From positions 62,001 through 126,000 of the forward strand of contig JAISHF010000002.1 of NCBI GenBank assembly GCA_031262695.1: a stretch of 64,000 nucleotides of DNA, in the 5' to 3' direction. This DNA comes from Candidatus Nomurabacteria bacterium. GTDB lineage: Bacteria > Patescibacteriota > Saccharimonadia > Saccharimonadales > Saccharimonadaceae. The position numbers were made by a program, and so were the translations under genes. Below, in pieces: positions 1 through 64,000 of this stretch. The first letter of the stretch is position 1. Each line of letters starts with the position of its first letter. Below the pieces are notes generated by a model. It did no database searches and was not told the origin of the DNA. It worked only from the letters and a program-made list of their open reading frames with translations.

Positions 1-1198
1 TTGCCAAAAACTTGTTCTCCGTAATTTGCGTGAGGTCAATTTGCGGCGCAGCGAAGAAATATTCCGTGAGTGCTGGCAAGTCGGCGAGGGTTTTCAGCCG
101 CTCTTGAACGGCGGCGAGGACTTCTAGGCGGCGCTCGTCAGAGGCAATACGGCCATGTTCGCCCCAAAAACTATTGCTATAATCGGCAGGGTTGGCGGAA
201 TTACGAGCATATTCAAACAATTTAGCAATATCAAGCCGACGGAGCCACTGACCGTTGAGCCAAAGCAGGCGCTTTTCGTCAAAGCGGGCGCCCGCACGTT
301 GGACACGGGTGAGGTCAAACTTGGCAATCATATCATCTAGGCTAAAAATATCGGTCGTCGTGCCGTCGTTCCAGCCAAGCATCACCAAAAAATTCAAGAT
401 TGCCTCTGGCAAAAAGCCCTCGGCGCGGTATTCTTGGACCGATTTGGCGCCGTCGCGCTTGCCGAGTTTTTTATTGCCGGTCGGCGCCATAATGTGCGGC
501 ATGTGGACAAAAACGGGTGGCGTGATTTCTAGGGCCTCGTAGAGCGCTAGATAATTACCCATAGAACTAATGTATTCCACGCCACGAGTCAGATGGGTGA
601 TTTCCATCTCAAAATCGTCCACGACATGGGCAAAATTATAGGTTGGCAGGCCGTCGGCCTTGATTAACACAAAGTCGTCCAGAGTCTCAGCGCCCGCCTC
701 TAGGTCGCCCATAATTTCGTCGTGGAAGTGCTTGCGTTCAATTTTGGTCTGCTTAAAGCGGAGTGGCAGGCCGAGATGCCACTCGGGCGGGTTCTCGGGG
801 CGATAGTTGCGGTATAAAAAGGCCTGCTTATTAGCCTGAGCCTCCTCACGGAACTGTTGCACCTGTTCTGGCGTATAGGGGTCAGCATAAGCAAGGCCCT
901 TATCTATTAGCTTTTGGGCCCATTTGAGATAATGCTCACGGCGTTCGGTTTGGCGATAGGGGCCAAAGGGGCCGCCGACCTCTACGCCCTCGTCCCAGTT
1001 GAGGCCGAGCCACTTCAAGGTGTCAAGCAACACTTGTTCGGCGTCGGCGACATAGCGGTTTTGGTCAGTGTCTTCAATGCGAAGCACAAATGTGCCATGA
1101 TTTTGCTTGGCGAGAAGGTAGGGAAAAAGTGCAGCCCGAATATTGCCGATATGGACGTAGCCAGTCGGGCTAGGGGCAAAACGGGTGCGAATATTCAT
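1..1198 (-). CDS. gltX: Glutamyl-tRNA synthetase, C-terminus cut by window edge
   Basis: Charges tRNA-Glu with glutamate in the cytoplasm. Read on the minus strand, the protein starts MNIRTRFAPSPTGYVHIGN, with the class I signature (the HIGH equivalent is HIGN) at the usual place near residue 15. The second catalytic motif appears as KKLGKRDGAKSV, a KMSKR variant with Gly at the Ser position. About 399 codons are visible, so roughly the last 60-80 residues of the anticodon-binding region lie outside the window. The start at 1198 is fixed by the conserved N-terminus. No shift or stop interrupts the visible frame. Family identity is very secure; the discriminating versus non-discriminating type is not decided here. 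Confidence 0.95.
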   Translation of the reverse strand, partial: MNIRTRFAPSPTGYVHIGNIRAALFPYLLAKQNHGTFVLRIEDTDQNRYVADAEQVLLDTLKWLGLNWDEGVEVGGPFGPYRQTERREHYLKWAQKLIDKGLAYADPYTPEQVQQFREEAQANKQAFLYRNYRPENPPEWHLGLPLRFKQTKIERKHFHDEIMGDLEAGAETLDDFVLIKADGLPTYNFAHVVDDFEMEITHLTRGVEYISSMGNYLALYEALEITPPVFVHMPHIMAPTGNKKLGKRDGAKSVQEYRAEGFLPEAILNFLVMLGWNDGTTTDIFSLDDMIAKFDLTRVQRAGARFDEKRLLWLNGQWLRRLDIAKLFEYARNSANPADYSNSFWGEHGRIASDERRLEVLAAVQERLKTLADLPALTEYFFAAPQIDLTQITENKFLA

Positions 1199-1240
1199 AT
1201 CTGGTATTATACACTATCGGCGGATTTTTTGCAAAAAACC

Positions 1241-1269
1241 TTGAATTTTAGGCACAAGTGTGATATACT
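1241..1269 (+). promoter_or_regulatory. Strong extended -10 promoter for the 1395 gene
   Basis: TTGAAT, a 17-base spacer and TATACT, with TGTGA directly before the -10 box. It belongs to the same promoter family as those at 5421, 25083 and 41524. Transcription would start near 1276 and give a leader of about 120 bases. Confidence 0.75.
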
Positions 1270-1310
1270 GTAAGTAATCGGTGCGGGCTTAGAAACGCCC
1301 CCCCCCGACC

Positions 1311-1363
1311 GCCACGCGAGTGGCAAATCTATTTGGGCGAGAAGCTTAATATGATTCTTGCCC
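1311..1363 (+). other. Two hairpins in the leader of the 1395 gene
   Basis: GCCAC-GCGA-GTGGC (1311-1324) is a 5-bp stem with a GNRA-type tetraloop. It is followed by a 9-bp stem formed by GGGCGAGAA and TTCTTGCCC (1335-1363). A run of nine C bases lies just upstream (1298-1306). No known riboswitch was recognised. Confidence 0.45.
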
Positions 1364-1394
1364 CTATATTCTTTATTACTTTGGAGGGTCTTTT

Positions 1395-1847
1395 ATGACT
1401 ACTGCTGTGAAAACTATCGGCCAATCGCTCAGCATAACCAGTAACGCTTGCTACATCAAGGTGCTTCAGAAGCTTTTTTCGGAGCTACTTGACGGCCTGC
1501 CGCCCGAATTCACTAAAGCCCACCTTGTCGTGCAAGGTGTGGATAACCGAGCGGCCACCTCGGATGACGAGACTATCTTCTCGTTTGAAACTGCGACCCT
1601 TAATTATAAAGATGCCGATCTCGTAGAAGTGAGAGGCGTTTTAGAATATCTGAGAGAAGAGGAAGCCCTCTACATTCTTGATAACGGTTTTAAGTTTAAT
1701 CACAGAGACGATGGGGTTGACGAAACTTGGTGTGTTGCCTTTACGGGCATCAACTCAATTGTCGGGAGGCCCGATCTTGCCGTTGATGCGTTCCACGATT
1801 TCATATCAGCAGTTGGGGAAACAAGGCGATTAAAAAAAGCCAGCTAG
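1395..1847 (+). CDS. Hypothetical protein, 150 aa, strong own promoter
   Basis: I do not recognise this family. The protein is soluble-looking, mildly acidic, and has no signal peptide or membrane segment. A GGAGG-type ribosome site sits 8-12 bases before ATG 1395, and a terminator hairpin follows the stop, so it is a single-gene transcription unit. The promoter belongs to the strong TGTGATATAAT class used by other small hypothetical proteins here (5514, 25209, 41701), which suggests high expression. The coding frame is clean and the regulatory signals on both sides make it a convincing gene. Function unknown. Confidence 0.7.
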   Translation: MTTAVKTIGQSLSITSNACYIKVLQKLFSELLDGLPPEFTKAHLVVQGVDNRAATSDDETIFSFETATLNYKDADLVEVRGVLEYLREEEALYILDNGFKFNHRDDGVDETWCVAFTGINSIVGRPDLAVDAFHDFISAVGETRRLKKAS

Positions 1848-1865
1848 TAATAAAAGAATCATCAG

Positions 1866-1886
1866 ACGCTCCACATTGTGGGGCGT
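1866..1886 (+). terminator. Terminator after the 1395 gene
   Basis: ACGCTCCAC-ATT-GTGGGGCGT forms a 9-bp stem with one G-T pair, followed by a short T stretch. It also lies just ahead of the promoter for the PIN gene at 1924. Confidence 0.6.
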
Positions 1887-1923
1887 TTGAAATTGTCGGA
1901 AAGATTTGATATAGTAGTAGTAT

Positions 1924-2628
1924 ATGATGATATTATTAGTTTTGATTTTGGTGGTTTCGGTGTTAGTTTTGGCGCGGGTTTGCACGGTGGCGCCTCTATG
2001 GGTGGCACGGCGACAGGTGCTGGTAGATACTTCAATTTTGATGGACGGACGGATTTTAGGGGTGGCACGGACGGGATTGATTGGCGATTATTTGTTGATT
2101 TTGGACGGCACTTTGCGCGAAATGCAAATGCTCGCCGACGGCAACGACAGCGAAAAGCGCACGCGAGCGCGGGCGGGGATGGAAGTTCTAGAGAAATTAG
2201 GTGAGATTGAGGGGCTAAAATTAAAAGTCGTGCCGATGACAACAAAAACTCGCAAGGTGGATGAGGGGCTTTTGTTTGAGGCCAAGCGGCGACGAGCGAT
2301 GATTATGACAAATGACTTTAATTTGGCGCAAGTGGCACATGCCGAGGGGATTGGCACGATTAATATGAACGATTTGGGGCAAAACTTGCGGGTAGAGCAT
2401 TTGCCGGGCGAGACGGTGGCGATTAACCTGTCGCAAAAGGGGAGCGGCCCGCGGCAAGCGGTCGGGTATCTGGATGACGGCACGATGGTGGTAGTAGATG
2501 ACGCCGAACAACTGATTGGCGAGCGTGCCGAAGTGGAAGTAACGCGATTCTTCCAGACACAAGCGGGGCGGATGATGTTTGCAAAGTTGGCGGGAGGCAG
2601 CGATGGAAAGCGACGCCAGCGACACTAG
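1924..2628 (+). CDS. PIN/TRAM domain protein (YacL-like)
   Basis: Likely a membrane-anchored RNase-like protein. An N-terminal hydrophobic segment (about residues 1-20) is followed by a PIN domain: VDTSILMDGR carries the first acidic residue, and MTNDFNLAQVA carries a later conserved Asp. A C-terminal TRAM-like region covers about residues 160-220. The arrangement matches the YacL/PIN-TRAM family of Gram-positive bacteria; the substrate is not known from sequence. A TATAGT box ends nine bases before the ATG, so the transcript would be nearly leaderless. The 3' end overlaps the next gene, whose start and ribosome site lie inside this frame, which suggests translational coupling. Confidence 0.8.
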   Translation: MMILLVLILVVSVLVLARVCTVAPLWVARRQVLVDTSILMDGRILGVARTGLIGDYLLILDGTLREMQMLADGNDSEKRTRARAGMEVLEKLGEIEGLKLKVVPMTTKTRKVDEGLLFEAKRRRAMIMTNDFNLAQVAHAEGIGTINMNDLGQNLRVEHLPGETVAINLSQKGSGPRQAVGYLDDGTMVVVDDAEQLIGERAEVEVTRFFQTQAGRMMFAKLAGGSDGKRRQRH

Positions 2629-3559
2629 CGGGCAAGGGGAGGGCCTTAGCGACAAGGCCTCGGGCGTTTTTGATGTGGTCGTGATTGGTGCAGGGCCAGC
2701 AGGGCTGTCGGCGACTTTAAGTTTGGCGCGCGAGCATTTTAAGGTGTTAGTGCTAGAAAAATCGGCGATTGGTGGCAATTTATTGAAGATTGCCGACCTA
2801 GAAAATTACGCAGGGTTTGTAGGAGCGGGGTCGGAGCTGGCACAAACAATGAAGGAGCAGGCGAAAAAGTTTGGTGCCGAGATACAATATGCCGAAGCCC
2901 TAGGCGTTATGCCAGCCGTAGCGGCAGCAACTCCTTCGGGCACGGGGTCGCCACATCCCGTCGCCACGGGTGTGGCGCCCCTCCAACTCGGGCTGCCGCC
3001 CTCCGTTAGTCCCTCAGGAGTTACTGTCGCTACAGCTGGCAATACTAATTATCACGCCAATGCGGTAATTGTCGCGAACGGGATGAAGCCACGGGAGCTG
3101 GTGATTGAGGGGTTAAAAGCACCAATGCACACTTGTGCAACTTGCGACGGGCCTCTATATAGCGATAAAAAAGTCGCCGTGATTGGCGGCGGCGAGAGTG
3201 CTTTTCAGACAGCGCTATTCTTGGCAGGTTTTGCTGCCCATACTTATATTATATCACACTCACAGCCTCGTGTCAAGGGGGTATTGCTAAATCGGGTGCA
3301 GAATAGCCCAAAAATCACCGTTTTAACAGATACGGAGCCGAGTGCCGAACTTTTAGATGATAATTTGCAAGTCGCTGGTGTTTTCTTAGAAATCGGCAGT
3401 GATAGAAATGAATTACCGAAGGTTGCCGAAGAGTTAGAGGGGGCGCCAAATGTCTTACGGGCAGGCGACTGCCACGATGGTGTGCGGCGACAAGTGGTGG
3501 CAGCGGTGGCAGATGGTGCAGCCGCCGCGGAGAAAATCCGCGAATTCTTGACTGCTTGA
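2603..3559 (+). CDS. Thioredoxin-reductase-like FAD/NAD(P) oxidoreductase
   Basis: Pyridine-nucleotide disulfide oxidoreductase of the TrxB type, which would transfer electrons from NAD(P)H through FAD to a disulfide. Visible features are the FAD-binding VIGAGPAGLSA near residue 28, the redox motif CATCDG, the nucleotide-binding VIGGGESAFQTA, and the C-terminal AGDC...VAAVADG FAD motif. ATG 2603 is preferred over ATG 2579 because GGGAGG sits five bases upstream; this gives 318 aa. Residues about 106-144 are a Pro/Ala/Thr/Val-rich insert encoded by a large palindrome (2918-3033) absent from normal family members. The second half of the NAD(P) domain also looks short. The physiological partner is uncertain. 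Confidence 0.85.
   Translation: MESDASDTSGQGEGLSDKASGVFDVVVIGAGPAGLSATLSLAREHFKVLVLEKSAIGGNLLKIADLENYAGFVGAGSELAQTMKEQAKKFGAEIQYAEALGVMPAVAAATPSGTGSPHPVATGVAPLQLGLPPSVSPSGVTVATAGNTNYHANAVIVANGMKPRELVIEGLKAPMHTCATCDGPLYSDKKVAVIGGGESAFQTALFLAGFAAHTYIISHSQPRVKGVLLNRVQNSPKITVLTDTEPSAELLDDNLQVAGVFLEIGSDRNELPKVAEELEGAPNVLRAGDCHDGVRRQVVAAVADGAAAAEKIREFLTA
2918..3033. repeat. Palindromic insert inside the trxB-like gene
   Basis: The outer arms are GTAGCGGCAGCAACTCCT (2918-2935) and AGGAGTTACTGTCGCTAC (3016-3033), which pair with two mismatches. GC-rich sequence containing TCGGGCACG and GGCGCC lies between them. The element keeps the reading frame open. It resembles the palindrome in dnaX (18640-18763) and the intergenic copy near 46.8 kb. 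Confidence 0.7.
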
Positions 3560-3587
3560 CGATTTTTGTGATATCATATAAATAGAT

Positions 3588-4649
3588 ATGGTAAGATTAC
3601 GAAAGAACCAGATTATTCTAATTGCGGTGGCGGCGGTTTTGGTGATAGGGGCAATTATTGGTGGCGTGGCACTTGCCAAACATCTAAACAAAGTTGATGA
3701 GCCAGCGCCAGAGCAAGGTGGCAGCGAGATTACCGAGAACGCTTATTATGCGCCGCTAACAGGGGCAAAGATTGAGGCCGAAATCGCCAAAAACACGCCC
3801 GTAATTGCCGTGATGATTCCAAATAGCACGCAATATCGCACGCAGTCGGGACTATATGAGGCTGAGATTGTCTATGAGGCGATTGCGAACGGTGGTATTC
3901 CGCGACTAATGGCACTCTATCAGGCGAATCACCCAGAGTTGATTGGTCCAGTGCGGAGTTTACGCCTGCAATATATAGATTTGTTTATGCCATATCAGGC
4001 GTCAATCGCCTATTCAGGGGCGGCGGCCTATGTCTTGAACGCCGTGAGTGGCAAGCGAGATATTGGCGCAAACAAGGCGTGGAGCGCCTACTACCGCGAA
4101 GAACAAAACGGTCGGCCACTAGAATATACAATGTATACTACTTATGCAAAACTAGCGGCGGCAAATGCGGCCAAGGGCTATGGCTCGTCGGATTTTACGG
4201 CGTGGGCAAGGGCTGACGAGCCGACCAAGTGCAAGGATGCAGCAAGCAGTGATTGCAAGGCGAACCATATCAAGTTAGGTGTAGCGCGCGGCACTTATGA
4301 GGTAATTTATGATTATGATGCGGCAACACAGACCTATAAGCGGAGTTGGGGCGACGGTGTGCCGCACCGCGACCGCGAGAAGGGGCAATTAGCGCCAAGT
4401 GTGGTGGTGGCAATGCGCACGCAGCAACATGCGGTTAGCGATGACCGCGAAGATATCACCCTAACTGGCACGGGCGAGGCGGTGATTTTCCAACAGGGAC
4501 AGGCAATTTCGGCACGATGGAGCAAAGAGGGTCAATCGGCGGAATTGAAGTTCTATGACCCAGCAAGCGGCAGCGAAATCGTGCTGGCGCGCGGACAAAC
4601 TTGGGTGTCACTAATTCCGAATAATAATAAAATAGAGTGGCGGCAATGA
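3588..4649 (+). CDS. DUF3048 family membrane-anchored protein (YerB-like)
   Basis: An N-terminal hydrophobic segment (about residues 7-30) anchors an extracellular domain. Starting at YYAPLTGAKIE, the sequence follows the DUF3048 pattern: VIAVMIPNS, then TQSGLYEAEIVYE and GPVRSLRLQYID. DUF3048 proteins such as Bacillus YerB are cell-envelope proteins of unclear function. A TATAAA box ends five bases before ATG 3588, which suggests a leaderless message. The length of 353 aa is normal. The gene is followed closely by another membrane protein at 4675. Confidence 0.8.
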   Translation: MVRLRKNQIILIAVAAVLVIGAIIGGVALAKHLNKVDEPAPEQGGSEITENAYYAPLTGAKIEAEIAKNTPVIAVMIPNSTQYRTQSGLYEAEIVYEAIANGGIPRLMALYQANHPELIGPVRSLRLQYIDLFMPYQASIAYSGAAAYVLNAVSGKRDIGANKAWSAYYREEQNGRPLEYTMYTTYAKLAAANAAKGYGSSDFTAWARADEPTKCKDAASSDCKANHIKLGVARGTYEVIYDYDAATQTYKRSWGDGVPHRDREKGQLAPSVVVAMRTQQHAVSDDREDITLTGTGEAVIFQQGQAISARWSKEGQSAELKFYDPASGSEIVLARGQTWVSLIPNNNKIEWRQ

Positions 4650-4674
4650 TGCGCGCGAATAAAACGGAGGAAAA

Positions 4675-5370
4675 ATGAACCCAAATGACAACTACGGTGC
4701 GAACAATCAAGGTGGGGCGGGGCTAACTGGCCCGGCAGGCGACCCGAGCAGCGCTGGCTACCCCTACGAAGGAGCGAATGATGTGCTTAATAACTCCACC
4801 TACCTCGGCGAAATCGCCGTGGCGGCGCCACCAAAACAGGCCGTCTGGCCAAAGTGGCTAGCAATTATCCTCGGTGGCATTGCTGTGCTGGCTGGTCTGG
4901 TGTTTGTGGTAATGAGCGCTGCCAGCGATCCAAAGCCGTCAATCGTTAGTGATGCACAGTCGGCCTACGGTAGGGCCGAAACGCTCGCTACGCTATCACG
5001 CAACTTTCGCCAGTATTTTGATAGCGGCGAGTTGCGGGGTGTAAGTAGTGAGTTTCAGGTGGTTTTGGAAGGTTTTCAGCGCAATGTAGAGGTAATCTTA
5101 GAGGCTAATGGCGTCAAAAGCCCAGCTGCGCCAAAGTCAGAGGCGGACTACTTAGCCGAATTAGACCAAAAACTCAAAGATGCACGGATTTTGAGCACCC
5201 TAGACCGCGTTTATGTCTCAGAAATGACCTACCAGATAGAAGCGTTTCGGGCGCTACTCTTTGGCTTGGAGCAAAAATTGACCGTAATTGACCACCGCGA
5301 GTTTATCTCTACTGCCTACGAACAACTAGAAGAGATGAATGTGCGACTCAATCGCATCCTGCTAAATTAA
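4675..5370 (+). CDS. Hypothetical single-pass membrane protein, 231 aa
   Basis: I do not recognise a family. The first 50 residues are Gly/Asn/Pro-rich and low complexity. One membrane segment follows (about residues 61-84, WLAIILGGIAVLAGLVFVVM), and the C-terminal 145 residues look helical and would be extracellular if the N-terminus is cytoplasmic. A GGAGG site lies six bases before the ATG. It probably shares a transcript with the DUF3048 gene 25 bases upstream, so an envelope role is a reasonable guess. Confidence 0.7.
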   Translation: MNPNDNYGANNQGGAGLTGPAGDPSSAGYPYEGANDVLNNSTYLGEIAVAAPPKQAVWPKWLAIILGGIAVLAGLVFVVMSAASDPKPSIVSDAQSAYGRAETLATLSRNFRQYFDSGELRGVSSEFQVVLEGFQRNVEVILEANGVKSPAAPKSEADYLAELDQKLKDARILSTLDRVYVSEMTYQIEAFRALLFGLEQKLTVIDHREFISTAYEQLEEMNVRLNRILLN

Positions 5371-5420
5371 GTCTAACGGGGGTAGCGAACGACTTTTTGC
5401 AAGAAAATCAGCCAAAACTA

Positions 5421-5449
5421 TTGACTTTTAACCACAAGTGTGATATAAT
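5421..5449 (+). promoter_or_regulatory. Strong promoter, 45-bp identical to the one at 25083
   Basis: TTGACT, a 17-base spacer and TATAAT, with extended TGTGA. The sequence from 5415 through the -10 and onward to 5459 is the same as at 25077-25121. Confidence 0.85.
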
Positions 5450-5513
5450 GTAAATATAGGGTTATTGCACCACCCAAAAAAGTGCAGATACTTTTCAAAT
5501 TGGAGGAATAAAG

Positions 5514-5804
5514 ATGGATAATCTGACTACTCAAGATACAATGGTTCAAGACCAACCGACAGACAAATACCAAGCCGAACGCGAACACTGCCAGCAGGAG
5601 CTGGAAAAAGCCAAGACTCGCCGTTCGCAGATAATAAACCAAGTTGGTGCTGGCGCAGGCAAGAATAGTGCCTTTTATGCCTGCGGCGATATGGCAATAA
5701 ACGATGCCGACAGAGAAGTTATTTTCTGGGAAAGCCGATTGAACGGTTTAGGCGCACCCGTGCAAACCGCTGCAACTTTGAATTACCCCCCTGACCATTC
5801 TTGA
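5514..5804 (+). CDS. Small hypothetical coiled-coil protein, 96 aa
   Basis: A small soluble protein with a probable helical hairpin. GGAGG lies 8-12 bases upstream of the ATG, a strong promoter lies ahead, and a perfect 12-bp terminator follows, so it is monocistronic and probably abundant. The middle (INQVGAGAGKNSAFY, then ADREVIFWESRL) loosely matches the N-terminal coiled coil of GreA (GDLSENAEY ... AREAQ...LESR) in spacing. The acidic tip residues of GreA are not conserved. This similarity is my own tentative reading; the protein could simply be an unrelated coiled coil. Confidence 0.65.
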   Translation: MDNLTTQDTMVQDQPTDKYQAEREHCQQELEKAKTRRSQIINQVGAGAGKNSAFYACGDMAINDADREVIFWESRLNGLGAPVQTAATLNYPPDHS

Positions 5805-5852
5805 TTGTTTCCGCAAAGATTATCTTTGCCTTTTCGTTATATTCACTCCGAT

Positions 5853-5885
5853 GAAATCTCACCAGCAGGGCGTTGGTGAGATTTC
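5853..5885 (+). terminator. Strong terminator after the 5514 gene
   Basis: GAAATCTCACCA and TGGTGAGATTTC form a perfect 12-bp stem around a 9-base loop, followed by TATTTT. Confidence 0.8.
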
Positions 5886-5960
5886 TATTTTGCGCAAAAA
5901 GTGAAGGTGTGTATAGATGCAACTTTGCCAGAGGGGCGACAAGTGTGATATAATTAAAGG

Positions 5961-7628
5961 GTGAACGATACGGTGAAGGAGGAGATTAAAGCGCGGTTAC
6001 CGGTGGAGGAGGTGATTGGGCGCTACTTAGAGTTGAAGCGCGCGGGGCGCAACTTGAAGGCGCTTAGCCCCTTTACCAACGAAAAAACGCCGAGTTTTAT
6101 GGTCAGCCCTGAGCGGAATGTCTGGCATGATTATTCTAGCGGCAAGGGCGGCGATATTTTTAGTTTTGTGATGGAAGTAGAGGGGCTTGGTTTTATGGAC
6201 GCGCTGAAAATGTGTGCTGGTTGGGCGGGGGTCAATCTTGACCTCTATAATTCGGCGTCGGACAGGGAACTCGCGGCCAAGACCAAGCGGCTCGGAGAGA
6301 TTTTAGAGCTCAGCACTAAATATTATCAACATGCACTGCTACAAAAAAAGTCGGTGTTGGACTATGCGATTTATAAGCGGGGGCTAAATAAGCAGTCGCT
6401 GCAAGACTTTCGGATTGGTTATGCCCCAAATAATGGTGATGCTTTGTGCCAGTTCTTGCGGTCGCGCGGGTTTTCTGAGCAAGAGATGGATGATGCTGGC
6501 TTACTTAACCGCCGCAAGACCGACCTCTTTCGCGAGCGGCTGATGATTCCACTTTCGGACCAAAATGGTAAAATTATTGGCTATACGGCGCGGATTTTGG
6601 ACGATAAAATCAAAGATGCACCAAAATACCTAAACTCGCCCGAAACCTTGCTTTATCACAAGAGCCGACATATTTTTGGGCTTGCGCAAGCCAAAAAGTC
6701 AATTATTGCAAGTGGCTTTGCTGTGCTAGTAGAGGGCAATATGGACGTGATTTCTAGCCACCAAGGTGGCGTGCCAGAGGCGGTAGCAACGGCCGGGACA
6801 GCAATGACCCCTGAACACCTCAAAGGTCTGGCAAGATTTACCAAGGACTTGCGACTGGCTTATGATGGCGATGCAGCGGGGCTAAAGGCGACCGAACGGG
6901 CGATTGTGCTGGCGAGTGGACTCGGGATTCATTTACGTGTGATTGCCGATTATGGGGCAAAAGACCCCGACGAACTAATCCAGCAAGACCCGAAACTCTG
7001 GCAGGCGGCGGTGGAGCAGCCAAAACCAGCAATGGAGTGGTTAATGGACGAATATGCTAAGCGATTTGATATTGAAAGCGGGGCCGGCAAGCGAGAATAC
7101 GCCGATGCAATGGTGCAGATTATTAACCTCGTGCCAGACGAGTTAGAAAGGGAGGCGTATCGGCAAAACTTGGCGGCAAAATTGCAGGTAGCGAGCGATA
7201 TTTTGGCAAAAAAGGCGGCAGCACTCGCCAAACCAGTGCGATTAAAGCAGGTCAAGGTGGCAAAAACTGATATAAAAACGCCAAATTCGGTAGAGAATCT
7301 CTTGGCGCTATTGGCGTGGCTAGAAGAAAGCAATCTTGCATTGTATAAGAAACTAAAATCTGCTGAAATCCTTGACGAATACCAAGAAATACTATATACT
7401 AAGCATAATGAGCTGGTTCTGCGCGCAGAGAGCCGATATAGCGGCTGGAGCGAAGAAAGACTCCAACAGGAAATGCGGATGCTAACCAGCAACATAAAAG
7501 AAGAAGATTTGCGTCAGCAACGTGCCGAATTGCAATCCGCAATAGAGGTAGCCGAGGCTGAGGGTGATGCCGAGAGCTTAGACCTCTTGCTTGCCGAAAT
7601 GAATAAATTAAATAATAGAAAAGAGTAA
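5961..7628 (+). CDS. dnaG: DNA primase
   Basis: Makes RNA primers at the replication fork. The sequence has the N-terminal primase module, the catalytic TOPRIM core (LVEGNMDVISSHQ and AYDGDAAGLKA) and a helical C-terminus that would contact DnaB. The start is GTG 5961: TATAAT at 5949-5954 lies exactly six bases upstream, so the message would be leaderless. The zinc-ribbon ligands are gone. The usual CPFH is SPFT, and the later Cys pair is replaced around WHDYSSGKGGD, although the surrounding fold is conserved (NEKTPSFMVSPE). It ends one base before rpoD, giving a dnaG-rpoD operon. Confidence 0.95.
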   Translation: MNDTVKEEIKARLPVEEVIGRYLELKRAGRNLKALSPFTNEKTPSFMVSPERNVWHDYSSGKGGDIFSFVMEVEGLGFMDALKMCAGWAGVNLDLYNSASDRELAAKTKRLGEILELSTKYYQHALLQKKSVLDYAIYKRGLNKQSLQDFRIGYAPNNGDALCQFLRSRGFSEQEMDDAGLLNRRKTDLFRERLMIPLSDQNGKIIGYTARILDDKIKDAPKYLNSPETLLYHKSRHIFGLAQAKKSIIASGFAVLVEGNMDVISSHQGGVPEAVATAGTAMTPEHLKGLARFTKDLRLAYDGDAAGLKATERAIVLASGLGIHLRVIADYGAKDPDELIQQDPKLWQAAVEQPKPAMEWLMDEYAKRFDIESGAGKREYADAMVQIINLVPDELEREAYRQNLAAKLQVASDILAKKAAALAKPVRLKQVKVAKTDIKTPNSVENLLALLAWLEESNLALYKKLKSAEILDEYQEILYTKHNELVLRAESRYSGWSEERLQQEMRMLTSNIKEEDLRQQRAELQSAIEVAEAEGDAESLDLLLAEMNKLNNRKE

Positions 7629-7629
7629 A

Positions 7630-8805
7630 ATGGACGACGAACCAAACCTAGATTTAGTGGACTTAGCCGATGTAGAAGAATTGGACCCAGCGGAAATTGA
7701 GGCCGACCTAGAAAATATCACTGATGATGCCGATAGTTTTGCCGATGATTCAATTAAGATTTATTTGAAGGAAATCGGCAACACGCCACTTCTATCAACC
7801 GAGGAAGAAGAACGGCTATCCGACCAGATTTTAGAGAACCGACCAAGGCTGGTGGAACTAGAAAAAAAACGTGCCGACTATGAGGCGACGGTGGCCAAAA
7901 TTGAGACCTGTGAGGCAAAATTGGCGCATTGGAATCGCCAAGCCGAGGGGTCAAAGGGCCGAGCAGAGGGGATTGTACGCAACACCAAACGGGCTGAAGA
8001 ATTGCGGGCAGAGTTAAAGAATAAAAAGCTGACGATTCGCGAGGAGAACGAGATTGCTAAGTTATCGCGGCCGGGCGACCATATGGTGACAGCCAATATG
8101 CGGCTAGTCGTATCTATCGCTAAGCGCTACCTAAACCGTGGGCTGGATTTTCAGGATTTGATTCAAGAGGGCGGCATCGGCTTGATGCGAGCGGTACGCA
8201 AGTTTGACCCGACGCGTGGTTTTCGGTTTTCTACCTATGCGACTTGGTGGGTGCGGCAGAGCATCACACGGGCGATTGCCGACCAGTCGCGAACGGTGCG
8301 GGTACCAGTGCATATGGTAGATACGATTAACCGCTTGGCGCGGGCGACCAAAAAACTGTCGTCAAAATTTAACCGCGAGCCAACGCTTGAAGAGCTAGCG
8401 GATGAATTGGATATGGACAAAAACAAAGTTGAGCAGATTTTGAAAATTCGTCAAGATTCTACTTCGCTAGACGCAACGATTACGCGTGGCAGTAGCGGCA
8501 ACGACGAAGATTCGGTGCTTTCGGACTTTATTGAAGACACTACACACTTAACACCAGAGGAGGCCACCGACAAAACGTTGATGTTGCAGCAGATTGCCAA
8601 GGCGTTAGACGTGCTTTCGGACCGCGAGCGAAAGATTATTCAGCTACGCTACGGAATTGGCGGCGAAAAGGTACATACCCTAGAAGAAGTTGGTGCCGAA
8701 TTTGCAGTGACGCGCGAGCGGATTCGCCAAATTGAGGCGAAGGCTCTAGCGCGGCTCCGCAAGAATAAAGACAGTGCTAAACTGATCAATTTTATCGGGA
8801 ACTAA
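7630..8805 (+). CDS. rpoD: Primary RNA polymerase sigma factor
   Basis: Housekeeping sigma-70. Region 1.2 begins at DSIKIYLKEIGNTPLL (about residue 37). A charged spacer of about 75 residues follows. Region 2 contains RLVVSIAKRYLNRGLDFQDLI and STYATWWVRQSITRAI. Region 3 follows VPVHM. Region 4 ends with TLEEVGAEFAVTRERIRQIE. The recognition helices fit the TTGACA/TATAAT promoters seen across this window. At 391 aa it is a compact group 1 form. It directly follows dnaG and converges with tsaD two bases downstream, with no terminator visible between them. Confidence 0.96.
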   Translation: MDDEPNLDLVDLADVEELDPAEIEADLENITDDADSFADDSIKIYLKEIGNTPLLSTEEEERLSDQILENRPRLVELEKKRADYEATVAKIETCEAKLAHWNRQAEGSKGRAEGIVRNTKRAEELRAELKNKKLTIREENEIAKLSRPGDHMVTANMRLVVSIAKRYLNRGLDFQDLIQEGGIGLMRAVRKFDPTRGFRFSTYATWWVRQSITRAIADQSRTVRVPVHMVDTINRLARATKKLSSKFNREPTLEELADELDMDKNKVEQILKIRQDSTSLDATITRGSSGNDEDSVLSDFIEDTTHLTPEEATDKTLMLQQIAKALDVLSDRERKIIQLRYGIGGEKVHTLEEVGAEFAVTRERIRQIEAKALARLRKNKDSAKLINFIGN

Positions 8806-8807
8806 CC

Positions 8808-9905
8808 TTAGTTCGGCTGGACAGTCAGTTTGCGTGGGCTGGTTGGTGGCAGCCCCATATAAAGTGCCGCACGAGCAATCATTACGGCATTGTCGGTAGA
8901 AAGCGATTTTTCGGGGAGGAGGAGTTTGTCGCCAAAAAGTTCGGCGGCGCGTTCTCGCAGTCGCTGGTTGGCTGAAACGCCGCCAGCGATGATGATTTGT
9001 TCGGGGCGGAACTCTTGGGCGGCTTTTTGTAGGGCGGCAAGCAGGATTTGCACGGCTGATTCTTGAAAAACATTGGCGAGCTGGCTCTTTTGCTCTGACG
9101 TCAGACGCTCAGGGATTTCGCTGCTAGGCAGGCGGAAATCGCCACCGGCTAGTTCTTGCGCCCGCCGCAAAAAGGCAGTCTTTAACCCCGAAAACGAGAA
9201 CTCGTAAGGGTTATCAAGCTTAGGCATAGGCAGCAAGCTCTTGCCTAGGCTTGCCACTTCGGCAGACGCCGCCTTAGCGATGCTCGGGCCACCTGGGTAG
9301 GGCAGACCGAGGATTTTGGCGGCCTTGTCAAAGGCTTCGCCGACGGCGTCGTCACGAGTCTCACCAAGGATTTGATGCTCAGTATGCGATTTTAGGAGAT
9401 AGATTGTGGTGTGTCCACCCGAAACGACTAGTGCCAACAGCGGAAACCGCATTTTAGTGGGTTCGGCACCATAAATATGGGCATAGACATGGTCCACAGC
9501 GACAAGCGGGATGTTCAGAGTTTCAGCAAGCGTGCGGGCAGTCATGGCACCGATCATTAGACCGCCAATCAGGCCAGGGCGATTGGCGATAGCAATGGCG
9601 TCAATGGGGGGCTGCTGAAGTTTTGGAAATGAACTTTCAAAACTTTTGGCTACGCCTGATGAGAGATTACTTTCTACGTAGAGCTCCGAAAGACCGACTT
9701 TGATACAGCCAGCCTCTTTGAGAGCAAGCTTGATTGCCGGCAAAATGGCTTTTAGGTGTTCGCGGGCAGCGATTTCAGGGAATACACCGCCAAACTGCTT
9801 GTGAACGTCAATTTGCGAGGCAATGGCATTGCTCAGAATCTGCTCGCCGTCTATCACGGCGGCCGCAGTTTCATCGCAAGTGCTTTCTATGCCTAGTATT
9901 TTCAT
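8808..9905 (-). CDS. tsaD: tRNA N6-threonylcarbamoyladenosine transferase
   Basis: Transfers the threonylcarbamoyl group to A37 of ANN-decoding tRNAs, with TsaB/TsaE partners. The start is ATG 9905 (MKILGIESTCDETAAAV), not the longer frame to 9941, because TATAAT lies exactly six bases upstream. Metal ligands appear in VDHVYAHIYG, and the ASKHA core in LVVSGGHT and DDAVGEAFDKAAKILGL. An unusual insert of about 30 residues (CIKVGLSELYVESN...) sits between ALKEAG and IDAIAIANRPGL, where the family normally has a few residues. The DNA there contains an inverted repeat. Confidence 0.93.
   Translation of the reverse strand: MKILGIESTCDETAAAVIDGEQILSNAIASQIDVHKQFGGVFPEIAAREHLKAILPAIKLALKEAGCIKVGLSELYVESNLSSGVAKSFESSFPKLQQPPIDAIAIANRPGLIGGLMIGAMTARTLAETLNIPLVAVDHVYAHIYGAEPTKMRFPLLALVVSGGHTTIYLLKSHTEHQILGETRDDAVGEAFDKAAKILGLPYPGGPSIAKAASAEVASLGKSLLPMPKLDNPYEFSFSGLKTAFLRRAQELAGGDFRLPSSEIPERLTSEQKSQLANVFQESAVQILLAALQKAAQEFRPEQIIIAGGVSANQRLRERAAELFGDKLLLPEKSLSTDNAVMIARAALYMGLPPTSPRKLTVQPN
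9600..9700. repeat. Candidate palindromic insert in tsaD
   Basis: AAGTTTTG (9618-9625) and CAAAACTT (9638-9645) form an inverted repeat inside the stretch that encodes the extra 30 or so residues of TsaD. It is AT-richer than the trxB and dnaX elements, so it may be a different kind of insert. Confidence 0.35.
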
Positions 9906-9997
9906 ATCTATATTATACCATATATTGTATAAAAATGCCAAAATGCCTCTACCGAAGGATTAGCTGAACATACATATTATTGTATGTATATGGAAAA

Positions 9998-10023
9998 AGT
10001 GCCCCCGACATAGCGAGGACACT
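9998..10023 (-). terminator. Terminator after tuf
   Basis: On the minus strand, AGTGTCCTC and GGGGGCACT pair (9 bp, two G-T pairs) around an 8-base loop, and TTTTT follows. A second 7-bp inverted repeat (ACATACA/TGTATGT) lies just beyond, near 9969-9988. Confidence 0.7.
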
Positions 10024-10042
10024 CTTTCTAGCTAGATTGCTA

Positions 10043-11227
10043 TTATTTAACAATCTTCGTAACAACGCCGGCACCGACCGTGCGGCCGCCTTCGCGGATA
10101 GCGAAGTTGTCGTTGTTGTTCATAGCAATTGGGGCGAGCAACTTAACCTTGAAGGTTACGGTGTCGCCTGGCATCACAATCTCTTTGTCGGCTGGGAGTT
10201 CAACCTCACCAGTGACGTCGGTCGTGCGGAAGTAGAACTGTGGTTTGTAGCCCTTAGCAAATGGCGTATGGCGACCACCTTCTTCCTTCTTCAAGATATA
10301 GACCTCAGCCTCAAACTCAGTGTGTGGAGTAATCGTGCCTGGCTTAGCAATAACTTGACCGCGCTCAATCTGCTCGCGCTCAATACCGCGGAGGAGTAAA
10401 CCAGCGTTGTCGCCAGCGCGACCTTCGTCCAAAGTCTTTTTGAAGGCCTCAATACCAGTAACAACTGATTTTTGCGTGTCTTTAAGACCGACGATTTCAA
10501 CTTCGTCGTTCAACTTGATGACACCTTGCTCAATACGGCCAGTAGCAACGGTGCCACGACCCTTGATTGAGAAGACGTCCTCAATTGGCATCAAGAAAGG
10601 CTTATCAACTTCGCGCTTTGGCTCTTCAATCCATTCGTCAATAGCCTTGACGAGTTCCATCACAGCGTCTTCGTTGGCGGCGTCGCCTTCAAGAGCCTTA
10701 GATGCCGAACCCTTGATGATTGGGGTATTGTCGCCATCGTAGCCGTTCTTGGTCAAGAGCTCGCGGATATCCATCTCAACGAGGTCAACCAACTCTGGGT
10801 CAGCGAGGTCCATTTTGTTCATAAAGACCACAATCTTTGGCACGTTAACTTGGCGAGCCAAGAGGACGTGCTCACGAGTCTGTGGCAATGGGCCGTCGTT
10901 AGCTGCAACCACGAGGATTGCACCATCAACCTGAGCGGCGCCGGTAATCATATTCTTAACATAGTCGGCGTGGCCCGGCATGTCAACGTGGGCATAGTGC
11001 CGCTTGTCGCTCTCGTACTCTTGGTGAGAGGTTGCAATCGTGATACCACGAGCTTTCTCCTCTGGGGCGTTGTCGATTTGGTTGTAGTCAACCGGTTTGT
11101 TGACTTCCGATGGAAGTCGCTTTGCCAAGACGTGCGTCAAAGCTGCCGTCAAGGTTGTTTTGCCGTGGTCAACGTGGCCCATAGTGCCAACATTTACGTG
11201 AGGCTTGCTTCTGTCAAAATTTGCCAT
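10043..11227 (-). CDS. tuf: Elongation factor Tu
   Basis: GTPase that delivers aminoacyl-tRNA to the ribosome. All G motifs are present: GHVDHGKTT, the switch I region ending RGITI, DMPGH (usually DCPGH), NKMD and the SAS-type G5 (GSASKAL). Domains 2 and 3 are full length (394 aa). A strong AAAGGAG site lies 7-9 bases before the ATG. The gene stands alone, away from an rpsL-fusA operon, with its own promoter and terminator. Confidence 0.97.
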
Positions 11228-11278
11228 TTTGTTCTCCTTTTTACTCGGGCACTAATAATAACCAGCCCAATTTACTAT

Positions 11279-11307
11279 ATTGTAAAGCATATTGCAAGAA
11301 AATGCAA
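11279..11307 (-). promoter_or_regulatory. Promoter of tuf
   Basis: TTGCAT, 17 bases and TACAAT on the minus strand, with a leader of about 45 bases. Just upstream (11311-11324) is a 14-bp perfect palindrome, TTTTTCGCGAAAAA, that may end pyk transcription. Confidence 0.65.
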
Positions 11308-11328
11308 GGGTTTTTCGCGAAAAAATGC

Positions 11329-12774
11329 TTAAATTGTGCGAATTTGGATGGTGTCGGTGCCGCCGACCACGCCTTGCTGGCGGCCAGAAAGCACGACCAC
11401 TACCGACTCTTCACCTACGACACCAAAAACACCGGCGGCTTTGAGGCGCTCGGCCGTCATCAAGCCGTAATTGTGCTCATAAGGCGCCACATAACTATCA
11501 ACACCGTAGCACATCATCATCTGATTGGCAACACGCTCGCTATCTGACACGCTAATAATGCAAATGCTTGGGCGATTAGAACTGGCAAGCCAAGTAGTGA
11601 AGCCGGTTTTGGTCTCAGTAATAATCGCGTCAGCCTCAATGCTCTCGGCCAATTTAACGCCTTGGCGGCAGACTCGCTCTACCGGCAACTCAGAATCGGG
11701 CTTTAGATATTCTACCTCGTTATTGACCTGCGTGTATTCAATGATTTCACGCAAGGCGTTAATGGTTTCAAGAGGGAAATGCCCGACCGCAGTTTCTTCG
11801 GAAAGCATGATCGCATCGGCGCCCATAATCACGGCGCTGGCGACATTGTCGGCCTCAGCGCGGGTCGGAATTGGATTGTCATACATCGTGCCCATAGTTT
11901 GGGTCGCCACAATCACCTGCGTGCCATATTTGCGGCAAAAATGGACTAACTTGCGTTGAATCGTTGGTACGGCCTGCATCCCAACTTCGTAAGCCATATC
12001 GCCACGGGCAACCATCACGACATCAGCCTCGCGAGCAATCGCATCCATCGTGTCATCACTAGTGACGGCCTGCTTAGTCTCAATTTTAGCGATAATCTTA
12101 ATGCTGTCAGGGTAACCGGCCTCTTTGAGCAGGCGGCGGGCCTCAACGATATTTTCGGCGTTCTGAATAAATGAGAGGGCGACAAAATCAATGTCTTTGT
12201 CGGCGCCAAAACGCATATCTTGCAAGTCCTTTTCAGGGAAGACATCGTCACCAAAGTCGGTATCGGGCAGGTTGATGCCTTTTTTGCGTTTGACTTCGCC
12301 GTCGTTCTCTACGCGGACCTTGATAGCGGTGCCACTCAAAATCTCGGTAATAGTAGTCTTGACCTTGCCGTCAAAAATCCATGCGACTTCGCCGACCTTG
12401 ACCTTTTCGGCCAAATTGTATTGCACGGGCAGAGTATGCGAGCCGTCGTGTTCGCTATCTTTAAGGGCATAATCTAGGATTAACTCATCGCCAGTTTTGA
12501 CAAATAGGCTATCGTCTTTGATATCGCCAAGACGGATTTTTGGGCCCTGTAAATCTTGGACAATCGCTACGCGGTGGCCGGTATTGCGACTAGCCTCACG
12601 AATATCACGAATAACTTGTTCTTTTTCTTCATAAGAGCCGTGCGAGAAGTTCAGCCGGCAGATATTGACGCCAGCGTTAAGAATCTTCTCAATCTGCGCG
12701 ACGCCACCCTCTGGCGACCAAGTTGCTGGCCCGATAGTGGCCATAATTTTTGTGTGTCTAAATGTTTTGCTCAC
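11329..12774 (-). CDS. pyk: Pyruvate kinase
   Basis: Converts phosphoenolpyruvate and ADP to pyruvate and ATP, one of the few ATP-yielding steps such reduced genomes keep. Conserved blocks are TKIMATIGPATWSPE at the N-terminus, NICRLNFSHGSYEE, the active-site KIETKQAV region, and MVARGDMAYEVG. The C-terminal domain is complete (481 aa). The start is GTG 12774, with GAAAGG about eight bases upstream. It lies upstream of tuf in the same direction, but tuf has its own promoter. Confidence 0.95.
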   Translation of the reverse strand: MSKTFRHTKIMATIGPATWSPEGGVAQIEKILNAGVNICRLNFSHGSYEEKEQVIRDIREASRNTGHRVAIVQDLQGPKIRLGDIKDDSLFVKTGDELILDYALKDSEHDGSHTLPVQYNLAEKVKVGEVAWIFDGKVKTTITEILSGTAIKVRVENDGEVKRKKGINLPDTDFGDDVFPEKDLQDMRFGADKDIDFVALSFIQNAENIVEARRLLKEAGYPDSIKIIAKIETKQAVTSDDTMDAIAREADVVMVARGDMAYEVGMQAVPTIQRKLVHFCRKYGTQVIVATQTMGTMYDNPIPTRAEADNVASAVIMGADAIMLSEETAVGHFPLETINALREIIEYTQVNNEVEYLKPDSELPVERVCRQGVKLAESIEADAIITETKTGFTTWLASSNRPSICIISVSDSERVANQMMMCYGVDSYVAPYEHNYGLMTAERLKAAGVFGVVGEESVVVVLSGRQQGVVGGTDTIQIRTI

Positions 12775-12825
12775 AGTTTTACCTTTCTACTGTTTATTAA
12801 ATATAATATATGATAGCATAAAATC

Positions 12826-12855
12826 TTGCAGAATAAAAGACTTTTGTGATATAAT
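12826..12855 (+). promoter_or_regulatory. Promoter of the tRNA-Ala pair
   Basis: TTGCAG, 18 bases and TATAAT with extended TGTGA. Transcription would start about two bases before the first tRNA. Confidence 0.65.
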
Positions 12856-12864
12856 GGCGGAGAT

Positions 12865-12940
12865 GGGGCATTAGCTCAGCTGTTAGAGCGCTACATTCGC
12901 ATTGTAGAGGTCAGGAGTTAGAATCTCCTATGCTCCACCA
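12865..12940 (+). tRNA. tRNA-Ala(CGC) with U19/A56 loop change
   Basis: All four arms fold: GGGGCAT/ATGCTCC acceptor, GCTC/GAGC D stem, CTACA/TGTAG anticodon stem and AGGAG/CTCCT T stem, with CCA encoded. The loop TTCGCAT gives anticodon CGC (Ala GCG). The acceptor has G3-U70, the alanine identity pair. The D loop reads AGCTGTTA (G18, T19) and the T loop TTAGAAT (A56), so the usual G19-C56 tertiary pair appears replaced by U19-A56. Confidence 0.9.
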
Positions 12941-12942
12941 TT

Positions 12943-13019
12943 GGGGTTGTAGCTCAGTTGGCTAGAGCGCTTCCATGGCATGGAAGAGGTCCAGGGTTCG
13001 AGTCCCTGTAACTCCACCA
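12943..13019 (+). tRNA. tRNA-Ala(GGC)
   Basis: A complete cloverleaf with encoded CCA: GGGGTTG/TAACTCC acceptor with G3-U70, anticodon loop ATGGCAT (GGC, reads GCC), standard D loop with GG and standard T loop TTCGAGT. It starts two bases after the CGC tRNA and is presumably co-transcribed. Confidence 0.96.
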
Positions 13020-13063
13020 AACTCATTCAGGTTTTATTCAGGTGTGGGGTATAATGTGAGAGT

Positions 13064-13744
13064 ATGAAGATACTTTTGGTAGAAGATGAGCCGAAAATCG
13101 CCAATGCGATTGCACGTGGGCTGCGGCAGGAGCGGTTTGCGGTAGAGGTTTGTTATGACGGGGCGACGGGGCTAGGGTCGGCGCTGGGGGACGATAGCTA
13201 TGATTTGATGATTTTTGACCGAATGTTGCCAGAAGTGGAGGGGCTGGAAATTGTGCAGAAAGTCCGCGCGACGGGAAAAGGCACGCCAATTTTGGTGTTG
13301 ACAGCTAAGGGGCAGGTGCGCGACCGCGTAGAGGGGTTGAATGCGGGGGCGGATGATTATTTAGTGAAGCCATTCTCATTTGAGGAGCTGTTAGCGCGAG
13401 TTCGGGCGCTGCTGCGGCGGCCGCAAGATGTGCAAGATAATATTTTGCGGGTAGATGACTTGACGCTAGACACGGTGAATTATGAGGTGCGACGAGGGAA
13501 AAACAAGATCAAGCTGACGACGACGGAGTTTGCGCTGTTGGAATATTTGATGCGCAACGCGGGGCGGGTACTAAGCAAGGACAAGTTAGTGGCCCATGTT
13601 TGGGATTTCGATTCGGATATCTTGCCGAACACGGTTGAGGCATATATTAGCGCACTAAGGCGTAAAATCGACAAGCCGTTCCCGAGTAAAAAACCGCTAG
13701 TGCAGACGAGCCGCGGATTTGGCTATGCGATAGGGGTGGAGTAG
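13064..13744 (+). CDS. OmpR/PhoB-family response regulator
   Basis: A receiver domain (residues 1-115; acidic pair in VEDEP, phospho-acceptor Asp in DLMIFDRMLPE, conserved Lys in DDYLVKPFSFEEL) is followed by a winged-helix DNA-binding domain (about 125-224, ending SRGFGYAIG). It is the first gene of a four-gene unit with a histidine kinase and an ABC exporter, a layout typical of systems sensing envelope stress or antimicrobial compounds. TATAAT at 13050-13055 lies eight bases before the ATG, so the leader is almost absent. The signal is unknown. Confidence 0.92.
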   Translation: MKILLVEDEPKIANAIARGLRQERFAVEVCYDGATGLGSALGDDSYDLMIFDRMLPEVEGLEIVQKVRATGKGTPILVLTAKGQVRDRVEGLNAGADDYLVKPFSFEELLARVRALLRRPQDVQDNILRVDDLTLDTVNYEVRRGKNKIKLTTTEFALLEYLMRNAGRVLSKDKLVAHVWDFDSDILPNTVEAYISALRRKIDKPFPSKKPLVQTSRGFGYAIGVE

Positions 13745-13756
13745 AATAAGGAGTAA

Positions 13757-14644
13757 ATGAAAGTATTTGATAAGGCAATTCTGCGGCTGACCGCGCTCTA
13801 TACGGCGATATTACTACTGATTTCGGTCGGGTTTAGCGTGTTGGTGTTTAATACGACGACACGAGGGATGGAGCGGCGATTAAGTATGCCGCAAGAGATG
13901 GTGTTTCGCGTGGTGGACGGCGCGAATGAACTTGAGGCGTTTATGCGAGAGCGCGACACGGCGGTTAAACAGGAACTACTGGCCCGTTTGGCGCTATTAA
14001 ATATTAGCGTGGCGGTTTTGGGTTCAATTGTGAGTTATTTTTTGGCGTGCCGAACGTTGAAGCCGATTAACGAGGCTTACGAAAAACAAGGGCAGTTCGT
14101 GTCGGATGCGAGCCACGAGCTGCGGACGCCGCTGACGGCAATACAGATGGAAAACGAGGTGCTATTAAAGGACCAGCAGGCGAGCCGCGGCGAACTAAGA
14201 CAGCAGGTGAAAAGTAATTTAGAAGAGGTGCAAAAACTTCAGAAATTGACGAGTATTTTGCTAGAACTAGGCAATAATAAGGCGCAAAACCGTGATAAAA
14301 CGGCGATTGTTGAGCGAATTGTACAGATTTTTAGGGAGAATGCGATAAAATATGACCCAGAACATCGCCAGCCGATTATTAAACGGGGCAAAAATCGGAT
14401 TGACGTAATTGACAAGGGTGTGGGAATTGACGAAAAGGATTTGCCGCATATTTTTGAACGGTTCTATCGTGCTGACAAATCGCGCTCAAGCGACGGCTAT
14501 GGCTTGGGGCTAGCACTGGCACAAGAGCTGGCAAAAGAAATTGGCGCAAAAATCGAAGTAAAAAACAATCAAGCTGACGGGGCGACATTTTCGTTGATTT
14601 TGCCAGTAAGTTCAGGAACCTTTCAGCAAGTTCGCGTAAATTAA
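13757..14644 (+). CDS. Sensor histidine kinase, shortened
   Basis: Partner of the upstream regulator. Two membrane segments (about residues 8-31 and 77-97) flank a short external loop. HisKA contains DASHELRTPLTAI with the phospho-accepting His at residue 120. The ATPase domain shows an N box (FRENAIKY), a G1 box (DKGVGI), an F box (FERFYRAD) and a G2 box (GYGLGLA). Only about 25 residues separate the end of HisKA from the N box, against roughly 70-80 normally, so the first part of the ATPase fold is missing. GGAG lies a few bases before the ATG. Activity is uncertain. Confidence 0.87.
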   Translation: MKVFDKAILRLTALYTAILLLISVGFSVLVFNTTTRGMERRLSMPQEMVFRVVDGANELEAFMRERDTAVKQELLARLALLNISVAVLGSIVSYFLACRTLKPINEAYEKQGQFVSDASHELRTPLTAIQMENEVLLKDQQASRGELRQQVKSNLEEVQKLQKLTSILLELGNNKAQNRDKTAIVERIVQIFRENAIKYDPEHRQPIIKRGKNRIDVIDKGVGIDEKDLPHIFERFYRADKSRSSDGYGLGLALAQELAKEIGAKIEVKNNQADGATFSLILPVSSGTFQQVRVN

Positions 14645-14662
14645 GGTAAAAGAAAGGAAGCA

Positions 14663-16150
14663 ATGTTTAAGAATATGTTCAAACGGTCGTGGTTGTCGAC
14701 GATTCGCAAGCCGTCGCGGTCGGTGATTTTGGTGCTGATTCTGTTCGTGATGGCAAATTTAATGCTGGCGACAATCGCGATTAAGAAGTCAGTCGCGAAG
14801 ACCACTGATTATGCGAAGGACAAGTTGAGCGGCACGGTGTATTTGCAGGCCGATATGAGCGCAATGCAAAAAGAAATGCAAAATCGACGAAGCAATGCAC
14901 CGTCGAGCACGAGTGGCACGGCTGCGGCGCCAGCGCGATTTACGATGCCTGAGATTTCCGAGAGTTTAGTGCTGGGGATTGCGGAAAGTCAGTATGTCAA
15001 CGGCTATACTTACAGTGTGAATGCGAGCGCAAATGCGGCGAGCTTCACAGTGGTAGAAACGGAGCAAAACCAACGTGAACGCGAGATGCAAGAGCAGATA
15101 GAGAGCCAGAGTAGCGGCAATGCGATGGGGCGGCCAAGTTTTCAATTTGATGGGGCGATGAGCCGTGGCGATACGACGATTGTCGGCATCAATAATTTTG
15201 CCTATGCGAGTGGCGTAGAGGACGGCAGCTTGACTTTACTGGATGGCGCAGCGTTTAGCGCTGAGAACGAGGCGATTATCTCAAATGAACTGGCAGTAGA
15301 TAATGAGCTAGACCTAGATGACACAATCACCATTGAGAAGATAGCGGAAGAGGAAAGTGAGGCGGTAGAAATTACGCTAAAAATCGTCGGGATTTATCAA
15401 GCGACAAGCGAGAACTTCAACTATAATACGTTATATACAGATATTGACACGGCACGGCAGCTCACAGAGGTAGAAGGCGTGGAAAATGTGCGTTTTTACT
15501 TGGAATCAGCGAGCGATAAGGAGGCATTTTTAGCAGAAATGGCGGCGAAATACCCTGAAATTGCAGATAACGGGCTAAAATTGGACATTGACGACCAAGC
15601 CTACCAAACAATGGTGGGGCCGATTGAGAATGTTGGCAAATTTGCGACGACAATGATGTGGGTAGTGGTAATCGCGGCGGTGGCAATTATTACACTGATG
15701 GTGGTGATTAACGTGAAAGATCGGCGCTACGAGATGGGAGTGCTCTTGTCGCTTGGTGCGACGCGGGCGACAATTGTCGGGCAGATTTTTGTGGAGCTAG
15801 CGATTGTCGGGACCCTGGCGTTCATGCTGGCAACGATGACGGGGAATTTAGTAGCGAGCAAAATGGGCGACGCACTACTACAAAATCAGATTGCGGGTGA
15901 AGAATCGACGAGCACAGAGGCACAAGGGCAGTTTGGCGGGCCGGGTAGTATGGGCGGCGGGATGATGCCGCGGCCAGACCAACAGGCAAGCAACGTAGAG
16001 CAAATTGAAGAGATTAACGTCAGTGCAGGCGCTAGTGAATATGCCGTATTATTCGGCGTAGGCTACTTGATTTTACTACTCGCAATGGTAGTGCCGAGCG
16101 TGAATATCTTGCGAGTTTCACCAAAAACGATTTTATCAGGAAAGGAATAA
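14663..16150 (+). CDS. ABC transporter permease, MacB/FtsX type
   Basis: Membrane subunit of an exporter. One N-terminal helix (about 19-42) precedes a large extracytoplasmic domain (about 45-325), and three helices close the protein, as in MacB-type permeases. The C-terminal core reads RYEMGVLLSLGATRATIVGQI, a family hallmark. A Gly/Met/Gln-rich insert lies between the second and third C-terminal helices. A GAAAGGAAG ribosome site precedes ATG 14663. The ATPase gene starts two bases after the stop. The cargo is unknown; the two-component system next to it suggests envelope defence. Confidence 0.88.
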   Translation: MFKNMFKRSWLSTIRKPSRSVILVLILFVMANLMLATIAIKKSVAKTTDYAKDKLSGTVYLQADMSAMQKEMQNRRSNAPSSTSGTAAAPARFTMPEISESLVLGIAESQYVNGYTYSVNASANAASFTVVETEQNQREREMQEQIESQSSGNAMGRPSFQFDGAMSRGDTTIVGINNFAYASGVEDGSLTLLDGAAFSAENEAIISNELAVDNELDLDDTITIEKIAEEESEAVEITLKIVGIYQATSENFNYNTLYTDIDTARQLTEVEGVENVRFYLESASDKEAFLAEMAAKYPEIADNGLKLDIDDQAYQTMVGPIENVGKFATTMMWVVVIAAVAIITLMVVINVKDRRYEMGVLLSLGATRATIVGQIFVELAIVGTLAFMLATMTGNLVASKMGDALLQNQIAGEESTSTEAQGQFGGPGSMGGGMMPRPDQQASNVEQIEEINVSAGASEYAVLFGVGYLILLLAMVVPSVNILRVSPKTILSGKE

Positions 16151-16151
16151 G

Positions 16152-16838
16152 ATGAAAAATAAGCTAGAGGTTAAGGACTTGTGGCACACTTATGCAGACG
16201 GGCAACGTGAGGTAGAGGTGCTAAAAGGGGTAACGACGACATTTGAGGCAGGCAAAACTTATGCGATTGTTGGCGAGAGTGGTAGTGGTAAGACGACTTT
16301 GATTTCACTAATTGCGGCGCTGGATTCGGTGCAAAAAGGTGATATTACTTTTAATGGCAAAAGTATACGCAAAATCGGCGAGAGTGAGTTCCGCTTAAGA
16401 TATGTGAATATTGTGTTTCAGGCGTATAATTTGATTCGCTATATGACGGCACGAGAAAATGTGGAAGTAGCGCTCGACTTTGCGAAATATGTGGGCGATG
16501 AACATGCACGAGCGTATGAGTTATTGGAGCGAGTCGGGGTTAAGCGGACGGAAGCAGACCGGCTGGTAAATAAGCTCTCAGGCGGGCAGCAGCAGAGAGT
16601 GGCGATTGCGCGCGCCACGGCGAGTGAAGTGCCGATTGTTGTGGCTGATGAGCCGACAGGCAACTTGGACGAGAAAACAGAGGTTAAAGTGCTAGAAATC
16701 TTGAAGTCTCTAGCAAATGAGGGGAAGATTGTGATTGTCGTGACGCACTCGCCAAAGGTGGCAAGTGAACTGGCAGCGACAACATTAAGGATGGAGAGCG
16801 GAAAAATCATCTCGGCTTCAGCAAAGAGGGCTGCTTAA
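16152..16838 (+). CDS. ABC transporter ATP-binding protein, MacB/LolD type
   Basis: Motor subunit for the permease just upstream. Walker A is GESGSGKTT (about residues 38-46), the Q loop is VFQAYNLI, the signature is LSGGQQQR, Walker B is IVVADEPTGNLDE, and the switch His is in VVTHSP. Length (228 aa) and sequence fit the LolD/MacB branch. It is the last gene of the operon and is followed by a strong hairpin at 16855-16885. Confidence 0.93.
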   Translation: MKNKLEVKDLWHTYADGQREVEVLKGVTTTFEAGKTYAIVGESGSGKTTLISLIAALDSVQKGDITFNGKSIRKIGESEFRLRYVNIVFQAYNLIRYMTARENVEVALDFAKYVGDEHARAYELLERVGVKRTEADRLVNKLSGGQQQRVAIARATASEVPIVVADEPTGNLDEKTEVKVLEILKSLANEGKIVIVVTHSPKVASELAATTLRMESGKIISASAKRAA

Positions 16839-16854
16839 GAGGGTCTAACCAAAG

Positions 16855-16885
16855 ATATCAGACCAGAGCGAATCTGGTCTGATAT
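16855..16885. terminator. Perfect 13-bp hairpin after the ABC operon
   Basis: ATATCAGACCAGA and TCTGGTCTGATAT pair perfectly around GCGAA. On the plus strand it ends the ABC operon. On the minus strand it would fold about ten bases into any RNA started from the promoter at 16902-16930. Confidence 0.75.
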
Positions 16886-16901
16886 TATAGGTTCTCTTTA
16901 C

Positions 16902-16930
16902 ATTATATCACACTTATGGTTAAATGTCAA
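16902..16930 (-). promoter_or_regulatory. Orphan strong promoter on the minus strand
   Basis: TTGACA, 17 bases and TATAAT with extended TGTGA, the same class as 5421 and 25083. It points left, away from the DUF975 gene and into the 3' end of the ABC operon. No gene lies in that direction; only the hairpin at 16855-16885 follows the predicted start near 16895. Confidence 0.6.
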
Positions 16931-16943
16931 GAGTTTGTGCAGT

Positions 16944-17558
16944 TTAGGCTAATTTCGCCTCTTTGGCTTTGGCGTGAGAGCCGGTGCCTTTGAGCTTGTC
17001 GTAGAAGGCGGTGTAGGTGAGTTGCATGTATGGACCGACGTAGATGAAGGCTAGGCCAAAGGTGATGCCACACAAGATTGCCCAGAGGATAAACGAGAGC
17101 GACAGCACGAAATAGTCCATTTTGTGGCCTTCCATCATGGCCATAGATTGCTTTTGGGCGTCGGCGGCGGAGAGTTTTTTGTCGTCGGCCATGAGGTAGA
17201 ACATCTGCGAGTAGGAAATCGCCTTGATGATGCCCGGAATCACGAAGAGCAACGACCAGAGGAAGGTAAAGACCATCATACGGACAAAGGCTTCTAGGGT
17301 GCGGCCGAAGTTATTGTCTTTGAAGCCAGCAAGTAATTCTTCAAACTTGGGTTCGGTGTTTTTGCGGAGGACATTGAGAAAAATCAGCGAAAGAGCGTAT
17401 TCTAGCGAACCGCTGACCAAAATCGTAACTACCGCGCCCCAACCAGTATAACTCGCCAGCGAAATAATCAGCGACGGCACAAACATAATCAAAAACAGGA
17501 TGAAAACTTTGCCTGTTAGGACTTTTTTGGCTTGATTTTTTAACTCTACTCGGTTCAT
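16944..17558 (-). CDS. DUF975 family integral membrane protein
   Basis: A 204-aa protein with about five or six hydrophobic helices. The pattern matches DUF975: the N-terminal RVELKNQAKKVL followed by a hydrophobic helix, the central FVIPGIIKAISYSQMFYLMADD, and the C-terminal YVGPYMQLTYTAFYDKL. Members are common in Firmicutes and CPR bacteria and have no agreed function. GGAG lies six to nine bases before the ATG. It has its own promoter and is divergent from dnaX. Confidence 0.85.
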   Translation of the reverse strand: MNRVELKNQAKKVLTGKVFILFLIMFVPSLIISLASYTGWGAVVTILVSGSLEYALSLIFLNVLRKNTEPKFEELLAGFKDNNFGRTLEAFVRMMVFTFLWSLLFVIPGIIKAISYSQMFYLMADDKKLSAADAQKQSMAMMEGHKMDYFVLSLSFILWAILCGITFGLAFIYVGPYMQLTYTAFYDKLKGTGSHAKAKEAKLA

Positions 17559-17577
17559 AGAACTCCTTATTTTTTAT

Positions 17578-17606
17578 AGTATATATGTTGCGTTAGCATT
17601 TTGCAA
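17578..17606 (-). promoter_or_regulatory. Promoter of the DUF975 gene
   Basis: TTGCAA, 17 bases and TATACT on the minus strand, with a leader of about 15 bases that contains the ribosome site. Confidence 0.6.
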
Positions 17607-17660
17607 GACTTTTTTAACATAAGTGCTTGGTGCAGGGCAGTGGCGTGCTATAATTAAGGT

Positions 17661-19118
17661 ATGAAGGCGTTGTATCGGAGGTATCGCAGCACGGCTTTGT
17701 CTGAGGTAATCGGGCAAGAGGCGGTGGTTAGTGCATTATCGCAGGCCTTGGAGAGTGGTAAATTGCACCACGCCTATCTGTTTTCGGGCCCGCGGGGGAC
17801 GGGCAAAACCTCGGTGGCGCGGATTTTGGCGTACGCAGCGAACGATTTTAAGTATGAGTTGGAGGCCGTTCACCCTGATATTATTGAGATTGACGCTGCT
17901 TCAAATACAGGGGTAGATAATATCCGCGACTTGATTGAGCGAGCGGCGCTGGCGCCAACCTCTGGTAAATATAAAGTTTATATCATAGACGAGGTGCATA
18001 TGCTGTCTAAGTCGGCATTTAACGCGCTGTTAAAGACCTTGGAGGAGCCACCAGAGAGTGTGATTTTTATCTTGGCGACGACCGACCCTGAGAAAGTGCC
18101 AATCACGGTATTGTCGCGGGTGCAGCATTTTAAGTTTGGGTTAGCAAGTGTGGCAACTTTGGCGGCACATCTGCGGAAGATTGCGGACAAAGAGGAGATT
18201 GCGATTGCTGATGACGCTTTGGAGTTTATTGCCGAGGGGGCGGCGGGGAGTTTTCGTGATGCGTTGTCGCTGTTAGAGCAAGCGAATGCGATTTGTGGCA
18301 GTAAAGAGGCAAAAAAAGGCGCGAAAAACGCGATTTCACGCGAGATGTTGGAGCAGGCCTTTGGCGTGCCAAAAACAGTTAATATAAGCGAGTTATTGGA
18401 GGTTTTTAACAGAGGTGATACTGCTAAAACCATTGACATTTTAGATAAAGTGTGCTATAATGAGAAGATAGGGTATAAATCTTTTATCGAGGGGTTGGCA
18501 CGGCAGATTTTACGCCAACCGACTACCGAGGCTTTGGGGCTACTAGATGAATTGATTGAGGCTTTGAAAAATCCAGCGATTGAAGCAGGGCTGCAGGTGC
18601 GGTTGGCATTTTTGCGACGACTGCCAGCTAGTGTGCTATCTACGCCCGCTCGCTCTACGGCTTCCCTCGGGCACGAGGGTGCTAGCACCCCTCTTGGCGC
18701 CGCTACCGCGTCGCCAATTCACCCCGCAGTGCCCTCGGGAAGTGTAGAGCCTCGCGGGCTAGACGGGCGACCTGAGGCGAAACGACCCGCAATAGAAGCC
18801 GGCAGCAATAACAAGCTAAGCTGGGACGAAGTATTAGACGAGGTTAAGCGAGCAAGTGTGGGGTTGTGGGCGACTTTGGCAAAAAAACAGGTGAAAATTA
18901 GCGAAAACGAGGTGGTGGTTTTTGCCGAAAAGCCTTTGCATGCAAAAAAACTAACGGATGCCGAGAATTTTGCGTTAATTTCGCGACTGGTGGCGCCAAA
19001 AACACTAGTAATTAGTGCTGAAAGCGCTCCGCCAAGCGAAATTGCTAAAAAAGCCGCAGCAACATTAGGGGTGGATGTAGCCGAATTAAAAGAAGTGGCG
19101 GTGCCAGATGAGATTTGA
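17661..19118 (+). CDS. dnaX: DNA polymerase III tau/gamma subunit
   Basis: Clamp-loader ATPase. RYRSTALSEVIGQE opens the AAA+ domain. Walker A is GPRGTGKTS, Walker B is VYIIDEVHMLS, and sensor 1 is TTDPEKVP. The zinc module that normally lies between Walker A and IEIDAAS is missing: the spacer reads AYAANDFKYELEAVHPD without Cys. A low-complexity Ala/Ser/Pro linker (about residues 327-368) is encoded by a palindromic element. A short C-terminal domain follows. TATAAT at 17649-17654 ends exactly six bases before the ATG, so the message should be leaderless. Confidence 0.94.
   Translation: MKALYRRYRSTALSEVIGQEAVVSALSQALESGKLHHAYLFSGPRGTGKTSVARILAYAANDFKYELEAVHPDIIEIDAASNTGVDNIRDLIERAALAPTSGKYKVYIIDEVHMLSKSAFNALLKTLEEPPESVIFILATTDPEKVPITVLSRVQHFKFGLASVATLAAHLRKIADKEEIAIADDALEFIAEGAAGSFRDALSLLEQANAICGSKEAKKGAKNAISREMLEQAFGVPKTVNISELLEVFNRGDTAKTIDILDKVCYNEKIGYKSFIEGLARQILRQPTTEALGLLDELIEALKNPAIEAGLQVRLAFLRRLPASVLSTPARSTASLGHEGASTPLGAATASPIHPAVPSGSVEPRGLDGRPEAKRPAIEAGSNNKLSWDEVLDEVKRASVGLWATLAKKQVKISENEVVVFAEKPLHAKKLTDAENFALISRLVAPKTLVISAESAPPSEIAKKAAATLGVDVAELKEVAVPDEI
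18640..18763. repeat. Palindromic insert inside dnaX
   Basis: The arms GCTCTACGGCTTCCCTCGG (from 18652) and the complement around GTGCCCTCGGGAAG (18729-18742) pair imperfectly, and the pairing extends outward through GCCCGC blocks to about 36 bp per arm. Inside is the 14-bp palindrome GGGTGCTAGCACCC. The pieces TCGGGCACGA and CCCCTCTTGGCGCCGCT recur at 46.8 kb. Confidence 0.7.
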
Positions 19119-19155
19119 TATAATAGTAGCGAAGCATAATGGGCAGGTAGGATAG

Positions 19156-20541
19156 ATGGATTACGAGGAAGAAGCGCGGATTCGGAGCGAGATGGAGGGG
19201 CAGGGCAATAGTGCTGGGCGAGTGCCACCACAAGACATAGATGCCGAAAAAAGCCTGCTTGGGGCGATTTTGCTACTAGAAGACAATATTACGCTAGCAT
19301 TAGAAGAAGTCAAGGCGGGCGATTTTTACGTGCCGGCCCATAATTTGATTTTTCAGGCGATGGTTGACCTCTATAATTCACACCAAAAAATCGATCTTTT
19401 AACGCTTAAATCGACCCTCTCGCGCACAAAAAAACTCACCGAGGTGGGCGGTGCGGCGTATCTTGCTACTTTGACGCAGTTTGTGCCGACGGCAAGCAAT
19501 GCGGATTCTTATGCCAAGATTGTTGGCGACACGGCGGCACGGCGGCGAATGATAGCGAAGGCAACCGAAATCCTGAATATGGCCTACGAAGATATTGGCG
19601 AGGTAGACGACCTCTTAGACAAGGCGACAAACCAGATTCAGACGGTAGCCGACCGCACAGGCAAGGCCGACGACATTGCGTGGCTACCCGAGCTCTTGGA
19701 CAGTTCTTTTACGCAAATTGAAAAAATGTATAAAAACAAGGACTCACTGACAGGTCTAAAAACTGGTTTTCGCGATTTAGACAATAAAACGGCCGGCTTG
19801 CACGGCTCCGACTTAATTATTCTCGCCGCTCGCCCAGCTATGGGTAAAACGACTTTTGCGACCAATCTCGCCTATAATGTCAGCACGATTAACAAAAAGG
19901 GCGTGTTGATTTTTTCGCTAGAGATGGCAAAAGAGCAAATTGTAATGCGAATGATTGCCGATGCCGCAGGGGTGGATGGATTTAGTTTGCGGACAGGACG
20001 ACTCTCGGAGGACGATTTTTTGCGAGTTAGCGAGGCGATGGGCGAAATGGCCGAGGCAAATATCGGGATTATTGACTCCACGGGTATGAACCCGACGCAG
20101 ATGCGGATTAAGGCGCGCAAAGCCGTGCATGATAATAATGTGGGCTTGGTCGTGATTGACTATTTGCAGTTGATGGAAGGCTCGGCAGTCGGCAAGATGA
20201 ATGGCCGCGTGCAAGAGGTGTCCGAAATCTCGCGTGAACTGAAAAAGATGGCGCGCGAATTAAATGTGCCAGTGATTGCACTGTCGCAGTTGAACCGCTC
20301 GGTAGAGACGCGCGACAGCAAAATCCCGATGCTCGCCGACCTCCGCGAATCAGGGTCTATTGAGCAAGACGCCGACATCGTGATGTTCCTCCATCGCGAA
20401 GATTATTACAATAAAGAGACAGAACGCCAACACATCACCGACCTGATTTTGGCTAAGCACCGTAACGGCCCCGTCGGTTCAATTGAACTCTATTTTGACC
20501 CCGAACACCTGCGGTTTATGTCGCTAGACAAGCAGAACTAG
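19156..20541 (+). CDS. dnaB: Replicative DNA helicase
   Basis: Hexameric fork helicase. The N-terminal domain begins VPPQDIDAEKSLLGAILL. The RecA-like ATPase domain shows Walker A ARPAMGKTTFA, Walker B LVVIDYLQLM and the later ALSQLNRSVE and DLRESGSIEQDADIVMFLHR motifs. The length of 461 aa is normal, with no intein. Its promoter box (TATAAT near 19118) overlaps the end of dnaX, and a GGA-type ribosome site precedes ATG 19156. The neighbourhood groups dnaX and dnaB, two replication-fork parts. Confidence 0.96.
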   Translation: MDYEEEARIRSEMEGQGNSAGRVPPQDIDAEKSLLGAILLLEDNITLALEEVKAGDFYVPAHNLIFQAMVDLYNSHQKIDLLTLKSTLSRTKKLTEVGGAAYLATLTQFVPTASNADSYAKIVGDTAARRRMIAKATEILNMAYEDIGEVDDLLDKATNQIQTVADRTGKADDIAWLPELLDSSFTQIEKMYKNKDSLTGLKTGFRDLDNKTAGLHGSDLIILAARPAMGKTTFATNLAYNVSTINKKGVLIFSLEMAKEQIVMRMIADAAGVDGFSLRTGRLSEDDFLRVSEAMGEMAEANIGIIDSTGMNPTQMRIKARKAVHDNNVGLVVIDYLQLMEGSAVGKMNGRVQEVSEISRELKKMARELNVPVIALSQLNRSVETRDSKIPMLADLRESGSIEQDADIVMFLHREDYYNKETERQHITDLILAKHRNGPVGSIELYFDPEHLRFMSLDKQN

Positions 20542-20573
20542 CGGGAGGCTTGTAGGCTAGTTCAGTCCACCTA

Positions 20574-20825
20574 TTAGCGATAGACTTCGCGACGATGTCC
20601 GACTTCGACTACTTCTATAAGAAGAATTTCATCAAGGATTTCATAGATGACGCGGTAGTTCTCTATGCGAAGGCGCCAACCACTGCGACCAACTAGTTTT
20701 TTGGCAGCGATGGGGCGAGGGTTGGTAGCTAGCTGTTCAATTTCGGGCAAAATTTTGACCTGAGCGTCCTTGGGGAGCTTTTTGAACTTGCGAGTGGCAT
20801 AACTAGTAAATTCAATCTTATACAT
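20574..20825 (-). CDS. RelE/ParE-superfamily toxin
   Basis: An 83-aa protein with the RelE pattern: YKIEFTSYATRKFKKLP, then LVGRSGWRLRIENYRVIYEI and a C-terminal VVEVGHRREVY. RelE toxins cut mRNA on the ribosome; ParE relatives poison gyrase. The basic core and R-x-R-x-x-x-Y arrangement fit RelE best. It overlaps the 3' end of the antitoxin gene by eight bases, the usual antitoxin-first arrangement. It looks intact. Confidence 0.9.
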   Translation of the reverse strand: MYKIEFTSYATRKFKKLPKDAQVKILPEIEQLATNPRPIAAKKLVGRSGWRLRIENYRVIYEILDEILLIEVVEVGHRREVYR

Positions 20826-21090
20826 CGGCGGCGAGAGTTTGTTTAAGCTGATCTAGGGAGATATTTGGGCCGCGATTGAACCGACGTGCGCGGTCATACG
20901 CCTTAATGTCGGCACGCATCTCCATTTGCTCGGCATAGTCTGGGTCGGTGCGAAAACTGACTTCGCCAACTTCCATCGCATCGCGAACGCTAGCCTCAAT
21001 CACGGTCGTGATTGGTAAGCCGAGCTGCCGAGCAAACTGCTCGAGCTGCTGCTTAAAGCTATTCTCTACACGGATATTAATATTAGTCAT
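20818..21090 (-). CDS. RelB/DinJ-like antitoxin
   Basis: A 90-aa protein. The N-terminal half (NINIRVENSFKQQLEQFARQLG) fits a ribbon-helix-helix DNA-binding domain, and the C-terminal half would wrap the toxin. Such antitoxins repress their own operon. TATACT ends six bases before ATG 21090 and TTGACA lies 16 bases further up, so the operon should give leaderless mRNA. Confidence 0.85.
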   Translation of the reverse strand: MTNINIRVENSFKQQLEQFARQLGLPITTVIEASVRDAMEVGEVSFRTDPDYAEQMEMRADIKAYDRARRFNRGPNISLDQLKQTLAADV

Positions 21091-21168
21091 ATCTCTAGTA
21101 TAGCAAAAATCAACACAATGTCAATACAGAGCGACCCCATAAAGCACTGCGGTGGGGGCGAAAACCAG

Positions 21169-21735
21169 CTAGCGAGCGAGGGCTTGGCGGAGTTTTTCGG
21201 GGGTCGGGAGGTCGGCTGGCAGGTCTTTGAGTTTGGTAGTGGCGTCGGCGAGCGAGTAGCCAAGGGCGATGAGGGCCTCCAAGGCGTCGTCGCGGGCAAC
21301 ATTGCCGACGATGAAGCCAGTATTATTGATATTGCCAGCACCGACTTTGTCGTGCAAGTCTAGGGCGACGCGTTCGGCGGTTTTTTTGCCGACACCAGCG
21401 GCCTGAGCGATAAAATTAGCGTCATTTTGGGCAATAGCATTGCGGACGGCCTCAAAATCAGCCACCGACAAAATCGCCATTGCGGCCTTGGGGCCAACAC
21501 CTTGCACAGTGGTCAGAAGTTCAAATAGCCGCTTGCCAACAAGCGACGAAAAACCAAACAATTCCTCGCTGACATCACGAACGTGATGGTAGGTATTGAG
21601 AATGGCCGGCTCGTTTAAGTATAGGTTTTCGTAGTCAACGCTCGCCACAAACACCTCGTAGCCGACGCCGCCGACATCAATAATCACCGATTTGTCGGTT
21701 TTTTCAACAATTATGCCCGATAATCTTGCTATCAT
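21169..21735 (-). CDS. ruvA: Holliday junction DNA helicase subunit RuvA
   Basis: Binds four-way junctions and loads RuvB. An N-terminal OB fold (MIARLSGIIVEKTDKSVIIDVGGVGYEV) precedes two helix-hairpin-helix motifs (FELLTTVQGVGPKAAMAILS and AAGVGKKTAERVALDL), and a C-terminal RuvB-binding domain covers about residues 140-188. The length of 188 aa is normal. TATAAT ends exactly six bases before ATG 21735. ruvB and ruvC are not in this window. Confidence 0.95.
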   Translation of the reverse strand: MIARLSGIIVEKTDKSVIIDVGGVGYEVFVASVDYENLYLNEPAILNTYHHVRDVSEELFGFSSLVGKRLFELLTTVQGVGPKAAMAILSVADFEAVRNAIAQNDANFIAQAAGVGKKTAERVALDLHDKVGAGNINNTGFIVGNVARDDALEALIALGYSLADATTKLKDLPADLPTPEKLRQALAR

Positions 21736-21771
21736 AGCCTTATTATATCAGAAAATTGCGAAGTGACGAGA

Positions 21772-23310
21772 CTAAATCCCGACCACCTTTTTGACATCAG
21801 CACCGAGGGAATTGAGGCGGCGGACGATATCAGCATAGCCACGGTTAATCATATAGACATTGCGCAAAATTGAACGGCCGGGTGCAGCGAGCATAGCGAG
21901 GAGCAGCACCATAGAAGGGCGAAGAGCCGGCGGAGTCATCATATTGGCAGGGCGGAAGTGAGTTGGACCAGTAATAAAGACACGGTGCGTATCAAGCAAC
22001 TGCACTTTGACGCCAAGACGGTCTAATTCGGCGAGGTAAATTGCACGGTTCTCAAAGACCCAGTCGTGAATCAAGGTGCGGCCGTGAGCCTTAGCGGCGA
22101 CGAGGGCAAAAAAAGGCAAGTTGTCAATATTTAGGCCGGGGAAGGGCATTGGCACGATTTTGTCAATCGGAGCAACTAGCTCGGATTTTTTGAGAAAAAT
22201 ATCTACGAGCCGTGAGCGGCCGTTGGCACTCAAATATTCAGGTGAAATATCAAATTTAGCGCCCATCGTGCGGAGAACTTGCAATTCAATCTCCATAAAC
22301 TCAATCGGCACACGCTTAATGGTAATTGCCGAATCGGTGACAAGACCAGCGGTAAGGAAGGTCATTGCCTCAATCGGGTCTTCGGCGGGGGCGTATTCAA
22401 TGTCGGCATCTAATTTGGCTTTGCCATAAATTGTAAGCGTTGTCGTGCCAATGCCTTCAAATTTAACACCAAGTTTTTCAAAGAAAAAGCAGACATCTTG
22501 CACCATATAGTTAGGGCTGGCATTTTTGATAATAGTTTTGGCTGGGGTCTGGGCGGCGGCGATAATTGCGTTTTCGGTCGTGGTGTCGCCACGCTCGGTC
22601 AGGATAATAGTCTGGTCGCGGGGCTGCCAGTCGGCGACGGTAGCGGTGTAAAATCCGTCGTCGCAGCGGGTATCAACATCTAGCCCAAAGTGGGAAAGCG
22701 CCTGCAAATGCGGCTCAACTGTGCGCTCGCCGAGCGAGCAGCCACCAGCAAAGGGTAGTTTGAACTGCTTAAAACGGTGCAAAAGGGTGCCGAGCATCAT
22801 AATTACCGAGCGCGTGCGGCGCGCGGTGGCAATATCAAGATGCGCGAGGTCAAGTTCGCGCGGGGGGGTTAGTTTAAGGTCTTTGCGGTGGTTCTTCCAC
22901 TCGGTCTCAAAGCCGATGCTCTCCATCACCTCAATAATTCGCCGACACTCTTCTACTCGGCTGATACCCTTAATCGTCGTCGTGCCATGATTAGCAAGTG
23001 CCGCACAAAGCACGCCAAGCGAGGCGTTTTTGCTGGCCAAAACCGTAATACCGCCAGTTAGTTCGGCACCACCATTAACAACAAAACTAGCGACTTCGCT
23101 ATCATTGACTGTCAGAATCGGCTGGTGCAGGACCCGACCGAGGTCGTTAATTGTGTCTAACGTGATATTGCGGTCGCCGTTCTCAATCCGCGCTACGGCT
23201 GACTGCGAAGTGCCGAGTTTTTCGGCGAGTTCGCTTTGCGTCCAGCCATGGCGAATCCGCAAACTCTCAATTAGTTTGCCAACCTGTTGTTTATAATCTA
23301 GTTTAGCCAT
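21772..23310 (-). CDS. XRE-type HTH fused to MurA enolpyruvyl transferase
   Basis: Residues 1-65 form a helix-turn-helix (IESLRIRHGWTQSELAEKLG, then SQSAVARIENGDRNITLDTI). From about residue 72 the protein is a UDP-N-acetylglucosamine 1-carboxyvinyltransferase, which performs the first committed step of peptidoglycan synthesis. The catalytic Cys is kept at residue 191 in FAGGCSLGERTVEPH. The total of 512 aa equals a normal MurA (about 420-440 aa) plus the HTH. TATAAT ends six bases before ATG 23310. The fusion suggests an enzyme that also binds DNA, or a regulator derived from MurA; sequence alone cannot choose. Confidence 0.9.
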   Translation of the reverse strand: MAKLDYKQQVGKLIESLRIRHGWTQSELAEKLGTSQSAVARIENGDRNITLDTINDLGRVLHQPILTVNDSEVASFVVNGGAELTGGITVLASKNASLGVLCAALANHGTTTIKGISRVEECRRIIEVMESIGFETEWKNHRKDLKLTPPRELDLAHLDIATARRTRSVIMMLGTLLHRFKQFKLPFAGGCSLGERTVEPHLQALSHFGLDVDTRCDDGFYTATVADWQPRDQTIILTERGDTTTENAIIAAAQTPAKTIIKNASPNYMVQDVCFFFEKLGVKFEGIGTTTLTIYGKAKLDADIEYAPAEDPIEAMTFLTAGLVTDSAITIKRVPIEFMEIELQVLRTMGAKFDISPEYLSANGRSRLVDIFLKKSELVAPIDKIVPMPFPGLNIDNLPFFALVAAKAHGRTLIHDWVFENRAIYLAELDRLGVKVQLLDTHRVFITGPTHFRPANMMTPPALRPSMVLLLAMLAAPGRSILRNVYMINRGYADIVRRLNSLGADVKKVVGI

Positions 23311-23345
23311 AAATATATTATATCATATATTGTATAATATAGGTG

Positions 23346-23906
23346 TTATTTTTGGCGTTCCCTGTAAGCCAAGGTCTCAGTATCAACTGAAACGACGTCG
23401 CCCTCTTTGATAAAGGCGGGAACTTTAATGGTTAGTCCAGTTTCTAGCTCGGCGTCCTTCATCACGCTAGAAGTAGTATCGCCCTTGACGACACTCTCGG
23501 TATGCACCACAGCAAGCCACATATTCTTCGGCAGAGTCAGTCCGACAATCGCACCATTGAAGAATTGCAGGTCTAATTCGGCGTTTTCTTTGAGGAAACC
23601 CTTGGCGTCGCCAATAATCTCGGACGGCACTTGATATTGCTCATAAGACTCAGGGTCCATAAAGAAGAAGTCGCTACCATCATCATAGAGGTATTGCACG
23701 CGGCGACTCAAAACCTCGGCGGGTTCAATTTTTTCTTGGCCCTTAAAGGTCTTGGGGATGACCGCCCCCGTGAGCAAGTTTTTAACCTTGACATTGACGA
23801 TGGAGCCACCACGGCCCATCACTTTTTGCGAGTATTCAATCACCTTGAAAGGCGCGCCGTCCAGTTGGATTACGGTGTTCTTTTTTAAGTCAGTTGGCGA
23901 ATACAT
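23346..23906 (-). CDS. efp: Elongation factor P
   Basis: Relieves ribosome stalling at proline runs. The start is ATG 23906 (MYSPTDLKKNTVIQLDG) because GGAGG lies seven bases upstream; the longer frame to 23939 runs into rpsR. A KOW-like N domain and two OB domains are present, about 186 aa in all. The loop that carries the modified Lys in most species (PGKG) here reads MGRGGS, with Arg at residue 32. The modification enzyme, if any, is unknown. The start overlaps the stop of rpsR, so the two are coupled. Confidence 0.93.
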   Translation of the reverse strand: MYSPTDLKKNTVIQLDGAPFKVIEYSQKVMGRGGSIVNVKVKNLLTGAVIPKTFKGQEKIEPAEVLSRRVQYLYDDGSDFFFMDPESYEQYQVPSEIIGDAKGFLKENAELDLQFFNGAIVGLTLPKNMWLAVVHTESVVKGDTTSSVMKDAELETGLTIKVPAFIKEGDVVSVDTETLAYRERQK

Positions 23907-23907
23907 C

Positions 23908-24105
23908 TTAACCCTCCGCAACAAATGCGAGCAGGCCAAGGTGGCGAGCGCGCTTAATGGCTACGGCAAGTTGGCGTTGCTGGCGGGCCGAAAGGCCGTT
24001 TTTGCCCATTGGCTCAATCCTACCAAAAGCGTCAACATAACGCGACAACTGCTTAGGGTTGCGGTAATCAAAAATGGTTTTTGGTGATACTTTGAACTTT
24101 TTCAT
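23908..24105 (-). CDS. rpsR: 30S ribosomal protein S18
   Basis: A 65-aa protein with the S18 core: the NPKQLSRYVDAFGRIEP segment and the basic C-terminal ARQQRQLAVAIKRARHLGLLAF. It partners S6 on the 30S platform. It lies in the conserved order rpsF-ssb-rpsR, here followed by efp instead of rplI. Confidence 0.95.
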   Translation of the reverse strand: MKKFKVSPKTIFDYRNPKQLSRYVDAFGRIEPMGKNGLSARQQRQLAVAIKRARHLGLLAFVAEG

Positions 24106-24125
24106 AATTTATCTCTCTTTCTCTC

Positions 24126-24605
24126 TTAAAATGGAATATCATCTAGGTTAATCGTGCCATCAACATCGGCAACTGGAGCATCGGCGCCAGCCTTATCGGC
24201 CGCGCCGCTGGTAAAACCCCCGTCAAAGTTATTATTGACGACCACATTAACATCAGGGGCGTCCACGCCATTGCCGCCCTTACTGCCAGCAAATGACCAA
24301 TTATCGGCGACGAATTCTGGCGAAATGCCAGTAGAGCCATCAGACTTGGTATAGGTGCGAATTTCAAGATCGCGACCAGACAAGATGACGGCGCTGCCTT
24401 TGTCCAGATACTTAGTCGCTGTCTCGGCGCGTGATCCAAAGATGCTGGCGCGATAAAAGGTGGTTTGCCGGTTGTCAGGGGCGCCCTTTTTGAAAGCGTT
24501 AACTGCGACATTGATGTCGGTGACATCCATGCCACCTGGGGTCTTGCGAAGCTCTGGCTTACGCGTGACATTACCCATAATTACAATATTACAAAAACCA
24601 GCCAT
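24126..24605 (-). CDS. ssb: Single-stranded DNA-binding protein
   Basis: Coats single-stranded DNA during replication and repair. An OB fold covers residues 1-110 (NIVIMGNVTRKPELRKTPGG, then SAVILSGRDLEIRTY). A flexible Asn/Gly/Asp-rich tail ends in the acidic tip INLDDIPF, the usual docking site for partner proteins. The length is 159 aa. ATG 24605 overlaps the stop of rpsF by one base, so translation is probably coupled. Confidence 0.95.
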   Translation of the reverse strand: MAGFCNIVIMGNVTRKPELRKTPGGMDVTDINVAVNAFKKGAPDNRQTTFYRASIFGSRAETATKYLDKGSAVILSGRDLEIRTYTKSDGSTGISPEFVADNWSFAGSKGGNGVDAPDVNVVVNNNFDGGFTSGAADKAGADAPVADVDGTINLDDIPF

Positions 24606-24949
24606 TATTCGCCCTCCTTAACTTCCTTTTTCTCAGCGGCACGCTCTTTGCGGGCTTCAACTAGCTCTGGGTCGGTTGCCACGACCAAGTGGCGGACAAC
24701 CTCATTCATTAACACAAGCGCGCGGTCTAATTTGGCAACTGCCGACGGCTCTAATTTAACATCATAGTAATAAAAAATCGCGCTGTCTTGACCCGCGATG
24801 GTATAGGCCAGTTTTTTGCGGCCTTCTTCGGTTTTTTGGGTGATTTCACCGCCGAGGTCGGCGATGGTTTTCTCCACTCGCTCCACGGCTGGGGCAAGGT
24901 TGAGTTCCAAATCTGGGTGGAACAAAATTGATACTTCGTATTCGCGCAT
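24605..24949 (-). CDS. rpsF: 30S ribosomal protein S6
   Basis: A 114-aa protein with the S6 fold: MREYEVSILFHPDL at the N-terminus, LAYTIAGQDSAIFYYYDVK in the middle, and a Lys/Glu-rich tail. It is the first gene of the rpsF-ssb-rpsR-efp unit, with a GGAAG ribosome site before ATG 24949 and a leader of about 70 bases. The promoter is TTGAAA-N16-TACAAT, with the -10 near 25014-25019. Confidence 0.95.
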   Translation of the reverse strand: MREYEVSILFHPDLELNLAPAVERVEKTIADLGGEITQKTEEGRKKLAYTIAGQDSAIFYYYDVKLEPSAVAKLDRALVLMNEVVRHLVVATDPELVEARKERAAEKKEVKEGE

Positions 24950-24977
24950 TGCTTCCTTTCTTTAAGCTTGGTTTGCC

Positions 24978-24992
24978 CGGCGCTTTCCGCCG
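24978..24992 (-). promoter_or_regulatory. Hairpin in rpsF leader, possible S6:S18 binding site
   Basis: CGGCG-GAAAG-CGCCG on the minus strand, 29 bases before the rpsF start. Many bacteria have an S6:S18-binding RNA structure at this place that controls the operon. I see the stem and the position; I did not confirm the consensus. Confidence 0.4.
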
Positions 24993-25082
24993 AGTAGGCT
25001 AATAACCTCTATATTGTATCACAAAATCCGGCAATTTCAAGGGGTATTTAAGGTGATTTTTGGCGATTTTGCCGTAAAACTA

Positions 25083-25111
25083 TTGACTTTTAACCACAAG
25101 TGTGATATAAT
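25083..25111 (+). promoter_or_regulatory. Strong promoter, twin of the one at 5421
   Basis: TTGACT, 17 bases and TATAAT with extended TGTGA. The surrounding 45 bp (25077-25121) are identical to 5415-5459. The leader to ATG 25209 is about 90 bases and holds two purine-rich stretches. Confidence 0.85.
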
Positions 25112-25208
25112 GTAAATATAACCCTTGTATAAGGAGAATCTAAGCGAGGGCGCACTTTCAAACTTTATTTGTGCACCCTTATTATTTATATTTTAAGGAG
25201 AGTCTAAA

Positions 25209-25691
25209 ATGACTAAAAAACCGAAAATCACTGTTTCTACCAATAAGAAGCCCCAAAAGCACTGGACAAAATGGCGTTGGGGCCGCATCGGCGTTGTCGC
25301 CGCAGCACTGGTTGTGCTGATACTCGCTATTATTGAACTGTGCGGCGTTATTGAAGAAAAGAATGCGGAGAGACAAGCGGCAATCGCCGAAATGACAGCC
25401 AAGCAAGAACAAGAACGCAAATATGATGCGTTTATGGACGATTTTTATGCGACAGGCAAGAATAAAATCGCCAAAGGCGTGTTCTTAGACGAAAACGGCG
25501 AGTGGGCAGTTGAATACGACCCTGAATATCTGGCGGAGCAGAAATTGCTCGCCGATATTGCGGCTCGTGAGGCAGCAACAGAGGAGGAACAGGCAAGAAT
25601 CCGGCGTAATCCGGAGCTTTTGACCAGTTATCTCTATTCGGCCTACGATAAGCCTGACAGCCCCGACTTGGTCACATTTGGGACGAGCTAA
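25209..25691 (+). CDS. Hypothetical membrane-anchored protein, 160 aa
   Basis: I recognise no family. A very basic cytoplasmic N-terminus (Lys/Trp-rich, residues 1-27) is followed by one membrane helix (about 28-48). A Glu/Ala/Gln-rich, probably coiled-coil segment (50-75) and an acidic tail complete the protein. AAGGAG precedes the ATG. The promoter is the strong class shared with other small proteins, so abundance is likely. The stop overlaps the ATG of a second small frame. Confidence 0.65.
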   Translation: MTKKPKITVSTNKKPQKHWTKWRWGRIGVVAAALVVLILAIIELCGVIEEKNAERQAAIAEMTAKQEQERKYDAFMDDFYATGKNKIAKGVFLDENGEWAVEYDPEYLAEQKLLADIAAREAATEEEQARIRRNPELLTSYLYSAYDKPDSPDLVTFGTS

Positions 25692-25816
25692 TGCAAGCCG
25701 AGACCGCCGATGAGGCAGCGAGAATCTTCTCAGAAGATTTTGAAAAAGGCGGCTACCACGACGAAAGAGCGGCCTATGCCGAGACTATCTACGAGCAGAC
25801 AGCCATTGTCGCTTAA
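25691..25816 (+). CDS. Small coupled ORF, 41 aa
   Basis: Its ATG overlaps the stop of the 160-aa gene (TAATG), a typical coupling arrangement. The peptide is acidic and helical-looking (AETADEAARIFSEDFEKGG near the start), and the frame ends 18 bases before the terminator at 25835, so it fits the transcript exactly. It could also be the displaced tail of the upstream protein after a frameshift. No family recognised. Confidence 0.45.
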   Translation: MQAETADEAARIFSEDFEKGGYHDERAAYAETIYEQTAIVA

Positions 25817-25834
25817 AGCACAGATAAAGCAAAA

Positions 25835-25864
25835 ATCCCGCAACTACAAGAGTAGGGGCGGGAT
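25835..25864. terminator. Bidirectional terminator between 25.8-kb genes and rplK
   Basis: ATCCCGC and GCGGGAT pair, with A-rich sequence before and TTGCTTTT after. It serves the plus-strand pair and, in reverse, the end of rplK. Confidence 0.7.
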
Positions 25865-25876
25865 TGCTTTTGGTGC

Positions 25877-26302
25877 TTAGTCAATGACTTCAACGCCCAT
25901 TGAACGGGCGCTGCCTGCGATAATTTTAATCGCGGCCTCTAGGTCGTTGGCGTTTAGGAGGTCCTTTTTCGCCTCGGCGATTTCGGCGAGTTGGGCTTTG
26001 GTGATTTTGCCGACCTTTTCAAGGTTTGGCTTGCCTGAACCCTTTTGGATGCCGATTTTCTCACGAATCATATCGTCCACTGGCTGCCCAAGGCAGTTCC
26101 AAGTGAAGGTGCGGTCATCATAGACCTGCAAGTGAACAATCACGTTCTTGCCGTTGAATTCTTTGGTCGCCTCGTTAAATGGATTGATAAAATCCATCAT
26201 ATTGAGGCCCCACTGACCGAGGGTAGAGCCAACTGGAGGCCCCGCCGTGGCCTTGCCGCCCGGCACGCGCAACTTCAAATTCCCAATAATTTTCTTTGCC
26301 AT
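25877..26302 (-). CDS. rplK: 50S ribosomal protein L11
   Basis: Part of the GTPase-associated centre of the large subunit. The 141-aa sequence has the N-terminal LRVPGGKATAGPPVGSTLGQWGLN block and the C-terminal RNA-binding domain ending in SARSMGVEV. It follows nusG as usual but is not followed by rplA. It has its own promoter, and its AGGAG site is 25 bases from the ATG with a small hairpin between. Confidence 0.96.
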   Translation of the reverse strand: MAKKIIGNLKLRVPGGKATAGPPVGSTLGQWGLNMMDFINPFNEATKEFNGKNVIVHLQVYDDRTFTWNCLGQPVDDMIREKIGIQKGSGKPNLEKVGKITKAQLAEIAEAKKDLLNANDLEAAIKIIAGSARSMGVEVID

Positions 26303-26311
26303 GATAATTTA

Positions 26312-26393
26312 CGGCTAACGCCGAATCTCCTATTTATTCTTTATAAACTGTGCGTAACAACTATAATATACTCTTCTTGGGCTAAAAAGTCAA
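26312..26393 (-). promoter_or_regulatory. rplK promoter and leader hairpin
   Basis: TTGACT (26388-26393), 17 bases and TATATT (26365-26370) on the minus strand. In the leader, a CGGC/GCCG hairpin (26312-26323) separates AGGAG (26327-26331) from the ATG; folding it would bring the two close together. The same hairpin sequence occurs before the 56064 gene. Confidence 0.5.
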
Positions 26394-26397
26394 GGGT

Positions 26398-26949
26398 TTA
26401 TTGCAATTTCTCTACTTGCAAGGCGTCAAGTTCGGTTTGGGTTTCGCGGCCAAACATAGAAATCATCACCTTGATTTTGCCCTTTTCTTCGTCAATTTCG
26501 GCGACTGAGCCGTCAAAACCGCGGAATGGGCCGTCTTTGACGCGGATAATCTCGCCTAATTCGTATTTGACAGCGAATTTTGGATCGTCGGCACCTGTGC
26601 GACGCTTAATTGCCTCAATCTCGCGCGTGCTAACAGGGGACGGGTGAGTGCCAGTGCCAATAAAACCAGTCGCACCAGGGACGTTTCGCACGGCATACCA
26701 GCTCTCGTCGCTGAGTTTCATTTCAACTAGCACATAACCGTTAAACATCTTATTGTCAGCAACCCGACGCTTGCCATTTTTAATCTCAATTTGCTTCTCA
26801 CGTGGCACAATCGTGTCAAAAATCATATCTTTATAGTGGTCGTCGGCAATCAAGGTGCGGATACCATCGGCGACTTTGTCCTCGTGGCCAGAATAAGTAG
26901 AAACCGCATACCATGCTCGTGCGTCATTATAATTAAATCTATTTGCCAT
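26398..26949 (-). CDS. nusG: Transcription termination/antitermination factor NusG
   Basis: Binds RNA polymerase and links it to Rho or to the ribosome. The NGN domain opens with ARAWYAVSTYSGHEDKVAD and holds GYVLVEMKLSDESWYAVRNVPG. The KOW motif (VKDGPFRGFDGSVAEID) is at the C-terminus. It has 183 aa and a GGAG site six bases upstream. secE lies immediately upstream, as in most bacteria. Confidence 0.96.
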   Translation of the reverse strand: MANRFNYNDARAWYAVSTYSGHEDKVADGIRTLIADDHYKDMIFDTIVPREKQIEIKNGKRRVADNKMFNGYVLVEMKLSDESWYAVRNVPGATGFIGTGTHPSPVSTREIEAIKRRTGADDPKFAVKYELGEIIRVKDGPFRGFDGSVAEIDEEKGKIKVMISMFGRETQTELDALQVEKLQ

Positions 26950-26957
26950 TTTTCTCC

Positions 26958-27242
26958 TTATCCTAATATTTTTCTAAATACAATACCCCAAAAAGCGTCC
27001 AGAAGTGCAATAAAAATGAAGAAAATCAGCGCATAAACCACCACTGCAAAGGTCATCTTCCACGCCGCCTTGCGATTCGGAAAGCGCATCTGGCGGAGTT
27101 CGCGAAAACTGGCCGCAATATAAGCGCCAAACCGAATGAACGGGCGGAAAATTACAAAGGGTTTTTTATCGCCTTTGGCAACATTTTTAGTGGTGTCCTT
27201 GGGGGCTTTCGCCCTTTTTACCTCTTTTTCGTGCTTTTTCAT
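26958..27242 (-). CDS. secE: Preprotein translocase subunit SecE
   Basis: Small clamp subunit of the SecYEG channel. A basic N-terminal extension of about 45 residues precedes the conserved amphipathic helix (SFRELRQMRFPNRKAAWK) and a single membrane helix (FAVVVYALIFFIFIALLDAFW). It is 94 aa long. GGAG lies six bases before the ATG. The secE-nusG order is universal. Confidence 0.94.
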   Translation of the reverse strand: MKKHEKEVKRAKAPKDTTKNVAKGDKKPFVIFRPFIRFGAYIAASFRELRQMRFPNRKAAWKMTFAVVVYALIFFIFIALLDAFWGIVFRKILG

Positions 27243-27261
27243 TGCGCTCCTGATTAAAAAT

Positions 27262-27311
27262 AGTCTGCAAGCAGACTGTCAATAGTATAGCAAATATATT
27301 CGGCTTGTCAA
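27262..27311 (-). promoter_or_regulatory. secE promoter with terminator-like leader hairpin
   Basis: TTGACA (27306-27311), 16 bases and TATACT (27284-27289) on the minus strand. About ten bases into the RNA, AGTCTG and CAGACT form a hairpin around CTTG (27262-27277), followed by ATTTTT. It looks like an intrinsic terminator placed before secE. Confidence 0.5.
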
Positions 27312-27337
27312 GTGGGGGGTATTTTTAGCAAAAACTA

Positions 27338-27366
27338 TTGACTTTTGCGATTAGATTTGATATAAT
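27338..27366 (+). promoter_or_regulatory. Orphan plus-strand promoter before the mazF 3' end
   Basis: TTGACT, 17 bases and TATAAT. The predicted RNA contains only a 12-codon frame (27380-27418) and then runs antisense to the MazF-like gene. Confidence 0.6.
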
Positions 27367-27395
27367 GAGGGTATAAACAATGCCATTGGCTGTCG

Positions 27396-27415
27396 GCCTG
27401 CTCGCAAGAGCAGGC
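27396..27415. other. Perfect 8-bp hairpin with GCAA tetraloop
   Basis: GCCTGCTC-GCAA-GAGCAGGC, starting about 23 bases downstream of the predicted start of the orphan promoter and 10 bases beyond the mazF stop. There is no strong T run on either side, so it is not a classic terminator. Confidence 0.55.
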
Positions 27416-27424
27416 TGAAAAATA

Positions 27425-27817
27425 TCACAGCCCCAGCGTTCTGCGGATGCCATCTTTGATATTCTGCACATCAGCCGGTCCAGCCGAGCCAATTATTCGG
27501 ATTAGGCGAGCGCTGCTAATCGGTCGCGATTGAGTTAATAGTGCCACACTAGTTTTACCAGTGTTGCCATCAAAAGCATAACTGAACCTATCACGCTTCT
27601 CAGTCGTAGAAAGTGGCACGACATGGCAGAAAGAGCGATTGTAGATCTTCAAGACCAGCACTGGCCGCACGAACTTCTCGCCTGCGCCATCTTGCTCGAA
27701 ACCCATATTTTCACCAAGATGGCAGAGCCAAATCTCGCTCTCGTGATAGCCAGCCGGTATAGAATTTTGGTTGTTGAGATGTGCTTTTATGGGTGTCCAC
27801 TTTGTATAATCTTTCAT
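27425..27817 (-). CDS. MazF/PemK-type toxin-like endoribonuclease
   Basis: A 130-aa protein of the PemK/MazF fold. The core GEKFVRPVLVLKIYNRSFCHVVPLS holds the conserved RPVLVL strand, SVALLTQSRPISSARLIR matches the second conserved block, and the C-terminus ends IRRTLGL. MazF enzymes cut mRNA. No antitoxin gene is adjacent, which is unusual unless this is a stand-alone type, as in some CPR genomes. The start at 27817 follows TAACTT by six bases and TTGGAG by a few, so it may be leaderless. Its upstream 78 bp are repeated before the nuclease at 30253. Confidence 0.82.
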   Translation of the reverse strand: MKDYTKWTPIKAHLNNQNSIPAGYHESEIWLCHLGENMGFEQDGAGEKFVRPVLVLKIYNRSFCHVVPLSTTEKRDRFSYAFDGNTGKTSVALLTQSRPISSARLIRIIGSAGPADVQNIKDGIRRTLGL

Positions 27818-27823
27818 ATCTCC

Positions 27824-27852
27824 AAGTTAGCAAATAGCAACGGGCTTTGCAA
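27824..27852 (-). promoter_or_regulatory. Candidate promoter of the MazF-like gene
   Basis: TTGCAA, 17 bases and TAACTT, then six bases to the ATG. The -35 box is the inner end of the 78-bp repeat. The nuclease at 30253 has the same layout (TTGCAA, 16 bases, TAAACT, six bases, ATG). Confidence 0.5.
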
Positions 27853-27924
27853 GCATAAGTGTCAACGGTTATGCTTAGTTTGACCCCAAGAGGGGATTGG
27901 GGTGGAAAAGTTTATAAAAAAGTC
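27847..27924. repeat. 78-bp repeat, copy 1 (upstream of mazF)
   Basis: Matches 30282-30359 at 73 of 78 positions with no gaps. It contains CCCCAAGAGGGG (a small hairpin) and ends at the -35 box of the minus-strand toxin gene, 30 bases from its ATG. Confidence 0.9.
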
Positions 27925-27966
27925 ATGTATTTTCCGTCAGCTTTCACAAAATGTGGTGAAATATGT

Positions 27967-28542
27967 TTAGATGCGGCGGGCGCGGATGATCAGGCGGTGG
28001 GTGTAGGTGCTTAGATTGGGGTCAGGTTCGCCAGCGCAGGTCATTAAGACTAGTTCAAAGTCGTAGTTTTGGGCAGAAAGCACTTGGTTCATATTGAGAG
28101 TGGTGCGGGGCTCGGTGGTGATAGAGTAGACCTCAAAGGTTTCTTCTCTCATTATATCAGAAAAAGGCGTGATTGTCAAGTGGTCGCCGATTTTAACCTG
28201 TGGCAAAGAGCCAAAGATAGTATTATTATGTCCGACCAAAAAAACCACGCCAGCTTGGCCGAGGGCGCTGCTCTCGGTGAACCAGCCTACCTCGGTGTCT
28301 GGCACGGCCGGCTTGCGCGAATCTGGCTCAAAACCTGAGGCGACTACGGGGGCGTCAAGACCGATTGAGGGGATACTTAGCCGGGCTGGCTCGTTTGGCT
28401 CGCGATAGATGGCGATAGCACTAGTAGCCCGAAAATCACGGATAATTAAATAACTAGTCGCCGCAAACAGGGCGAAGACCCCGACCAAAAGTGGCAAAAT
28501 CGCCAAAAAACGCCGGTGGCGCAACCTTGAAAAAACCTCCAT
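27967..28542 (-). CDS. Sortase, class D/E-like
   Basis: A membrane-anchored transpeptidase that would fix proteins to the cell wall or to other proteins. An N-terminal helix covers about residues 12-34. Catalytic residues are His105 in VFLVGHNN, Cys169 in LVLMTCAG and Arg183 in YTHRLIIRARR. RLSIPSIGLDAPVV is the usual first strand block. The length of 191 aa is normal. TATAAT lies eight bases before the ATG. No LPXTG-type substrate is obvious among the secreted proteins in this window. Confidence 0.9.
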   Translation of the reverse strand: MEVFSRLRHRRFLAILPLLVGVFALFAATSYLIIRDFRATSAIAIYREPNEPARLSIPSIGLDAPVVASGFEPDSRKPAVPDTEVGWFTESSALGQAGVVFLVGHNNTIFGSLPQVKIGDHLTITPFSDIMREETFEVYSITTEPRTTLNMNQVLSAQNYDFELVLMTCAGEPDPNLSTYTHRLIIRARRI

Positions 28543-28613
28543 ATACCTCTATTATAGGGCAAAAGATAGACATAAGCAAGACTTGATAAAAACAAAATTA
28601 TATAAAAAAACTC

Positions 28614-28642
28614 TTGACATTTTGCGGGCGGGTGTTTATACT
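28614..28642 (+). promoter_or_regulatory. Promoter of the HARE-HTH gene
   Basis: TTGACA, 17 bases and TATACT. The start near 28649 lies after the upstream in-frame ATG at 28583, which decides the translation start at 28673. Confidence 0.75.
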
Positions 28643-28672
28643 AGATTTAGATTGTCAATGAAGGAGAGGCAG

Positions 28673-29719
28673 ATGCGATTAGAGAGCCAAGAGGGTGAAA
28701 ATCGTGAGGTGGTGGCACGGGCAGTTGATAGCGTCCTAAAAGGAACGGACCAGCAACGCGAACGTGATGTAGCGAGAAAGCGCGGAGGCTTAAAAATCGA
28801 CCGAGCGACTCTGGACGAAGTGGGCAAAGAATTAGGGGTGACGCGTGAGCGCGTCCGTCAAATTGAAAAGTCGGTCTTTGTCCGACTTAAATTATATGCC
28901 GAGAGCGGCAAGGCCGAGATGCTGCCCGCCGCCGAGAAGATTATCTTGCGCGAACTGACCCAGACGCGAATTTTGCGAGTAGAGGAGTTGGCGGAGAAGT
29001 TATTCGGCAGCAATGCCAACCGCAAAGACGTTTCGGCACTGGTGCTGGTGGCACGAGTTTCTACTAAATTGACCTTGATAGACAACAGTGATAAATATTT
29101 TGCTAGTATCGCGATTGCTGAGTTTGGCACCGCGCGCGAGTGGGCGGCACAGATTGACGCCGCCGTGGCGGCGGTAGCGGCTAACAAAAAGCCACTGACG
29201 CTAACCGAACTAGATAAACAACTAGATTACCAGCACCCCGACCACCTCTTGGCAGTATTGGAGAGTTCGCGACTTTTGGCGGAGTTTAACGACCTTTGGG
29301 GCCTCGCCAAATGGCCAGAGGTCAACCCACGCAATATCCGCGACAAGATTTTTGCCGTGCTCTCACAGATTGGCGAGCCAACGCATTTTAGCAAGATTGC
29401 CGAGCAAATCAACGCCGACAATTTCGGCAAAAAGTCGGCGACACCGCAGGCGATTCACAACGAGTTAATCCGCGACAACCGCTTCGTCTTGGTCGGGCGA
29501 GGGATTTATGCGCTAGCCGACTGGGGCTTTAATAAAGGCACCGTCGCTGACGTAATCAAGCAAGTTCTGACCGATAATGGCGGCCAGATGACCCGCGACG
29601 AGATTTTAGAGGCCGTTTTGCGTGTCCGCCAAGTCAAGACGACAACTGTTACTTTGGCGCTCCAAAACCGCGACGACTTCACCAAACTAGACAAAAACAC
29701 CTACGAACTAGCCAAATAG
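28673..29719 (+). CDS. Sigma-like HTH plus HARE-HTH regulator
   Basis: Probably a transcription regulator acting with RNA polymerase. Residues about 40-75 match sigma-70 region 4 (ATLDEVGKELGVTRERVRQIE), but no region 2 is present. A central helical region follows, and then a HARE-HTH domain (GEPTHFSKIAEQINADNFG, later GRGIYALADWG) like that of the RNA polymerase delta subunit. A final winged-helix-like segment ends the protein. The start at 28673 is chosen because GGAGAGG lies just upstream and the promoter lies inside the longer frame. Targets are unknown. Confidence 0.82.
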   Translation: MRLESQEGENREVVARAVDSVLKGTDQQRERDVARKRGGLKIDRATLDEVGKELGVTRERVRQIEKSVFVRLKLYAESGKAEMLPAAEKIILRELTQTRILRVEELAEKLFGSNANRKDVSALVLVARVSTKLTLIDNSDKYFASIAIAEFGTAREWAAQIDAAVAAVAANKKPLTLTELDKQLDYQHPDHLLAVLESSRLLAEFNDLWGLAKWPEVNPRNIRDKIFAVLSQIGEPTHFSKIAEQINADNFGKKSATPQAIHNELIRDNRFVLVGRGIYALADWGFNKGTVADVIKQVLTDNGGQMTRDEILEAVLRVRQVKTTTVTLALQNRDDFTKLDKNTYELAK

Positions 29720-29723
29720 CCCC

Positions 29724-29764
29724 AAACCACAAGCAATTTTTGCAAAAAGTATTGACACGGGGCA
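29724..29764. repeat. 41-bp repeat, copy 1
   Basis: Identical to 31838-31878 except one base. It includes TTGACA, but unlike the other copy no -10 box follows; a hairpin stands there instead. Confidence 0.9.
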
Positions 29765-29771
29765 GGATGCT

Positions 29772-29797
29772 TAAAAGCTCGCAGAAGCGAGCTTTTA
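29772..29797. terminator. Perfect 11-bp hairpin, bidirectional terminator
   Basis: TAAAAGCTCGC-AGAA-GCGAGCTTTTA between the convergent HARE-HTH and nuclease genes. The A/T-rich ends suit termination in both directions. Confidence 0.75.
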
Positions 29798-29863
29798 GGT
29801 ATTATCTCGAAAACTCCTACTACTGGCCGTCGGGCCTGTCCGGTGGTTTTCATGTATAATATA

Positions 29864-30253
29864 TCACGCCTTTTTGGTGATGTCAATAACTTCTAGGGCT
29901 TTAGTGATGATTTTTACCTGTTTAATAGAATGCTTTATGACAGGGAACCTGAGTTGTCTCGCCGTCTCTCTTACCGCAAAATCGTCGGGGAGTTTGAGAC
30001 GCACGCAATCTATTACTAAGTAAATAGACTGCTTTTTAGCACGCGAAAACTGGTTTTCAATGGTACTCTTTCGCGAGCCGCCGTCGGGCGTTTTAATCTC
30101 CCAGAGCTGGTTACCAATCATAACATCAGGAGTGCCCATTACCCCGGATGGCTTAATCGGACGAGCGTCAAACCCGAGCTTACGAAGTCGCAGGATGCTA
30201 TCCCGTTCGTGTGACTGCATCTTAACGCCATTTAGTTCTACTTGTTTTTGCAT
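29864..30253 (-). CDS. PD-(D/E)XK nuclease like CdiA C-terminal tRNase toxins
   Basis: A 129-aa protein. ERDSILRLRKLGFDARPI is followed by the nuclease motif GTPDVMIGNQLWEIKTP (Asp43, Glu52, Lys54). This resembles the tRNA-nuclease toxin domain found at the C-terminus of contact-dependent inhibition proteins and as stand-alone genes. RNA cutting is inferred from the family. No immunity gene is adjacent and there is no signal peptide. TAAACT lies six bases before the ATG, so the message may be leaderless. It shares its 78-bp upstream cassette with the MazF-like gene. Confidence 0.75.
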   Translation of the reverse strand: MQKQVELNGVKMQSHERDSILRLRKLGFDARPIKPSGVMGTPDVMIGNQLWEIKTPDGGSRKSTIENQFSRAKKQSIYLVIDCVRLKLPDDFAVRETARQLRFPVIKHSIKQVKIITKALEVIDITKKA

Positions 30254-30281
30254 GAGAATAGTTTACCGCAAAAATAACATG

Positions 30282-30359
30282 TTGCAAGCATAAGTGTCAA
30301 CGGTTATGGTTAGTTTGGCCCCAAGAGGGGACTGGGGTAGAAAAGTTTGTAAAAAAGTC
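30282..30359. repeat. 78-bp repeat, copy 2 (upstream of the nuclease)
   Basis: Matches 27847-27924 at 73 of 78 positions. Its end is the -35 box TTGCAA of the nuclease gene, 29 bases from that ATG, the same placement as copy 1. Confidence 0.9.
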
Positions 30360-30445
30360 GTATGTTTCCGACAGGTTTTTGAGAATTGTTGTGTAATATA
30401 AGTTTTGGCACGGCGTGGGGCACGATAAGCTGCGGCAGTTCCTAT

Positions 30446-30473
30446 AAATCGCCGAACGAAAACGCCACAAATC
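30446..30473. repeat. 28-bp perfect direct repeat, copy 1
   Basis: Identical to 31768-31795. The two copies bracket the AAA/DUF4143 gene 30522-31760. Each contains GCCGAACGAAAACGCC. Confidence 0.95.
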
Positions 30474-30521
30474 GCCGATTTTACTCTTGCATAGTTCTTG
30501 CGCTTATGATACAATAGGCCT

Positions 30522-31760
30522 ATGGAAGAAAATTATAAACCACGCATAGTAGAAGAAGAGATGGTGTCCCAACTAAAAGTGATGGGCGGGCTATTAATCC
30601 AGGGAGCAAGAGGAGTCGGGAAGACTACAGTCGCAGAGCATATGACCAAAAGCCAATTTTATGTTAATAAAAAAGGCGACAACATTCGTCTTGCAGAGAT
30701 CTCTCCGGAATATATCCTAGAGGGAGCTACTCCTCGCCTGATTGACGAGTGGCAGCTTGCCCCGTCACTCTGGAACTCAGTCAAGCGTACCATAGACGAG
30801 CGCAAGCTTCCCGGCCAGTTTATTTTAGCTGGCTCCGCCGCACCCACTGATGACGGCACGCTACACACTGGTGCTGGTCGCATCGCTCGCCTCACTATGC
30901 GAACTATGACCCTCGCCGAAAAGGGTCTCTCAGAGAAAAAGGTCAGGTTTGCGGATCTGTTCACGAGTGGCGCCAAAATCGGTGGTATCGGCGGCCCCGA
31001 ATTCACCACATATATTTCTGAGGTCATCCGAGGTGGTTGGCCCCTCCTATTAAACGCCAGCGAGGAATCTGCCGAGGTTTTTCTCACCAACTATATAAAC
31101 AACATTGCCGATGTTGATATGCGCAACCTCGCTTCGCCACCCAGCCCGCAACGCCTGCTGGCACTGATTCGCTCGTTAGCGCGCAATGTCGCGACTGATG
31201 CCCGGCTAACCACACTTGCCGAAGATGCCAATATTGCAACTGATAGTGTCCGCAAATATCTAGATCAGCTCTCCCAGATTTTCCTTGTAGAGGAGCTCCC
31301 GGCTTGGAATACCCACCTTCGCTCAGCCACCCTGCTCCGCACGTCGCCCAAATGGTATTTTCTAGACCCGTCCATCGCAGCGAATGCACTCGGTGCTTCG
31401 CGCGAATCTCTACTCGGCGATTTGCGCACCTTTGGCCTGCTTTTTGAATCGCTTGTCGCTCGCGATCTTCGCGTGCTAAGTGAGGCGATTGGCGCCCGCA
31501 TTTATTTCTACCGTGACGCTGATGGCTTAGAAGTTGACTTTATCGTCGAGCAGAAAAACGAAGATTTCATCGCAATAGAGGTTAAACTCGGCGACGAAAA
31601 GTCGGTAGAGAATGCAGTGGACAACCTAGAAAAGCTCAAGGGTAAGCTTGCCGACTCCAAGCTGAGACACCTCAAATCTACTAATGTCATCACTGCTGGC
31701 ACCACTTCTTATACACACCCCTCTGGCACGAATATCATCGCTCTTGGCCACCTCTATTAG
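30522..31760 (+). CDS. AAA ATPase with DUF4143 domain, first copy
   Basis: A 412-aa P-loop protein of the AAA_14/DUF4143 group. Walker A is GARGVGKTT (about residues 28-36), Walker B is RLIDEWQ, and GQFILAGSAAP is a sensor-1-like strand. The C-terminal DUF4143 part carries a PD-(D/E)XK-like core (GLEVDFIVE, then AIEVKLG), so nuclease activity is possible. Function of the family is unsettled; members are accessory and often scattered as single genes. The promoter is TTGCAT-N17-TACAAT with exactly six bases to the ATG. The gene is bracketed by 28-bp direct repeats. Confidence 0.88.
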   Translation: MEENYKPRIVEEEMVSQLKVMGGLLIQGARGVGKTTVAEHMTKSQFYVNKKGDNIRLAEISPEYILEGATPRLIDEWQLAPSLWNSVKRTIDERKLPGQFILAGSAAPTDDGTLHTGAGRIARLTMRTMTLAEKGLSEKKVRFADLFTSGAKIGGIGGPEFTTYISEVIRGGWPLLLNASEESAEVFLTNYINNIADVDMRNLASPPSPQRLLALIRSLARNVATDARLTTLAEDANIATDSVRKYLDQLSQIFLVEELPAWNTHLRSATLLRTSPKWYFLDPSIAANALGASRESLLGDLRTFGLLFESLVARDLRVLSEAIGARIYFYRDADGLEVDFIVEQKNEDFIAIEVKLGDEKSVENAVDNLEKLKGKLADSKLRHLKSTNVITAGTTSYTHPSGTNIIALGHLY

Positions 31761-31767
31761 TATCCAC

Positions 31768-31795
31768 AAATCGCCGAACGAAAACGCCACAAATC
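31768..31795. repeat. 28-bp perfect direct repeat, copy 2
   Basis: Starts eight bases after the stop of the first DUF4143 gene and is identical to 30446-30473. Confidence 0.95.
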
Positions 31796-31837
31796 ACTGG
31801 TTGGGGCAGAGCATGGGGGCGGCCGTAAGCCCCACAA

Positions 31838-31878
31838 AAACCACAAGCAATTTTAGCAAAAAGTATTGACACGGGGCA
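31838..31878. repeat. 41-bp repeat, copy 2, carrying an active-looking promoter
   Basis: Differs from 29724-29764 at one base. Here TTGACA is followed at 17 bases by TAAAAT, so this copy drives the stalk-domain gene. Confidence 0.9.
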
Positions 31879-31894
31879 TAGGGTGTGATAAAAT
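31866..31894 (+). promoter_or_regulatory. Promoter of the stalk-domain protein gene
   Basis: TTGACA, 17 bases and TAAAAT with extended TGTGA. The gene start is about 305 bases downstream of the predicted transcription start. Confidence 0.75.
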
Positions 31895-31900
31895 AGTGGT

Positions 31901-32205
31901 GGAGTTTATATGCCTATCGCTCCGTAGGAGTACTTTTACAAGTAATTGCAAAATATTAGAGAACTGTTAGAAAGGACAGTTACTGCTATGCTATTGTAGA
32001 GGTATTTTGGCGAGCCAAGGGCTATTTAGTCCACATTCGAATGTGGATTTCGGTCCACAGGCAAGTCCGACATCTAGGAGCAAATTCTATTGACGTAAGC
32101 AAATTTGACCTTACCCATAGTATGTAAATTTATCTGCATACAGATATATGGGAGACGAGCCGACAAAAACACGGCTTGTCAATGGCTAAGGAGGCCGAAA
32201 TTAGT
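31901..32205 (+). ncRNA. Long structured leader, candidate cis-regulatory RNA
   Basis: No coding frame fits this stretch. It holds AACTGT/ACAGTT (from about 31963), an 18-bp perfect palindrome TCCACATTCGAATGTGGA (32030-32047), a repeated GCAAATT, and a 9-bp stem GACGAGCCG/CGGCTTGTC just before the ribosome site TAAGGAGG (32187-32194). No known riboswitch family was recognised. It could sense something, stabilise the mRNA, or be a separate small RNA. Confidence 0.5.
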
Positions 32206-33192
32206 ATGAAAATACTGAAAAAACTTGCAGCCATCGGCGTCGCCGTGGCTATGGCTCTTTCCCTCAGCGTTTCCGCGTTTGCGGCAGCAGGCACAGTGGT
32301 AAACGGCAGGGATGCTATCCCGACTGGCGCAGAGCTCGCTGGTTACACGAAGTTTACCTATAATGATGCCGGCGACCTAATCGGCTCCACCCAGTACACT
32401 ACTGGTGGATCGGAGGTTGATCCTTGGACAGAACCTGAAACTACGCCCTCGAGCCTCGCTTACAGAAGCTTCGACGACGGCCGCAGAAGAATCCCGCTCG
32501 ACACCGCAGCACGGTTGCTTGCTGCGGGCTTCAACGAAGACGTAGAATACTCCTACACGGCAGACTACGCAACTATCACTATTACTATTGACGATATTGT
32601 CGATAAAGTCATCACAACCGGCAAAAACAAGCTGGTCACCATAGACGGCGGCCCGGCAATCGGCGATATGGAAACAAAGGTTGACGGTGGCGTGGCATAT
32701 GTGCCGCTTCGCGGCATCGTTCAGGCATTGAACGGCAAGATTTGGTGGAACTCATCCACCAAAAATACCGACATCTACTTCCCAACTATTGATGGTCCTA
32801 GTAACATCTTCGCTACAACTGTGACATCCTATTCTACCGAAATTACCAGCTGGGCAGGTGGCTCGCAACCGAGTGCTACTGCTGATGCCCCGACGGCGTA
32901 TACGTCAGCTGGCGTGGAGGGCTATTCCCTCACCTACAATGCAACCAGCATCCTCTTGAACGGCTACAAGACAATCACTCTTACTAATACTGACGCAGGT
33001 GCTGGCGCGCAAATCTCTCTTAACTTCGGTGACTTCTCGCTCGGCGAGGGCATAGACAATTCTGTTCAGATTATTGGCTTCTCGACCACTAAAGGCTACA
33101 GCGAATCCACTTTCACCAAAATGGAGAGCGGCGGCGCTTATGTTATCAACTTCGCAGCAAAGAACGACACAATCTACCTGCTCTACAAATAA
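32206..33192 (+). CDS. Secreted protein with copper-amine-oxidase-like stalk domain
   Basis: ATG 32206 is chosen because TAAGGAGG lies 12 bases upstream and the protein then begins with a textbook signal peptide (MKILKKLAAIGVAVAMALSL, cleavage likely after SVSAFA). A domain around residues 85-190 (RRIPLDTAARLLAAGF, then GVAYVPLRGIVQALNGKIWW) matches the Cu_amine_oxidN1 or stalk domain found in Gram-positive surface proteins. The C-terminal third is Thr/Ser-rich and beta-like, with no LPXTG and no membrane anchor. Codon use and the signal peptide look Firmicutes-like, so recent transfer is possible. Confidence 0.82.
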   Translation: MKILKKLAAIGVAVAMALSLSVSAFAAAGTVVNGRDAIPTGAELAGYTKFTYNDAGDLIGSTQYTTGGSEVDPWTEPETTPSSLAYRSFDDGRRRIPLDTAARLLAAGFNEDVEYSYTADYATITITIDDIVDKVITTGKNKLVTIDGGPAIGDMETKVDGGVAYVPLRGIVQALNGKIWWNSSTKNTDIYFPTIDGPSNIFATTVTSYSTEITSWAGGSQPSATADAPTAYTSAGVEGYSLTYNATSILLNGYKTITLTNTDAGAGAQISLNFGDFSLGEGIDNSVQIIGFSTTKGYSESTFTKMESGGAYVINFAAKNDTIYLLYK

Positions 33193-33222
33193 TGATTCGG
33201 CACATTTTGCAATAACTTGATT

Positions 33223-33243
33223 AGAGGGGCTACATGCCCCTCT
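33223..33243 (+). terminator. Terminator after the stalk-domain gene
   Basis: AGAGGGGC-TACAT-GCCCCTCT followed by TTTC; an 8-bp perfect stem. Confidence 0.85.
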
Positions 33244-33258
33244 TTTCGCGTGCCTAAA

Positions 33259-33278
33259 AATCTAGCTTGGCTGCAAAA
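33259..33278. repeat. 20-bp direct repeat, copy 1, flanking the second DUF4143 gene
   Basis: AATCTAGCTTGGCTGCAAAA, identical to 34789-34808. The match resumes with TAGTGTAT after 12 bases (10 in the other copy). Confidence 0.9.
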
Positions 33279-33300
33279 AGACCAGCAGGATAGTGTATTT

Positions 33301-34620
33301 TTATCTTTTTACCTTTTCCAAAAACTCCCGCAACAGAAAAATGGGAACATCAAATATTTCACCAGTCCGCTTACCATCCGCTAATGATGACCTTATTGCT
33401 ATTCGTGGCGCAAACTTCTCTATATATACTCCTAGGCTTTTTGCTCGCAAGTTCTGCCCACCCTTTATCTCTACCGGCACAATTTCAGCCCCCACTTGCA
33501 CTACAAACTCTATCTCTGCCTGGCTGTCATCCATGCCCCAATAGTATGCAACAAGCCCCTCTATATTTGCCATTTCCTGCAAAGCAAACTGCTCCGCTAG
33601 CGCCCCCTTGAACTCTGTGAATACGTGGCTGCCTTCTAGAAGCACCCGCTCATCCAAACCTGTCATTGCCGCAAGCAGGCCAATATCTAAATGATACACC
33701 TTGAATGCGCTCGCATCAGCATATGACCGAAGAGGCATACGTGGTGCCTTTATCCGGTTCACTTTGCGAATCAGCCCAGCGTCCTCCAGCCAAGCAAGGG
33801 CTGTTTCATATTCCTTGGCTCGCGCACCATGCCCTAGAAGCCCATACATAAACTTTTTATTATTCTCTTTTGCCAGCTGCGCTGGGATGGAGTCCCAAAC
33901 CTGCCCGATTCTCCGCGTCAATGCATCAGGCACGTGCTTACTAAAATCGTTGACATAATCGCGCAAAATATTCTTCTGGATTCGCCGCGCCTCGTTCCAG
34001 GATTTTTCTAATGCGTAGCTTTTTACCACTTCTGGCATGCCGCCAATATATGCATAGGTTTTGAGATACTCCACAAACTTGCCGTGGAATGCGGCTATCA
34101 GTTGTGGGTCAGTAGTTGTCGTCAATAGCCTTGCTAATTGCTCCTCGCCAAGTGCCAACAGGAACTCTCTGAACGAAAAAGGATTCAGATCAAGATAGTC
34201 TACTTTGCCGACAGGGAAAGAAATGCCCTGGTGAATAGCAACACCAAGTAGACTCCCCGCCACAATGATGTGGTATTCTGGCGCGTTTTCGTAAAAGCTC
34301 TTCAGTGCTGCGAGTGCATTTGGCACCTCTTGCACTTCGTCTAGTATAATTAGCGTATTCTCTGGTTCAATGTCAACATTACTCTCCGCTTTTAGCCCCT
34401 GGATCAATCGTCCCGCGTCAAAATCTCCGCTAAACAGCGTCGCCATTCGCGAGTTGTTGTGGAAACTTATGTATGCCATTTTTTCGTATTGCGTTCGCCC
34501 AAATTCGCGTAGCAATTCTGTCTTGCCAACCTGTCGCGCCCCACGCACAATCAGCGGTTTTCGCCGGCCACTATTCTGCCATTTTTTCAATTCTTCAATT
34601 TTTTCTCTATAAAAAAACAT
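33301..34620 (-). CDS. AAA ATPase with DUF4143 domain, second copy
   Basis: A 439-aa protein with the same architecture as the 30522 gene but a different subgroup. Walker A is GARQVGKTE (about 27-35), Walker B is TLIILDEVQEVP, sensor 1 is IIVAGSLLG, the middle has FREFLLALGEE, and the C-terminal nuclease-like core is AEIEFVVQVGAEIVPVEIKGG. An AAAGGAG site precedes the ATG. Upstream are two 22-bp tandem repeats and a hairpin, and a 20-bp direct repeat lies on each side. Role unknown. Confidence 0.88.
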   Translation of the reverse strand: MFFYREKIEELKKWQNSGRRKPLIVRGARQVGKTELLREFGRTQYEKMAYISFHNNSRMATLFSGDFDAGRLIQGLKAESNVDIEPENTLIILDEVQEVPNALAALKSFYENAPEYHIIVAGSLLGVAIHQGISFPVGKVDYLDLNPFSFREFLLALGEEQLARLLTTTTDPQLIAAFHGKFVEYLKTYAYIGGMPEVVKSYALEKSWNEARRIQKNILRDYVNDFSKHVPDALTRRIGQVWDSIPAQLAKENNKKFMYGLLGHGARAKEYETALAWLEDAGLIRKVNRIKAPRMPLRSYADASAFKVYHLDIGLLAAMTGLDERVLLEGSHVFTEFKGALAEQFALQEMANIEGLVAYYWGMDDSQAEIEFVVQVGAEIVPVEIKGGQNLRAKSLGVYIEKFAPRIAIRSSLADGKRTGEIFDVPIFLLREFLEKVKR

Positions 34621-34687
34621 TTCTTGCTCCTTTTTCTATCATAATTATATCATATACTCACATTTTTACATAGCAACCAAAGTGCTT

Positions 34688-34752
34688 ATATCGCACTTTT
34701 CTGGACGAACTTTTGCTCAAATATCGCACTTTTCTGGACGAAAAGTTGCGAT
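34688..34752. repeat. Two 22-bp iterons and a hairpin upstream of the second DUF4143 gene
   Basis: ATATCGCACTTTTCTGGACG plus AA occurs at 34688-34709 and 34721-34742 (period 33). The second copy also folds: ATCGCACTTTTC and GAAAAGTTGCGAT pair around TGGAC. It could be an operator or a mobile-element end. Confidence 0.8.
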
Positions 34753-34788
34753 TTGGGGGCTAACAAAGCGAAAAAGTGCATATCACAT

Positions 34789-34808
34789 AATCTAGCTTGG
34801 CTGCAAAA
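34789..34808. repeat. 20-bp direct repeat, copy 2
   Basis: Identical to 33259-33278. This copy lies in the promoter region of the glycosyltransferase gene (TATAAT at 34823-34828). Confidence 0.9.
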
Positions 34809-34841
34809 GCTGGCAAAATAGTGTATAATATACAATATAAT

Positions 34842-36659
34842 ATGACAAGTATCATTGTGCCGGTTTATAATGCGGCCGCCTATTTGGCGGAGTGCTTGGA
34901 TAGCGTGCTGGCACAGAGCGAGCCAGATTGGGAACTGCTACTAGTGGATGACGGCTCCACGGACGCTTCGGCAACCATTGGGCAAGCCTACGCCAAGCGT
35001 GATGCACGTATCTGCTATGTCGCCCAGCCCAATCAAGGTGTATCTGCGGCACGGAACCACGGGCTACGGCTGGCGCGCGGTGAGTTTGTGGCTTTTTTGG
35101 ACGCCGATGACGCCTTGCACCCTGACTTTTTAGCAACAATGCTCGCCCAAGATGCCGATATCGTCGTGGCCGAAAAGTCGCGGAACAAGCGACAGCTGGC
35201 GAGTAAGGGAGCGGTTTTTGCTGCTGTCGCACCCGCCGATTTTACGCGGCAAATATTCTTAGACGGTGGCGCCAAACTCGCAATTTGGGGCAAGCTATTC
35301 CGCACCGAGCTAGTTCGTGATATTGCTTTTCCGCCTTATGCTCACGCCGAAGATGTTTTTTGGCTCTACCTTGTAGTGCAGCGAGCTAAGACCATCCGCA
35401 GCAGCACGACACCGCTCTACTTTTACCGACCAAACCCCGCAGGGGCTTCACGAAAGTTTCGCCTAGATTGGACCGATAGCGTAGATGCCTTGCTGGCGAT
35501 ACTTGCTGCTGCGCCACAGCACGCCGCGTGGATTTATCCGCGGATATTCTTAGAGACTTTTCGGCTTTGCCAATATCTAGACCCTGTGTCTATGCCGCGT
35601 GCCTATGTCAAGTATCGGCGACTATTATTCCACGCGGCGCGCCAGAGCCTGCGGGCGCCGTGGTGGATTGCTCGGCGAGCCTTGCTGACATTTATCGCCC
35701 CGTGGCTAGTTTTTTGCCGTCGCAAATACCGCGTGCGGCCGATTTATATCAAATTCTATGCCAACCAAAATCTCGGCGACGACTTGATGCTCGCCACGCT
35801 CTGCCGCCGTTACCCTGAGCAGATTTTTGCGATTTTGCCCGACGATACGGCATTTTATCAGCATTTTACACAAAAAAACCAGCTCAAAAACTTGCTCGTG
35901 GTGCCACATCGGCGACTTGACGCGTGGTGGCGGACGCGACTAATGAATCACGGCAAGTTAATCATATCGGTCGGTGGCTCAATTTTTCAGGAACGACAGC
36001 CGATTTCTTGGCGACGAGTGCTGGCCTTACGAATAGCGGGTCTATACGCCCGAGCGCGCCGCCCACTATATATATTAAATGCCAATTATGGGCCGATTCT
36101 CACTCGCCGCTATGCGAAGTTCGTTGAATATGTAGTAGGGAAGGCAAAAGATGTCTGCTGGCGTGATAGCACTTCGCAACAACAATCCCCGAATACTCGT
36201 ATGGCACCTGATATGTTGTTGGCCTGCCCTAGACCAACAATAAAGGCAAGCGGCACAGTGATAGCGCCGATTAACTACCGCGTGCGACCTAACCTCGCCG
36301 CCGAAGCTGTCGTCTATGAGCATAACTTAGCCGAGCTCACTCCAAAAAACTGCCGTGGCATAGCCTTTTGCCGACCCGAAGGCGACAAGCAAGCACTAGA
36401 CCAACTTGATATCCGCGAACGCCTGATTTATGATGGCGACTTAGCTGCAGCACTCAACTACTTAGCGGCAGCCAAGCAAATTATCGGCGTGCGGTTCCAT
36501 AGTATTGTGCTAGGTTATGCCTTTGGTGCCGAAGTCGTGCCGGTTAGTTATGACCTTAAGACAGACAACTTTCTGCACGATTTGCACGAGCAGGGAATAG
36601 ATAAAATGCGCGCACAAGCCACCGAGCAGTTTGCCGCGCTAGACAAGGTACTCAAATGA
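34842..36659 (+). CDS. GT2 glycosyltransferase fused to polysaccharide pyruvyl transferase
   Basis: The start is ATG 34842 (MTSIIVPVYNAAAYLAE), preceded by two TATAAT boxes and no ribosome site. Residues 1-210 form a GT-A domain (LLVDDGSTDAS, VSAARNHGL, FLDADDALH). From about residue 290 a pyruvyl-transferase-like domain begins (YIKFYANQNLGDDLML, then SVGGSIFQE and VGVRFHSIVLGYAFG near the end, read as IIGVRFHS). The two activities would add a sugar and a pyruvate ketal to a surface glycan. The stop overlaps the flippase start (ATGA). Confidence 0.87.
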   Translation: MTSIIVPVYNAAAYLAECLDSVLAQSEPDWELLLVDDGSTDASATIGQAYAKRDARICYVAQPNQGVSAARNHGLRLARGEFVAFLDADDALHPDFLATMLAQDADIVVAEKSRNKRQLASKGAVFAAVAPADFTRQIFLDGGAKLAIWGKLFRTELVRDIAFPPYAHAEDVFWLYLVVQRAKTIRSSTTPLYFYRPNPAGASRKFRLDWTDSVDALLAILAAAPQHAAWIYPRIFLETFRLCQYLDPVSMPRAYVKYRRLLFHAARQSLRAPWWIARRALLTFIAPWLVFCRRKYRVRPIYIKFYANQNLGDDLMLATLCRRYPEQIFAILPDDTAFYQHFTQKNQLKNLLVVPHRRLDAWWRTRLMNHGKLIISVGGSIFQERQPISWRRVLALRIAGLYARARRPLYILNANYGPILTRRYAKFVEYVVGKAKDVCWRDSTSQQQSPNTRMAPDMLLACPRPTIKASGTVIAPINYRVRPNLAAEAVVYEHNLAELTPKNCRGIAFCRPEGDKQALDQLDIRERLIYDGDLAAALNYLAAAKQIIGVRFHSIVLGYAFGAEVVPVSYDLKTDNFLHDLHEQGIDKMRAQATEQFAALDKVLK

Positions 36660-38050
36660 AAGAATTAACTAGCAAGGCACTACTAAAACGCAACATCTTG
36701 CTTGCCCTAATTGCCAATGCCACACTGATGCTCGCCAACTTCTTTACTCAGCGGGTATTTGTAGATTCGCTCGGCGTGGAGTTCTTGGGCTTAAACAGCC
36801 TCTTTTCTAGCATCACTTCGGTACTTTTGATGGCCGATTTCGGACTAGGGGCAGCGATTGTTTTTCACCTCTATAAAGCCCTGCACGAAAAAAGTGCCGA
36901 GCAGGTCGCCTCACTCTTAAAATTCTATCAAAAAGCCTGCCGCATTGTGTCGCTGATAATCCTTGGGCTAGGTTTGATTCTAGCAATTTTTATCCCTCGC
37001 ATTGCCGACCAGATGCTGCCAACAGGCCAGCTTTTGCTCTATTGGGCGTTGTTTATTTTTAATGCGGCACTTTCTTATAGTCTAGTTTTTCGCCGCTCAC
37101 TTTTGCAGGCCGACCGCCATAATTATATTATCAGTGCCGTGCATACTGGCTATGCGGTGGTGATTTGTATAGCGCAGATTACCGTACTGCTCACCACGCA
37201 CGATTATGTCTGGTTTTTGGTGGCAATGGTTGGCTCACGGCTCGCCGAGAACTTGGCGCTAGATTATCTAGCACGACACCGCTATGCGGCAATGCTCGCC
37301 GCAACACCCGTTGCCTTGCCGGCGCCGGTCAAAAAAGATATTCGCCAGCGGATGCGGGCCTCAGTATTCCACAATTCGGCTGCCTATGTGGTGCTTGGGT
37401 CAGACAACCTGCTGATTTCACTATTATTTGGCGTTTCGGCAGTCGGCTACTATGCTAACTATTATGTGATTATCAACGCTTTGCAGACTTTGACTTCACA
37501 GGCATTTTCGTCTATTGCCGCCCATATCGGGCATTTTTCGCTAAAATATCCTGAGCGACTGCTAGATGCAACTCGCCGCCTGATAGACCTAAACACAGTA
37601 GTGGCGATATTTGTCGCCTGCGGTTTTTACTTTTTGTCGCGGCCATTTATCACCATTTGGCTTGGTGGCGATTTTGTTCTAGCGAATAGCATCGTGCTGG
37701 CGCTGACCTTTAACCTCTACTTGATGTGCGCCCGCTTTGCGCCAATGACCGTAATGACAGCGAACGGCGTCGTCTACCAAAATCGCTTCGTGCCAATCGC
37801 CGAGGCTGTCATTAACATTGTTGCCTCGTTAGCTTTTGCCGCCTGTTTTGGCTTGGTTGGTATCTTTATCGGCACGATTTGTAGTAATTTGTTTTTACAC
37901 TTATACAGCTTTCCGAAGTATTTGTTTGAATTGGTATTACACCGCCCACGACGAGAATATTTGAGGATTTTTGCGTGGCGACTAACCATTGCCGTCGCGG
38001 TTTGGCTGGTATTATATCATTTGGTTGGACTTTTTAATAGGTTATCATAA
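36656..38050 (+). CDS. Polysaccharide flippase, Wzx/MATE-like
   Basis: A 464-aa protein with 12 or so hydrophobic helices, starting LLKRNILLALIANATLMLANFF. Hydrophobicity pattern and helices such as FLGLNSLFSSITSVLLMADFGLG fit the polysaccharide biosynthesis exporter family, which flips lipid-linked glycan units. Its start overlaps the stop of the glycosyltransferase by four bases. The last 34 bases overlap the 3' end of the convergent glycosyltransferase at 38017. Confidence 0.86.
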   Translation: MKELTSKALLKRNILLALIANATLMLANFFTQRVFVDSLGVEFLGLNSLFSSITSVLLMADFGLGAAIVFHLYKALHEKSAEQVASLLKFYQKACRIVSLIILGLGLILAIFIPRIADQMLPTGQLLLYWALFIFNAALSYSLVFRRSLLQADRHNYIISAVHTGYAVVICIAQITVLLTTHDYVWFLVAMVGSRLAENLALDYLARHRYAAMLAATPVALPAPVKKDIRQRMRASVFHNSAAYVVLGSDNLLISLLFGVSAVGYYANYYVIINALQTLTSQAFSSIAAHIGHFSLKYPERLLDATRRLIDLNTVVAIFVACGFYFLSRPFITIWLGGDFVLANSIVLALTFNLYLMCARFAPMTVMTANGVVYQNRFVPIAEAVINIVASLAFAACFGLVGIFIGTICSNLFLHLYSFPKYLFELVLHRPRREYLRIFAWRLTIAVAVWLVLYHLVGLFNRLS

Positions 38051-39141
38051 AAGTCCTCTAGCTGCTCAGCAGTATGGGCGGCGTCGTAGTCTTGGAGTAG
38101 TTGCAGGCTTGGCGTAATACGACCGATTTTCGCAAGTTCAACAAGGTGCTTGCTCCAAGTATTCGGGCTAGCCGAAAGCGGCAGCTGTTCAGTATTACTA
38201 TTATAAAAGACACTCTTAGGCGTGGTATCGCTCGCAAGACAAGGTAAGCCATTGAGTTGCGCCTCTACTAGCACAATACCGAGCCCCTCGGCGATAGACG
38301 GCAAGAGTAAGATGTCGGCAGCATTATAAAAGTCGGCGACATTATACATATCAGTAATAATTGTAGTGGCAGCTTGCAAGTTGTGCTGTGCAATCTCGCG
38401 ACGGACTTCGGCTTCTAGCGGGCCGCTACCAACAAGAATTAGATGCGAATCGGGGTGGATTTGGTGATAGGCAGCAAAAACCCGCACGACCATCGGGTGG
38501 TTTTTGACCGCTGCAAACCGCCCAACATGCAAAACGGCCGTAGTAGAGTCGGCAAGCCCGAGCTGCTTGCGAAACTTATGCCGCATTGCTGCCTGGTAGC
38601 GAAAGGCTTGCACTTCTACACCATTATAGGCGAGCTGGAAATTCGGCCGACGAAAGCGAAACTCACCCGCCCGCTTAGAGCAGGCAAGACGCGCATCCAT
38701 ACGATTCTCAATAAATCGTGCTGGCGCCGCATAGCCAAAACGCTTAATATTGGTATAGAGCGAGTTGCGCCCCGTCCAGCCACTCATATGTGTATGCACC
38801 ACCACTTTTGCCCCGTAATGGCGCGCCATTAACTCAATCGGCTCACAGTAGTGCGAGTGGATATGCACAATGTCATAATGCTCACGCTTTAACAGTTGCC
38901 GCACTTTGCCAAAATTAGGCCAACTCTTGGGGTGGGAAAGGCTAAAAGTAATTTTATGGATTGTCGCTCCAAGCTTTCGCAGTTCTTGCACGGCTGGCTT
39001 GCCGTCGTCGGTGTAGTAGTTAATTAAAAACTGCACATCAAAACGCGAGTGATCTATATGCTTATAAAGCCCTAGCAGATACATTTCGGTGCCGCCACTG
39101 CCCGACCAGTTCGCTACCATTAAAACCTTAGTTTTTGGCAT
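38017..39141 (-). CDS. GT4-family glycosyltransferase
   Basis: A 374-aa GT-B enzyme. The N-terminal VLMVANWSGSGGTEMYLLGL is typical, and the C-terminal donor site reads VGSGPLEAEVRREI, then ADILLLPSIAEGLGIVLVEAQ with the conserved E-x7-E pair. It would use a nucleotide sugar for surface-glycan assembly. It overlaps the 3' end of the ligase gene by 14 bases and is co-directional with it. Confidence 0.9.
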   Translation of the reverse strand: MPKTKVLMVANWSGSGGTEMYLLGLYKHIDHSRFDVQFLINYYTDDGKPAVQELRKLGATIHKITFSLSHPKSWPNFGKVRQLLKREHYDIVHIHSHYCEPIELMARHYGAKVVVHTHMSGWTGRNSLYTNIKRFGYAAPARFIENRMDARLACSKRAGEFRFRRPNFQLAYNGVEVQAFRYQAAMRHKFRKQLGLADSTTAVLHVGRFAAVKNHPMVVRVFAAYHQIHPDSHLILVGSGPLEAEVRREIAQHNLQAATTIITDMYNVADFYNAADILLLPSIAEGLGIVLVEAQLNGLPCLASDTTPKSVFYNSNTEQLPLSASPNTWSKHLVELAKIGRITPSLQLLQDYDAAHTAEQLEDFYDNLLKSPTK

Positions 39142-41449
39142 TTTTTGCCCCCTTTATAGTGTCAAAAACCCGCTTTGTATTGCGGCGGTCGTGATAAGCA
39201 AAAAAGTTTTGCACGACTTTATCCTCGGATGGCGTAAGCCGCGGTTTATTCGTGGTGTGCTGCAATTCGGCGGCGAGGTCGGCCTTGGTGGTGGCAACGC
39301 GCACAGCAGGGTAGATAGCGCTGCGTTCATTGGAGCCACGTGCCGCGTAGAATTGCTTTTGGTCAAATTGGTAGGCTATCACTGGTTTTTGCATATACAA
39401 AAAATCACAAAGCACACTGGAATAATCGGTAATCAGCACTTTGGCTTGGCGGAGGAGATCTGGCACGCAGAACTTGTCTGATGTGCCAATAGTGATGTTT
39501 GGCGCGCTAAACTCTCCCGCAAAGCCCTGCATTTGGCGGTGTGGATAAAAAATCACTTGCCAGCGAGAGGTCAGGGCTTGCAACTCAGGGCTATTTAAGA
39601 ACCCCTGCCAATGGCGATGGTAGGCTGATTTTTTGAAGTCGGCGGCACTCACTGTGCGAGCTGAATCGCCAAGCCACTCGCGGTAAGTCGGCATAATCAA
39701 GAGAAGTGGCCTAGGGGTTGGCTGGCTAATTAGGTTATCATAGCGACACATACCCGTTAGGTGAATATGCTCTCGGCTTAGCCCCGAGGCTTCTAAGAGC
39801 GGGATTTCGCTTGCCGACGAAGCAAAAACCTCGCCCTGATAGCCGCGAGTCGGCATCTGCCCAACTAGCACGCCGTGCTGTATAAAATAATCGGTTTTAG
39901 GCCGCATTAGTGGCAAAAAAGGCCGGCAAAAATAGCGACCGGGAGAGCTGCCGTACATATGGGTAGAAATCGCCTTGATGCAGAGAATATGTGCCAGATA
40001 ATGCTGCCAAGAGCCCGGCTGGATAATCAGCTCGTGGTGGGGGAGCTTGGCATAGTCGGGCGAGCGACGGTCTAGCACGTAGCGAACATTAACCCCTAGA
40101 CGGTGCTGGGTGATGTAACAGAAAAGGGCGACACCATTATCGCGAGCCTCCTTTGGTAGCTCGGCAATCAGCCAGAGATTGCGATATTTGGGCGATTTAC
40201 GCAAAAAGAGCGCTATGGCAAGGGCAATAGAGTTCTTGGCGGTATATTTGGCGAGCCAAACAGCATAAAAAGCCGCACGCTGGATTTTGGGCGGCACAAG
40301 GGAGGGCTGTTCGTCGGGAAGTGCAATCGGCAAGCGAAAAACCGCCATAAAGAGTAGTGGAGCGACGAGATTCAAGACAATCGGCGGCGACTCAATCACA
40401 CCGTAGAGCAACCAGACGACCGCCATTTGCTGCACGAGCGGCGACTTGATGCGCTTTAAGCCCATAAAATAGAGTAGGCACCAAAAGGCCAGCGGAATGA
40501 TGCCATAGCGGAACCACATTGCCATATATTGGCCATCTAGGGGCAATTTTAGCGCACCGCTGGCATAGCGTTCAACATTTGGCGCGGCATTGCCGATTAA
40601 GTTTGGCAGAGCGCCATATTCTACCCGCAAGTGCCACCAAAACGGGCGGTTAGAGAGTGTGTCGTTGATGAAATTGCCTTTGTAGCCAAAAGCCAGCGTA
40701 AAGAGTAGGCAGAGCAGCACAAGCCCAGTCGCCATAAAGGGCGTGATTTTGCTAAGCAAGCGGTTGATTTTGGGGTCAGCACCAGCGTAAAGCGCCAAAA
40801 AGAGCAGTAGCACTAGCACACCCGCGCGTGAGCCAGTGATAAAAAAGAGGGCAACCGTCAGGGCGAGCATAATAAAGACAAAGCGCTTGCGGTGGCGACT
40901 GGCATAGAATACAACGCCGCCACTCATAGCGATGCCAAGCAGCCACATTGGTGGGACATTGGGGTTAGAGAACCCAAGCGACCACTGGAAGTGCGGCAAG
41001 CCAAAACTGGTCCATGCGGGCATTGAGCCATTTGGCAGCACACCAAAAATGGCGAGTAGAACCATAACGCCACAGACTAAACAGAGGTCGCAAAAGAGGT
41101 ATCTGGCGAGTTCTTTTAGGGTGCGATTGACAAAAAGCACAGCTAGCACGGCGGGCGGAATTAGCCAAGTGATGTGGGCAGCCAAGATAAGAATGACAAG
41201 CGGCAGACCCCAAATCAGGATTGGCTTGAGGTTGGTTTTTAGTAGATTGAAGTAAAAAACGTGCTCACGCCAGATAATAATCAGCGAGGCCAGCAAAAAA
41301 GCGACGAATATCCCTTGGGTGACCAGTGAGAGGTTGAAATTGGCACGAAAAGCATCAGTGCTGCGGAGTGAAACGGCATAAAACAGCACTAGCAACCCAA
41401 CCACCAGATGGCGGAAGGTCAAGAGTGGGCGAATTTTTGGCTTTTGCAT
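39128..41449 (-). CDS. O-antigen-ligase-like membrane protein fused to CDP-glycerol glycerophosphotransferase
   Basis: The start is ATG 41449; TATAAT lies exactly six bases upstream. The first half (about residues 1-375) has about ten membrane helices and resembles Wzy/WaaL polymerase-ligases (SLGFSNPNVPPMWLLGIAM, FITGSRAGVLVLLLFLALY). The second half matches teichoic-acid TagB/TagF enzymes (FIQHGVLVGQ, MPTYREWLG, VLITDYSSVLCDFLYMQKPV). The fusion suggests one protein that both ligates glycan and adds glycerol-phosphate, giving a teichoic-acid-like polymer. Total about 773 aa. The domain order is clear; the reaction is inferred. Confidence 0.85.
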   Translation of the reverse strand: MQKPKIRPLLTFRHLVVGLLVLFYAVSLRSTDAFRANFNLSLVTQGIFVAFLLASLIIIWREHVFYFNLLKTNLKPILIWGLPLVILILAAHITWLIPPAVLAVLFVNRTLKELARYLFCDLCLVCGVMVLLAIFGVLPNGSMPAWTSFGLPHFQWSLGFSNPNVPPMWLLGIAMSGGVVFYASRHRKRFVFIMLALTVALFFITGSRAGVLVLLLFLALYAGADPKINRLLSKITPFMATGLVLLCLLFTLAFGYKGNFINDTLSNRPFWWHLRVEYGALPNLIGNAAPNVERYASGALKLPLDGQYMAMWFRYGIIPLAFWCLLYFMGLKRIKSPLVQQMAVVWLLYGVIESPPIVLNLVAPLLFMAVFRLPIALPDEQPSLVPPKIQRAAFYAVWLAKYTAKNSIALAIALFLRKSPKYRNLWLIAELPKEARDNGVALFCYITQHRLGVNVRYVLDRRSPDYAKLPHHELIIQPGSWQHYLAHILCIKAISTHMYGSSPGRYFCRPFLPLMRPKTDYFIQHGVLVGQMPTRGYQGEVFASSASEIPLLEASGLSREHIHLTGMCRYDNLISQPTPRPLLLIMPTYREWLGDSARTVSAADFKKSAYHRHWQGFLNSPELQALTSRWQVIFYPHRQMQGFAGEFSAPNITIGTSDKFCVPDLLRQAKVLITDYSSVLCDFLYMQKPVIAYQFDQKQFYAARGSNERSAIYPAVRVATTKADLAAELQHTTNKPRLTPSEDKVVQNFFAYHDRRNTKRVFDTIKGAKNAKN

Positions 41450-41523
41450 AAGTATATTATAGCACATTAGGGGTAAGACAGGAATAATATTGGCTCAAAT
41501 CTGCCCGAAAAATGGTTAAGGTA

Positions 41524-41552
41524 TTGACTTTTAGGGTCTAGTGTGATATAAT
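41524..41552 (+). promoter_or_regulatory. Strong promoter of the lipoprotein gene
   Basis: TTGACT, 17 bases and TATAAT with extended TGTGA, then GTAAGTA as in the other family members. The leader to ATG 41701 is about 140 bases. Confidence 0.8.
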
Positions 41553-41700
41553 GTAAGTAGACGCTAGGGTTGGGCCTTTTGGGCACGACTTATGGTGTGA
41601 ATAGATTAAAAAATAGCTTACAGATAGAGTCTGCTAGGCTGCCCCTTGATAAGGGCGAAATTTATTACCCTAGAAAGGGGTAGAAAGCGAGGTTTTCCTT

Positions 41701-42954
41701 ATGAGTTTCTTCAAGAAACAGTCCAAACTCCTCGCCGCCATCTTGGCGGTAATCCTTACCCTGTGTGTCACAGGATGCAGCAAGCCTAACGAAATCGTCT
41801 TGACAGATGAAGAGGTAGCGTTTTATAGCGCCTTAACTGGTGGCACTGGTTCTTGGGACTGGGGCAACGACAAGGTTTTGGTGCTGACGCAAATCGGCGG
41901 CGCCGAAATGACCCCTTCTACCGTGGCAAGTGTGGGTCAAATCTACGCTCGCGCAAAAGACAACGGCTGGGACTTTGACCTCCGCGACGCCAGCAAGCAA
42001 GTATCGGCGGCATTATTGCCGTTTGCGACTCCGGCAGCGTTTTTCCGCAACGGCGATAGTATTGAAACTATCGCTTTAGAGGGGCAATACCCCGTGGCTT
42101 ATGAGGGCGGCATTACCTATGTGGCCTATAATGGGCGACTATTGCAGATGCTGTCGGAGCAACCGAATCAGGTTGCCTCGCTCACGATGGCAAAACTCGT
42201 TGAGCGATGGGGTAACGGCTACAATGAGTATGCCGAACCGCAGCCGTCGCAAGGCGCCAAGTTGAGCGACACGATGCTTGGGGCCTATATCGGCACCCAA
42301 CTCTGGGGCACTCATAGTATTGCAGACTTCTTGTTCAATGGGTTTGATAATTGGCGGCCTTTGGTTACCAACGAAGACCCTTGGGTGACAGTGCGGTTTC
42401 CGGAATATCCGGGGACAAAACTGCTGGCAAATGAACGCCTGTTAATGACGATTGACTCCAGCGGCGAGATTACGGCCTATAAGCCAGATGCAACCGTAAC
42501 AGCCAATACAAACAGGCCGGCTAACACCGACCCGGCACCCGACAATTCGGGCAATAGCAACACACAGACCCCGCCGCAGAATAATCAGCCGGCAGTAACC
42601 ACGGCAGCACCGACAACGCCGCCGCCGACAGGCACCTACACTCCGGCACCGGCGCAGACGACCCCCGCGCCGAGCAATAACCAGCCGAGCGGAAACGGTG
42701 GGGCAGTTGACAGTATTACGCTGTCTCCCGCAATAGTCCAAATAGACATCGGAGAATCGGTGAACTTGCAGGCAGCAGTTTATCCGGCAGGTGCTGGCGA
42801 CACAATCGTCTGGGAGTCAGATGATACCGCAATCGCCACCGTAGATCAAAATGGCCGGGTAACCGGCAAGAAAGCCGGTTGGACAATTGTTTATGCGATA
42901 ACTGGCGGAAAATCGACTTTTACGGAAGTATTTGTCGGCGGTTATATGGTTTAG
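41701..42954 (+). CDS. Lipoprotein with Pro/Thr linker and Big_2-like Ig domain
   Basis: A lipoprotein signal (KLLAAILAVILTLCVTGCSK; lipidated Cys in VTGC, about residue 26) leads to an unrecognised domain of about 230 residues. A Thr/Pro/Asn-rich linker (about 265-325) follows, then a C-terminal bacterial Ig-like domain (group 2: SITLSPAIVQIDIGESVNL, then VWESDDTAIATVDQNG, VTGKKAGWTIV). It should sit on the outer face of the membrane and may bind a surface or host partner. Strong promoter and terminator suggest a single abundant transcript. Confidence 0.85.
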   Translation: MSFFKKQSKLLAAILAVILTLCVTGCSKPNEIVLTDEEVAFYSALTGGTGSWDWGNDKVLVLTQIGGAEMTPSTVASVGQIYARAKDNGWDFDLRDASKQVSAALLPFATPAAFFRNGDSIETIALEGQYPVAYEGGITYVAYNGRLLQMLSEQPNQVASLTMAKLVERWGNGYNEYAEPQPSQGAKLSDTMLGAYIGTQLWGTHSIADFLFNGFDNWRPLVTNEDPWVTVRFPEYPGTKLLANERLLMTIDSSGEITAYKPDATVTANTNRPANTDPAPDNSGNSNTQTPPQNNQPAVTTAAPTTPPPTGTYTPAPAQTTPAPSNNQPSGNGGAVDSITLSPAIVQIDIGESVNLQAAVYPAGAGDTIVWESDDTAIATVDQNGRVTGKKAGWTIVYAITGGKSTFTEVFVGGYMV

Positions 42955-42993
42955 TAAGCTAATTTTTAAGCACTTTTTGCCCTTCGGGGTAGC

Positions 42994-43018
42994 AAAGGCG
43001 GGTTTTATACCCGCCTTT
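42994..43018 (+). terminator. Terminator after the lipoprotein gene
   Basis: AAAGGCGGGT-TTTAT-ACCCGCCTTT followed by TT; a perfect 10-bp stem. Confidence 0.9.
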
Positions 43019-43045
43019 TTGCGTGGTTTAGTTTTGTGATTTTGG

Positions 43046-43876
43046 CTATTTTAGCCTACGCCACACTCGGCGGAAATGCCAAAAGCGCGGTAGGGTAAGA
43101 TACCACCACGGTTCGAGCCAGATTTTGAGGCCGATTTTGAGCCACGGCGTCCACGGCTTGGGCGAGAGGCCGGTGAAGTGGTAGAATATGATATTTTTGG
43201 TTTGCACGCCTTTAAGCGGTAGCCGCCGCACAATATAGTCATATTCCGCACCGAGGTTAGTGCATTTTAGCTCGGTGTGGAGGTATTGCAGCAGGGCAAA
43301 GAGGCTGTCGTCGCCAGGGCGGGGGATGCCGTTTTGCTGCGAAATTTTGAATAATTCTATGATTTTGGCGGCGATTTGTTGTCGTTCGTAGGCGACTAGA
43401 TCAATAAATACCACACCCGATTGGATGCTCTTGCTAGTTTTGAGGCGTTTTTGCCCCTGCCAGAGTTGGTTGATTTTGCCGAGGTCATTTTGGAACATAT
43501 CTATAAACCGTGTCTCAAAATAGCCGGCAAAGTCGCCAAAATCGCTATTTAACACCTCGCCAAACGGCTTACCGCAACAGATGTCGCCATCTATGAAAAC
43601 CGCCTTTTTGAAACCGCGATTTTTTAAGGTTTTTGGTGCCAAAAACCAAAAAAAACACTCCACAGGGTAAGTTTTTAGGCTCTGGGTGAAATCTGACTGC
43701 ATAATCTCTACTAATTCTACATTTTTTCGGCTAGCGAGTTGCTTAGTGGTAGCGGAGAAGTGCGAGCCAAACAAAAACAGCGGCAAGTCGGGCATCTGCT
43801 GGCGACAAGTCAAGAGCGAAGTAATCGCCATCGGCGCATAGTTGTCGTCAGAGGTAGAAAAAACACAATATTGCAT
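43046..43876 (-). CDS. GT8-like glycosyltransferase
   Basis: A 276-aa protein similar to family 8 transferases: YCVFSTSDDNYAPMAITSLL at the N-terminus, a metal-binding DGD in AVFIDGDICCGKPF, IQSGVVFIDL, and a C-terminal YHFTGLSPKPW. It probably adds sugar to the same surface polymer as the 34.8-41.4 kb genes. TATAAT ends exactly six bases before ATG 43876, so the message is predicted to be leaderless. Confidence 0.82.
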   Translation of the reverse strand: MQYCVFSTSDDNYAPMAITSLLTCRQQMPDLPLFLFGSHFSATTKQLASRKNVELVEIMQSDFTQSLKTYPVECFFWFLAPKTLKNRGFKKAVFIDGDICCGKPFGEVLNSDFGDFAGYFETRFIDMFQNDLGKINQLWQGQKRLKTSKSIQSGVVFIDLVAYERQQIAAKIIELFKISQQNGIPRPGDDSLFALLQYLHTELKCTNLGAEYDYIVRRLPLKGVQTKNIIFYHFTGLSPKPWTPWLKIGLKIWLEPWWYLTLPRFWHFRRVWRRLK

Positions 43877-44055
43877 AGCTATATTATATCAGATTTCGGT
43901 TTTGTGGCGGCAAATCTGGCTTATCTCCAAAAAATGTGTAAAATGAGCCGCTGTATAAAACGTGGCTACTAGGTGAATTAAGTAAGGGGCTGTAGCTAGT
44001 CAAGTTTTGTATTTGTGGTGGGAGTATGATATAATGTAGGCACGATGGAGGGTAG

Positions 44056-46788
44056 ATGAGCTGGCTAGTGTGGGTGATGGTAGGGGTGGCGTTGCTGTTG
44101 GGCGTGCTTGCGTGGCGGAACTTTCACCGTGCGGCAAAGATTAAGTCAGGGAGCATAGATAATGTACTGCTACTCTTGGAGATACCAAAGGACAACGACA
44201 AAAAAGAACTCGCTGCCGAGCAACTTTTTGCGGCTCTACACGGTATCTTGCGTGATAAAACCGAACTACTAAACAACAATGGCGTGCAAGAACACCTCAG
44301 TTTTGAGATTGTTAGCCAAAAGGGGATGATTCAGTTTTTTGTCTGGTGCCCGAGGCCGCTACGGAGTTTTGTGGAGGGGCAGATTTATTCACAATACCCG
44401 ACGGTGCAGATTAAGGCGGTGGATGAGGACTATCTGACGCACGCGCGCGACCACTCGGTTGTAGCAATGACAGAACTGACTTTAACAGAGAACGAAGCCT
44501 TGCCGATTAAGACTTTTGACACTTTTGATGTGGACCCGTTGGCCGGTATTACGGGGACACTAGCAAAATTAGAGAATACTAACGAGGAATTGTGGGTGCA
44601 GATTTTGGCGCGGCCGATTAACGACGATTGGCACAAAAAATCCAAAGCGTGGATTGACAGCATCAAGAACCCCAAAAAGTTCTTTTTGGGCGATTTATTG
44701 GATTTTAAGTGGATTGGCGGGCTAATTTCTGCCCTCTGGACACCGCCCGAGAGCGGCTCGCTGGCCCAGCCAAAAATCGTAGCAGGGGAGATTTCGGACC
44801 GCGACAAGGCGCGAATCAAGGCGGCCGAGGACAAAATGGGCGCACTCGGCTATGCGCTCAAAATCCGGCTAGTTTATTTGGGGCAAGAGCGTGAAAACGC
44901 ACGGCTTAATTTACAGGCATTAACGGGGAGTTTTAAGCAGTTTAATAGCCCGATTTTGAACGGTTTTAAGCCAGTTGGCACGGATTATACCGCCGATTTG
45001 ACGGCTTATCATTTGCGTGAATTTAATGACGAGGGCTTTGTGCTAAATATCAAGGAGTTGGCGAGCGTTTATCACTTGCCGAATACGAGCGTAGAAACGC
45101 CAAATATCGTCTGGGCAACAACACGGGTCGCCGAACCACCAGCAAAACTACCCCTGCTAACAGGGGAGATTGAGCACGACCGCGATATTTCGGCGTTTGG
45201 TCTGACTAACTTTCGTGGCATCAACCACCAGTTTGGCATCTGGCGACGCGACCGCAACCGCCATATCTATATTATTGGCCAAACAGGAGCAGGAAAGAGC
45301 GGTTTATTGGAGTTATTTGCGCTCTCAGATATTTTTTACGACCAAGGTTATGCGATTATTGACCCGCACGGCGATTTTGCAATAAATAACCTGCGGTTTG
45401 TGCCAGAGCACCGCTTGAAGGATGTGATTTATTTTAACCCGTCAGACAAGGACTTTCCGATTGCCTTTAATCCTCTGGAGGTAACGGACGAAAACCGCAA
45501 GCCAAATATCTCATCTGAGGTGATTGGCGTACTGAAACGGATGTTTGGCGAGAGTTGGGGGCCACGCTTGGAGCATATTTTGCGTTATACGCTATTGGCA
45601 CTCCTAGATAGGCCGAGCACTACACTACTGGATGTGTCGCGAATGCTAACTTCGGCGACCTTCCGCAAAGAGACGTTGGAATACTGTAAAGATGTGACGG
45701 TGCTACAATTCTGGAAGCAAGAGTTCGGCGGTTGGAGCGAAAAGCAGGTGGCTGAGAGTATTGCACCTATCTTAAACAAGGTCGGGGCATTTACGGCAAA
45801 CCCGATTATTCGCAATATTATCGGCCAGCCCAAGAGTAGTTTTGATATGCGCAAGATTATGGACGAGGGCAAGATTTTGGTGGTTAATTTGTCTAAGGGC
45901 TTGATTGGCGAGGACAACGCGGGCATTCTTGGGGCATTCTTAGTAACTAAAATCCAGTTAGCCGCAATGAGCCGTGCCGATATTGAGCGGGTAGAAAACC
46001 GTCGGGCTTTTTACCTCTACGTGGACGAATTCCAGAACTTCGCGACCGATAGTTTTGCAGTGATTTTGTCTGAGGCGCGTAAATACGGCCTGAATTTGAC
46101 GGTCGCCAACCAATATATCGCCCAGATGAGCGACTCAGTGCGTGATGCGGTGTTTGGCAACGTCGGCTCAATGATTTCGTTCCGCGTTTCGGCTGAGGAT
46201 GCCGAGTTCTTGGCGCGACAATTTGAGCCAGAATTTACGGCGCAAGACCTGCTCGCAATGAATAATCGCAATTTTGTGATTAATATGATTATTAACGGCG
46301 AAAAGGCACGGGCGTTCTCGGCGACAACCCTAAACATCCCTGCGGCACCTGAAAACGGCGTATTCCCGCGGATTATTGAGCATTCACGGGCAACTTATGC
46401 TCGCTCAAGACACGAAGTAGAGCAGGAAATCGCCGCTTATGTCGGCGGAGCAGAGAAGTATATGGAGGAATTACGGGCAGAGAACCGAACAAAAACCGAA
46501 CAAGCCCTAGAAGAGCAAAAAACTTGGGTCAAGAGCCCAAAGACTAAAATGGCCTTCAAGCCAGTTGAGCCGCCACGCCAATCATATCATGAGCGACACG
46601 GCGAAAACGGCAATTTTAACCAAAACCGCGAAAATGGCAGTTTTGGCGAGAATCCAACCAAAAAGCCGTTTGTGCGAACGCCTGAGTCGGAATTCCGCAA
46701 AATGAAACTCAGCCCCAATGCGGTCAAAGGCGCGCAATCGGCCGGCCTAAAAGATCTCGGCAAGTTGGTCGTTGAACATAAGAAATAG
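44056..46788 (+). CDS. HerA/TraG-type P-loop ATPase of T4SS class
   Basis: A 910-aa membrane-linked motor. One N-terminal helix (about residues 3-21) precedes a domain of about 390 residues. The ATPase core has Walker A IIGQTGAGKSGLLE, Walker B FYLYVDEFQNFA, and AIIDPHGDFA and NLTVANQYIAQM as in the TraG/VirB4/HerA class. The last 110 residues are charged and probably disordered. Such genes are common in CPR genomes and may drive DNA or protein transfer. A GGAGG site and a TTGTAT-N17-TATAAT promoter precede ATG 44056. Confidence 0.85.
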   Translation: MSWLVWVMVGVALLLGVLAWRNFHRAAKIKSGSIDNVLLLLEIPKDNDKKELAAEQLFAALHGILRDKTELLNNNGVQEHLSFEIVSQKGMIQFFVWCPRPLRSFVEGQIYSQYPTVQIKAVDEDYLTHARDHSVVAMTELTLTENEALPIKTFDTFDVDPLAGITGTLAKLENTNEELWVQILARPINDDWHKKSKAWIDSIKNPKKFFLGDLLDFKWIGGLISALWTPPESGSLAQPKIVAGEISDRDKARIKAAEDKMGALGYALKIRLVYLGQERENARLNLQALTGSFKQFNSPILNGFKPVGTDYTADLTAYHLREFNDEGFVLNIKELASVYHLPNTSVETPNIVWATTRVAEPPAKLPLLTGEIEHDRDISAFGLTNFRGINHQFGIWRRDRNRHIYIIGQTGAGKSGLLELFALSDIFYDQGYAIIDPHGDFAINNLRFVPEHRLKDVIYFNPSDKDFPIAFNPLEVTDENRKPNISSEVIGVLKRMFGESWGPRLEHILRYTLLALLDRPSTTLLDVSRMLTSATFRKETLEYCKDVTVLQFWKQEFGGWSEKQVAESIAPILNKVGAFTANPIIRNIIGQPKSSFDMRKIMDEGKILVVNLSKGLIGEDNAGILGAFLVTKIQLAAMSRADIERVENRRAFYLYVDEFQNFATDSFAVILSEARKYGLNLTVANQYIAQMSDSVRDAVFGNVGSMISFRVSAEDAEFLARQFEPEFTAQDLLAMNNRNFVINMIINGEKARAFSATTLNIPAAPENGVFPRIIEHSRATYARSRHEVEQEIAAYVGGAEKYMEELRAENRTKTEQALEEQKTWVKSPKTKMAFKPVEPPRQSYHERHGENGNFNQNRENGSFGENPTKKPFVRTPESEFRKMKLSPNAVKGAQSAGLKDLGKLVVEHKK

Positions 46789-46799
46789 CACGTCTCGGC

Positions 46800-46868
46800 T
46801 CCTGCCGCGAGTTCTTCCACCTCGGGCACGAACGCAGGGGCGCTTGCAACCCCCTCTTGGCGCCGCTG
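46800..46868. repeat. Intergenic copy of the dnaX-type palindromic element
   Basis: CCTCGGGCACGA (from 46820), GGGGCGCTTGCAACCCC and CCCCTCTTGGCGCCGCT (ending near 46867) repeat the middle of the dnaX insert in the same order. Confidence 0.65.
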
Positions 46869-46925
46869 ACGCACAAGTAGGCGCGAATTAGGCCAAGCAT
46901 AAGCAAAATCAGGGGGAGAAGAGGT

Positions 46926-47054
46926 ATGTGTAATCGTCTAGGCGTGATATACTTAATGTCGCACAATATATCTTTTACGACATTAGGCAAGACCACAAGG
47001 GGTTACGGCTGGCTTTTATTGGTTTTGAGTCTTCTGGCTAGCTCTGGCTTTTAA
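46926..47054 (+). CDS. Possible small membrane peptide, 42 aa
   Basis: ATG 46926 has GGGGGAG 8-14 bases upstream. The second half (GYGWLLLVLSLLASSGF) would make a short membrane helix. It lies in the 490-bp gap after the T4SS-type ATPase. There is no family match in my knowledge, and the reading could be chance. The rest of the gap (47055-47281) holds a tandem CCGAACAAAAACC motif and no other convincing gene. Confidence 0.3.
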   Translation: MCNRLGVIYLMSHNISFTTLGKTTRGYGWLLLVLSLLASSGF

Positions 47055-47281
47055 TTTTGATTTTGCCCTACTCTACCCTGTATTTTTGCGAAACAGGCGA
47101 AGGGGAGTTTGTAATATTTGTTGCAAGTCAGCAAAATCGTCCTCGCAAAAACCGAACAAAAACCGAACGCTTAGGGAATAGGCGACACCCGAACAACTCT
47201 CCTTGCAGCAGGGGTCAAATCTCACCTAGCGTCTCGCCAGTGCTAAGGCGGCCCCTGAACAGTTTTTCTGCGCTAGCCCGA

Positions 47282-47887
47282 CTAGTAGTAGAATAACCGC
47301 CGTGGAGTGCGAAGGTCAAGATATTCCCCTGCTTGGATTTCGCCGTCAAGCAGGAGATCGTAGGCATAAATAGCGTCGGCGGCAGTGGCGGTGGCGAGGC
47401 GGGAGGTGGAGCAGCGCAGGCGAACAGGGGTGGTATTTGCAGGCTGGGCGGAGTCAGTAGGGTTGGCGGGCAAGGCAAGCGAGGCGGCTTCTCTGTTCAT
47501 TATTAGATCAAATTCGCGGAGTAGGCCGCTCGGCACGATTACCTGCCCTACTTCAAAACCGCGCTCCTCTACCAGCTGCACGACTTCAGCGGCGAGAATG
47601 ATTACTCCCCTGTTCTGCTCATTGGTGAGGCCGTTTTCGTCGTAAAATCGCCCCTGTAAAATACGCTCGGCCTCCCCTACTCTGTCTGTGGTTGACTGCC
47701 CGCTATCGCCTATTCGTCCAGAGGTGGCTTGCCTGCCCTCCTCTGTTTTTTGTGAATTTTGGAAAATTTTGCCAAGGGGAAAGACCCCGAGGACGATGAT
47801 TCCCCATACGACCATTATAGCACACATTATTCTAAAAGTCAAGTGCTTATGTTTAGCGACCCCTGTTGTGCTAGCGTAGGTTTTCAT
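47282..47887 (-). CDS. Hypothetical membrane protein in the ftsQ position
   Basis: A 201-aa protein with one membrane helix (about residues 19-41) and an external domain. The last 110 residues (GVIILAAEVVQLVEERGF, VGQVIVPSGLLREFD ... IQAGEYLDLRT) loosely recall a SAF-like fold. Its ATG overlaps the stop of murG (ATGA). In many bacteria the next gene after murG is ftsQ/divIB, but no POTRA-type sequence is obvious. Function is unknown; an envelope or division role is inferred from place and topology. Confidence 0.6.
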   Translation of the reverse strand: MKTYASTTGVAKHKHLTFRIMCAIMVVWGIIVLGVFPLGKIFQNSQKTEEGRQATSGRIGDSGQSTTDRVGEAERILQGRFYDENGLTNEQNRGVIILAAEVVQLVEERGFEVGQVIVPSGLLREFDLIMNREAASLALPANPTDSAQPANTTPVRLRCSTSRLATATAADAIYAYDLLLDGEIQAGEYLDLRTPRRLFYY

Positions 47888-49059
47888 TTAGGCTGCCCTG
47901 TTTTTAGTAAGATTTGGGCGAGAGCGGTGGCGGCGTCATAACGGACAAGCTGGTGAAGTTTAGTGCCTAAGGATTGGCGATTAGTTGAATCGGCGAGAAG
48001 GTGGCTAACAAAAACGGGGAGCTGGTTGTCGGCGAGGGTGGAGCCGTCGTAGTCGATGGCGGCGCCCTGTTCGGCAAGCAACTTGGCGTTTTCGGCTTGG
48101 TGGGCGCCCGGCAAGGTGGCCTTGGCGACCAAGATGGTTGGGCGAGAGGTGGCGGCAAGTTCAGTAATAGTGGTGGCGCCAGCGCGAGCAATGACAACAT
48201 CGGCGGCGCGGACGATGGGGGCGAGCTCGGCGGCGTTAGCGATGAAACGGTGGGTGATGACGCCAAGTTTTTGCAGGGCGGATTCTAAGGTCTCGGACTC
48301 GGCAGGGCCGATAATCGCAGTAATTTGCACTTTGTTGCCAAAATACTTGGCGAGCTTGGCGGCTTCTAGATTGAGGCTATGGGCACCAAGTCCGCCGCCG
48401 AGGACGACAAGACTTGGTAATTGCAGCTCGGGGTCCTGTCCGCGGTTCGCCCCATCCCCCTCTCCGCCTGCGGCGGGCCCCTCCGCGGCCACCCCTCGAT
48501 TAATTAGCCACGCTTGGTCAATCGGGATGCCCGTATAAACAAAACGGGGGTCATTTGAGTTGCTTGGTAGACCAGTTGCGACAATGCGGGCGTGCTTGGC
48601 GAGAAGGCGATTGGCGAGGCCAAGCGTTGAATCGGACTCGTGGATAATGTAGGGTATGCGAAGGAGGTGGGCAGCAAAACCGACCGGCACGCTAGTGAAC
48701 CCGCCTTTCAAGAAAATCACGTCAGGACGGTAGAATAATAGACGACAAAAACTCTGAATTGTGCCAAAAACGATGCGGAAAAGGTCAAAAAAGTTAGCAA
48801 AATGGTCTTTGAGTGGCGTGGGGTTATTGGCGTAGCGACGGTATTTGCCGCTGATGATGGTGCGGATACGAGTGTTTTGAGTGAGCGACTCGGCAGGTCG
48901 GCTAGATGGTTGCAGACGCTCTTTGGCGACTTTGAGCATTTTGCGGTCGGTCCAGATTTCGATTTTGGTATCGGGCGTAAGTTGCAAAATGGCGTCGCGC
49001 ACGGCAAAAAGTGGTGTCAGATGCCCGCCCGAGCCACCGCCGACTAGTAGGATTTTCAT
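47884..49059 (-). CDS. murG: UDP-GlcNAc:lipid I GlcNAc transferase MurG
   Basis: Makes lipid II at the inner membrane face. The N-terminal ILLVGGGSGGHLTPLFAV is the family hallmark, and the C-terminal donor site reads VVIARAGATTITELAA and LPGAHQAENAKLLAEQG. Between the two domains, after IPIDQAWLI, a Gly/Ala/Glu-rich segment (AAEGPAAGGEGDGANRGQ) is longer than usual and GC-rich at the DNA level. The length of 391 aa is slightly above normal. It overlaps ftsW by four bases. Confidence 0.94.
   Translation of the reverse strand: MKILLVGGGSGGHLTPLFAVRDAILQLTPDTKIEIWTDRKMLKVAKERLQPSSRPAESLTQNTRIRTIISGKYRRYANNPTPLKDHFANFFDLFRIVFGTIQSFCRLLFYRPDVIFLKGGFTSVPVGFAAHLLRIPYIIHESDSTLGLANRLLAKHARIVATGLPSNSNDPRFVYTGIPIDQAWLINRGVAAEGPAAGGEGDGANRGQDPELQLPSLVVLGGGLGAHSLNLEAAKLAKYFGNKVQITAIIGPAESETLESALQKLGVITHRFIANAAELAPIVRAADVVIARAGATTITELAATSRPTILVAKATLPGAHQAENAKLLAEQGAAIDYDGSTLADNQLPVFVSHLLADSTNRQSLGTKLHQLVRYDAATALAQILLKTGQPK
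48425..48500. repeat. GC-rich partly palindromic insert in murG
   Basis: GGGGT...CCGCGG near 48425-48440 faces CCGCGG...ACCCC near 48485-48496. It falls in the inter-domain linker. It is weaker and shorter than the trxB and dnaX elements. Confidence 0.4.
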
Positions 49060-50246
49060 TGTTCCCTCCTTGTGTATTTAGAAAGTTGAAAAGCCGCTCC
49101 GAGCATGACGCAAGATGCGAGCATACTGGTGCCGCCTGAACTGATGAACGGCAGAGTGACGCCCGTGAGAGGGATGAGCGCGGTGAGGGCCATAATGTTG
49201 ATGAGGGCTTGGCCGACCAGCCAAGCAAAACAGCCGGCGACGATTAGGCGTTCGGCGGTGTTATCAAGCAGATTGGCGATGGCGAGTAGGCGCCAGCCGA
49301 GGAGGCCAAACAAAACTAGCACAATGAGGCAGCCGAGAAGGCCAAAGACTTCGCCTAGACTAGCGAAAACGGCATCAGAAAGTGGCTCGGGTAAATAACT
49401 AGTGGCTTGGACGGCATTGCCAGCGCCGACGCCAAGAAGCCCGCCCGAACCGACGGCAATCATAGCTTGGCGGAGTTGATAGGCGTCGTCGGTGTAGTTG
49501 GTGAGGATTGAAGTGGGATTAGTCGCAGTATCTAAATAAGTGGTAATACGGCGCATACGATAAGGAGCAACGAGAATTGTCAGCCCGACAAGGGCAGCAG
49601 CAATAGCCACGACAATAGCAAGCATACGAGGTTTGAGGCCGGCGACTAGCCACATCACAAGAGTGATGGCGGCAATAGAGAGGCCAGAACCGAGGTCGCT
49701 CTGGACGATAACAACCAAAAAGAGGGCTGGCGCGGCGACGGCAATGACCCAAAGAATAGTTTTGAGGTCAGTGACGCTGCCCTCCTCGGTACGACGAGCA
49801 AAAAACATGGCAAAAAATAACACAAGGCCGAGTTTAAGCAGTTCGGCAGGCTGGATGGTGGTGGGGCCGACATCTAGCCAGCGACAAGCGCCGCGGCTAC
49901 AATGGGCTAGGCTGGCGCCGCTCCAAACCGAAATAGCGAGCACGATATTCAAGAGAAAAGCGCCAAGCAACCAGATGCCAGCTAGTTTAAGCAAGACTTT
50001 GTTGACTGAGACTTTGGCGGCGACGATGAAACCGCCAAGCCCCATGGCGACCGCGATAATTTGCTCGCGGAGAAAGATGTAGGAGTTTTCGTAGCCAAGA
50101 TAGCCGGTGTTGTTCATGTAGGCGGCGCGACGAACACCGACGGCGACCGACATCACGATACCAATGGTCATCAGCGCAAGCATAAAAACCAGTAGACGGT
50201 AATCTGGGCGGTGGGCGCGAACGACGGGTTTAGCGGCCTGCGACAT
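49056..50246 (-). CDS. ftsW: FtsW/RodA/SpoVE-family lipid II polymerase
   Basis: A SEDS glycosyltransferase that polymerises peptidoglycan with its partner PBP. It has about ten membrane helices, and the end reads GVTLPFISSGGTSMLASCVMLG, the SEDS signature. The start MSQAAKPVVRAHRPDYRLL at 50246 is preferred to 50282; it overlaps mraY by 17 bases. The position between murG and mraY in a division cluster favours FtsW over RodA. Confidence 0.92.
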   Translation of the reverse strand: MSQAAKPVVRAHRPDYRLLVFMLALMTIGIVMSVAVGVRRAAYMNNTGYLGYENSYIFLREQIIAVAMGLGGFIVAAKVSVNKVLLKLAGIWLLGAFLLNIVLAISVWSGASLAHCSRGACRWLDVGPTTIQPAELLKLGLVLFFAMFFARRTEEGSVTDLKTILWVIAVAAPALFLVVIVQSDLGSGLSIAAITLVMWLVAGLKPRMLAIVVAIAAALVGLTILVAPYRMRRITTYLDTATNPTSILTNYTDDAYQLRQAMIAVGSGGLLGVGAGNAVQATSYLPEPLSDAVFASLGEVFGLLGCLIVLVLFGLLGWRLLAIANLLDNTAERLIVAGCFAWLVGQALINIMALTALIPLTGVTLPFISSGGTSMLASCVMLGAAFQLSKYTRREQ

Positions 50247-51240
50247 AGAGCAAAATCCCAAATAAGGCGGCAACGGCGGCAAGCACCCAGAAACGCATCA
50301 CGACTTTGGACTCAGGCCAGCCGGTGGCCTCTAAGTGCCAATGGAGGGGTGCGGCGCGGAATAACTTCTTTTTGCAGAACATTTTGCTGAAAGTTTGCAG
50401 GACGACCGAGCCGGATTCTAAGACAAAAACAAGGCAAATAATTGGCACGAGAAGGAAGGCGTCGGTCATCATAGCGACGACGGCGAGCGCGGTGCCGAAG
50501 GCGAAACTGCCGACGTCACCCATCATAAAACGGGCGGGCGTAACATTAAACCAGAGATAAGAAAGCAGCACTCCGACCATGGTGCCGCAAAAAACGGCGA
50601 CGCCAAAACGCTGTTCAACGAGGGCAATGACACAAAAAGCAGCGAAAGCGATGGCGAGCAGACCACCTGAGAGGCCGTCGCGACCGTCAGTGATATTGAC
50701 GGAATTAGAAATAGAGGTGACGGCGAAGGCAAAGAGCGGAATAATCAGCCAAGAGATCTCAATGCTGCCGACAAACGGCACAAAAAGGCTGCTCCAGCCC
50801 ATTTTGGCATAGAACCACCAGCCAAGAAAGACGCCAACAGCGATAGTCATAAAGAGTTTGGCACGGGCATTAAGGCCAGCCGTCCCCCGCCCTGCGCTCC
50901 AGATGTTGACGATGTCATCTAACAAGCCGACAAAGCCGCCCATCAACAGCCCTAGCGTGGCAAGATAAGTTTGCGAGCGAGTCCAGTTGAAAAGTAAGGT
51001 CAAAATGGCAACTGCGGCGACGCCAATCACGCCAGCCATAGTCGGAAAGCGGCGCTCCATCGGCTTTTTTGCCTTAATGGCGGCAATAACGGGCATTTCT
51101 TTGCCTAGCAAGTCAACTTTGCGCTCCCGCTTCCACCACTTATATTTATAAGCCAAAGTGGTATAAAATGGCGTCAAGCAGGTGGCGAGCAGCCAGCCGC
51201 CGACGGCAAAAACTAAAACGCGAATCAGAGCATTACTCAT
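50230..51240 (-). CDS. mraY: Phospho-MurNAc-pentapeptide translocase MraY
   Basis: Makes lipid I from UDP-MurNAc-pentapeptide and undecaprenyl phosphate. It has about ten helices, with MERRFPTMAGVIGV, GLLDDIVNI, and a catalytic loop reading NITDGRDGLSGG (most bacteria have DGLDGL). The C-terminal PLHWHLEATGWPESKVVMRFW is typical. The length of 336 aa is normal. Confidence 0.94.
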   Translation of the reverse strand: MSNALIRVLVFAVGGWLLATCLTPFYTTLAYKYKWWKRERKVDLLGKEMPVIAAIKAKKPMERRFPTMAGVIGVAAVAILTLLFNWTRSQTYLATLGLLMGGFVGLLDDIVNIWSAGRGTAGLNARAKLFMTIAVGVFLGWWFYAKMGWSSLFVPFVGSIEISWLIIPLFAFAVTSISNSVNITDGRDGLSGGLLAIAFAAFCVIALVEQRFGVAVFCGTMVGVLLSYLWFNVTPARFMMGDVGSFAFGTALAVVAMMTDAFLLVPIICLVFVLESGSVVLQTFSKMFCKKKLFRAAPLHWHLEATGWPESKVVMRFWVLAAVAALFGILLYVAGR

Positions 51241-51244
51241 ATGG

Positions 51245-52942
51245 TTAGTATATCACACCTTCGCTGTATGAGACAACATCACGCATCAAATCGTCCCAGA
51301 TAGATTTGGCACCAGAGCCGCCACCGAGCACGCCGGCTCCACCATAGCGAACGCCGACCACCAACTCAGGGGGATTATCTTCGCTTGGGCTACACCAGCC
51401 AAAAAATGTGCCGGTTTGGCGGTCGTCATAATAGCCGCCAGCGGGATTCGGCACTTGGGCGGTGCCAGTTTTGCCACCGCAATAGCGAGTGTTAAAAAAT
51501 GAATCTTCTCGCGAAAGTAGATAAAGATTAATCGCCGAGTGGAGAACTCCGCGCATTTCGTGGCTAGTTTCTGCACTAATAATATTAGTTTCGGCAACTT
51601 GGCTGCCCTGCCCCTGAATAATCGTCGGGCGATAGCGGGTGCCGCTGCTAATAATAGCGCTAAAAGCGGCGGCATATTGCAGCATAGTCAGGCTTTCACA
51701 CTGGCCAAAAGTCATCAGGGCATAACAGTGGTTGGCGGCGTATGCCATATTTGGTGAGTTGACGAGGCCGGCGCTATCGGGCAATTCAATGCCGGTGGTT
51801 TTGCCAAACCCTAATTTCATCTGAAAATCGTAGAGTTTTTGGCGAGCCGCGAGATTTAGTGAGCCGCCGCCAATGCGTTCTAACATAGCAATAGAGCCGA
51901 CATTGAACGACCAGTCCATCGCCTCTTGGAAAGTCTGTATGCTGCCCGCAGCGCGGTCGGTCATATTTTGCACCCAGAGACCGTCAATGGTCAGGCCGCG
52001 ACTATTGAGGTAGGTGTCGGTGGGCTCAAGGGCGTTGTGGTGGAGCGCCGCGGCCATCGTTACGACCTTCATTACACTAGCTGGCTCATAGGCGTCGGTC
52101 AAAACTGGATTTGCAAAGTCGGCAAGCTCGTAATCGCCATAATTGGCAGGGTCATAACTATCCTTACTCGCCATAGCGAGAACTTCACCATTTGTGGCAT
52201 TATAAATAATGATATCTACAAACTCGGCACCGTAAGTAGCGGCCCATTTTTGGGATTTTTCTTCGGCCATCGCTTGCAAGTTGCGGTCAATGGTGAGGCG
52301 AATATCGGTGCCGTTTTCGGCGGGGACAAGTGTGTCAGCACGACCGACGGAGAGTGGCACATTGCGGAGGTCGGTGGTGGCTTTGCGGAGGCCGTCTTTG
52401 CCTACGAGCGACTGATTGAACGCCCCCTCCACGCCATATTGCCCCTGACCTTCTCCGTTCACAAAGCCTAAAATTCGGGCGCCAAGTTCGTTTTCTGGAT
52501 AAACACGCTTGGTGCTTTCTTCAAAACCGATGCCGGCAAGGTCAGCGGCTTTTAATTCTTCGGCGCGCTCACGCGAGATGTTGCGTGCCAACACGACATA
52601 GCGGCTTTTTTTAGCGGAGATGGCGGTATCAAATTTACTGGCGGCTTCTGAGCCTAGTTTTTCTTGAATAGCAGTGCGAGTAGCATAAACATCTTCAACC
52701 ATGGCATAGTCAACAAAAACAAGGTAAACTTGCTCGTTCAAAACGGCTGGCACACTAGTGACACCATCACGCCAATAGATTAGGCCACGACTAGCGCGGA
52801 GCTTCCACTCGTGGACTTGGGTTTGCTCGGCGGCCAGCACATAATCGTCGCGATGAAAGACTTGCATACTAAGTAGCCGCCCAAAAATCGCCAAAAAAGC
52901 GAGGGCGACGGCGATTGCCACAAATTTAATGCGTCGGTTCAT
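51245..52942 (-). CDS. Class B penicillin-binding protein (FtsI/PBP2-like)
   Basis: Division transpeptidase that cross-links new peptidoglycan. One N-terminal helix (about 5-26), a dimerisation domain, then the catalytic domain: Ser289-x-x-Lys292 in EPASVMKVV, SFN in DWSFNVGSIAML, and KTG in GGKTGTAQVP. The length of 565 aa is normal. TATAAT ends exactly six bases before ATG 52942, so it heads a leaderless unit followed by mraY, ftsW and murG. Confidence 0.93.
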   Translation of the reverse strand: MNRRIKFVAIAVALAFLAIFGRLLSMQVFHRDDYVLAAEQTQVHEWKLRASRGLIYWRDGVTSVPAVLNEQVYLVFVDYAMVEDVYATRTAIQEKLGSEAASKFDTAISAKKSRYVVLARNISRERAEELKAADLAGIGFEESTKRVYPENELGARILGFVNGEGQGQYGVEGAFNQSLVGKDGLRKATTDLRNVPLSVGRADTLVPAENGTDIRLTIDRNLQAMAEEKSQKWAATYGAEFVDIIIYNATNGEVLAMASKDSYDPANYGDYELADFANPVLTDAYEPASVMKVVTMAAALHHNALEPTDTYLNSRGLTIDGLWVQNMTDRAAGSIQTFQEAMDWSFNVGSIAMLERIGGGSLNLAARQKLYDFQMKLGFGKTTGIELPDSAGLVNSPNMAYAANHCYALMTFGQCESLTMLQYAAAFSAIISSGTRYRPTIIQGQGSQVAETNIISAETSHEMRGVLHSAINLYLLSREDSFFNTRYCGGKTGTAQVPNPAGGYYDDRQTGTFFGWCSPSEDNPPELVVGVRYGGAGVLGGGSGAKSIWDDLMRDVVSYSEGVIY

Positions 52943-52960
52943 AGCTCTATTATATCACGC

Positions 52961-53317
52961 CTAGCGCGTCATCGCTTGGGCGAGGTTGGAGTTTTGCACA
53001 TTGTTATAAGACGCTGTTTTGGCGTTTTTTAGCACGAGTTCGGCGCGTTTTTGATTGAGTTCAGAGACGGCTTGCTCTTGTTCGGAGATTTGATAGTCAA
53101 AGGACGAGACACGAGCGCCAAGGGCGAGCGTTAGCACACAAAGTACCAAAACGGCAACAGCGGCAACGGTGGTCATAATAGCCAGATTGTTGCGTGGCGT
53201 GTCTAGCACGCCGCCACCACGAACGCCAGAGCGAACGCTGTAAACACGCGAAAAATTAGTGCGTGCAAAAGAGCGGTTTTCAGGCTCTTCGTAAAAATTA
53301 TTATGGAATGTTCTCAT
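52961..53317 (-). CDS. FtsL-like single-pass division protein
   Basis: About 118 aa: a 50-residue cytoplasmic N-terminus, one membrane helix (AIMTTVAAVAVLVLCVLTLAL), and a short coiled coil (SFDYQISEQEQAVSELNQKR). Size, topology and position between rsmH and the class B PBP are those of FtsL, although sequence alone is not diagnostic. ATG 53317 is preferred over a TTG at 53347, because TATAAT at 53352-53357 would start transcription near 53345. No ribosome site is clear. Confidence 0.7.
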   Translation of the reverse strand: MRTFHNNFYEEPENRSFARTNFSRVYSVRSGVRGGGVLDTPRNNLAIMTTVAAVAVLVLCVLTLALGARVSSFDYQISEQEQAVSELNQKRAELVLKNAKTASYNNVQNSNLAQAMTR

Positions 53318-53472
53318 AAGGTTTGGAATTTCTATGCCTAACGGCAAGTTTATTATACTTTCTTTTTGTGTTTGTTGATGTTTGTAATTTGCTTTGTTCG
53401 GGGTTTTTGTTTATGAGCGGTTGATGCTTTGTATTGCATTTGTGTATACATTGTCAATACAATTGCTCCTGA

Positions 53473-53501
53473 GTGTCGCACGAAAGCAACACGTGCGACA
53501 C
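53473..53501. other. Perfect 10-bp hairpin between ftsL-like gene and small ORF
   Basis: GTGTCGCACG and CGTGCGACAC pair around a 9-base loop. It lies 31 bases after the 22-codon frame and about 155 bases before the ftsL-like gene (reading the minus strand), with no T run, so it may pause or process RNA instead of ending it. Confidence 0.6.
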
Positions 53502-53531
53502 CTAAAAGAGCGTGTCATAAACAAAAGTTGG

Positions 53532-53600
53532 CTAGCGTGGGCGCTTCACAGCAACCGTAGCGGTTGAGGACGCGAATTTGACAAAGATTTGTCGTGGCAT
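53532..53600 (-). CDS. Small ORF, 22 aa, with strong ribosome site
   Basis: AAAGGAGG lies six bases before ATG 53600, and the peptide (starting MPRQIFVKFASSTATVAV) is basic at its end. It sits 36 bases after the rsmH stop. It could be a real small protein or a leader peptide that affects the ftsL-like gene. The 53318-53531 stretch otherwise holds a hairpin and a GAACAAAAACC-type motif. Confidence 0.4.
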   Translation of the reverse strand: MPRQIFVKFASSTATVAVKRPR

Positions 53601-53636
53601 AGTGCCTCCTTTTTGTTTTTTATTTTTCTACGAGTT

Positions 53637-54506
53637 TTAGGCTCGCGCGGCGAAGCGGATCTTGGCAGATCGCGCCCGTGGATTATTTGCTAATTCTTGA
53701 ACACCAGCGGTTAGGAACTTTTTGTTCGTAATCAACTTACTTTCTAGGCCTTTGTTTGCTTCGTCAGTAAGCCAAGTTTTAACAATGCGGTCTTCTAGAC
53801 TATGGAACGAGATAATGCAGAGTCGCCCGCCCGGATTTAATAAATCTGGCAGCAGCGGTAGCATACGCTCCAAAAGACCGAGTTCGTCGTTCACCTCAAT
53901 GCGGAGGGCCTGAAAAAATTGGGTGGCAGGATGGTGGCGACTATAAGGCGAGTGTTTTTTAATCAAATCGGCGAGTTCTTGAGTGGTGCTAAAAGGCCGC
54001 GCGTGGGTAATTTCCCGTGCGATTTTGATGGCCATACCACTCCGAACTTCACCATATTTGACAAAAATGTTCGCTAAATCTCGTTCGCTATATGTATTGA
54101 CGACTGTTTTGGCCGTCAAAGTTTGCGTTTGGTCCATTCGCATGTCCAAATCGCCCTCTCGCATAAACGAAAATCCGCGTTCGCCTCTGTCTAACTGTGG
54201 TGATGAAACTCCTAAATCGGCCAGAATTAAGTCAAAACGTCGCTTAGTTTGAGCGAGTTCCCTTGCCGCCGCCAAAAAATCCGCGTGCATTAGGGTAGCA
54301 CCTTGGGCCTTGATATCATTAAGACTATCAAGCGCCATCTGGTCACGGTCCACTAATACGGACTTTTTGTAAGCCTTGGTTGCCTGCAAAATTGCCCGTG
54401 CGTGGCCGCCAAACCCAGCCGTCAAGTCTAATAGACTCTCGCCGTCCTTTGGTTGCAACACATTGAGCACTTCTGCTAGCATTACTGGTTGATGAAGTTG
54501 TTCCAT
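53637..54506 (-). CDS. rsmH: 16S rRNA (cytosine-1402-N4)-methyltransferase
   Basis: SAM-dependent methylase of 16S rRNA C1402 (also called MraW). Motif I reads LLDLTAGFGGHARAIL, and the catalytic region includes DLGVSSPQLDRGERGFSF. IISFHSLEDRIVK is the C-terminal hallmark. It has 289 aa. TAAAAT ends exactly six bases before ATG 54506. mraZ, which usually precedes it, is absent; the upstream region holds a structured stretch instead. Confidence 0.95.
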   Translation of the reverse strand: MEQLHQPVMLAEVLNVLQPKDGESLLDLTAGFGGHARAILQATKAYKKSVLVDRDQMALDSLNDIKAQGATLMHADFLAAARELAQTKRRFDLILADLGVSSPQLDRGERGFSFMREGDLDMRMDQTQTLTAKTVVNTYSERDLANIFVKYGEVRSGMAIKIAREITHARPFSTTQELADLIKKHSPYSRHHPATQFFQALRIEVNDELGLLERMLPLLPDLLNPGGRLCIISFHSLEDRIVKTWLTDEANKGLESKLITNKKFLTAGVQELANNPRARSAKIRFAARA

Positions 54507-54522
54507 TTTTTTATTTTATCAC

Positions 54523-54771
54523 AAAGTCTAGACATCTGATAACCAAGCGTTTTTGTTTTATGTTTGTTTAATAACGCCGTCGTTATGCTTTCACTGACCG
54601 TAGCCAATGATTCACGAAAGTTGAGAGACTTATATAAAACGGCGCGAAAGGGTGGGAGGTTTACAACTTTTCGGTTGTAAATGTGTAAAGTGCGTACGCT
54701 ATATTTAATCGAGGTAGCGCGGTCGTGTTTTTCAGGACCTCGTCGCTTTTGCTACCAGATGTCTAGACTTT
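54523..54771 (-). ncRNA. Candidate structured RNA upstream of rsmH
   Basis: A 16-bp perfect inverted repeat (AAAGTCTAGACATCTG at 54523-54538, its complement at 54756-54771) encloses 217 bases with no convincing frame. Inside are GGTAGC/GCTACC (54713-54756), TTTACAAC/GTTGTAAA (54660-54681) and ATAACG/CGTTAT (54571-54586) hairpins. A minus-strand promoter lies upstream at 54814-54842. It is not recognised as RNase P, tmRNA, SRP or 6S RNA. Alternatively the GTCTAGAC palindromes in both arms are protein-binding sites. Confidence 0.45.
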
Positions 54772-54813
54772 GGATTTGTTAAGGTTTTTGTTTGTTTTGG
54801 TCTGTCTAACCCT

Positions 54814-54842
54814 ATTTTACAATGCTTTTTCGCACATTGCAA
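54814..54842 (-). promoter_or_regulatory. Promoter reading into the structured region before rsmH
   Basis: TTGCAA, 17 bases and TAAAAT on the minus strand. Transcription would start near 54807, about 35 bases before the inverted-repeat RNA candidate. Confidence 0.5.
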
Positions 54843-54874
54843 GACCTTTTTTACATTATTTTTATTTTGCAACT

Positions 54875-54971
54875 AGTTTTCCACAGGTTCCAGATTTGGC
54901 AAGGTGTAAAAGCCCTGTGGAAAACTCTCCCCTCCTCTGTTGGCTCGTGTTTTTGGCAAGTTTTCCACTAT
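54875..54971. promoter_or_regulatory. Three DnaA-box-like sites
   Basis: TTTTCCACA at 54877-54885, its complement TGTGGAAAA at 54916-54924 (part of a 13-bp inverted repeat AGTTTTCCACAGG), and TTTTCCACT at 54961-54969. The DnaA consensus is TTATCCACA. This is the AT-rich half of the 590-bp gap between rsmH and the 55096 gene; the remaining 54972-55095 holds CCGAACAAAAACCCGAAC. Confidence 0.4.
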
Positions 54972-55095
54972 TGCACTATATATTGTATTGTGTCATAATA
55001 CCCGAACAAAAACCCGAACATCTGCACTTGCATTTTGTGCCAAATTGTTTCATAAAACCCGAACGCTAGGGGTGGTCCGCCCTGCGCCTAAGGCT

Positions 55096-56064
55096 TTACT
55101 CCGACTTGGCGTCGGCGTCGTCGAGGAGCTTTTTGCCTTTGACTTCGTAGCGTTTGCCGGTAGTGGCGGAGATGAAGTAGTTTTCGTCTACTAGGTTTAC
55201 GAGCATAGATAAGTCCTTATCATCGGCGATGATGATTTTGCCGTTTTCGGAGAGCATCAGCGGCAGCTGCATTTCGTCCGCGAATTCCATTAACTTATCT
55301 TGACTGACGGCGGCGAGGTCGGCGTCGTCTAGTTTTTTCACTAGCGCCTTCTTTTCTTTGAGCATTTCAGTTAAATCTAGGCCCTCAGCGAGCGTCAAAT
55401 CATAGGCGTTAGATAATTCTTCGGCCTTGGCTGGGGCGAGAGCGGTCATAGCGACATCAAACTGGAATAGTCGCTCAAACTTGCCGCGATTTAGCGCCAC
55501 AAGTTGCCAGCCGTTGGTGCCGTCATCTACCACCAAAACTTCGTTGCCCTCGGGCACACGGATGCCGACCGAGGCCGAAAACGGCTCTAATTTTTCGCCA
55601 CGGAGTTCCCACGAGCCTTTGTCGGAAAGTGCCTGCGAGCCAGATAACCCCTTGATGACATAGCAATTCTTGTTGTTGCCGCCGTCGCCATAGTTAAACT
55701 TGGCGGCGACACCCTTGATGCGGCGAAAATCGTGGTCTTCGCCCGAAAAATAGATAATGTCGGCATATTCTTTCTCAATCAAGTTAATTAGGGTTGCGGC
55801 ACGATTAACCTCGTCCAGATTCATTACGAGCACGGCTTTATCGTTGGTTTGGTTTTCTAGCCGCTGCACCGAGAGGTCGTTCTCTATTCCTTTGTTGACA
55901 AAGGCCACCAAATCCTCCAAAAAGAGCCGCCGGATGCCGGCCTCTAACTCGTTGGCGAGCCGCACCTTGTAGGGTGTATAATTTTTGTTAAAAAAGAAAA
56001 GTTCCATGGTGGCGTTTTTCGCCCATTCCCCTGCCCTGTTCGCCCAGTTAAATAAATCAAACAT
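55096..56064 (-). CDS. Hypothetical protein, 322 aa
   Basis: I do not recognise the family with confidence. It is soluble, acidic at the C-terminus and has no signal peptide. The middle includes a strand-rich core (VRVP-like IRVPEGNEVLVVDDG, RGKFERLFQFDVAM), and the last 40 residues are charged. It has its own upstream promoter box near 56125 with a short frame (56090-56116) before it. It is co-directional with greA but separated by 84 bases. Function unknown. Confidence 0.6.
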   Translation of the reverse strand: MFDLFNWANRAGEWAKNATMELFFFNKNYTPYKVRLANELEAGIRRLFLEDLVAFVNKGIENDLSVQRLENQTNDKAVLVMNLDEVNRAATLINLIEKEYADIIYFSGEDHDFRRIKGVAAKFNYGDGGNNKNCYVIKGLSGSQALSDKGSWELRGEKLEPFSASVGIRVPEGNEVLVVDDGTNGWQLVALNRGKFERLFQFDVAMTALAPAKAEELSNAYDLTLAEGLDLTEMLKEKKALVKKLDDADLAAVSQDKLMEFADEMQLPLMLSENGKIIIADDKDLSMLVNLVDENYFISATTGKRYEVKGKKLLDDADAKSE

Positions 56065-56089
56065 ATTTTTACGGCTGACGCCGAATTTA

Positions 56090-56116
56090 CTAATCGCGTC
56101 GCCAAACTCCTTTCAT
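56090..56116 (-). CDS. Possible 8-codon upstream ORF
   Basis: TATAAT (56125-56130) lies eight bases before ATG 56116, which reads MKGVWRRD then stop. The next ATG downstream begins the 322-aa gene. It might be translated as a leaderless leader peptide; the AAAGGAG inside it is 40 bases from the main start. Confidence 0.25.
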   Translation of the reverse strand: MKGVWRRD

Positions 56117-56148
56117 ATAGATATATTATACACTATCTGGGCTAAATG

Positions 56149-56601
56149 CTAGGCAATTTCAGTGATAATGTAGGTGATTTTGCCCTTGGGGGCGTTAAAT
56201 TCTACCTCGTCGCCAACTTTGTGGCCCATCAGCACAAGCCCGAGGGGGCTTTCAGAGCTCAGTTTGCTTTGCAAAGGGTTGGCTTCTACGGGGCTAACAA
56301 TTTGATATGCAACCTCTTTTTTGTCGTCTCTCAGGGTAATTTTGCTGCCTAGCACGACTTTGTCGGACTTTTTAGACTTGATAATCGTGGCATGCTCTAA
56401 AATATGCTCAATCTCTTGGACGCGGCTTTCTAGGACTTTTTGTGCTTCGCGGGCGGCGTCATATTCGGCGTTCTCGGAGAGGTCGCCAAAACTACGGGCA
56501 TAGGCCAAATCCTCGGCAATTTGCGGGCGCTTTGCCACTAGCGTTGCCAGCTCGGCTTTAAGTTCTTCGCGCTTATCAGCAGTAATTTCTAGTTTATTCA
56601 T
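56149..56601 (-). CDS. greA: Transcription elongation factor GreA
   Basis: Rescues backtracked RNA polymerase by stimulating transcript cleavage. The coiled-coil tip has the conserved acidic residues in SFGDLSENAEYDAAREAQ. The C-terminal FKBP-like domain ends NAPKGKITYIITEI and contains SPLGLVLMGHKVGDEV. It is 150 aa. GGAAGG lies about eight bases upstream of the ATG. Confidence 0.95.
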   Translation of the reverse strand: MNKLEITADKREELKAELATLVAKRPQIAEDLAYARSFGDLSENAEYDAAREAQKVLESRVQEIEHILEHATIIKSKKSDKVVLGSKITLRDDKKEVAYQIVSPVEANPLQSKLSSESPLGLVLMGHKVGDEVEFNAPKGKITYIITEIA

Positions 56602-56646
56602 ATCTTCCTTTCCGTAACCTCTACCGCACCCCGCGGACTATGCCTA

Positions 56647-57897
56647 TTATAGCAAACTGGCAAAAAATGTCAAGAGTTCATCTGGAGCGACCAATTCTGG
56701 CTCGCCCGTGCGGGATTTTAGCTCAATTTTGCCCTGCCCCAAAGTTTTGTCGCTCACCACAACCCGATACGGGATGCCGAGAAGATCGGCGTCGGCCAAC
56801 TTTTCGCCGACGCGAGCGTCGCGGTCGTCCCACAACACCTCTATGCCAGCCTGTATAAATTTTGTGTACAACTCATTTGCTTGGCGCTCCCCTGCTTCGC
56901 CGATGCCAACAAGATAAACTTGGAACGGGGCCACAGCGGCTGGCCAGACTAGGCCCCTTTCGTCGCTGAATTTTTCGGCAAGCACGCCCATTACGCGGGT
57001 GATGCCGATACCGTAAGAGCCGAGATAAAGCGGGTGTTTTTGCCCGTCCTCGCCCATGAACTCTACGCCCATATCGCGCGCCTTGGCGTCGCCAAAATTA
57101 AAGATGTTGCCGACCTCGGCGCTCCTAACCTTTTCTAGTTTAGACTTGTCTAGACCGAGTTCTGCCACAGCGTCATCTAAGACCTCTTCGTTTACAGCAA
57201 TATTCCGTGCGCGGTCTAGGTAGAGCCAGTCCTCGCCAGCGTCGCAAATAGTCTGATATTCGTGGCTAAATTTAGTAAAAGCACCACCACTAGCAAAAGT
57301 AACAAAAGTATCCTGCCCTAGCCCAAGTTGCTCAAAAACCCGCCCGTAAGCCTGCTTGACCTTCTCGTAATAATCGGCGAGGTCTTGCTCGCTGGTGTGC
57401 ATAGAATACATATCTTTCATCACAAATTCGCGGCCGCGCATAATGCCCGATTTGGCGCGGAGTTCATTGCGTAGTTTAGTCTGGAACTGATAAACCGAAA
57501 CTGGCAAATCGCGATAGCTAGTCAGTTCGCGGCCGACAGTTTGCAAAATCGCCTCCTCGTGGCTCCAAGCGAGGCCGACCTCGGTCTCGTCTTTGAGTTT
57601 GGTCTTAAACCAGACATCTACAACCTCGTCATCCCAGCGGCCAGTCGTTTGCCAGACTTCGCGCGGTTGCAGGCTAGACATCACGAGTTCCGCCCCGCCG
57701 ACAGCGTTCATCTCGCGGCGAACAATATTTTTAATTTTTTCTAGCACCCGGAGACCGATTGGCAAATAGGCATACACCCCTGCCATCTGGCGATTGACAT
57801 AGCCAGCACGAGTAAGCAGGCGCGCGTTTTTGCTTGGCTCCTCGGCGGCACTCTGCTCGGTTTTGCTTGTTTTAATCCAAAAATCAGTTCGCTTCAT
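56647..57897 (-). CDS. proS: Prolyl-tRNA synthetase, short form
   Basis: Charges tRNA-Pro. Class II motifs are visible: motif 2 in FQTKLRNELRAKSGIMRGREFVMKD (with Arg residues) and motif 3 in YLGSYGIGITRVMGVLAE. The C-terminal anticodon-binding domain begins VAPFQVYLVGIG. At 416 aa it lacks the editing insertion found in the long bacterial form, so it matches the short group. A TAATAT box is next to the ATG and no ribosome site is clear. Confidence 0.93.
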   Translation of the reverse strand: MKRTDFWIKTSKTEQSAAEEPSKNARLLTRAGYVNRQMAGVYAYLPIGLRVLEKIKNIVRREMNAVGGAELVMSSLQPREVWQTTGRWDDEVVDVWFKTKLKDETEVGLAWSHEEAILQTVGRELTSYRDLPVSVYQFQTKLRNELRAKSGIMRGREFVMKDMYSMHTSEQDLADYYEKVKQAYGRVFEQLGLGQDTFVTFASGGAFTKFSHEYQTICDAGEDWLYLDRARNIAVNEEVLDDAVAELGLDKSKLEKVRSAEVGNIFNFGDAKARDMGVEFMGEDGQKHPLYLGSYGIGITRVMGVLAEKFSDERGLVWPAAVAPFQVYLVGIGEAGERQANELYTKFIQAGIEVLWDDRDARVGEKLADADLLGIPYRVVVSDKTLGQGKIELKSRTGEPELVAPDELLTFFASLL

Positions 57898-57927
57898 ATA
57901 ATATATATTATCACAAATCAGCGAAAA

Positions 57928-59223
57928 TTAAAAACCGGGGATTTGGAAGGCATTGGCGGGTGGAAGAGCTGGGGCCTGGGCAGGCTCTGTCGTTGTGGTT
58001 GGCTCCGTAGTTAGAGCCGGCGGCGCAGCAGGTGGCTCGGCAGGATTAAACTCTGGTGGCAACGGCAAACGATTCTCAATCAAGCGTTGGACTTCGGCGA
58101 TGGTTGGCGTGGCGGCCTTGATGGGGTCAGGTGGCAATTCGGGTAGCGGGGCGGGAGTTGGGGCTGGCTCAGGGGTTGGTTCTGGGGTAGGTTCTGGCGT
58201 GGGCTCAGGGGTTGGTTCTGGCGATGCTAACTGATCCACGAAAGCCACTGGGTCGGTCGGTTGCTCAATGATGTCAGCGTTCGGTGCCAAAAAATCATCT
58301 TGCGGGACGATTAATTCGCTTGGCGGCGGCAAGGTTGCTGGGTCGCCGTCGGGCGCCCCGCTATCAGACGATGCTGGCTCTGGTGCCAGCGGCTGGTCCT
58401 CAGGAGCAGGTATTGCGTCAACCTCTGAGGTGCCGACATTGGCCATCACGGCGTGCTGGTCGGCGCCGACAGACATCAGACGAGCGGCGAGGCTCATAAT
58501 GGCTGGCGTGGTGCGGTCATTAGTGAAGCGGTTAGAAACGGCAACTAGCCCCGCCAAAAGTGCTGTCGCTACCTCTTTGCTGATTTCGTGCTGGTCGTTG
58601 AGATTCTCAATTAGCTCGGTTGTCGCCTCGGTGAGAGTGCCGACATCAGGTTCCCAGATGATGTCGCCGAGCTTCTTGGCCTCGGCGGCGTCAGCACGGA
58701 CAACAATACTAGCAGCCTTGGCGTTATGCATAATTTTGTTATGCTCGGCAAGAGCGGCGTCAAAATCGTCGGCATTTTTGACATCAAGCGCCAAAACGAG
58801 GTCAATATTAAAGTCGCCGCGGGTAAATTGCAGGTCTTTTTCGTCAATTATAGTGCGATAAGGGGTGATATAAATGCGGACAAAATCGCCGTCAACCTTG
58901 TAGCGGAGGTGGTCGGCCTTCTCCTTATTGAGGCTAATGATGAAATCTTGGAGACTGTTGGTATTGGTCTCAAAAACTTTTTCGGGATTCAAAAATTCAA
59001 TACTCTCAGGGAGCGCGCCAGAAAAAATCGCCGTGGCGTTTTTGCCGGCGGCGTCAAGGGCGAGGGTGAGAGCGAAAGCGCTGGTGAGTTCCTCTGGTGT
59101 CGGGTTTTTAGAGAGGGCAACGAGGATATTTTGGGCATTCTGAATCGCCTCAGCGACTGGCTTGCTGCCAGATGAGGGGACGACCGTCTGGTCTGGGGCT
59201 GGCTTATTTGTGTTTGGTTGCAT
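57928..59223 (-). CDS. Degenerate DHH-like protein with Pro-Glu-Pro-Thr repeats
   Basis: The first 230 residues follow the fold pattern of DHH phosphoesterases such as NrnA (AQNILVALSKNPTPEELTSAFALT where active enzymes have an HxxPDGDAxGS-type motif, then LVLALDVKNADDFDA and TALLAGLVAVSNRFTN). The metal-binding His/Asp residues and the DHH motif are missing. A Pro-rich tail includes PEPT repeated four times. The start MQPNTNKPAPDQ at 59223 follows TTGCAA-N17-TACAAT and eight bases. It is probably not catalytic; perhaps a c-di-AMP/pAp-binding or scaffold protein. Confidence 0.7.
   Translation of the reverse strand: MQPNTNKPAPDQTVVPSSGSKPVAEAIQNAQNILVALSKNPTPEELTSAFALTLALDAAGKNATAIFSGALPESIEFLNPEKVFETNTNSLQDFIISLNKEKADHLRYKVDGDFVRIYITPYRTIIDEKDLQFTRGDFNIDLVLALDVKNADDFDAALAEHNKIMHNAKAASIVVRADAAEAKKLGDIIWEPDVGTLTEATTELIENLNDQHEISKEVATALLAGLVAVSNRFTNDRTTPAIMSLAARLMSVGADQHAVMANVGTSEVDAIPAPEDQPLAPEPASSDSGAPDGDPATLPPPSELIVPQDDFLAPNADIIEQPTDPVAFVDQLASPEPTPEPTPEPTPEPTPEPAPTPAPLPELPPDPIKAATPTIAEVQRLIENRLPLPPEFNPAEPPAAPPALTTEPTTTTEPAQAPALPPANAFQIPGF
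58161..58221. repeat. 12-bp tandem repeat coding PEPT units
   Basis: Units alternating GGTTGGTTCTGG and close variants give the Pro-Glu-Pro-Thr repeats in the 57928-59223 gene. Copy number may vary between strains. Confidence 0.75.
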
Positions 59224-59265
59224 ACACCGACATTGTATCACACTTATGCTAAAATTGCAAGATGT

Positions 59266-60258
59266 CTAGCGACTTTTTGATAAGAGTTGCTTGAACTTCC
59301 ATGCGATAAACTTGAACTTGTCAACTGGAATTGCCCAGACGCCAAAATATTCCTCAACTTGCCCGCCCCATTTGCGCTTGAAGGTGAGGCCGCTGTCGTC
59401 TGGCCCGCTGATACCGAAGAAGTTAAAGCGAGGAATCCCCTGTTCAATACTAGAACGAATCATGGCATCAAGCAAAAAATACATGCCCCCAAGCTCAAGC
59501 GAGCGAGCCGAGTTACCACCGAAGAAGTGCACTGCCTCAAGTTTAGAAAATACAAAAACGCCGCCAGCGACGACCTGCTGGTCGGCGGATTCAACGATTA
59601 CGAAACGCACCTTGTAGTCAGCGCTAGTCTCAAAGGCGCGGTAGAGGCTTTGCAAATAGGCGAGGTTCGCAACATTAAAGTTTTTGCGGTCGGCGGATGC
59701 TTTGAGTACGTTCTCCATAAGGGGCAATTCGTCATACGAGAGGTCGCGAAGGGAGAGGCCGTTTTTGGCGGAATTACGAATCTCCCAACGAACTTTACGA
59801 TGGAGCGAGTTAAACCAAGCCTCTGTGTCGGCTGGAAGCGGACGAGCAAAGACAAAATGCAGTCGCCCCTCACGCCCGCGTTTTAGGCGTCGCCACCCCT
59901 GTTGCTGCCAAGTCATAGTGGCACTTGCGGCGAAAAACGGATTCATAGTGAGGAATATCTTGCCCTGCTGTCGGGCATAAGCGGTCAGGCCATCAGTCCA
60001 AATCTTGATAGTTTTAGGCGAAATGGTTTCTTGAGTGGGGTCGGCAACTGGCCCGCAAAGACAGTCTAGGCTAGTCGGGTAGAGCCCACAAAGGCCGGCC
60101 AAGGCAATTTTGTCATTGTCAATTACGGCAAAAAACTTGGGTTCAGCGCCGCGCTCTCGCCGCACGGTTGCGAATTCAGCACTCTGCATAAAATTATGCC
60201 CCAAGGCGCCAAATGCGAATTGCTCAAACTTGCCGCCGTCAATCTCAATAAACTTCAT
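59266..60258 (-). CDS. FemAB-family aminoacyl transferase / GNAT-like
   Basis: A 330-aa protein of the FemAB/MurM group: HNFMQSAEFATVRRERG, RKVRWEIRNSAKNGLS and a C-terminal FNFFGISGPDDSGLTFKRKWGG, all typical. Such enzymes add amino acids from aminoacyl-tRNA to lipid II, making peptidoglycan bridges. It lies near htrA and other envelope genes. TATAAT ends exactly six bases before the ATG. Confidence 0.88.
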   Translation of the reverse strand: MKFIEIDGGKFEQFAFGALGHNFMQSAEFATVRRERGAEPKFFAVIDNDKIALAGLCGLYPTSLDCLCGPVADPTQETISPKTIKIWTDGLTAYARQQGKIFLTMNPFFAASATMTWQQQGWRRLKRGREGRLHFVFARPLPADTEAWFNSLHRKVRWEIRNSAKNGLSLRDLSYDELPLMENVLKASADRKNFNVANLAYLQSLYRAFETSADYKVRFVIVESADQQVVAGGVFVFSKLEAVHFFGGNSARSLELGGMYFLLDAMIRSSIEQGIPRFNFFGISGPDDSGLTFKRKWGGQVEEYFGVWAIPVDKFKFIAWKFKQLLSKSR

Positions 60259-60288
60259 GCTGATATTATATCACGCTTTGGGCTAAGG

Positions 60289-61428
60289 TTAGTATTTGGC
60301 AAGAGTGGCGATGAAAGTTTTGTATTCTTGGCCGCGACGAACAGTCAACTCAATGCGGTCGCCGATGGTATATTCGCCAAGTAGCGTTGAAAGGTTGCCA
60401 TTAACACCGACCTCAAAACTGCCGACTTTGGTGATGATGTCCCCTGCTTGGAGACCGGCGTTGGCGGCTGGGCCGCCTGAGATAATGCTCTGCTCGTTTG
60501 CAAGGTAAGCGCCACGATTGACAGGCAAATCATATTCGGCGACGACGCTGGCGTCAATGTCAAGATAGCGGACGCCAAGCATAGCACGTTCAACCTTGCC
60601 GGTCTCAAGTAGGTGGCGAAGCATACCCTTGGTGGCGCCGATAGGAATCGCAAAACCGAGGTTGTTGCCGCTAGCCGAAACGGCGGTGTTGATGCCGATG
60701 ACTTGGCCGCCAGCATTGGCAAGCGGGCCGCCAGAATTGCCGAGATTAATGGCGGCGTCGGTCTGAATCATATCAGAGAGGTTCTCGTTAGTGCCGCCGT
60801 CGGAGGAGCTGGCACTGATGCCGCGGCCAACACCTGAAACGACGCCAGAAGTGACGGAATTCTGGAACTGGCCAAGAGCGTAGCCGACGGCGATGGCGGG
60901 CTGGCCGATTTTAAGGGTGCGACTATCGCCAAGATTGGCGACTTCCCAACCGTTGACCCCGTTGACCTTGATGAAGGCGACATCATTGAGTGGGTCGGTG
61001 CCGACAACTTGGGCATCGCTATAAAGAATGTCATTATGCATAATCGCAACCGTTTGCGCGCCGTCTACCACGTGCTTGTTGGTGAGAATATAGCCGTCGG
61101 ACGACACCACAATGCCAGTGCCAGCGCCAGTGCTAAAACTGCCATTTGAGCCGACCAGCACAGAAACAGTGACCTTCATTACGCTGGCGGCGACAGTTTC
61201 AACGGATTCGTTATTAAAAATTGAGTTGTTGCCGTCGTGAATACTGTCGTAGCGTTCGTCGGTAAGCGTGAGCCAGCTAGCAAACCAATTGCGGACCGAG
61301 GTAATATTAAAGGTGGCAATTATCGCAGTGGCAATGACGGCAAAGATAGCAAAGCCGACAAGCGCGCCGATGAGAGCGGAATGGTCCTTTTTTATCTGAT
61401 TGGGCGTATTGTCGTTATTGTTTTCCAT
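60289..61428 (-). CDS. HtrA/DegP-family serine protease with PDZ domain
   Basis: A membrane-anchored envelope quality-control protease. The N-terminal helix is about residues 20-41. The catalytic triad is His119 (TNKHVVDG), Asp149 (DPLNDVAFIK) and Ser232 (LGNSGGPL). One PDZ domain occupies about residues 285-379 (GAYLANEQSIISGGPAANAGL, AGDIITKVG). The length of 379 aa is normal. GGAGG lies just before the ATG. The membrane protein at 61437 ends nine bases upstream. Confidence 0.94.
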   Translation of the reverse strand: MENNNDNTPNQIKKDHSALIGALVGFAIFAVIATAIIATFNITSVRNWFASWLTLTDERYDSIHDGNNSIFNNESVETVAASVMKVTVSVLVGSNGSFSTGAGTGIVVSSDGYILTNKHVVDGAQTVAIMHNDILYSDAQVVGTDPLNDVAFIKVNGVNGWEVANLGDSRTLKIGQPAIAVGYALGQFQNSVTSGVVSGVGRGISASSSDGGTNENLSDMIQTDAAINLGNSGGPLANAGGQVIGINTAVSASGNNLGFAIPIGATKGMLRHLLETGKVERAMLGVRYLDIDASVVAEYDLPVNRGAYLANEQSIISGGPAANAGLQAGDIITKVGSFEVGVNGNLSTLLGEYTIGDRIELTVRRGQEYKTFIATLAKY

Positions 61429-61436
61429 TTTCCTCC

Positions 61437-62210
61437 TTAATAGGTGATACCACCTGAAAACACTACAAGTATGACAATTTGAATAATGGCGGCGAAAATG
61501 CCCGAGAAAATAACTTCGGTGCGTTCGGTGCGGGATTCCTCTTGAAGGTATTCAAGATAGAGCGAGGCAAAAAGGGCGACCAAAAGGACGGAGATGGCGA
61601 GGGCGGGTATGGCGACGCCACCAAAGACAAAGACGACCTGCCAGAATGAGGAGGCGAAGGCAAAAGCTGCGGTAGCAAAACCGAAACAGAGAGCAGAAAG
61701 TTCAATTGGGGTGTCGTCATCATCAAGAGCGATAAGGAAATGGCGAGCCGAAGCGTAGCCAATGATACCAGCGGCGGCGACGAGAACGATATTCGGGAGT
61801 TCATAACAGAGTTGAACGGCAACTGAAAGGCCGAGAAAAAGGCTGAGGCCGGCTTGCAATTTGGTAGAAACGAGGTCATTTTTAGTCTTGATGACGGCCG
61901 CCCAGAGGACAAATAGCACTGTAATAGCTAGAAGAGCGATGTAATTCTCAAGATTGAGCCAAGCGAGAAGGACGAGCGAACAGTTGGCGATAATGTCAAC
62001 GAGGTTGGCGCGGATGGAAAGCCAAAGAAAATAGGGGCGAACGATGAAAGTGCGCCACTTACTGGCGACAACCAGCAAAAGCGATGGCCAAGGCACGGCA
62101 GTAAGCACGACCAGCCCAACGGCGACTAGGGCAAAACCGACATTAAGCACGAGATGCACAATATCGCTCAGCGCTGAGCCACTCGTCTTACCTTCTAGAA
62201 ACTTTGCCAT
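61437..62210 (-). CDS. Polytopic membrane protein, unknown
   Basis: A 257-aa protein with about seven or eight hydrophobic helices and short loops. There is a soluble patch around DDDDTPIE in the middle. No signature of a known transporter was recognised. It is directly upstream of htrA and probably co-transcribed. TATAAT lies eight bases before its ATG; it is divergent from the APH-like gene with only 39 bases between starts. Confidence 0.65.
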   Translation of the reverse strand: MAKFLEGKTSGSALSDIVHLVLNVGFALVAVGLVVLTAVPWPSLLLVVASKWRTFIVRPYFLWLSIRANLVDIIANCSLVLLAWLNLENYIALLAITVLFVLWAAVIKTKNDLVSTKLQAGLSLFLGLSVAVQLCYELPNIVLVAAAGIIGYASARHFLIALDDDDTPIELSALCFGFATAAFAFASSFWQVVFVFGGVAIPALAISVLLVALFASLYLEYLQEESRTERTEVIFSGIFAAIIQIVILVVFSGGITY

Positions 62211-62249
62211 ATAGGTCTATTATAGCACAATTCGTGATATAATATATAT

Positions 62250-63092
62250 GTGAAAAAGACATTTTTTACGACAAAAGATGATTTGGAGCAGATTATTCGG
62301 GGCAAACTTTCTGGCGTAAAGGCGACGCGGCAGATTTTGACGGGCTGGACAAACATCGTGATTGAAGCAGAAACCGATTCTGGTAGTTATTTTTTCCGAT
62401 TCCCCCGGAATGAGTTTTGGTCGCGAATGATTCGCAAAGATGCCCGATTCTGCCAGTTTGTCAGTGGCAAGACGAGTTTTTATACGCCTGATATGAAATT
62501 GCTGTTTGATGAACACGGGCGGCCGTTTTCGCTACATAAAAAAATTGAGGGTTATTCATTAAACGACCGACTTTATAACCTGTCGCATACGGCATTGACA
62601 GCGGTGGCGTATGATTGTGCGAAGTTTGTTTATGAGATGAGTAAGATTTCGGTAGAGTCAGCGCCGAAAAAGTTGCGTTATCCGCTGGCGAAGTTTTTGC
62701 GCGAGTTGGATGAGCGGCATTATGTGGAGGGCGAGCATATTCCAGAGGATCACGAGTTTATCACGAGCCTCGGCACAAGCAAATTGGTGCATGGCGACTT
62801 GAATTTGGGGAATATTTTGCTGGATGAGAATGACAAGATGGTAGCGGTGATTGATTTTTGCTTTGCAGGTGCGGGCGACCCGAAGGCGGATGTAGCACGG
62901 ATTTTGTCGCGGCCGGTGCCAAAGGAGTTTGAAGAGAGTTTGATTCGCTATTATCAGGAGTTGTTGGGCGACGACCGCCGCGAGGCATTGGAGCATTTAC
63001 GCGAGTCATGGGGGCGGATTGACGCGGGTTATGCGGGGCATATTCGGCGAGAGTTCCCCGAGATTACCCTGCCCGAATTGCAGATTACCTGA
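62250..63092 (+). CDS. Aminoglycoside-phosphotransferase-like kinase
   Basis: A 280-aa APH/ChoK-superfamily protein. The catalytic loop is LVHGDLNLGNILLD (His-Gly-Asp plus Asn), and the metal-binding motif is VIDFCFAGAGDP. The N lobe is short, with GWTNIVIEAETDSG. Substrate cannot be told from sequence; antibiotics, sugars or choline-like compounds are all known for the family. The start is GTG 62250, with TATAAT exactly six bases upstream (leaderless). Confidence 0.85.
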   Translation: MKKTFFTTKDDLEQIIRGKLSGVKATRQILTGWTNIVIEAETDSGSYFFRFPRNEFWSRMIRKDARFCQFVSGKTSFYTPDMKLLFDEHGRPFSLHKKIEGYSLNDRLYNLSHTALTAVAYDCAKFVYEMSKISVESAPKKLRYPLAKFLRELDERHYVEGEHIPEDHEFITSLGTSKLVHGDLNLGNILLDENDKMVAVIDFCFAGAGDPKADVARILSRPVPKEFEESLIRYYQELLGDDRREALEHLRESWGRIDAGYAGHIRREFPEITLPELQIT

Positions 63093-63140
63093 TGCGATAA
63101 CTTTATAAAGTTTGCAAAAGTTTATAAAGTTTTGTTTTAC

Positions 63141-63992
63141 CTATAAAGTTTGGGCGGTGGCGACTTTGGCGGCAAGGAGCTCTGGTTCGCTTGGATAGGT
63201 GCTGGGTAATTCGTTGATTGCTTGGTATTTATAGACTAAGGTTAGGGCGTTTGAGATAGGGCCATTGTAGATTGGTTGCAAATCAAAGGCTGACCAGACA
63301 GTGATGGGGATTTCGTGGAATTCAACTCCATAAAATTCAAGGGCCTTATGAGTGGCGTGCCAAAACTCCTCGGCGGTAGCAGTATTGACAACCCTCCCCT
63401 GTCGCTTGGCGATAAATTGGTCGGAGATAGTTTTGCTGACGGCAAGCAGAAAAATCCGCGATGTATATTTGTGGGCGGCGAGGAGTTGCATCAGAGTGCG
63501 TTCAATAAAGGGATCTAGGAGCGTGACATCAAGAATGATATCATAGCCCTGCTGGATAAGGGCGGCGAGAGTCAAAAACATCAGCGACACGGAGAACTCA
63601 TTGGTGAGCTCGCGAAGTTTTTCAGGCGGAAACTCCGCTTTGATTTCGGTAAGGTGGGGGTGATAATCGACAAAAAGTCGGGCGGCGACGATAACGGGAG
63701 CAAGGCCCCGCTTGGCAAAATAGGCGTCGGCGGCAGGCAGAAGTTGAGTGGTCTTGCCGCTGCCACTCTGGCCGGCAATGCGCAGGAAGTGATGGTTTTG
63801 GGTTTTGTTGGGCGTAAAATCGGCAAGAACTTTTTGTAAAATAGCCTGATAGTCATAGTGTCGCCACTCGTCAGGGAGGTCGCTGGCGCCCCAGTGGGCG
63901 CGATTGTAGGCGTCAAGTTGAGCAACAAAAGATTGCAGTTGGCCAGAGCTGGTTAATTGGGCGTGGCTGGTTAATTGGGTATGACTGCTCAT
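63141..63992 (-). CDS. Zeta-toxin-like P-loop kinase
   Basis: A 283-aa protein with Walker A IAGQSGSGKTTQLLPAAD (about residues 70-80) and a zeta-toxin-like layout (DVTLLDPFIERTLMQLLA where the family has a substrate-binding Asp/Arg, then KRQGRVVNTATAEEFW). Zeta toxins phosphorylate UDP-GlcNAc and block wall synthesis, but many relatives have other substrates. The first residues repeat SHTQLTSHAQLTS. GAGGG precedes ATG 63992. It is not next to an epsilon-type antitoxin in the visible part; the other side lies outside the window. Confidence 0.75.
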   Translation of the reverse strand: MSSHTQLTSHAQLTSSGQLQSFVAQLDAYNRAHWGASDLPDEWRHYDYQAILQKVLADFTPNKTQNHHFLRIAGQSGSGKTTQLLPAADAYFAKRGLAPVIVAARLFVDYHPHLTEIKAEFPPEKLRELTNEFSVSLMFLTLAALIQQGYDIILDVTLLDPFIERTLMQLLAAHKYTSRIFLLAVSKTISDQFIAKRQGRVVNTATAEEFWHATHKALEFYGVEFHEIPITVWSAFDLQPIYNGPISNALTLVYKYQAINELPSTYPSEPELLAAKVATAQTL

Positions 63993-64000
63993 TTGCCCTC

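Follow-up and report, generated by a model that had tools for sequence, protein, structure and literature searches.

We consider it probable that positions 54523-54771 of the window, by which we mean the whole 64,000-nucleotide stretch of Saccharimonadaceae DNA analysed here, hold the gene of a structured non-coding RNA of about 250 nt, belonging to an undescribed family of the Saccharimonadia that would mature in the manner of rRNA and act in trans through a conserved partner. The original prediction, made from this locus alone, was of a candidate RNA closed by a helix upstream of rsmH, and that prediction is now supported by covariation and by a family-wide search. It had proposed a covariance analysis and a search for the block elsewhere in Saccharibacteria. 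Both have been run, the closing helix covaries strongly and the family extends across the class, so that a lack of conservation, which was named as a refuting outcome, is excluded on the conservation side. The scale of the prediction was too small, in that it missed the class-wide family and the viral copies of an RNA that is read on the rsmH strand.

Structure and distribution of the RNA

The 249-bp block (54523-54771) lies on the minus strand together with rsmH, which encodes the 16S rRNA m4C methyltransferase (53637-54506, minus strand; PF01795, E 6.9e-88). The coordinates given for the block and its inverted repeat hold exactly: AAAGTCTAGACATCTG (54756-54771, minus strand) is matched by CAGATGTCTAGACTTT (54523-54538) in a perfect 16-bp repeat, nested in 25-nt arms that are 88% complementary. 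The ORF list contains no sizeable ORF in the block, and both its non-coding nature and its perfect terminal inverted repeat were thus predicted correctly. The minus strand of the 249 nt folds with a minimum free energy of -79.0 kcal/mol against -46.6 +/- 4.6 kcal/mol for shuffles (z = -7.1); the plus strand folds more weakly in a shuffle comparison (z = -3.9). The palindrome GTCTAGAC is present in each arm as claimed, but it is not conserved in the family and is irrelevant to it; it is a by-product of the inverted repeat in the window's genus.

The closing helix, P1, has its 5' arm at 54751-54774 and its 3' arm at 54522-54548 (minus strand), as defined by the inverted repeat, the fold and covariation. 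On alignment A2, which comprises 47 distinct sequences, 94.5% of P1 pairs are standard, 20 of the 21 pairs have changed on both sides, double-changed cells number 161 as against 45.4 +/- 7.8 in shuffles and 5 to 37 in slid controls, and the covariation score is 0.557 versus 0.294; two positions stay mismatched in most sequences. When the arms were anchored by sequence alone, a mean of 19.9 of 23 positions paired, compared with 17.1 when arms were dealt anew between genomes. G-U pairs are numerous, which shows that folding takes place on the rsmH strand. RNAalifold returned zero pairs on alignment A1 because the variable hairpins are poorly aligned there; for this reason our search model, R1, is a sequence-only model, built from 40 of the family loci, and helices were tested through the anchored arms and A2. 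Greedy duplex prediction over the long arms gave uninformative helices.

Just inside P1, most loci have a predicted H-type pseudoknot (54696-54742 in the window, minus strand), in which CGAGG (54738-54742) pairs with CCTCG (54710-54714) to form P2 and GCGCTA (54715-54720) pairs with TAGCGT (54696-54701) to form P3; other loci use CGGUA/UACCG, CCGGA/UCCGG or CGAUC/GAUCG. A pseudoknot score of at least 22 was reached by 84% of 130 loci, as opposed to 25% of shuffles. The pseudoknot is followed by an unpaired strand, GCACCUU...ACACCUCCCAAAAAACUCCACCUCACAC, by a stem opening with AUAAGUCUCUC and by an A-rich strand. In the window (all minus strand) the conserved single-stranded core consists of ACCTCCCACCC (54650-54660; ACACCTCCCAAAAAACTCCACCTCACAC in relatives) and of ATAAGTCTCTC (54623-54633), the most invariant piece according to the alignments, while the conserved G-poor, A-rich strand is AAACAAACATAAAACAAAAACGC (54547-54569). 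The fold also predicts a stem-loop domain, P4/P5 (CGCCGT...ACGGCG, 54575-54644), which contains an inner hairpin, and fold and alignment together give an extra hairpin, TTTACAACCGAAAAGTTGTAAA, in the window's genus (54660-54681). Of the three internal hairpins originally described, the presence of internal folds stands, but these are a pseudoknot with hairpins rather than three simple hairpins. The window's genus has kept ACCUCCCA and AUAAGUCUCUC and has lost CUCCACCUCACAC, and the core is degenerate in families f20 and f35; the core is therefore not universal. Separately, loci from several genera (L026, L034, L061, L075 and L016) have an extra hairpin within the CUCACAC segment of the core, where it is tolerated between CUCCACCUCAC and AUAAGUCUCUC.

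By DNA search, two of three congeners have the block at 80% identity, and another genus has a short match that likewise lies upstream of rsmH; on that basis, the DNA upstream of rsmH was sampled across the family. An AAGUCUC motif occurs there in 110/110 readable loci, a further locus (L112) having been left out because it is masked with N. In a search of the order with R1 the RNA was found in 137 of 149 genomes (105 genera sampled), and all but one of these matches (136/137) precede rsmH on its own strand at a distance of 47-365 bp. Recognisable versions were seen by eye in three genomes of other orders of the class (L151, L152 and L154). Across the phylum, R1 gave only weak and unconvincing matches outside the class Saccharimonadia, and none of six other phylum members inspected by eye has such an RNA, a mraZ-like gene standing directly before rsmH in four of the six. 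Among the matches listed in a core-pattern scan of named GTDB genomes, rsmH follows the core in all 113 checkable non-viral loci, and the labels are Saccharibacteria/Saccharimonadia, Chaera renei, or unplaced bacterium or Patescibacteria MAGs. The RNA is found once per genome in nearly every Saccharibacteria genome examined, and a plasmid search for it gave zero matches.

boxA, promoters and gene context

Directly 5' of P1 lies a 13-nt element, AAACCTTAACAAA in the window (54775-54787, minus strand), that is conserved as GY[AT]CNTTAACAA across 130 loci and yields the position-specific model G, Y, [AT], C, N, T, T, A, A, C, A, A. The consensus of boxA is GYTCTTTAANA (PMC5725501). The family conserves positions 1, 2, 4, 6, 7, 8, 9 and 11 of that consensus and is relaxed at positions 3 and 5, so that the element fits the consensus; the window's own copy departs also at positions 1 and 2. 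The best site for the model in the organism's own 16S leader, ATACATTGACAAT, is the boxA of that leader, and a direct reading of the rRNA operon shows it overlapping the processing stem of 16S, GACAATTTAGTTGTGCAATATCATC / GATGATATGCACAACTAAATTGTTGA, in its 5' arm. A long covarying helix adjoining boxA, as expected of an rRNA-type leader-trailer helix, is found in the new RNA. RNase III cuts the leader-trailer helix in E. coli, where 30S subunits cannot form without that helix (PMC10250234). The likeness to a pre-rRNA leader lies in a boxA directly 5' of a long closing helix; in contrast to pre-rRNA, the new RNA encloses about 250 nt that are not rRNA, and that it is processed alike is an inference.

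A consensus scan predicts a promoter for the RNA, TTGCAA-17-TAAAAT, at 54814-54842 (minus strand), and direct reading of two congeners (L003 and L004) finds TTGCAA-17-TAGAAT and TTGCAT-17-TAGACT at the same place with equal spacing. A second predicted promoter, TTATCA-18-TAAAAT at 54513-54542 (minus strand), would serve a leaderless rsmH, and its -35 falls within the 3' arm of P1. The scan gave four sites where 0.8 were expected; to the extent that a consensus scan can decide, the RNA's own upstream promoter and the separate leaderless promoter of rsmH are both as originally proposed. Gene starts in the window fall into two classes, with an SD-like sequence at about 22 of 50 and a -10-like box shortly 5' of the start at 19 of 50; the proximity of such boxes to start codons suggests that many mRNAs in the window may be leaderless. 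Three DnaA-box-like sites lie upstream of the RNA promoter (window 54875-54969), namely TTTTCCACA at 54877 and, in inverted orientation, at 54916, and TTTTCCACT at 54961; two of them make up an inverted repeat of 13 bp, which can be seen in the two congeners as well.

The RNA usually lies between mraZ and rsmH and does not replace mraZ. Of 66 loci inspected, 50 have a MraZ-like gene before the RNA (47 recognised by motif, three more by eye), and in four of these PF02381 was confirmed. The view that the block stands in place of mraZ is therefore true locally, the window's genus lacking mraZ directly upstream of the RNA, where a KwaB-like gene and greA lie in the window, but it does not hold for relatives, which have both mraZ and the RNA. 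The protein encoded at 55096-56064 of the window, where relatives carry mraZ, has a C-terminal KwaB-like domain (PF16162). In family f35 the order is mraZ, boxA, a diverged RNA and then a gene for a TRAM-domain m5U methyltransferase (L453, 274-2495), with rsmH on another contig; in a second f35 genome that was read, no such RNA lies upstream of rsmH.

Viral copies and possible functions

Core-pattern scans of IMG/VR and a search of GenBank phages identified ten viral contigs with an intergenic core and no rsmH nearby (L285, L286, L287, L288, L291, L293, L296, L300, L301 and L418, the last being MW202692.1, a complete phage in GenBank); L297 is a near-copy of L296. R1 matches all ten with E-values from 2e-14 to 2e-7. 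An intrinsic terminator follows the core by 31-80 nt in eight of the ten, and two contigs have strong promoters (TTGACA-18-TATCAT and TTGACC-16-TATAAT) with a start 35-53 nt before the core. Endolysin genes lie close to the core in L286, L287, L288 and L418, and by eye in L301, and the terminase of L286 shares 37% identity with a terminase from a Saccharimonadales genome. We regard the small hypothetical protein annotated over the core stretch of MW202692.1 as a mis-call. The viral units carry the open strand and flanking hairpins without boxA or the long P1, and for that reason speak for the core only. Viral carriage is, on the evidence of these sequences, of a stand-alone, cut-down form of the RNA; the host of most contigs has not been shown. 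The viral pattern GCACCTT-N-CTCCACCTCA returned mostly chance matches, and eight further candidates (L289, L290, L292, L294, L295, L298, L299 and L302) were rejected as coincidences, mostly in GC-rich coding sequence. In L291 (1400-5000), which has the promoter, core and terminator unit, the encoded XRE-like regulator and ATPase have an actinobacterial look when read by eye; this contig may be chimeric, or else a phage or element belonging to the host of the Saccharibacterium.

Occurrence detached from the neighbour gene, as expected of a trans-acting RNA, is seen in the viral copies and at the f35 locus, and from these arrangements we argue that the core works away from rsmH. The function looks to be in trans rather than purely in cis, although we have no transcript, processing or partner data. 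Against action in trans, a cis element would be expected to be linked to rsmH in just this near-universal way. Antisense pairing was tested only for one perfect 11-mer and for rRNA duplexes, and within that scope the genomes yielded no conserved target for pairing: a perfect complement to CUCCACCUCAC has seven non-self matches in 41 genomes versus eight for the reversed control, and duplexes of the core with 16S and part of 23S rRNA were mostly within the shuffle range. One of the 15 duplex tests, that of the A-rich strand with 16S, beat 100/100 shuffles, but this strand's pairing is conserved in only part of the family. As no complementary target was found, a protein partner is likelier than antisense pairing. 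Mimicry of 16S rRNA was considered and set aside: ACACACCUCCC matches 16S ACACACCGCCC, in the region targeted by RsmH, at 10 of 11 letters, but shuffled cores reach 10/11 in 6 of 20 cases, and the match is absent in L015, L021 and the window's own genus, so that it is only a lead.

Our model starts from what comparison of the loci shows. The RNA is read in the direction of rsmH, starts right after the boxA-like element, has a long covarying closing helix and a pseudoknot, and presents a nearly invariant, G-poor, C/A-rich strand; viruses carry a minimal version of this strand as a stand-alone unit. We infer that boxA, by binding NusB/NusE, brings a Nus-type complex to a transcript that is long and untranslated, as in pre-rRNA, and that an RNase III-type enzyme cuts the closing helix to free the RNA from the rsmH mRNA, for which the family is also predicted to have a separate promoter. 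With less certainty, the invariant strand would be offered in trans to a partner that is conserved and is probably a protein rather than an antisense RNA, perhaps one that takes part in 30S maturation or in the initiation of translation, and viral copies may compete for this partner or borrow it. The link to these two processes is no more than a guess from the context, namely boxA, the processing-type helix, the neighbouring rsmH and an ACCUCC like that of the 16S 3' end. The full proposal, in which a near-universal RNA of a ribonucleoprotein matures like rRNA, its strand engages a ribosome-assembly or translation factor and the phage miniatures are decoys or hijackers, is offered tentatively and may well not hold in all its parts.

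It is also possible, though we doubt it, that the RNA is a cis leader of rsmH and the dcw genes, in which boxA and the RNA control read-through or translation and sense Nus factors, RsmH or ribosome assembly. The constant position before rsmH, both in the order and among the named loci, would be explained, and in several families no promoter is visible by eye between the RNA and rsmH. There is also a precedent, as boxA regulates suhB in E. coli (PMC5725501), again outside rRNA operons and upstream of a ribosome-biogenesis gene; however, that leader is short and has no 250-nt structured RNA. The stand-alone viral copies, the f35 loci with mraZ and the RNA but without rsmH, and the predicted promoter that rsmH has for itself in the window all speak against a cis leader.

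Rather less plausible is an anti-SD-like RNA, whose exposed CACCUCC, CUCC and CCUUCC would pair with the SD of leadered mRNAs and so favour leaderless ones, the viral copies acting on the host. ACCUCC is common to the RNA and the 16S 3' end, the C-rich strand is kept in viral copies, and, given the two classes of gene start in the window, an RNA that discriminates leadered from leaderless mRNAs is conceivable and is kept as a rival. Yet pairing with the SD would not need the strict conservation of CUCCACCUCACAC-AUAAGUCUCUC, CCUCCC is absent from some members (L015 and L021), and no experiment lies behind this reading. We think it very unlikely that the locus is a Rho-attenuator controlling read-through into rsmH, with the C-rich, G-poor strand as a rut site and boxA as its antagonist; the composition of the strand and the boxA upstream would fit, but hardly a letter of this strand varies from family to family, unlike in rut sites, which are degenerate, and viruses carry the strand upstream of intrinsic terminators.

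Known RNAs and significance

That the RNA is a highly divergent form of 6S, RNase P, SRP RNA, tmRNA or the mraW motif is hard to credit. At the gathering score, neither the window nor any of 20 homologous and viral loci has a match in Rfam 15, and for the window only two chance-like matches appear at E-values up to 10. The models for RNase P, SRP RNA and tmRNA do not match this locus or its homologues, and that for 6S RNA (RF00013) matches neither these nor anything in the whole genome; the apparent absence of 6S RNA from the genome is one point in favour of divergence. The other is the mraW motif, which is located upstream of mraW (= rsmH), the gene for which it is named and the neighbour gene of the new RNA, so that the two agree in position. 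Its covariance model gave no gathering-score match in the loci scanned, and none at E up to 10 for the window; the new RNA, which we take to be larger, belongs to another phylum and has viral copies. By position the nearest known RNA is nonetheless this motif (RF01746), described from Actinomycetales (PMC2864571). There is next to no chance that the locus is a DNA-level repressor site or recombination scar and not an RNA, as the perfect inverted repeat with GTCTAGAC in each arm might suggest, since the covariation of P1 with its abundant G-U pairs already contradicts it, as do the pseudoknot and the conserved unpaired strands.

We found no description of the RNA in the open literature, subscription papers and preprints being outside the scope of that search, and we rate it as a new family whose maturation signals resemble known ones. 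GOLLD and ROOL are large structured RNAs common to bacteria and phages. The new RNA too occurs in both, but it has no Rfam match and its viral copies are reduced, not enlarged.

The ultrasmall Saccharibacteria live as parasites on other bacteria and have very few genes, and to our knowledge little is known of their RNA biology. A single-copy RNA in almost all genomes of the class, with a strand kept nearly letter for letter, is likely to be important to them, and the viral copies are an independent pointer to a cellular partner of that strand. The RNA could serve as a class-specific marker, and it gives a concrete, testable entry into translation or ribosome assembly in Saccharibacteria.
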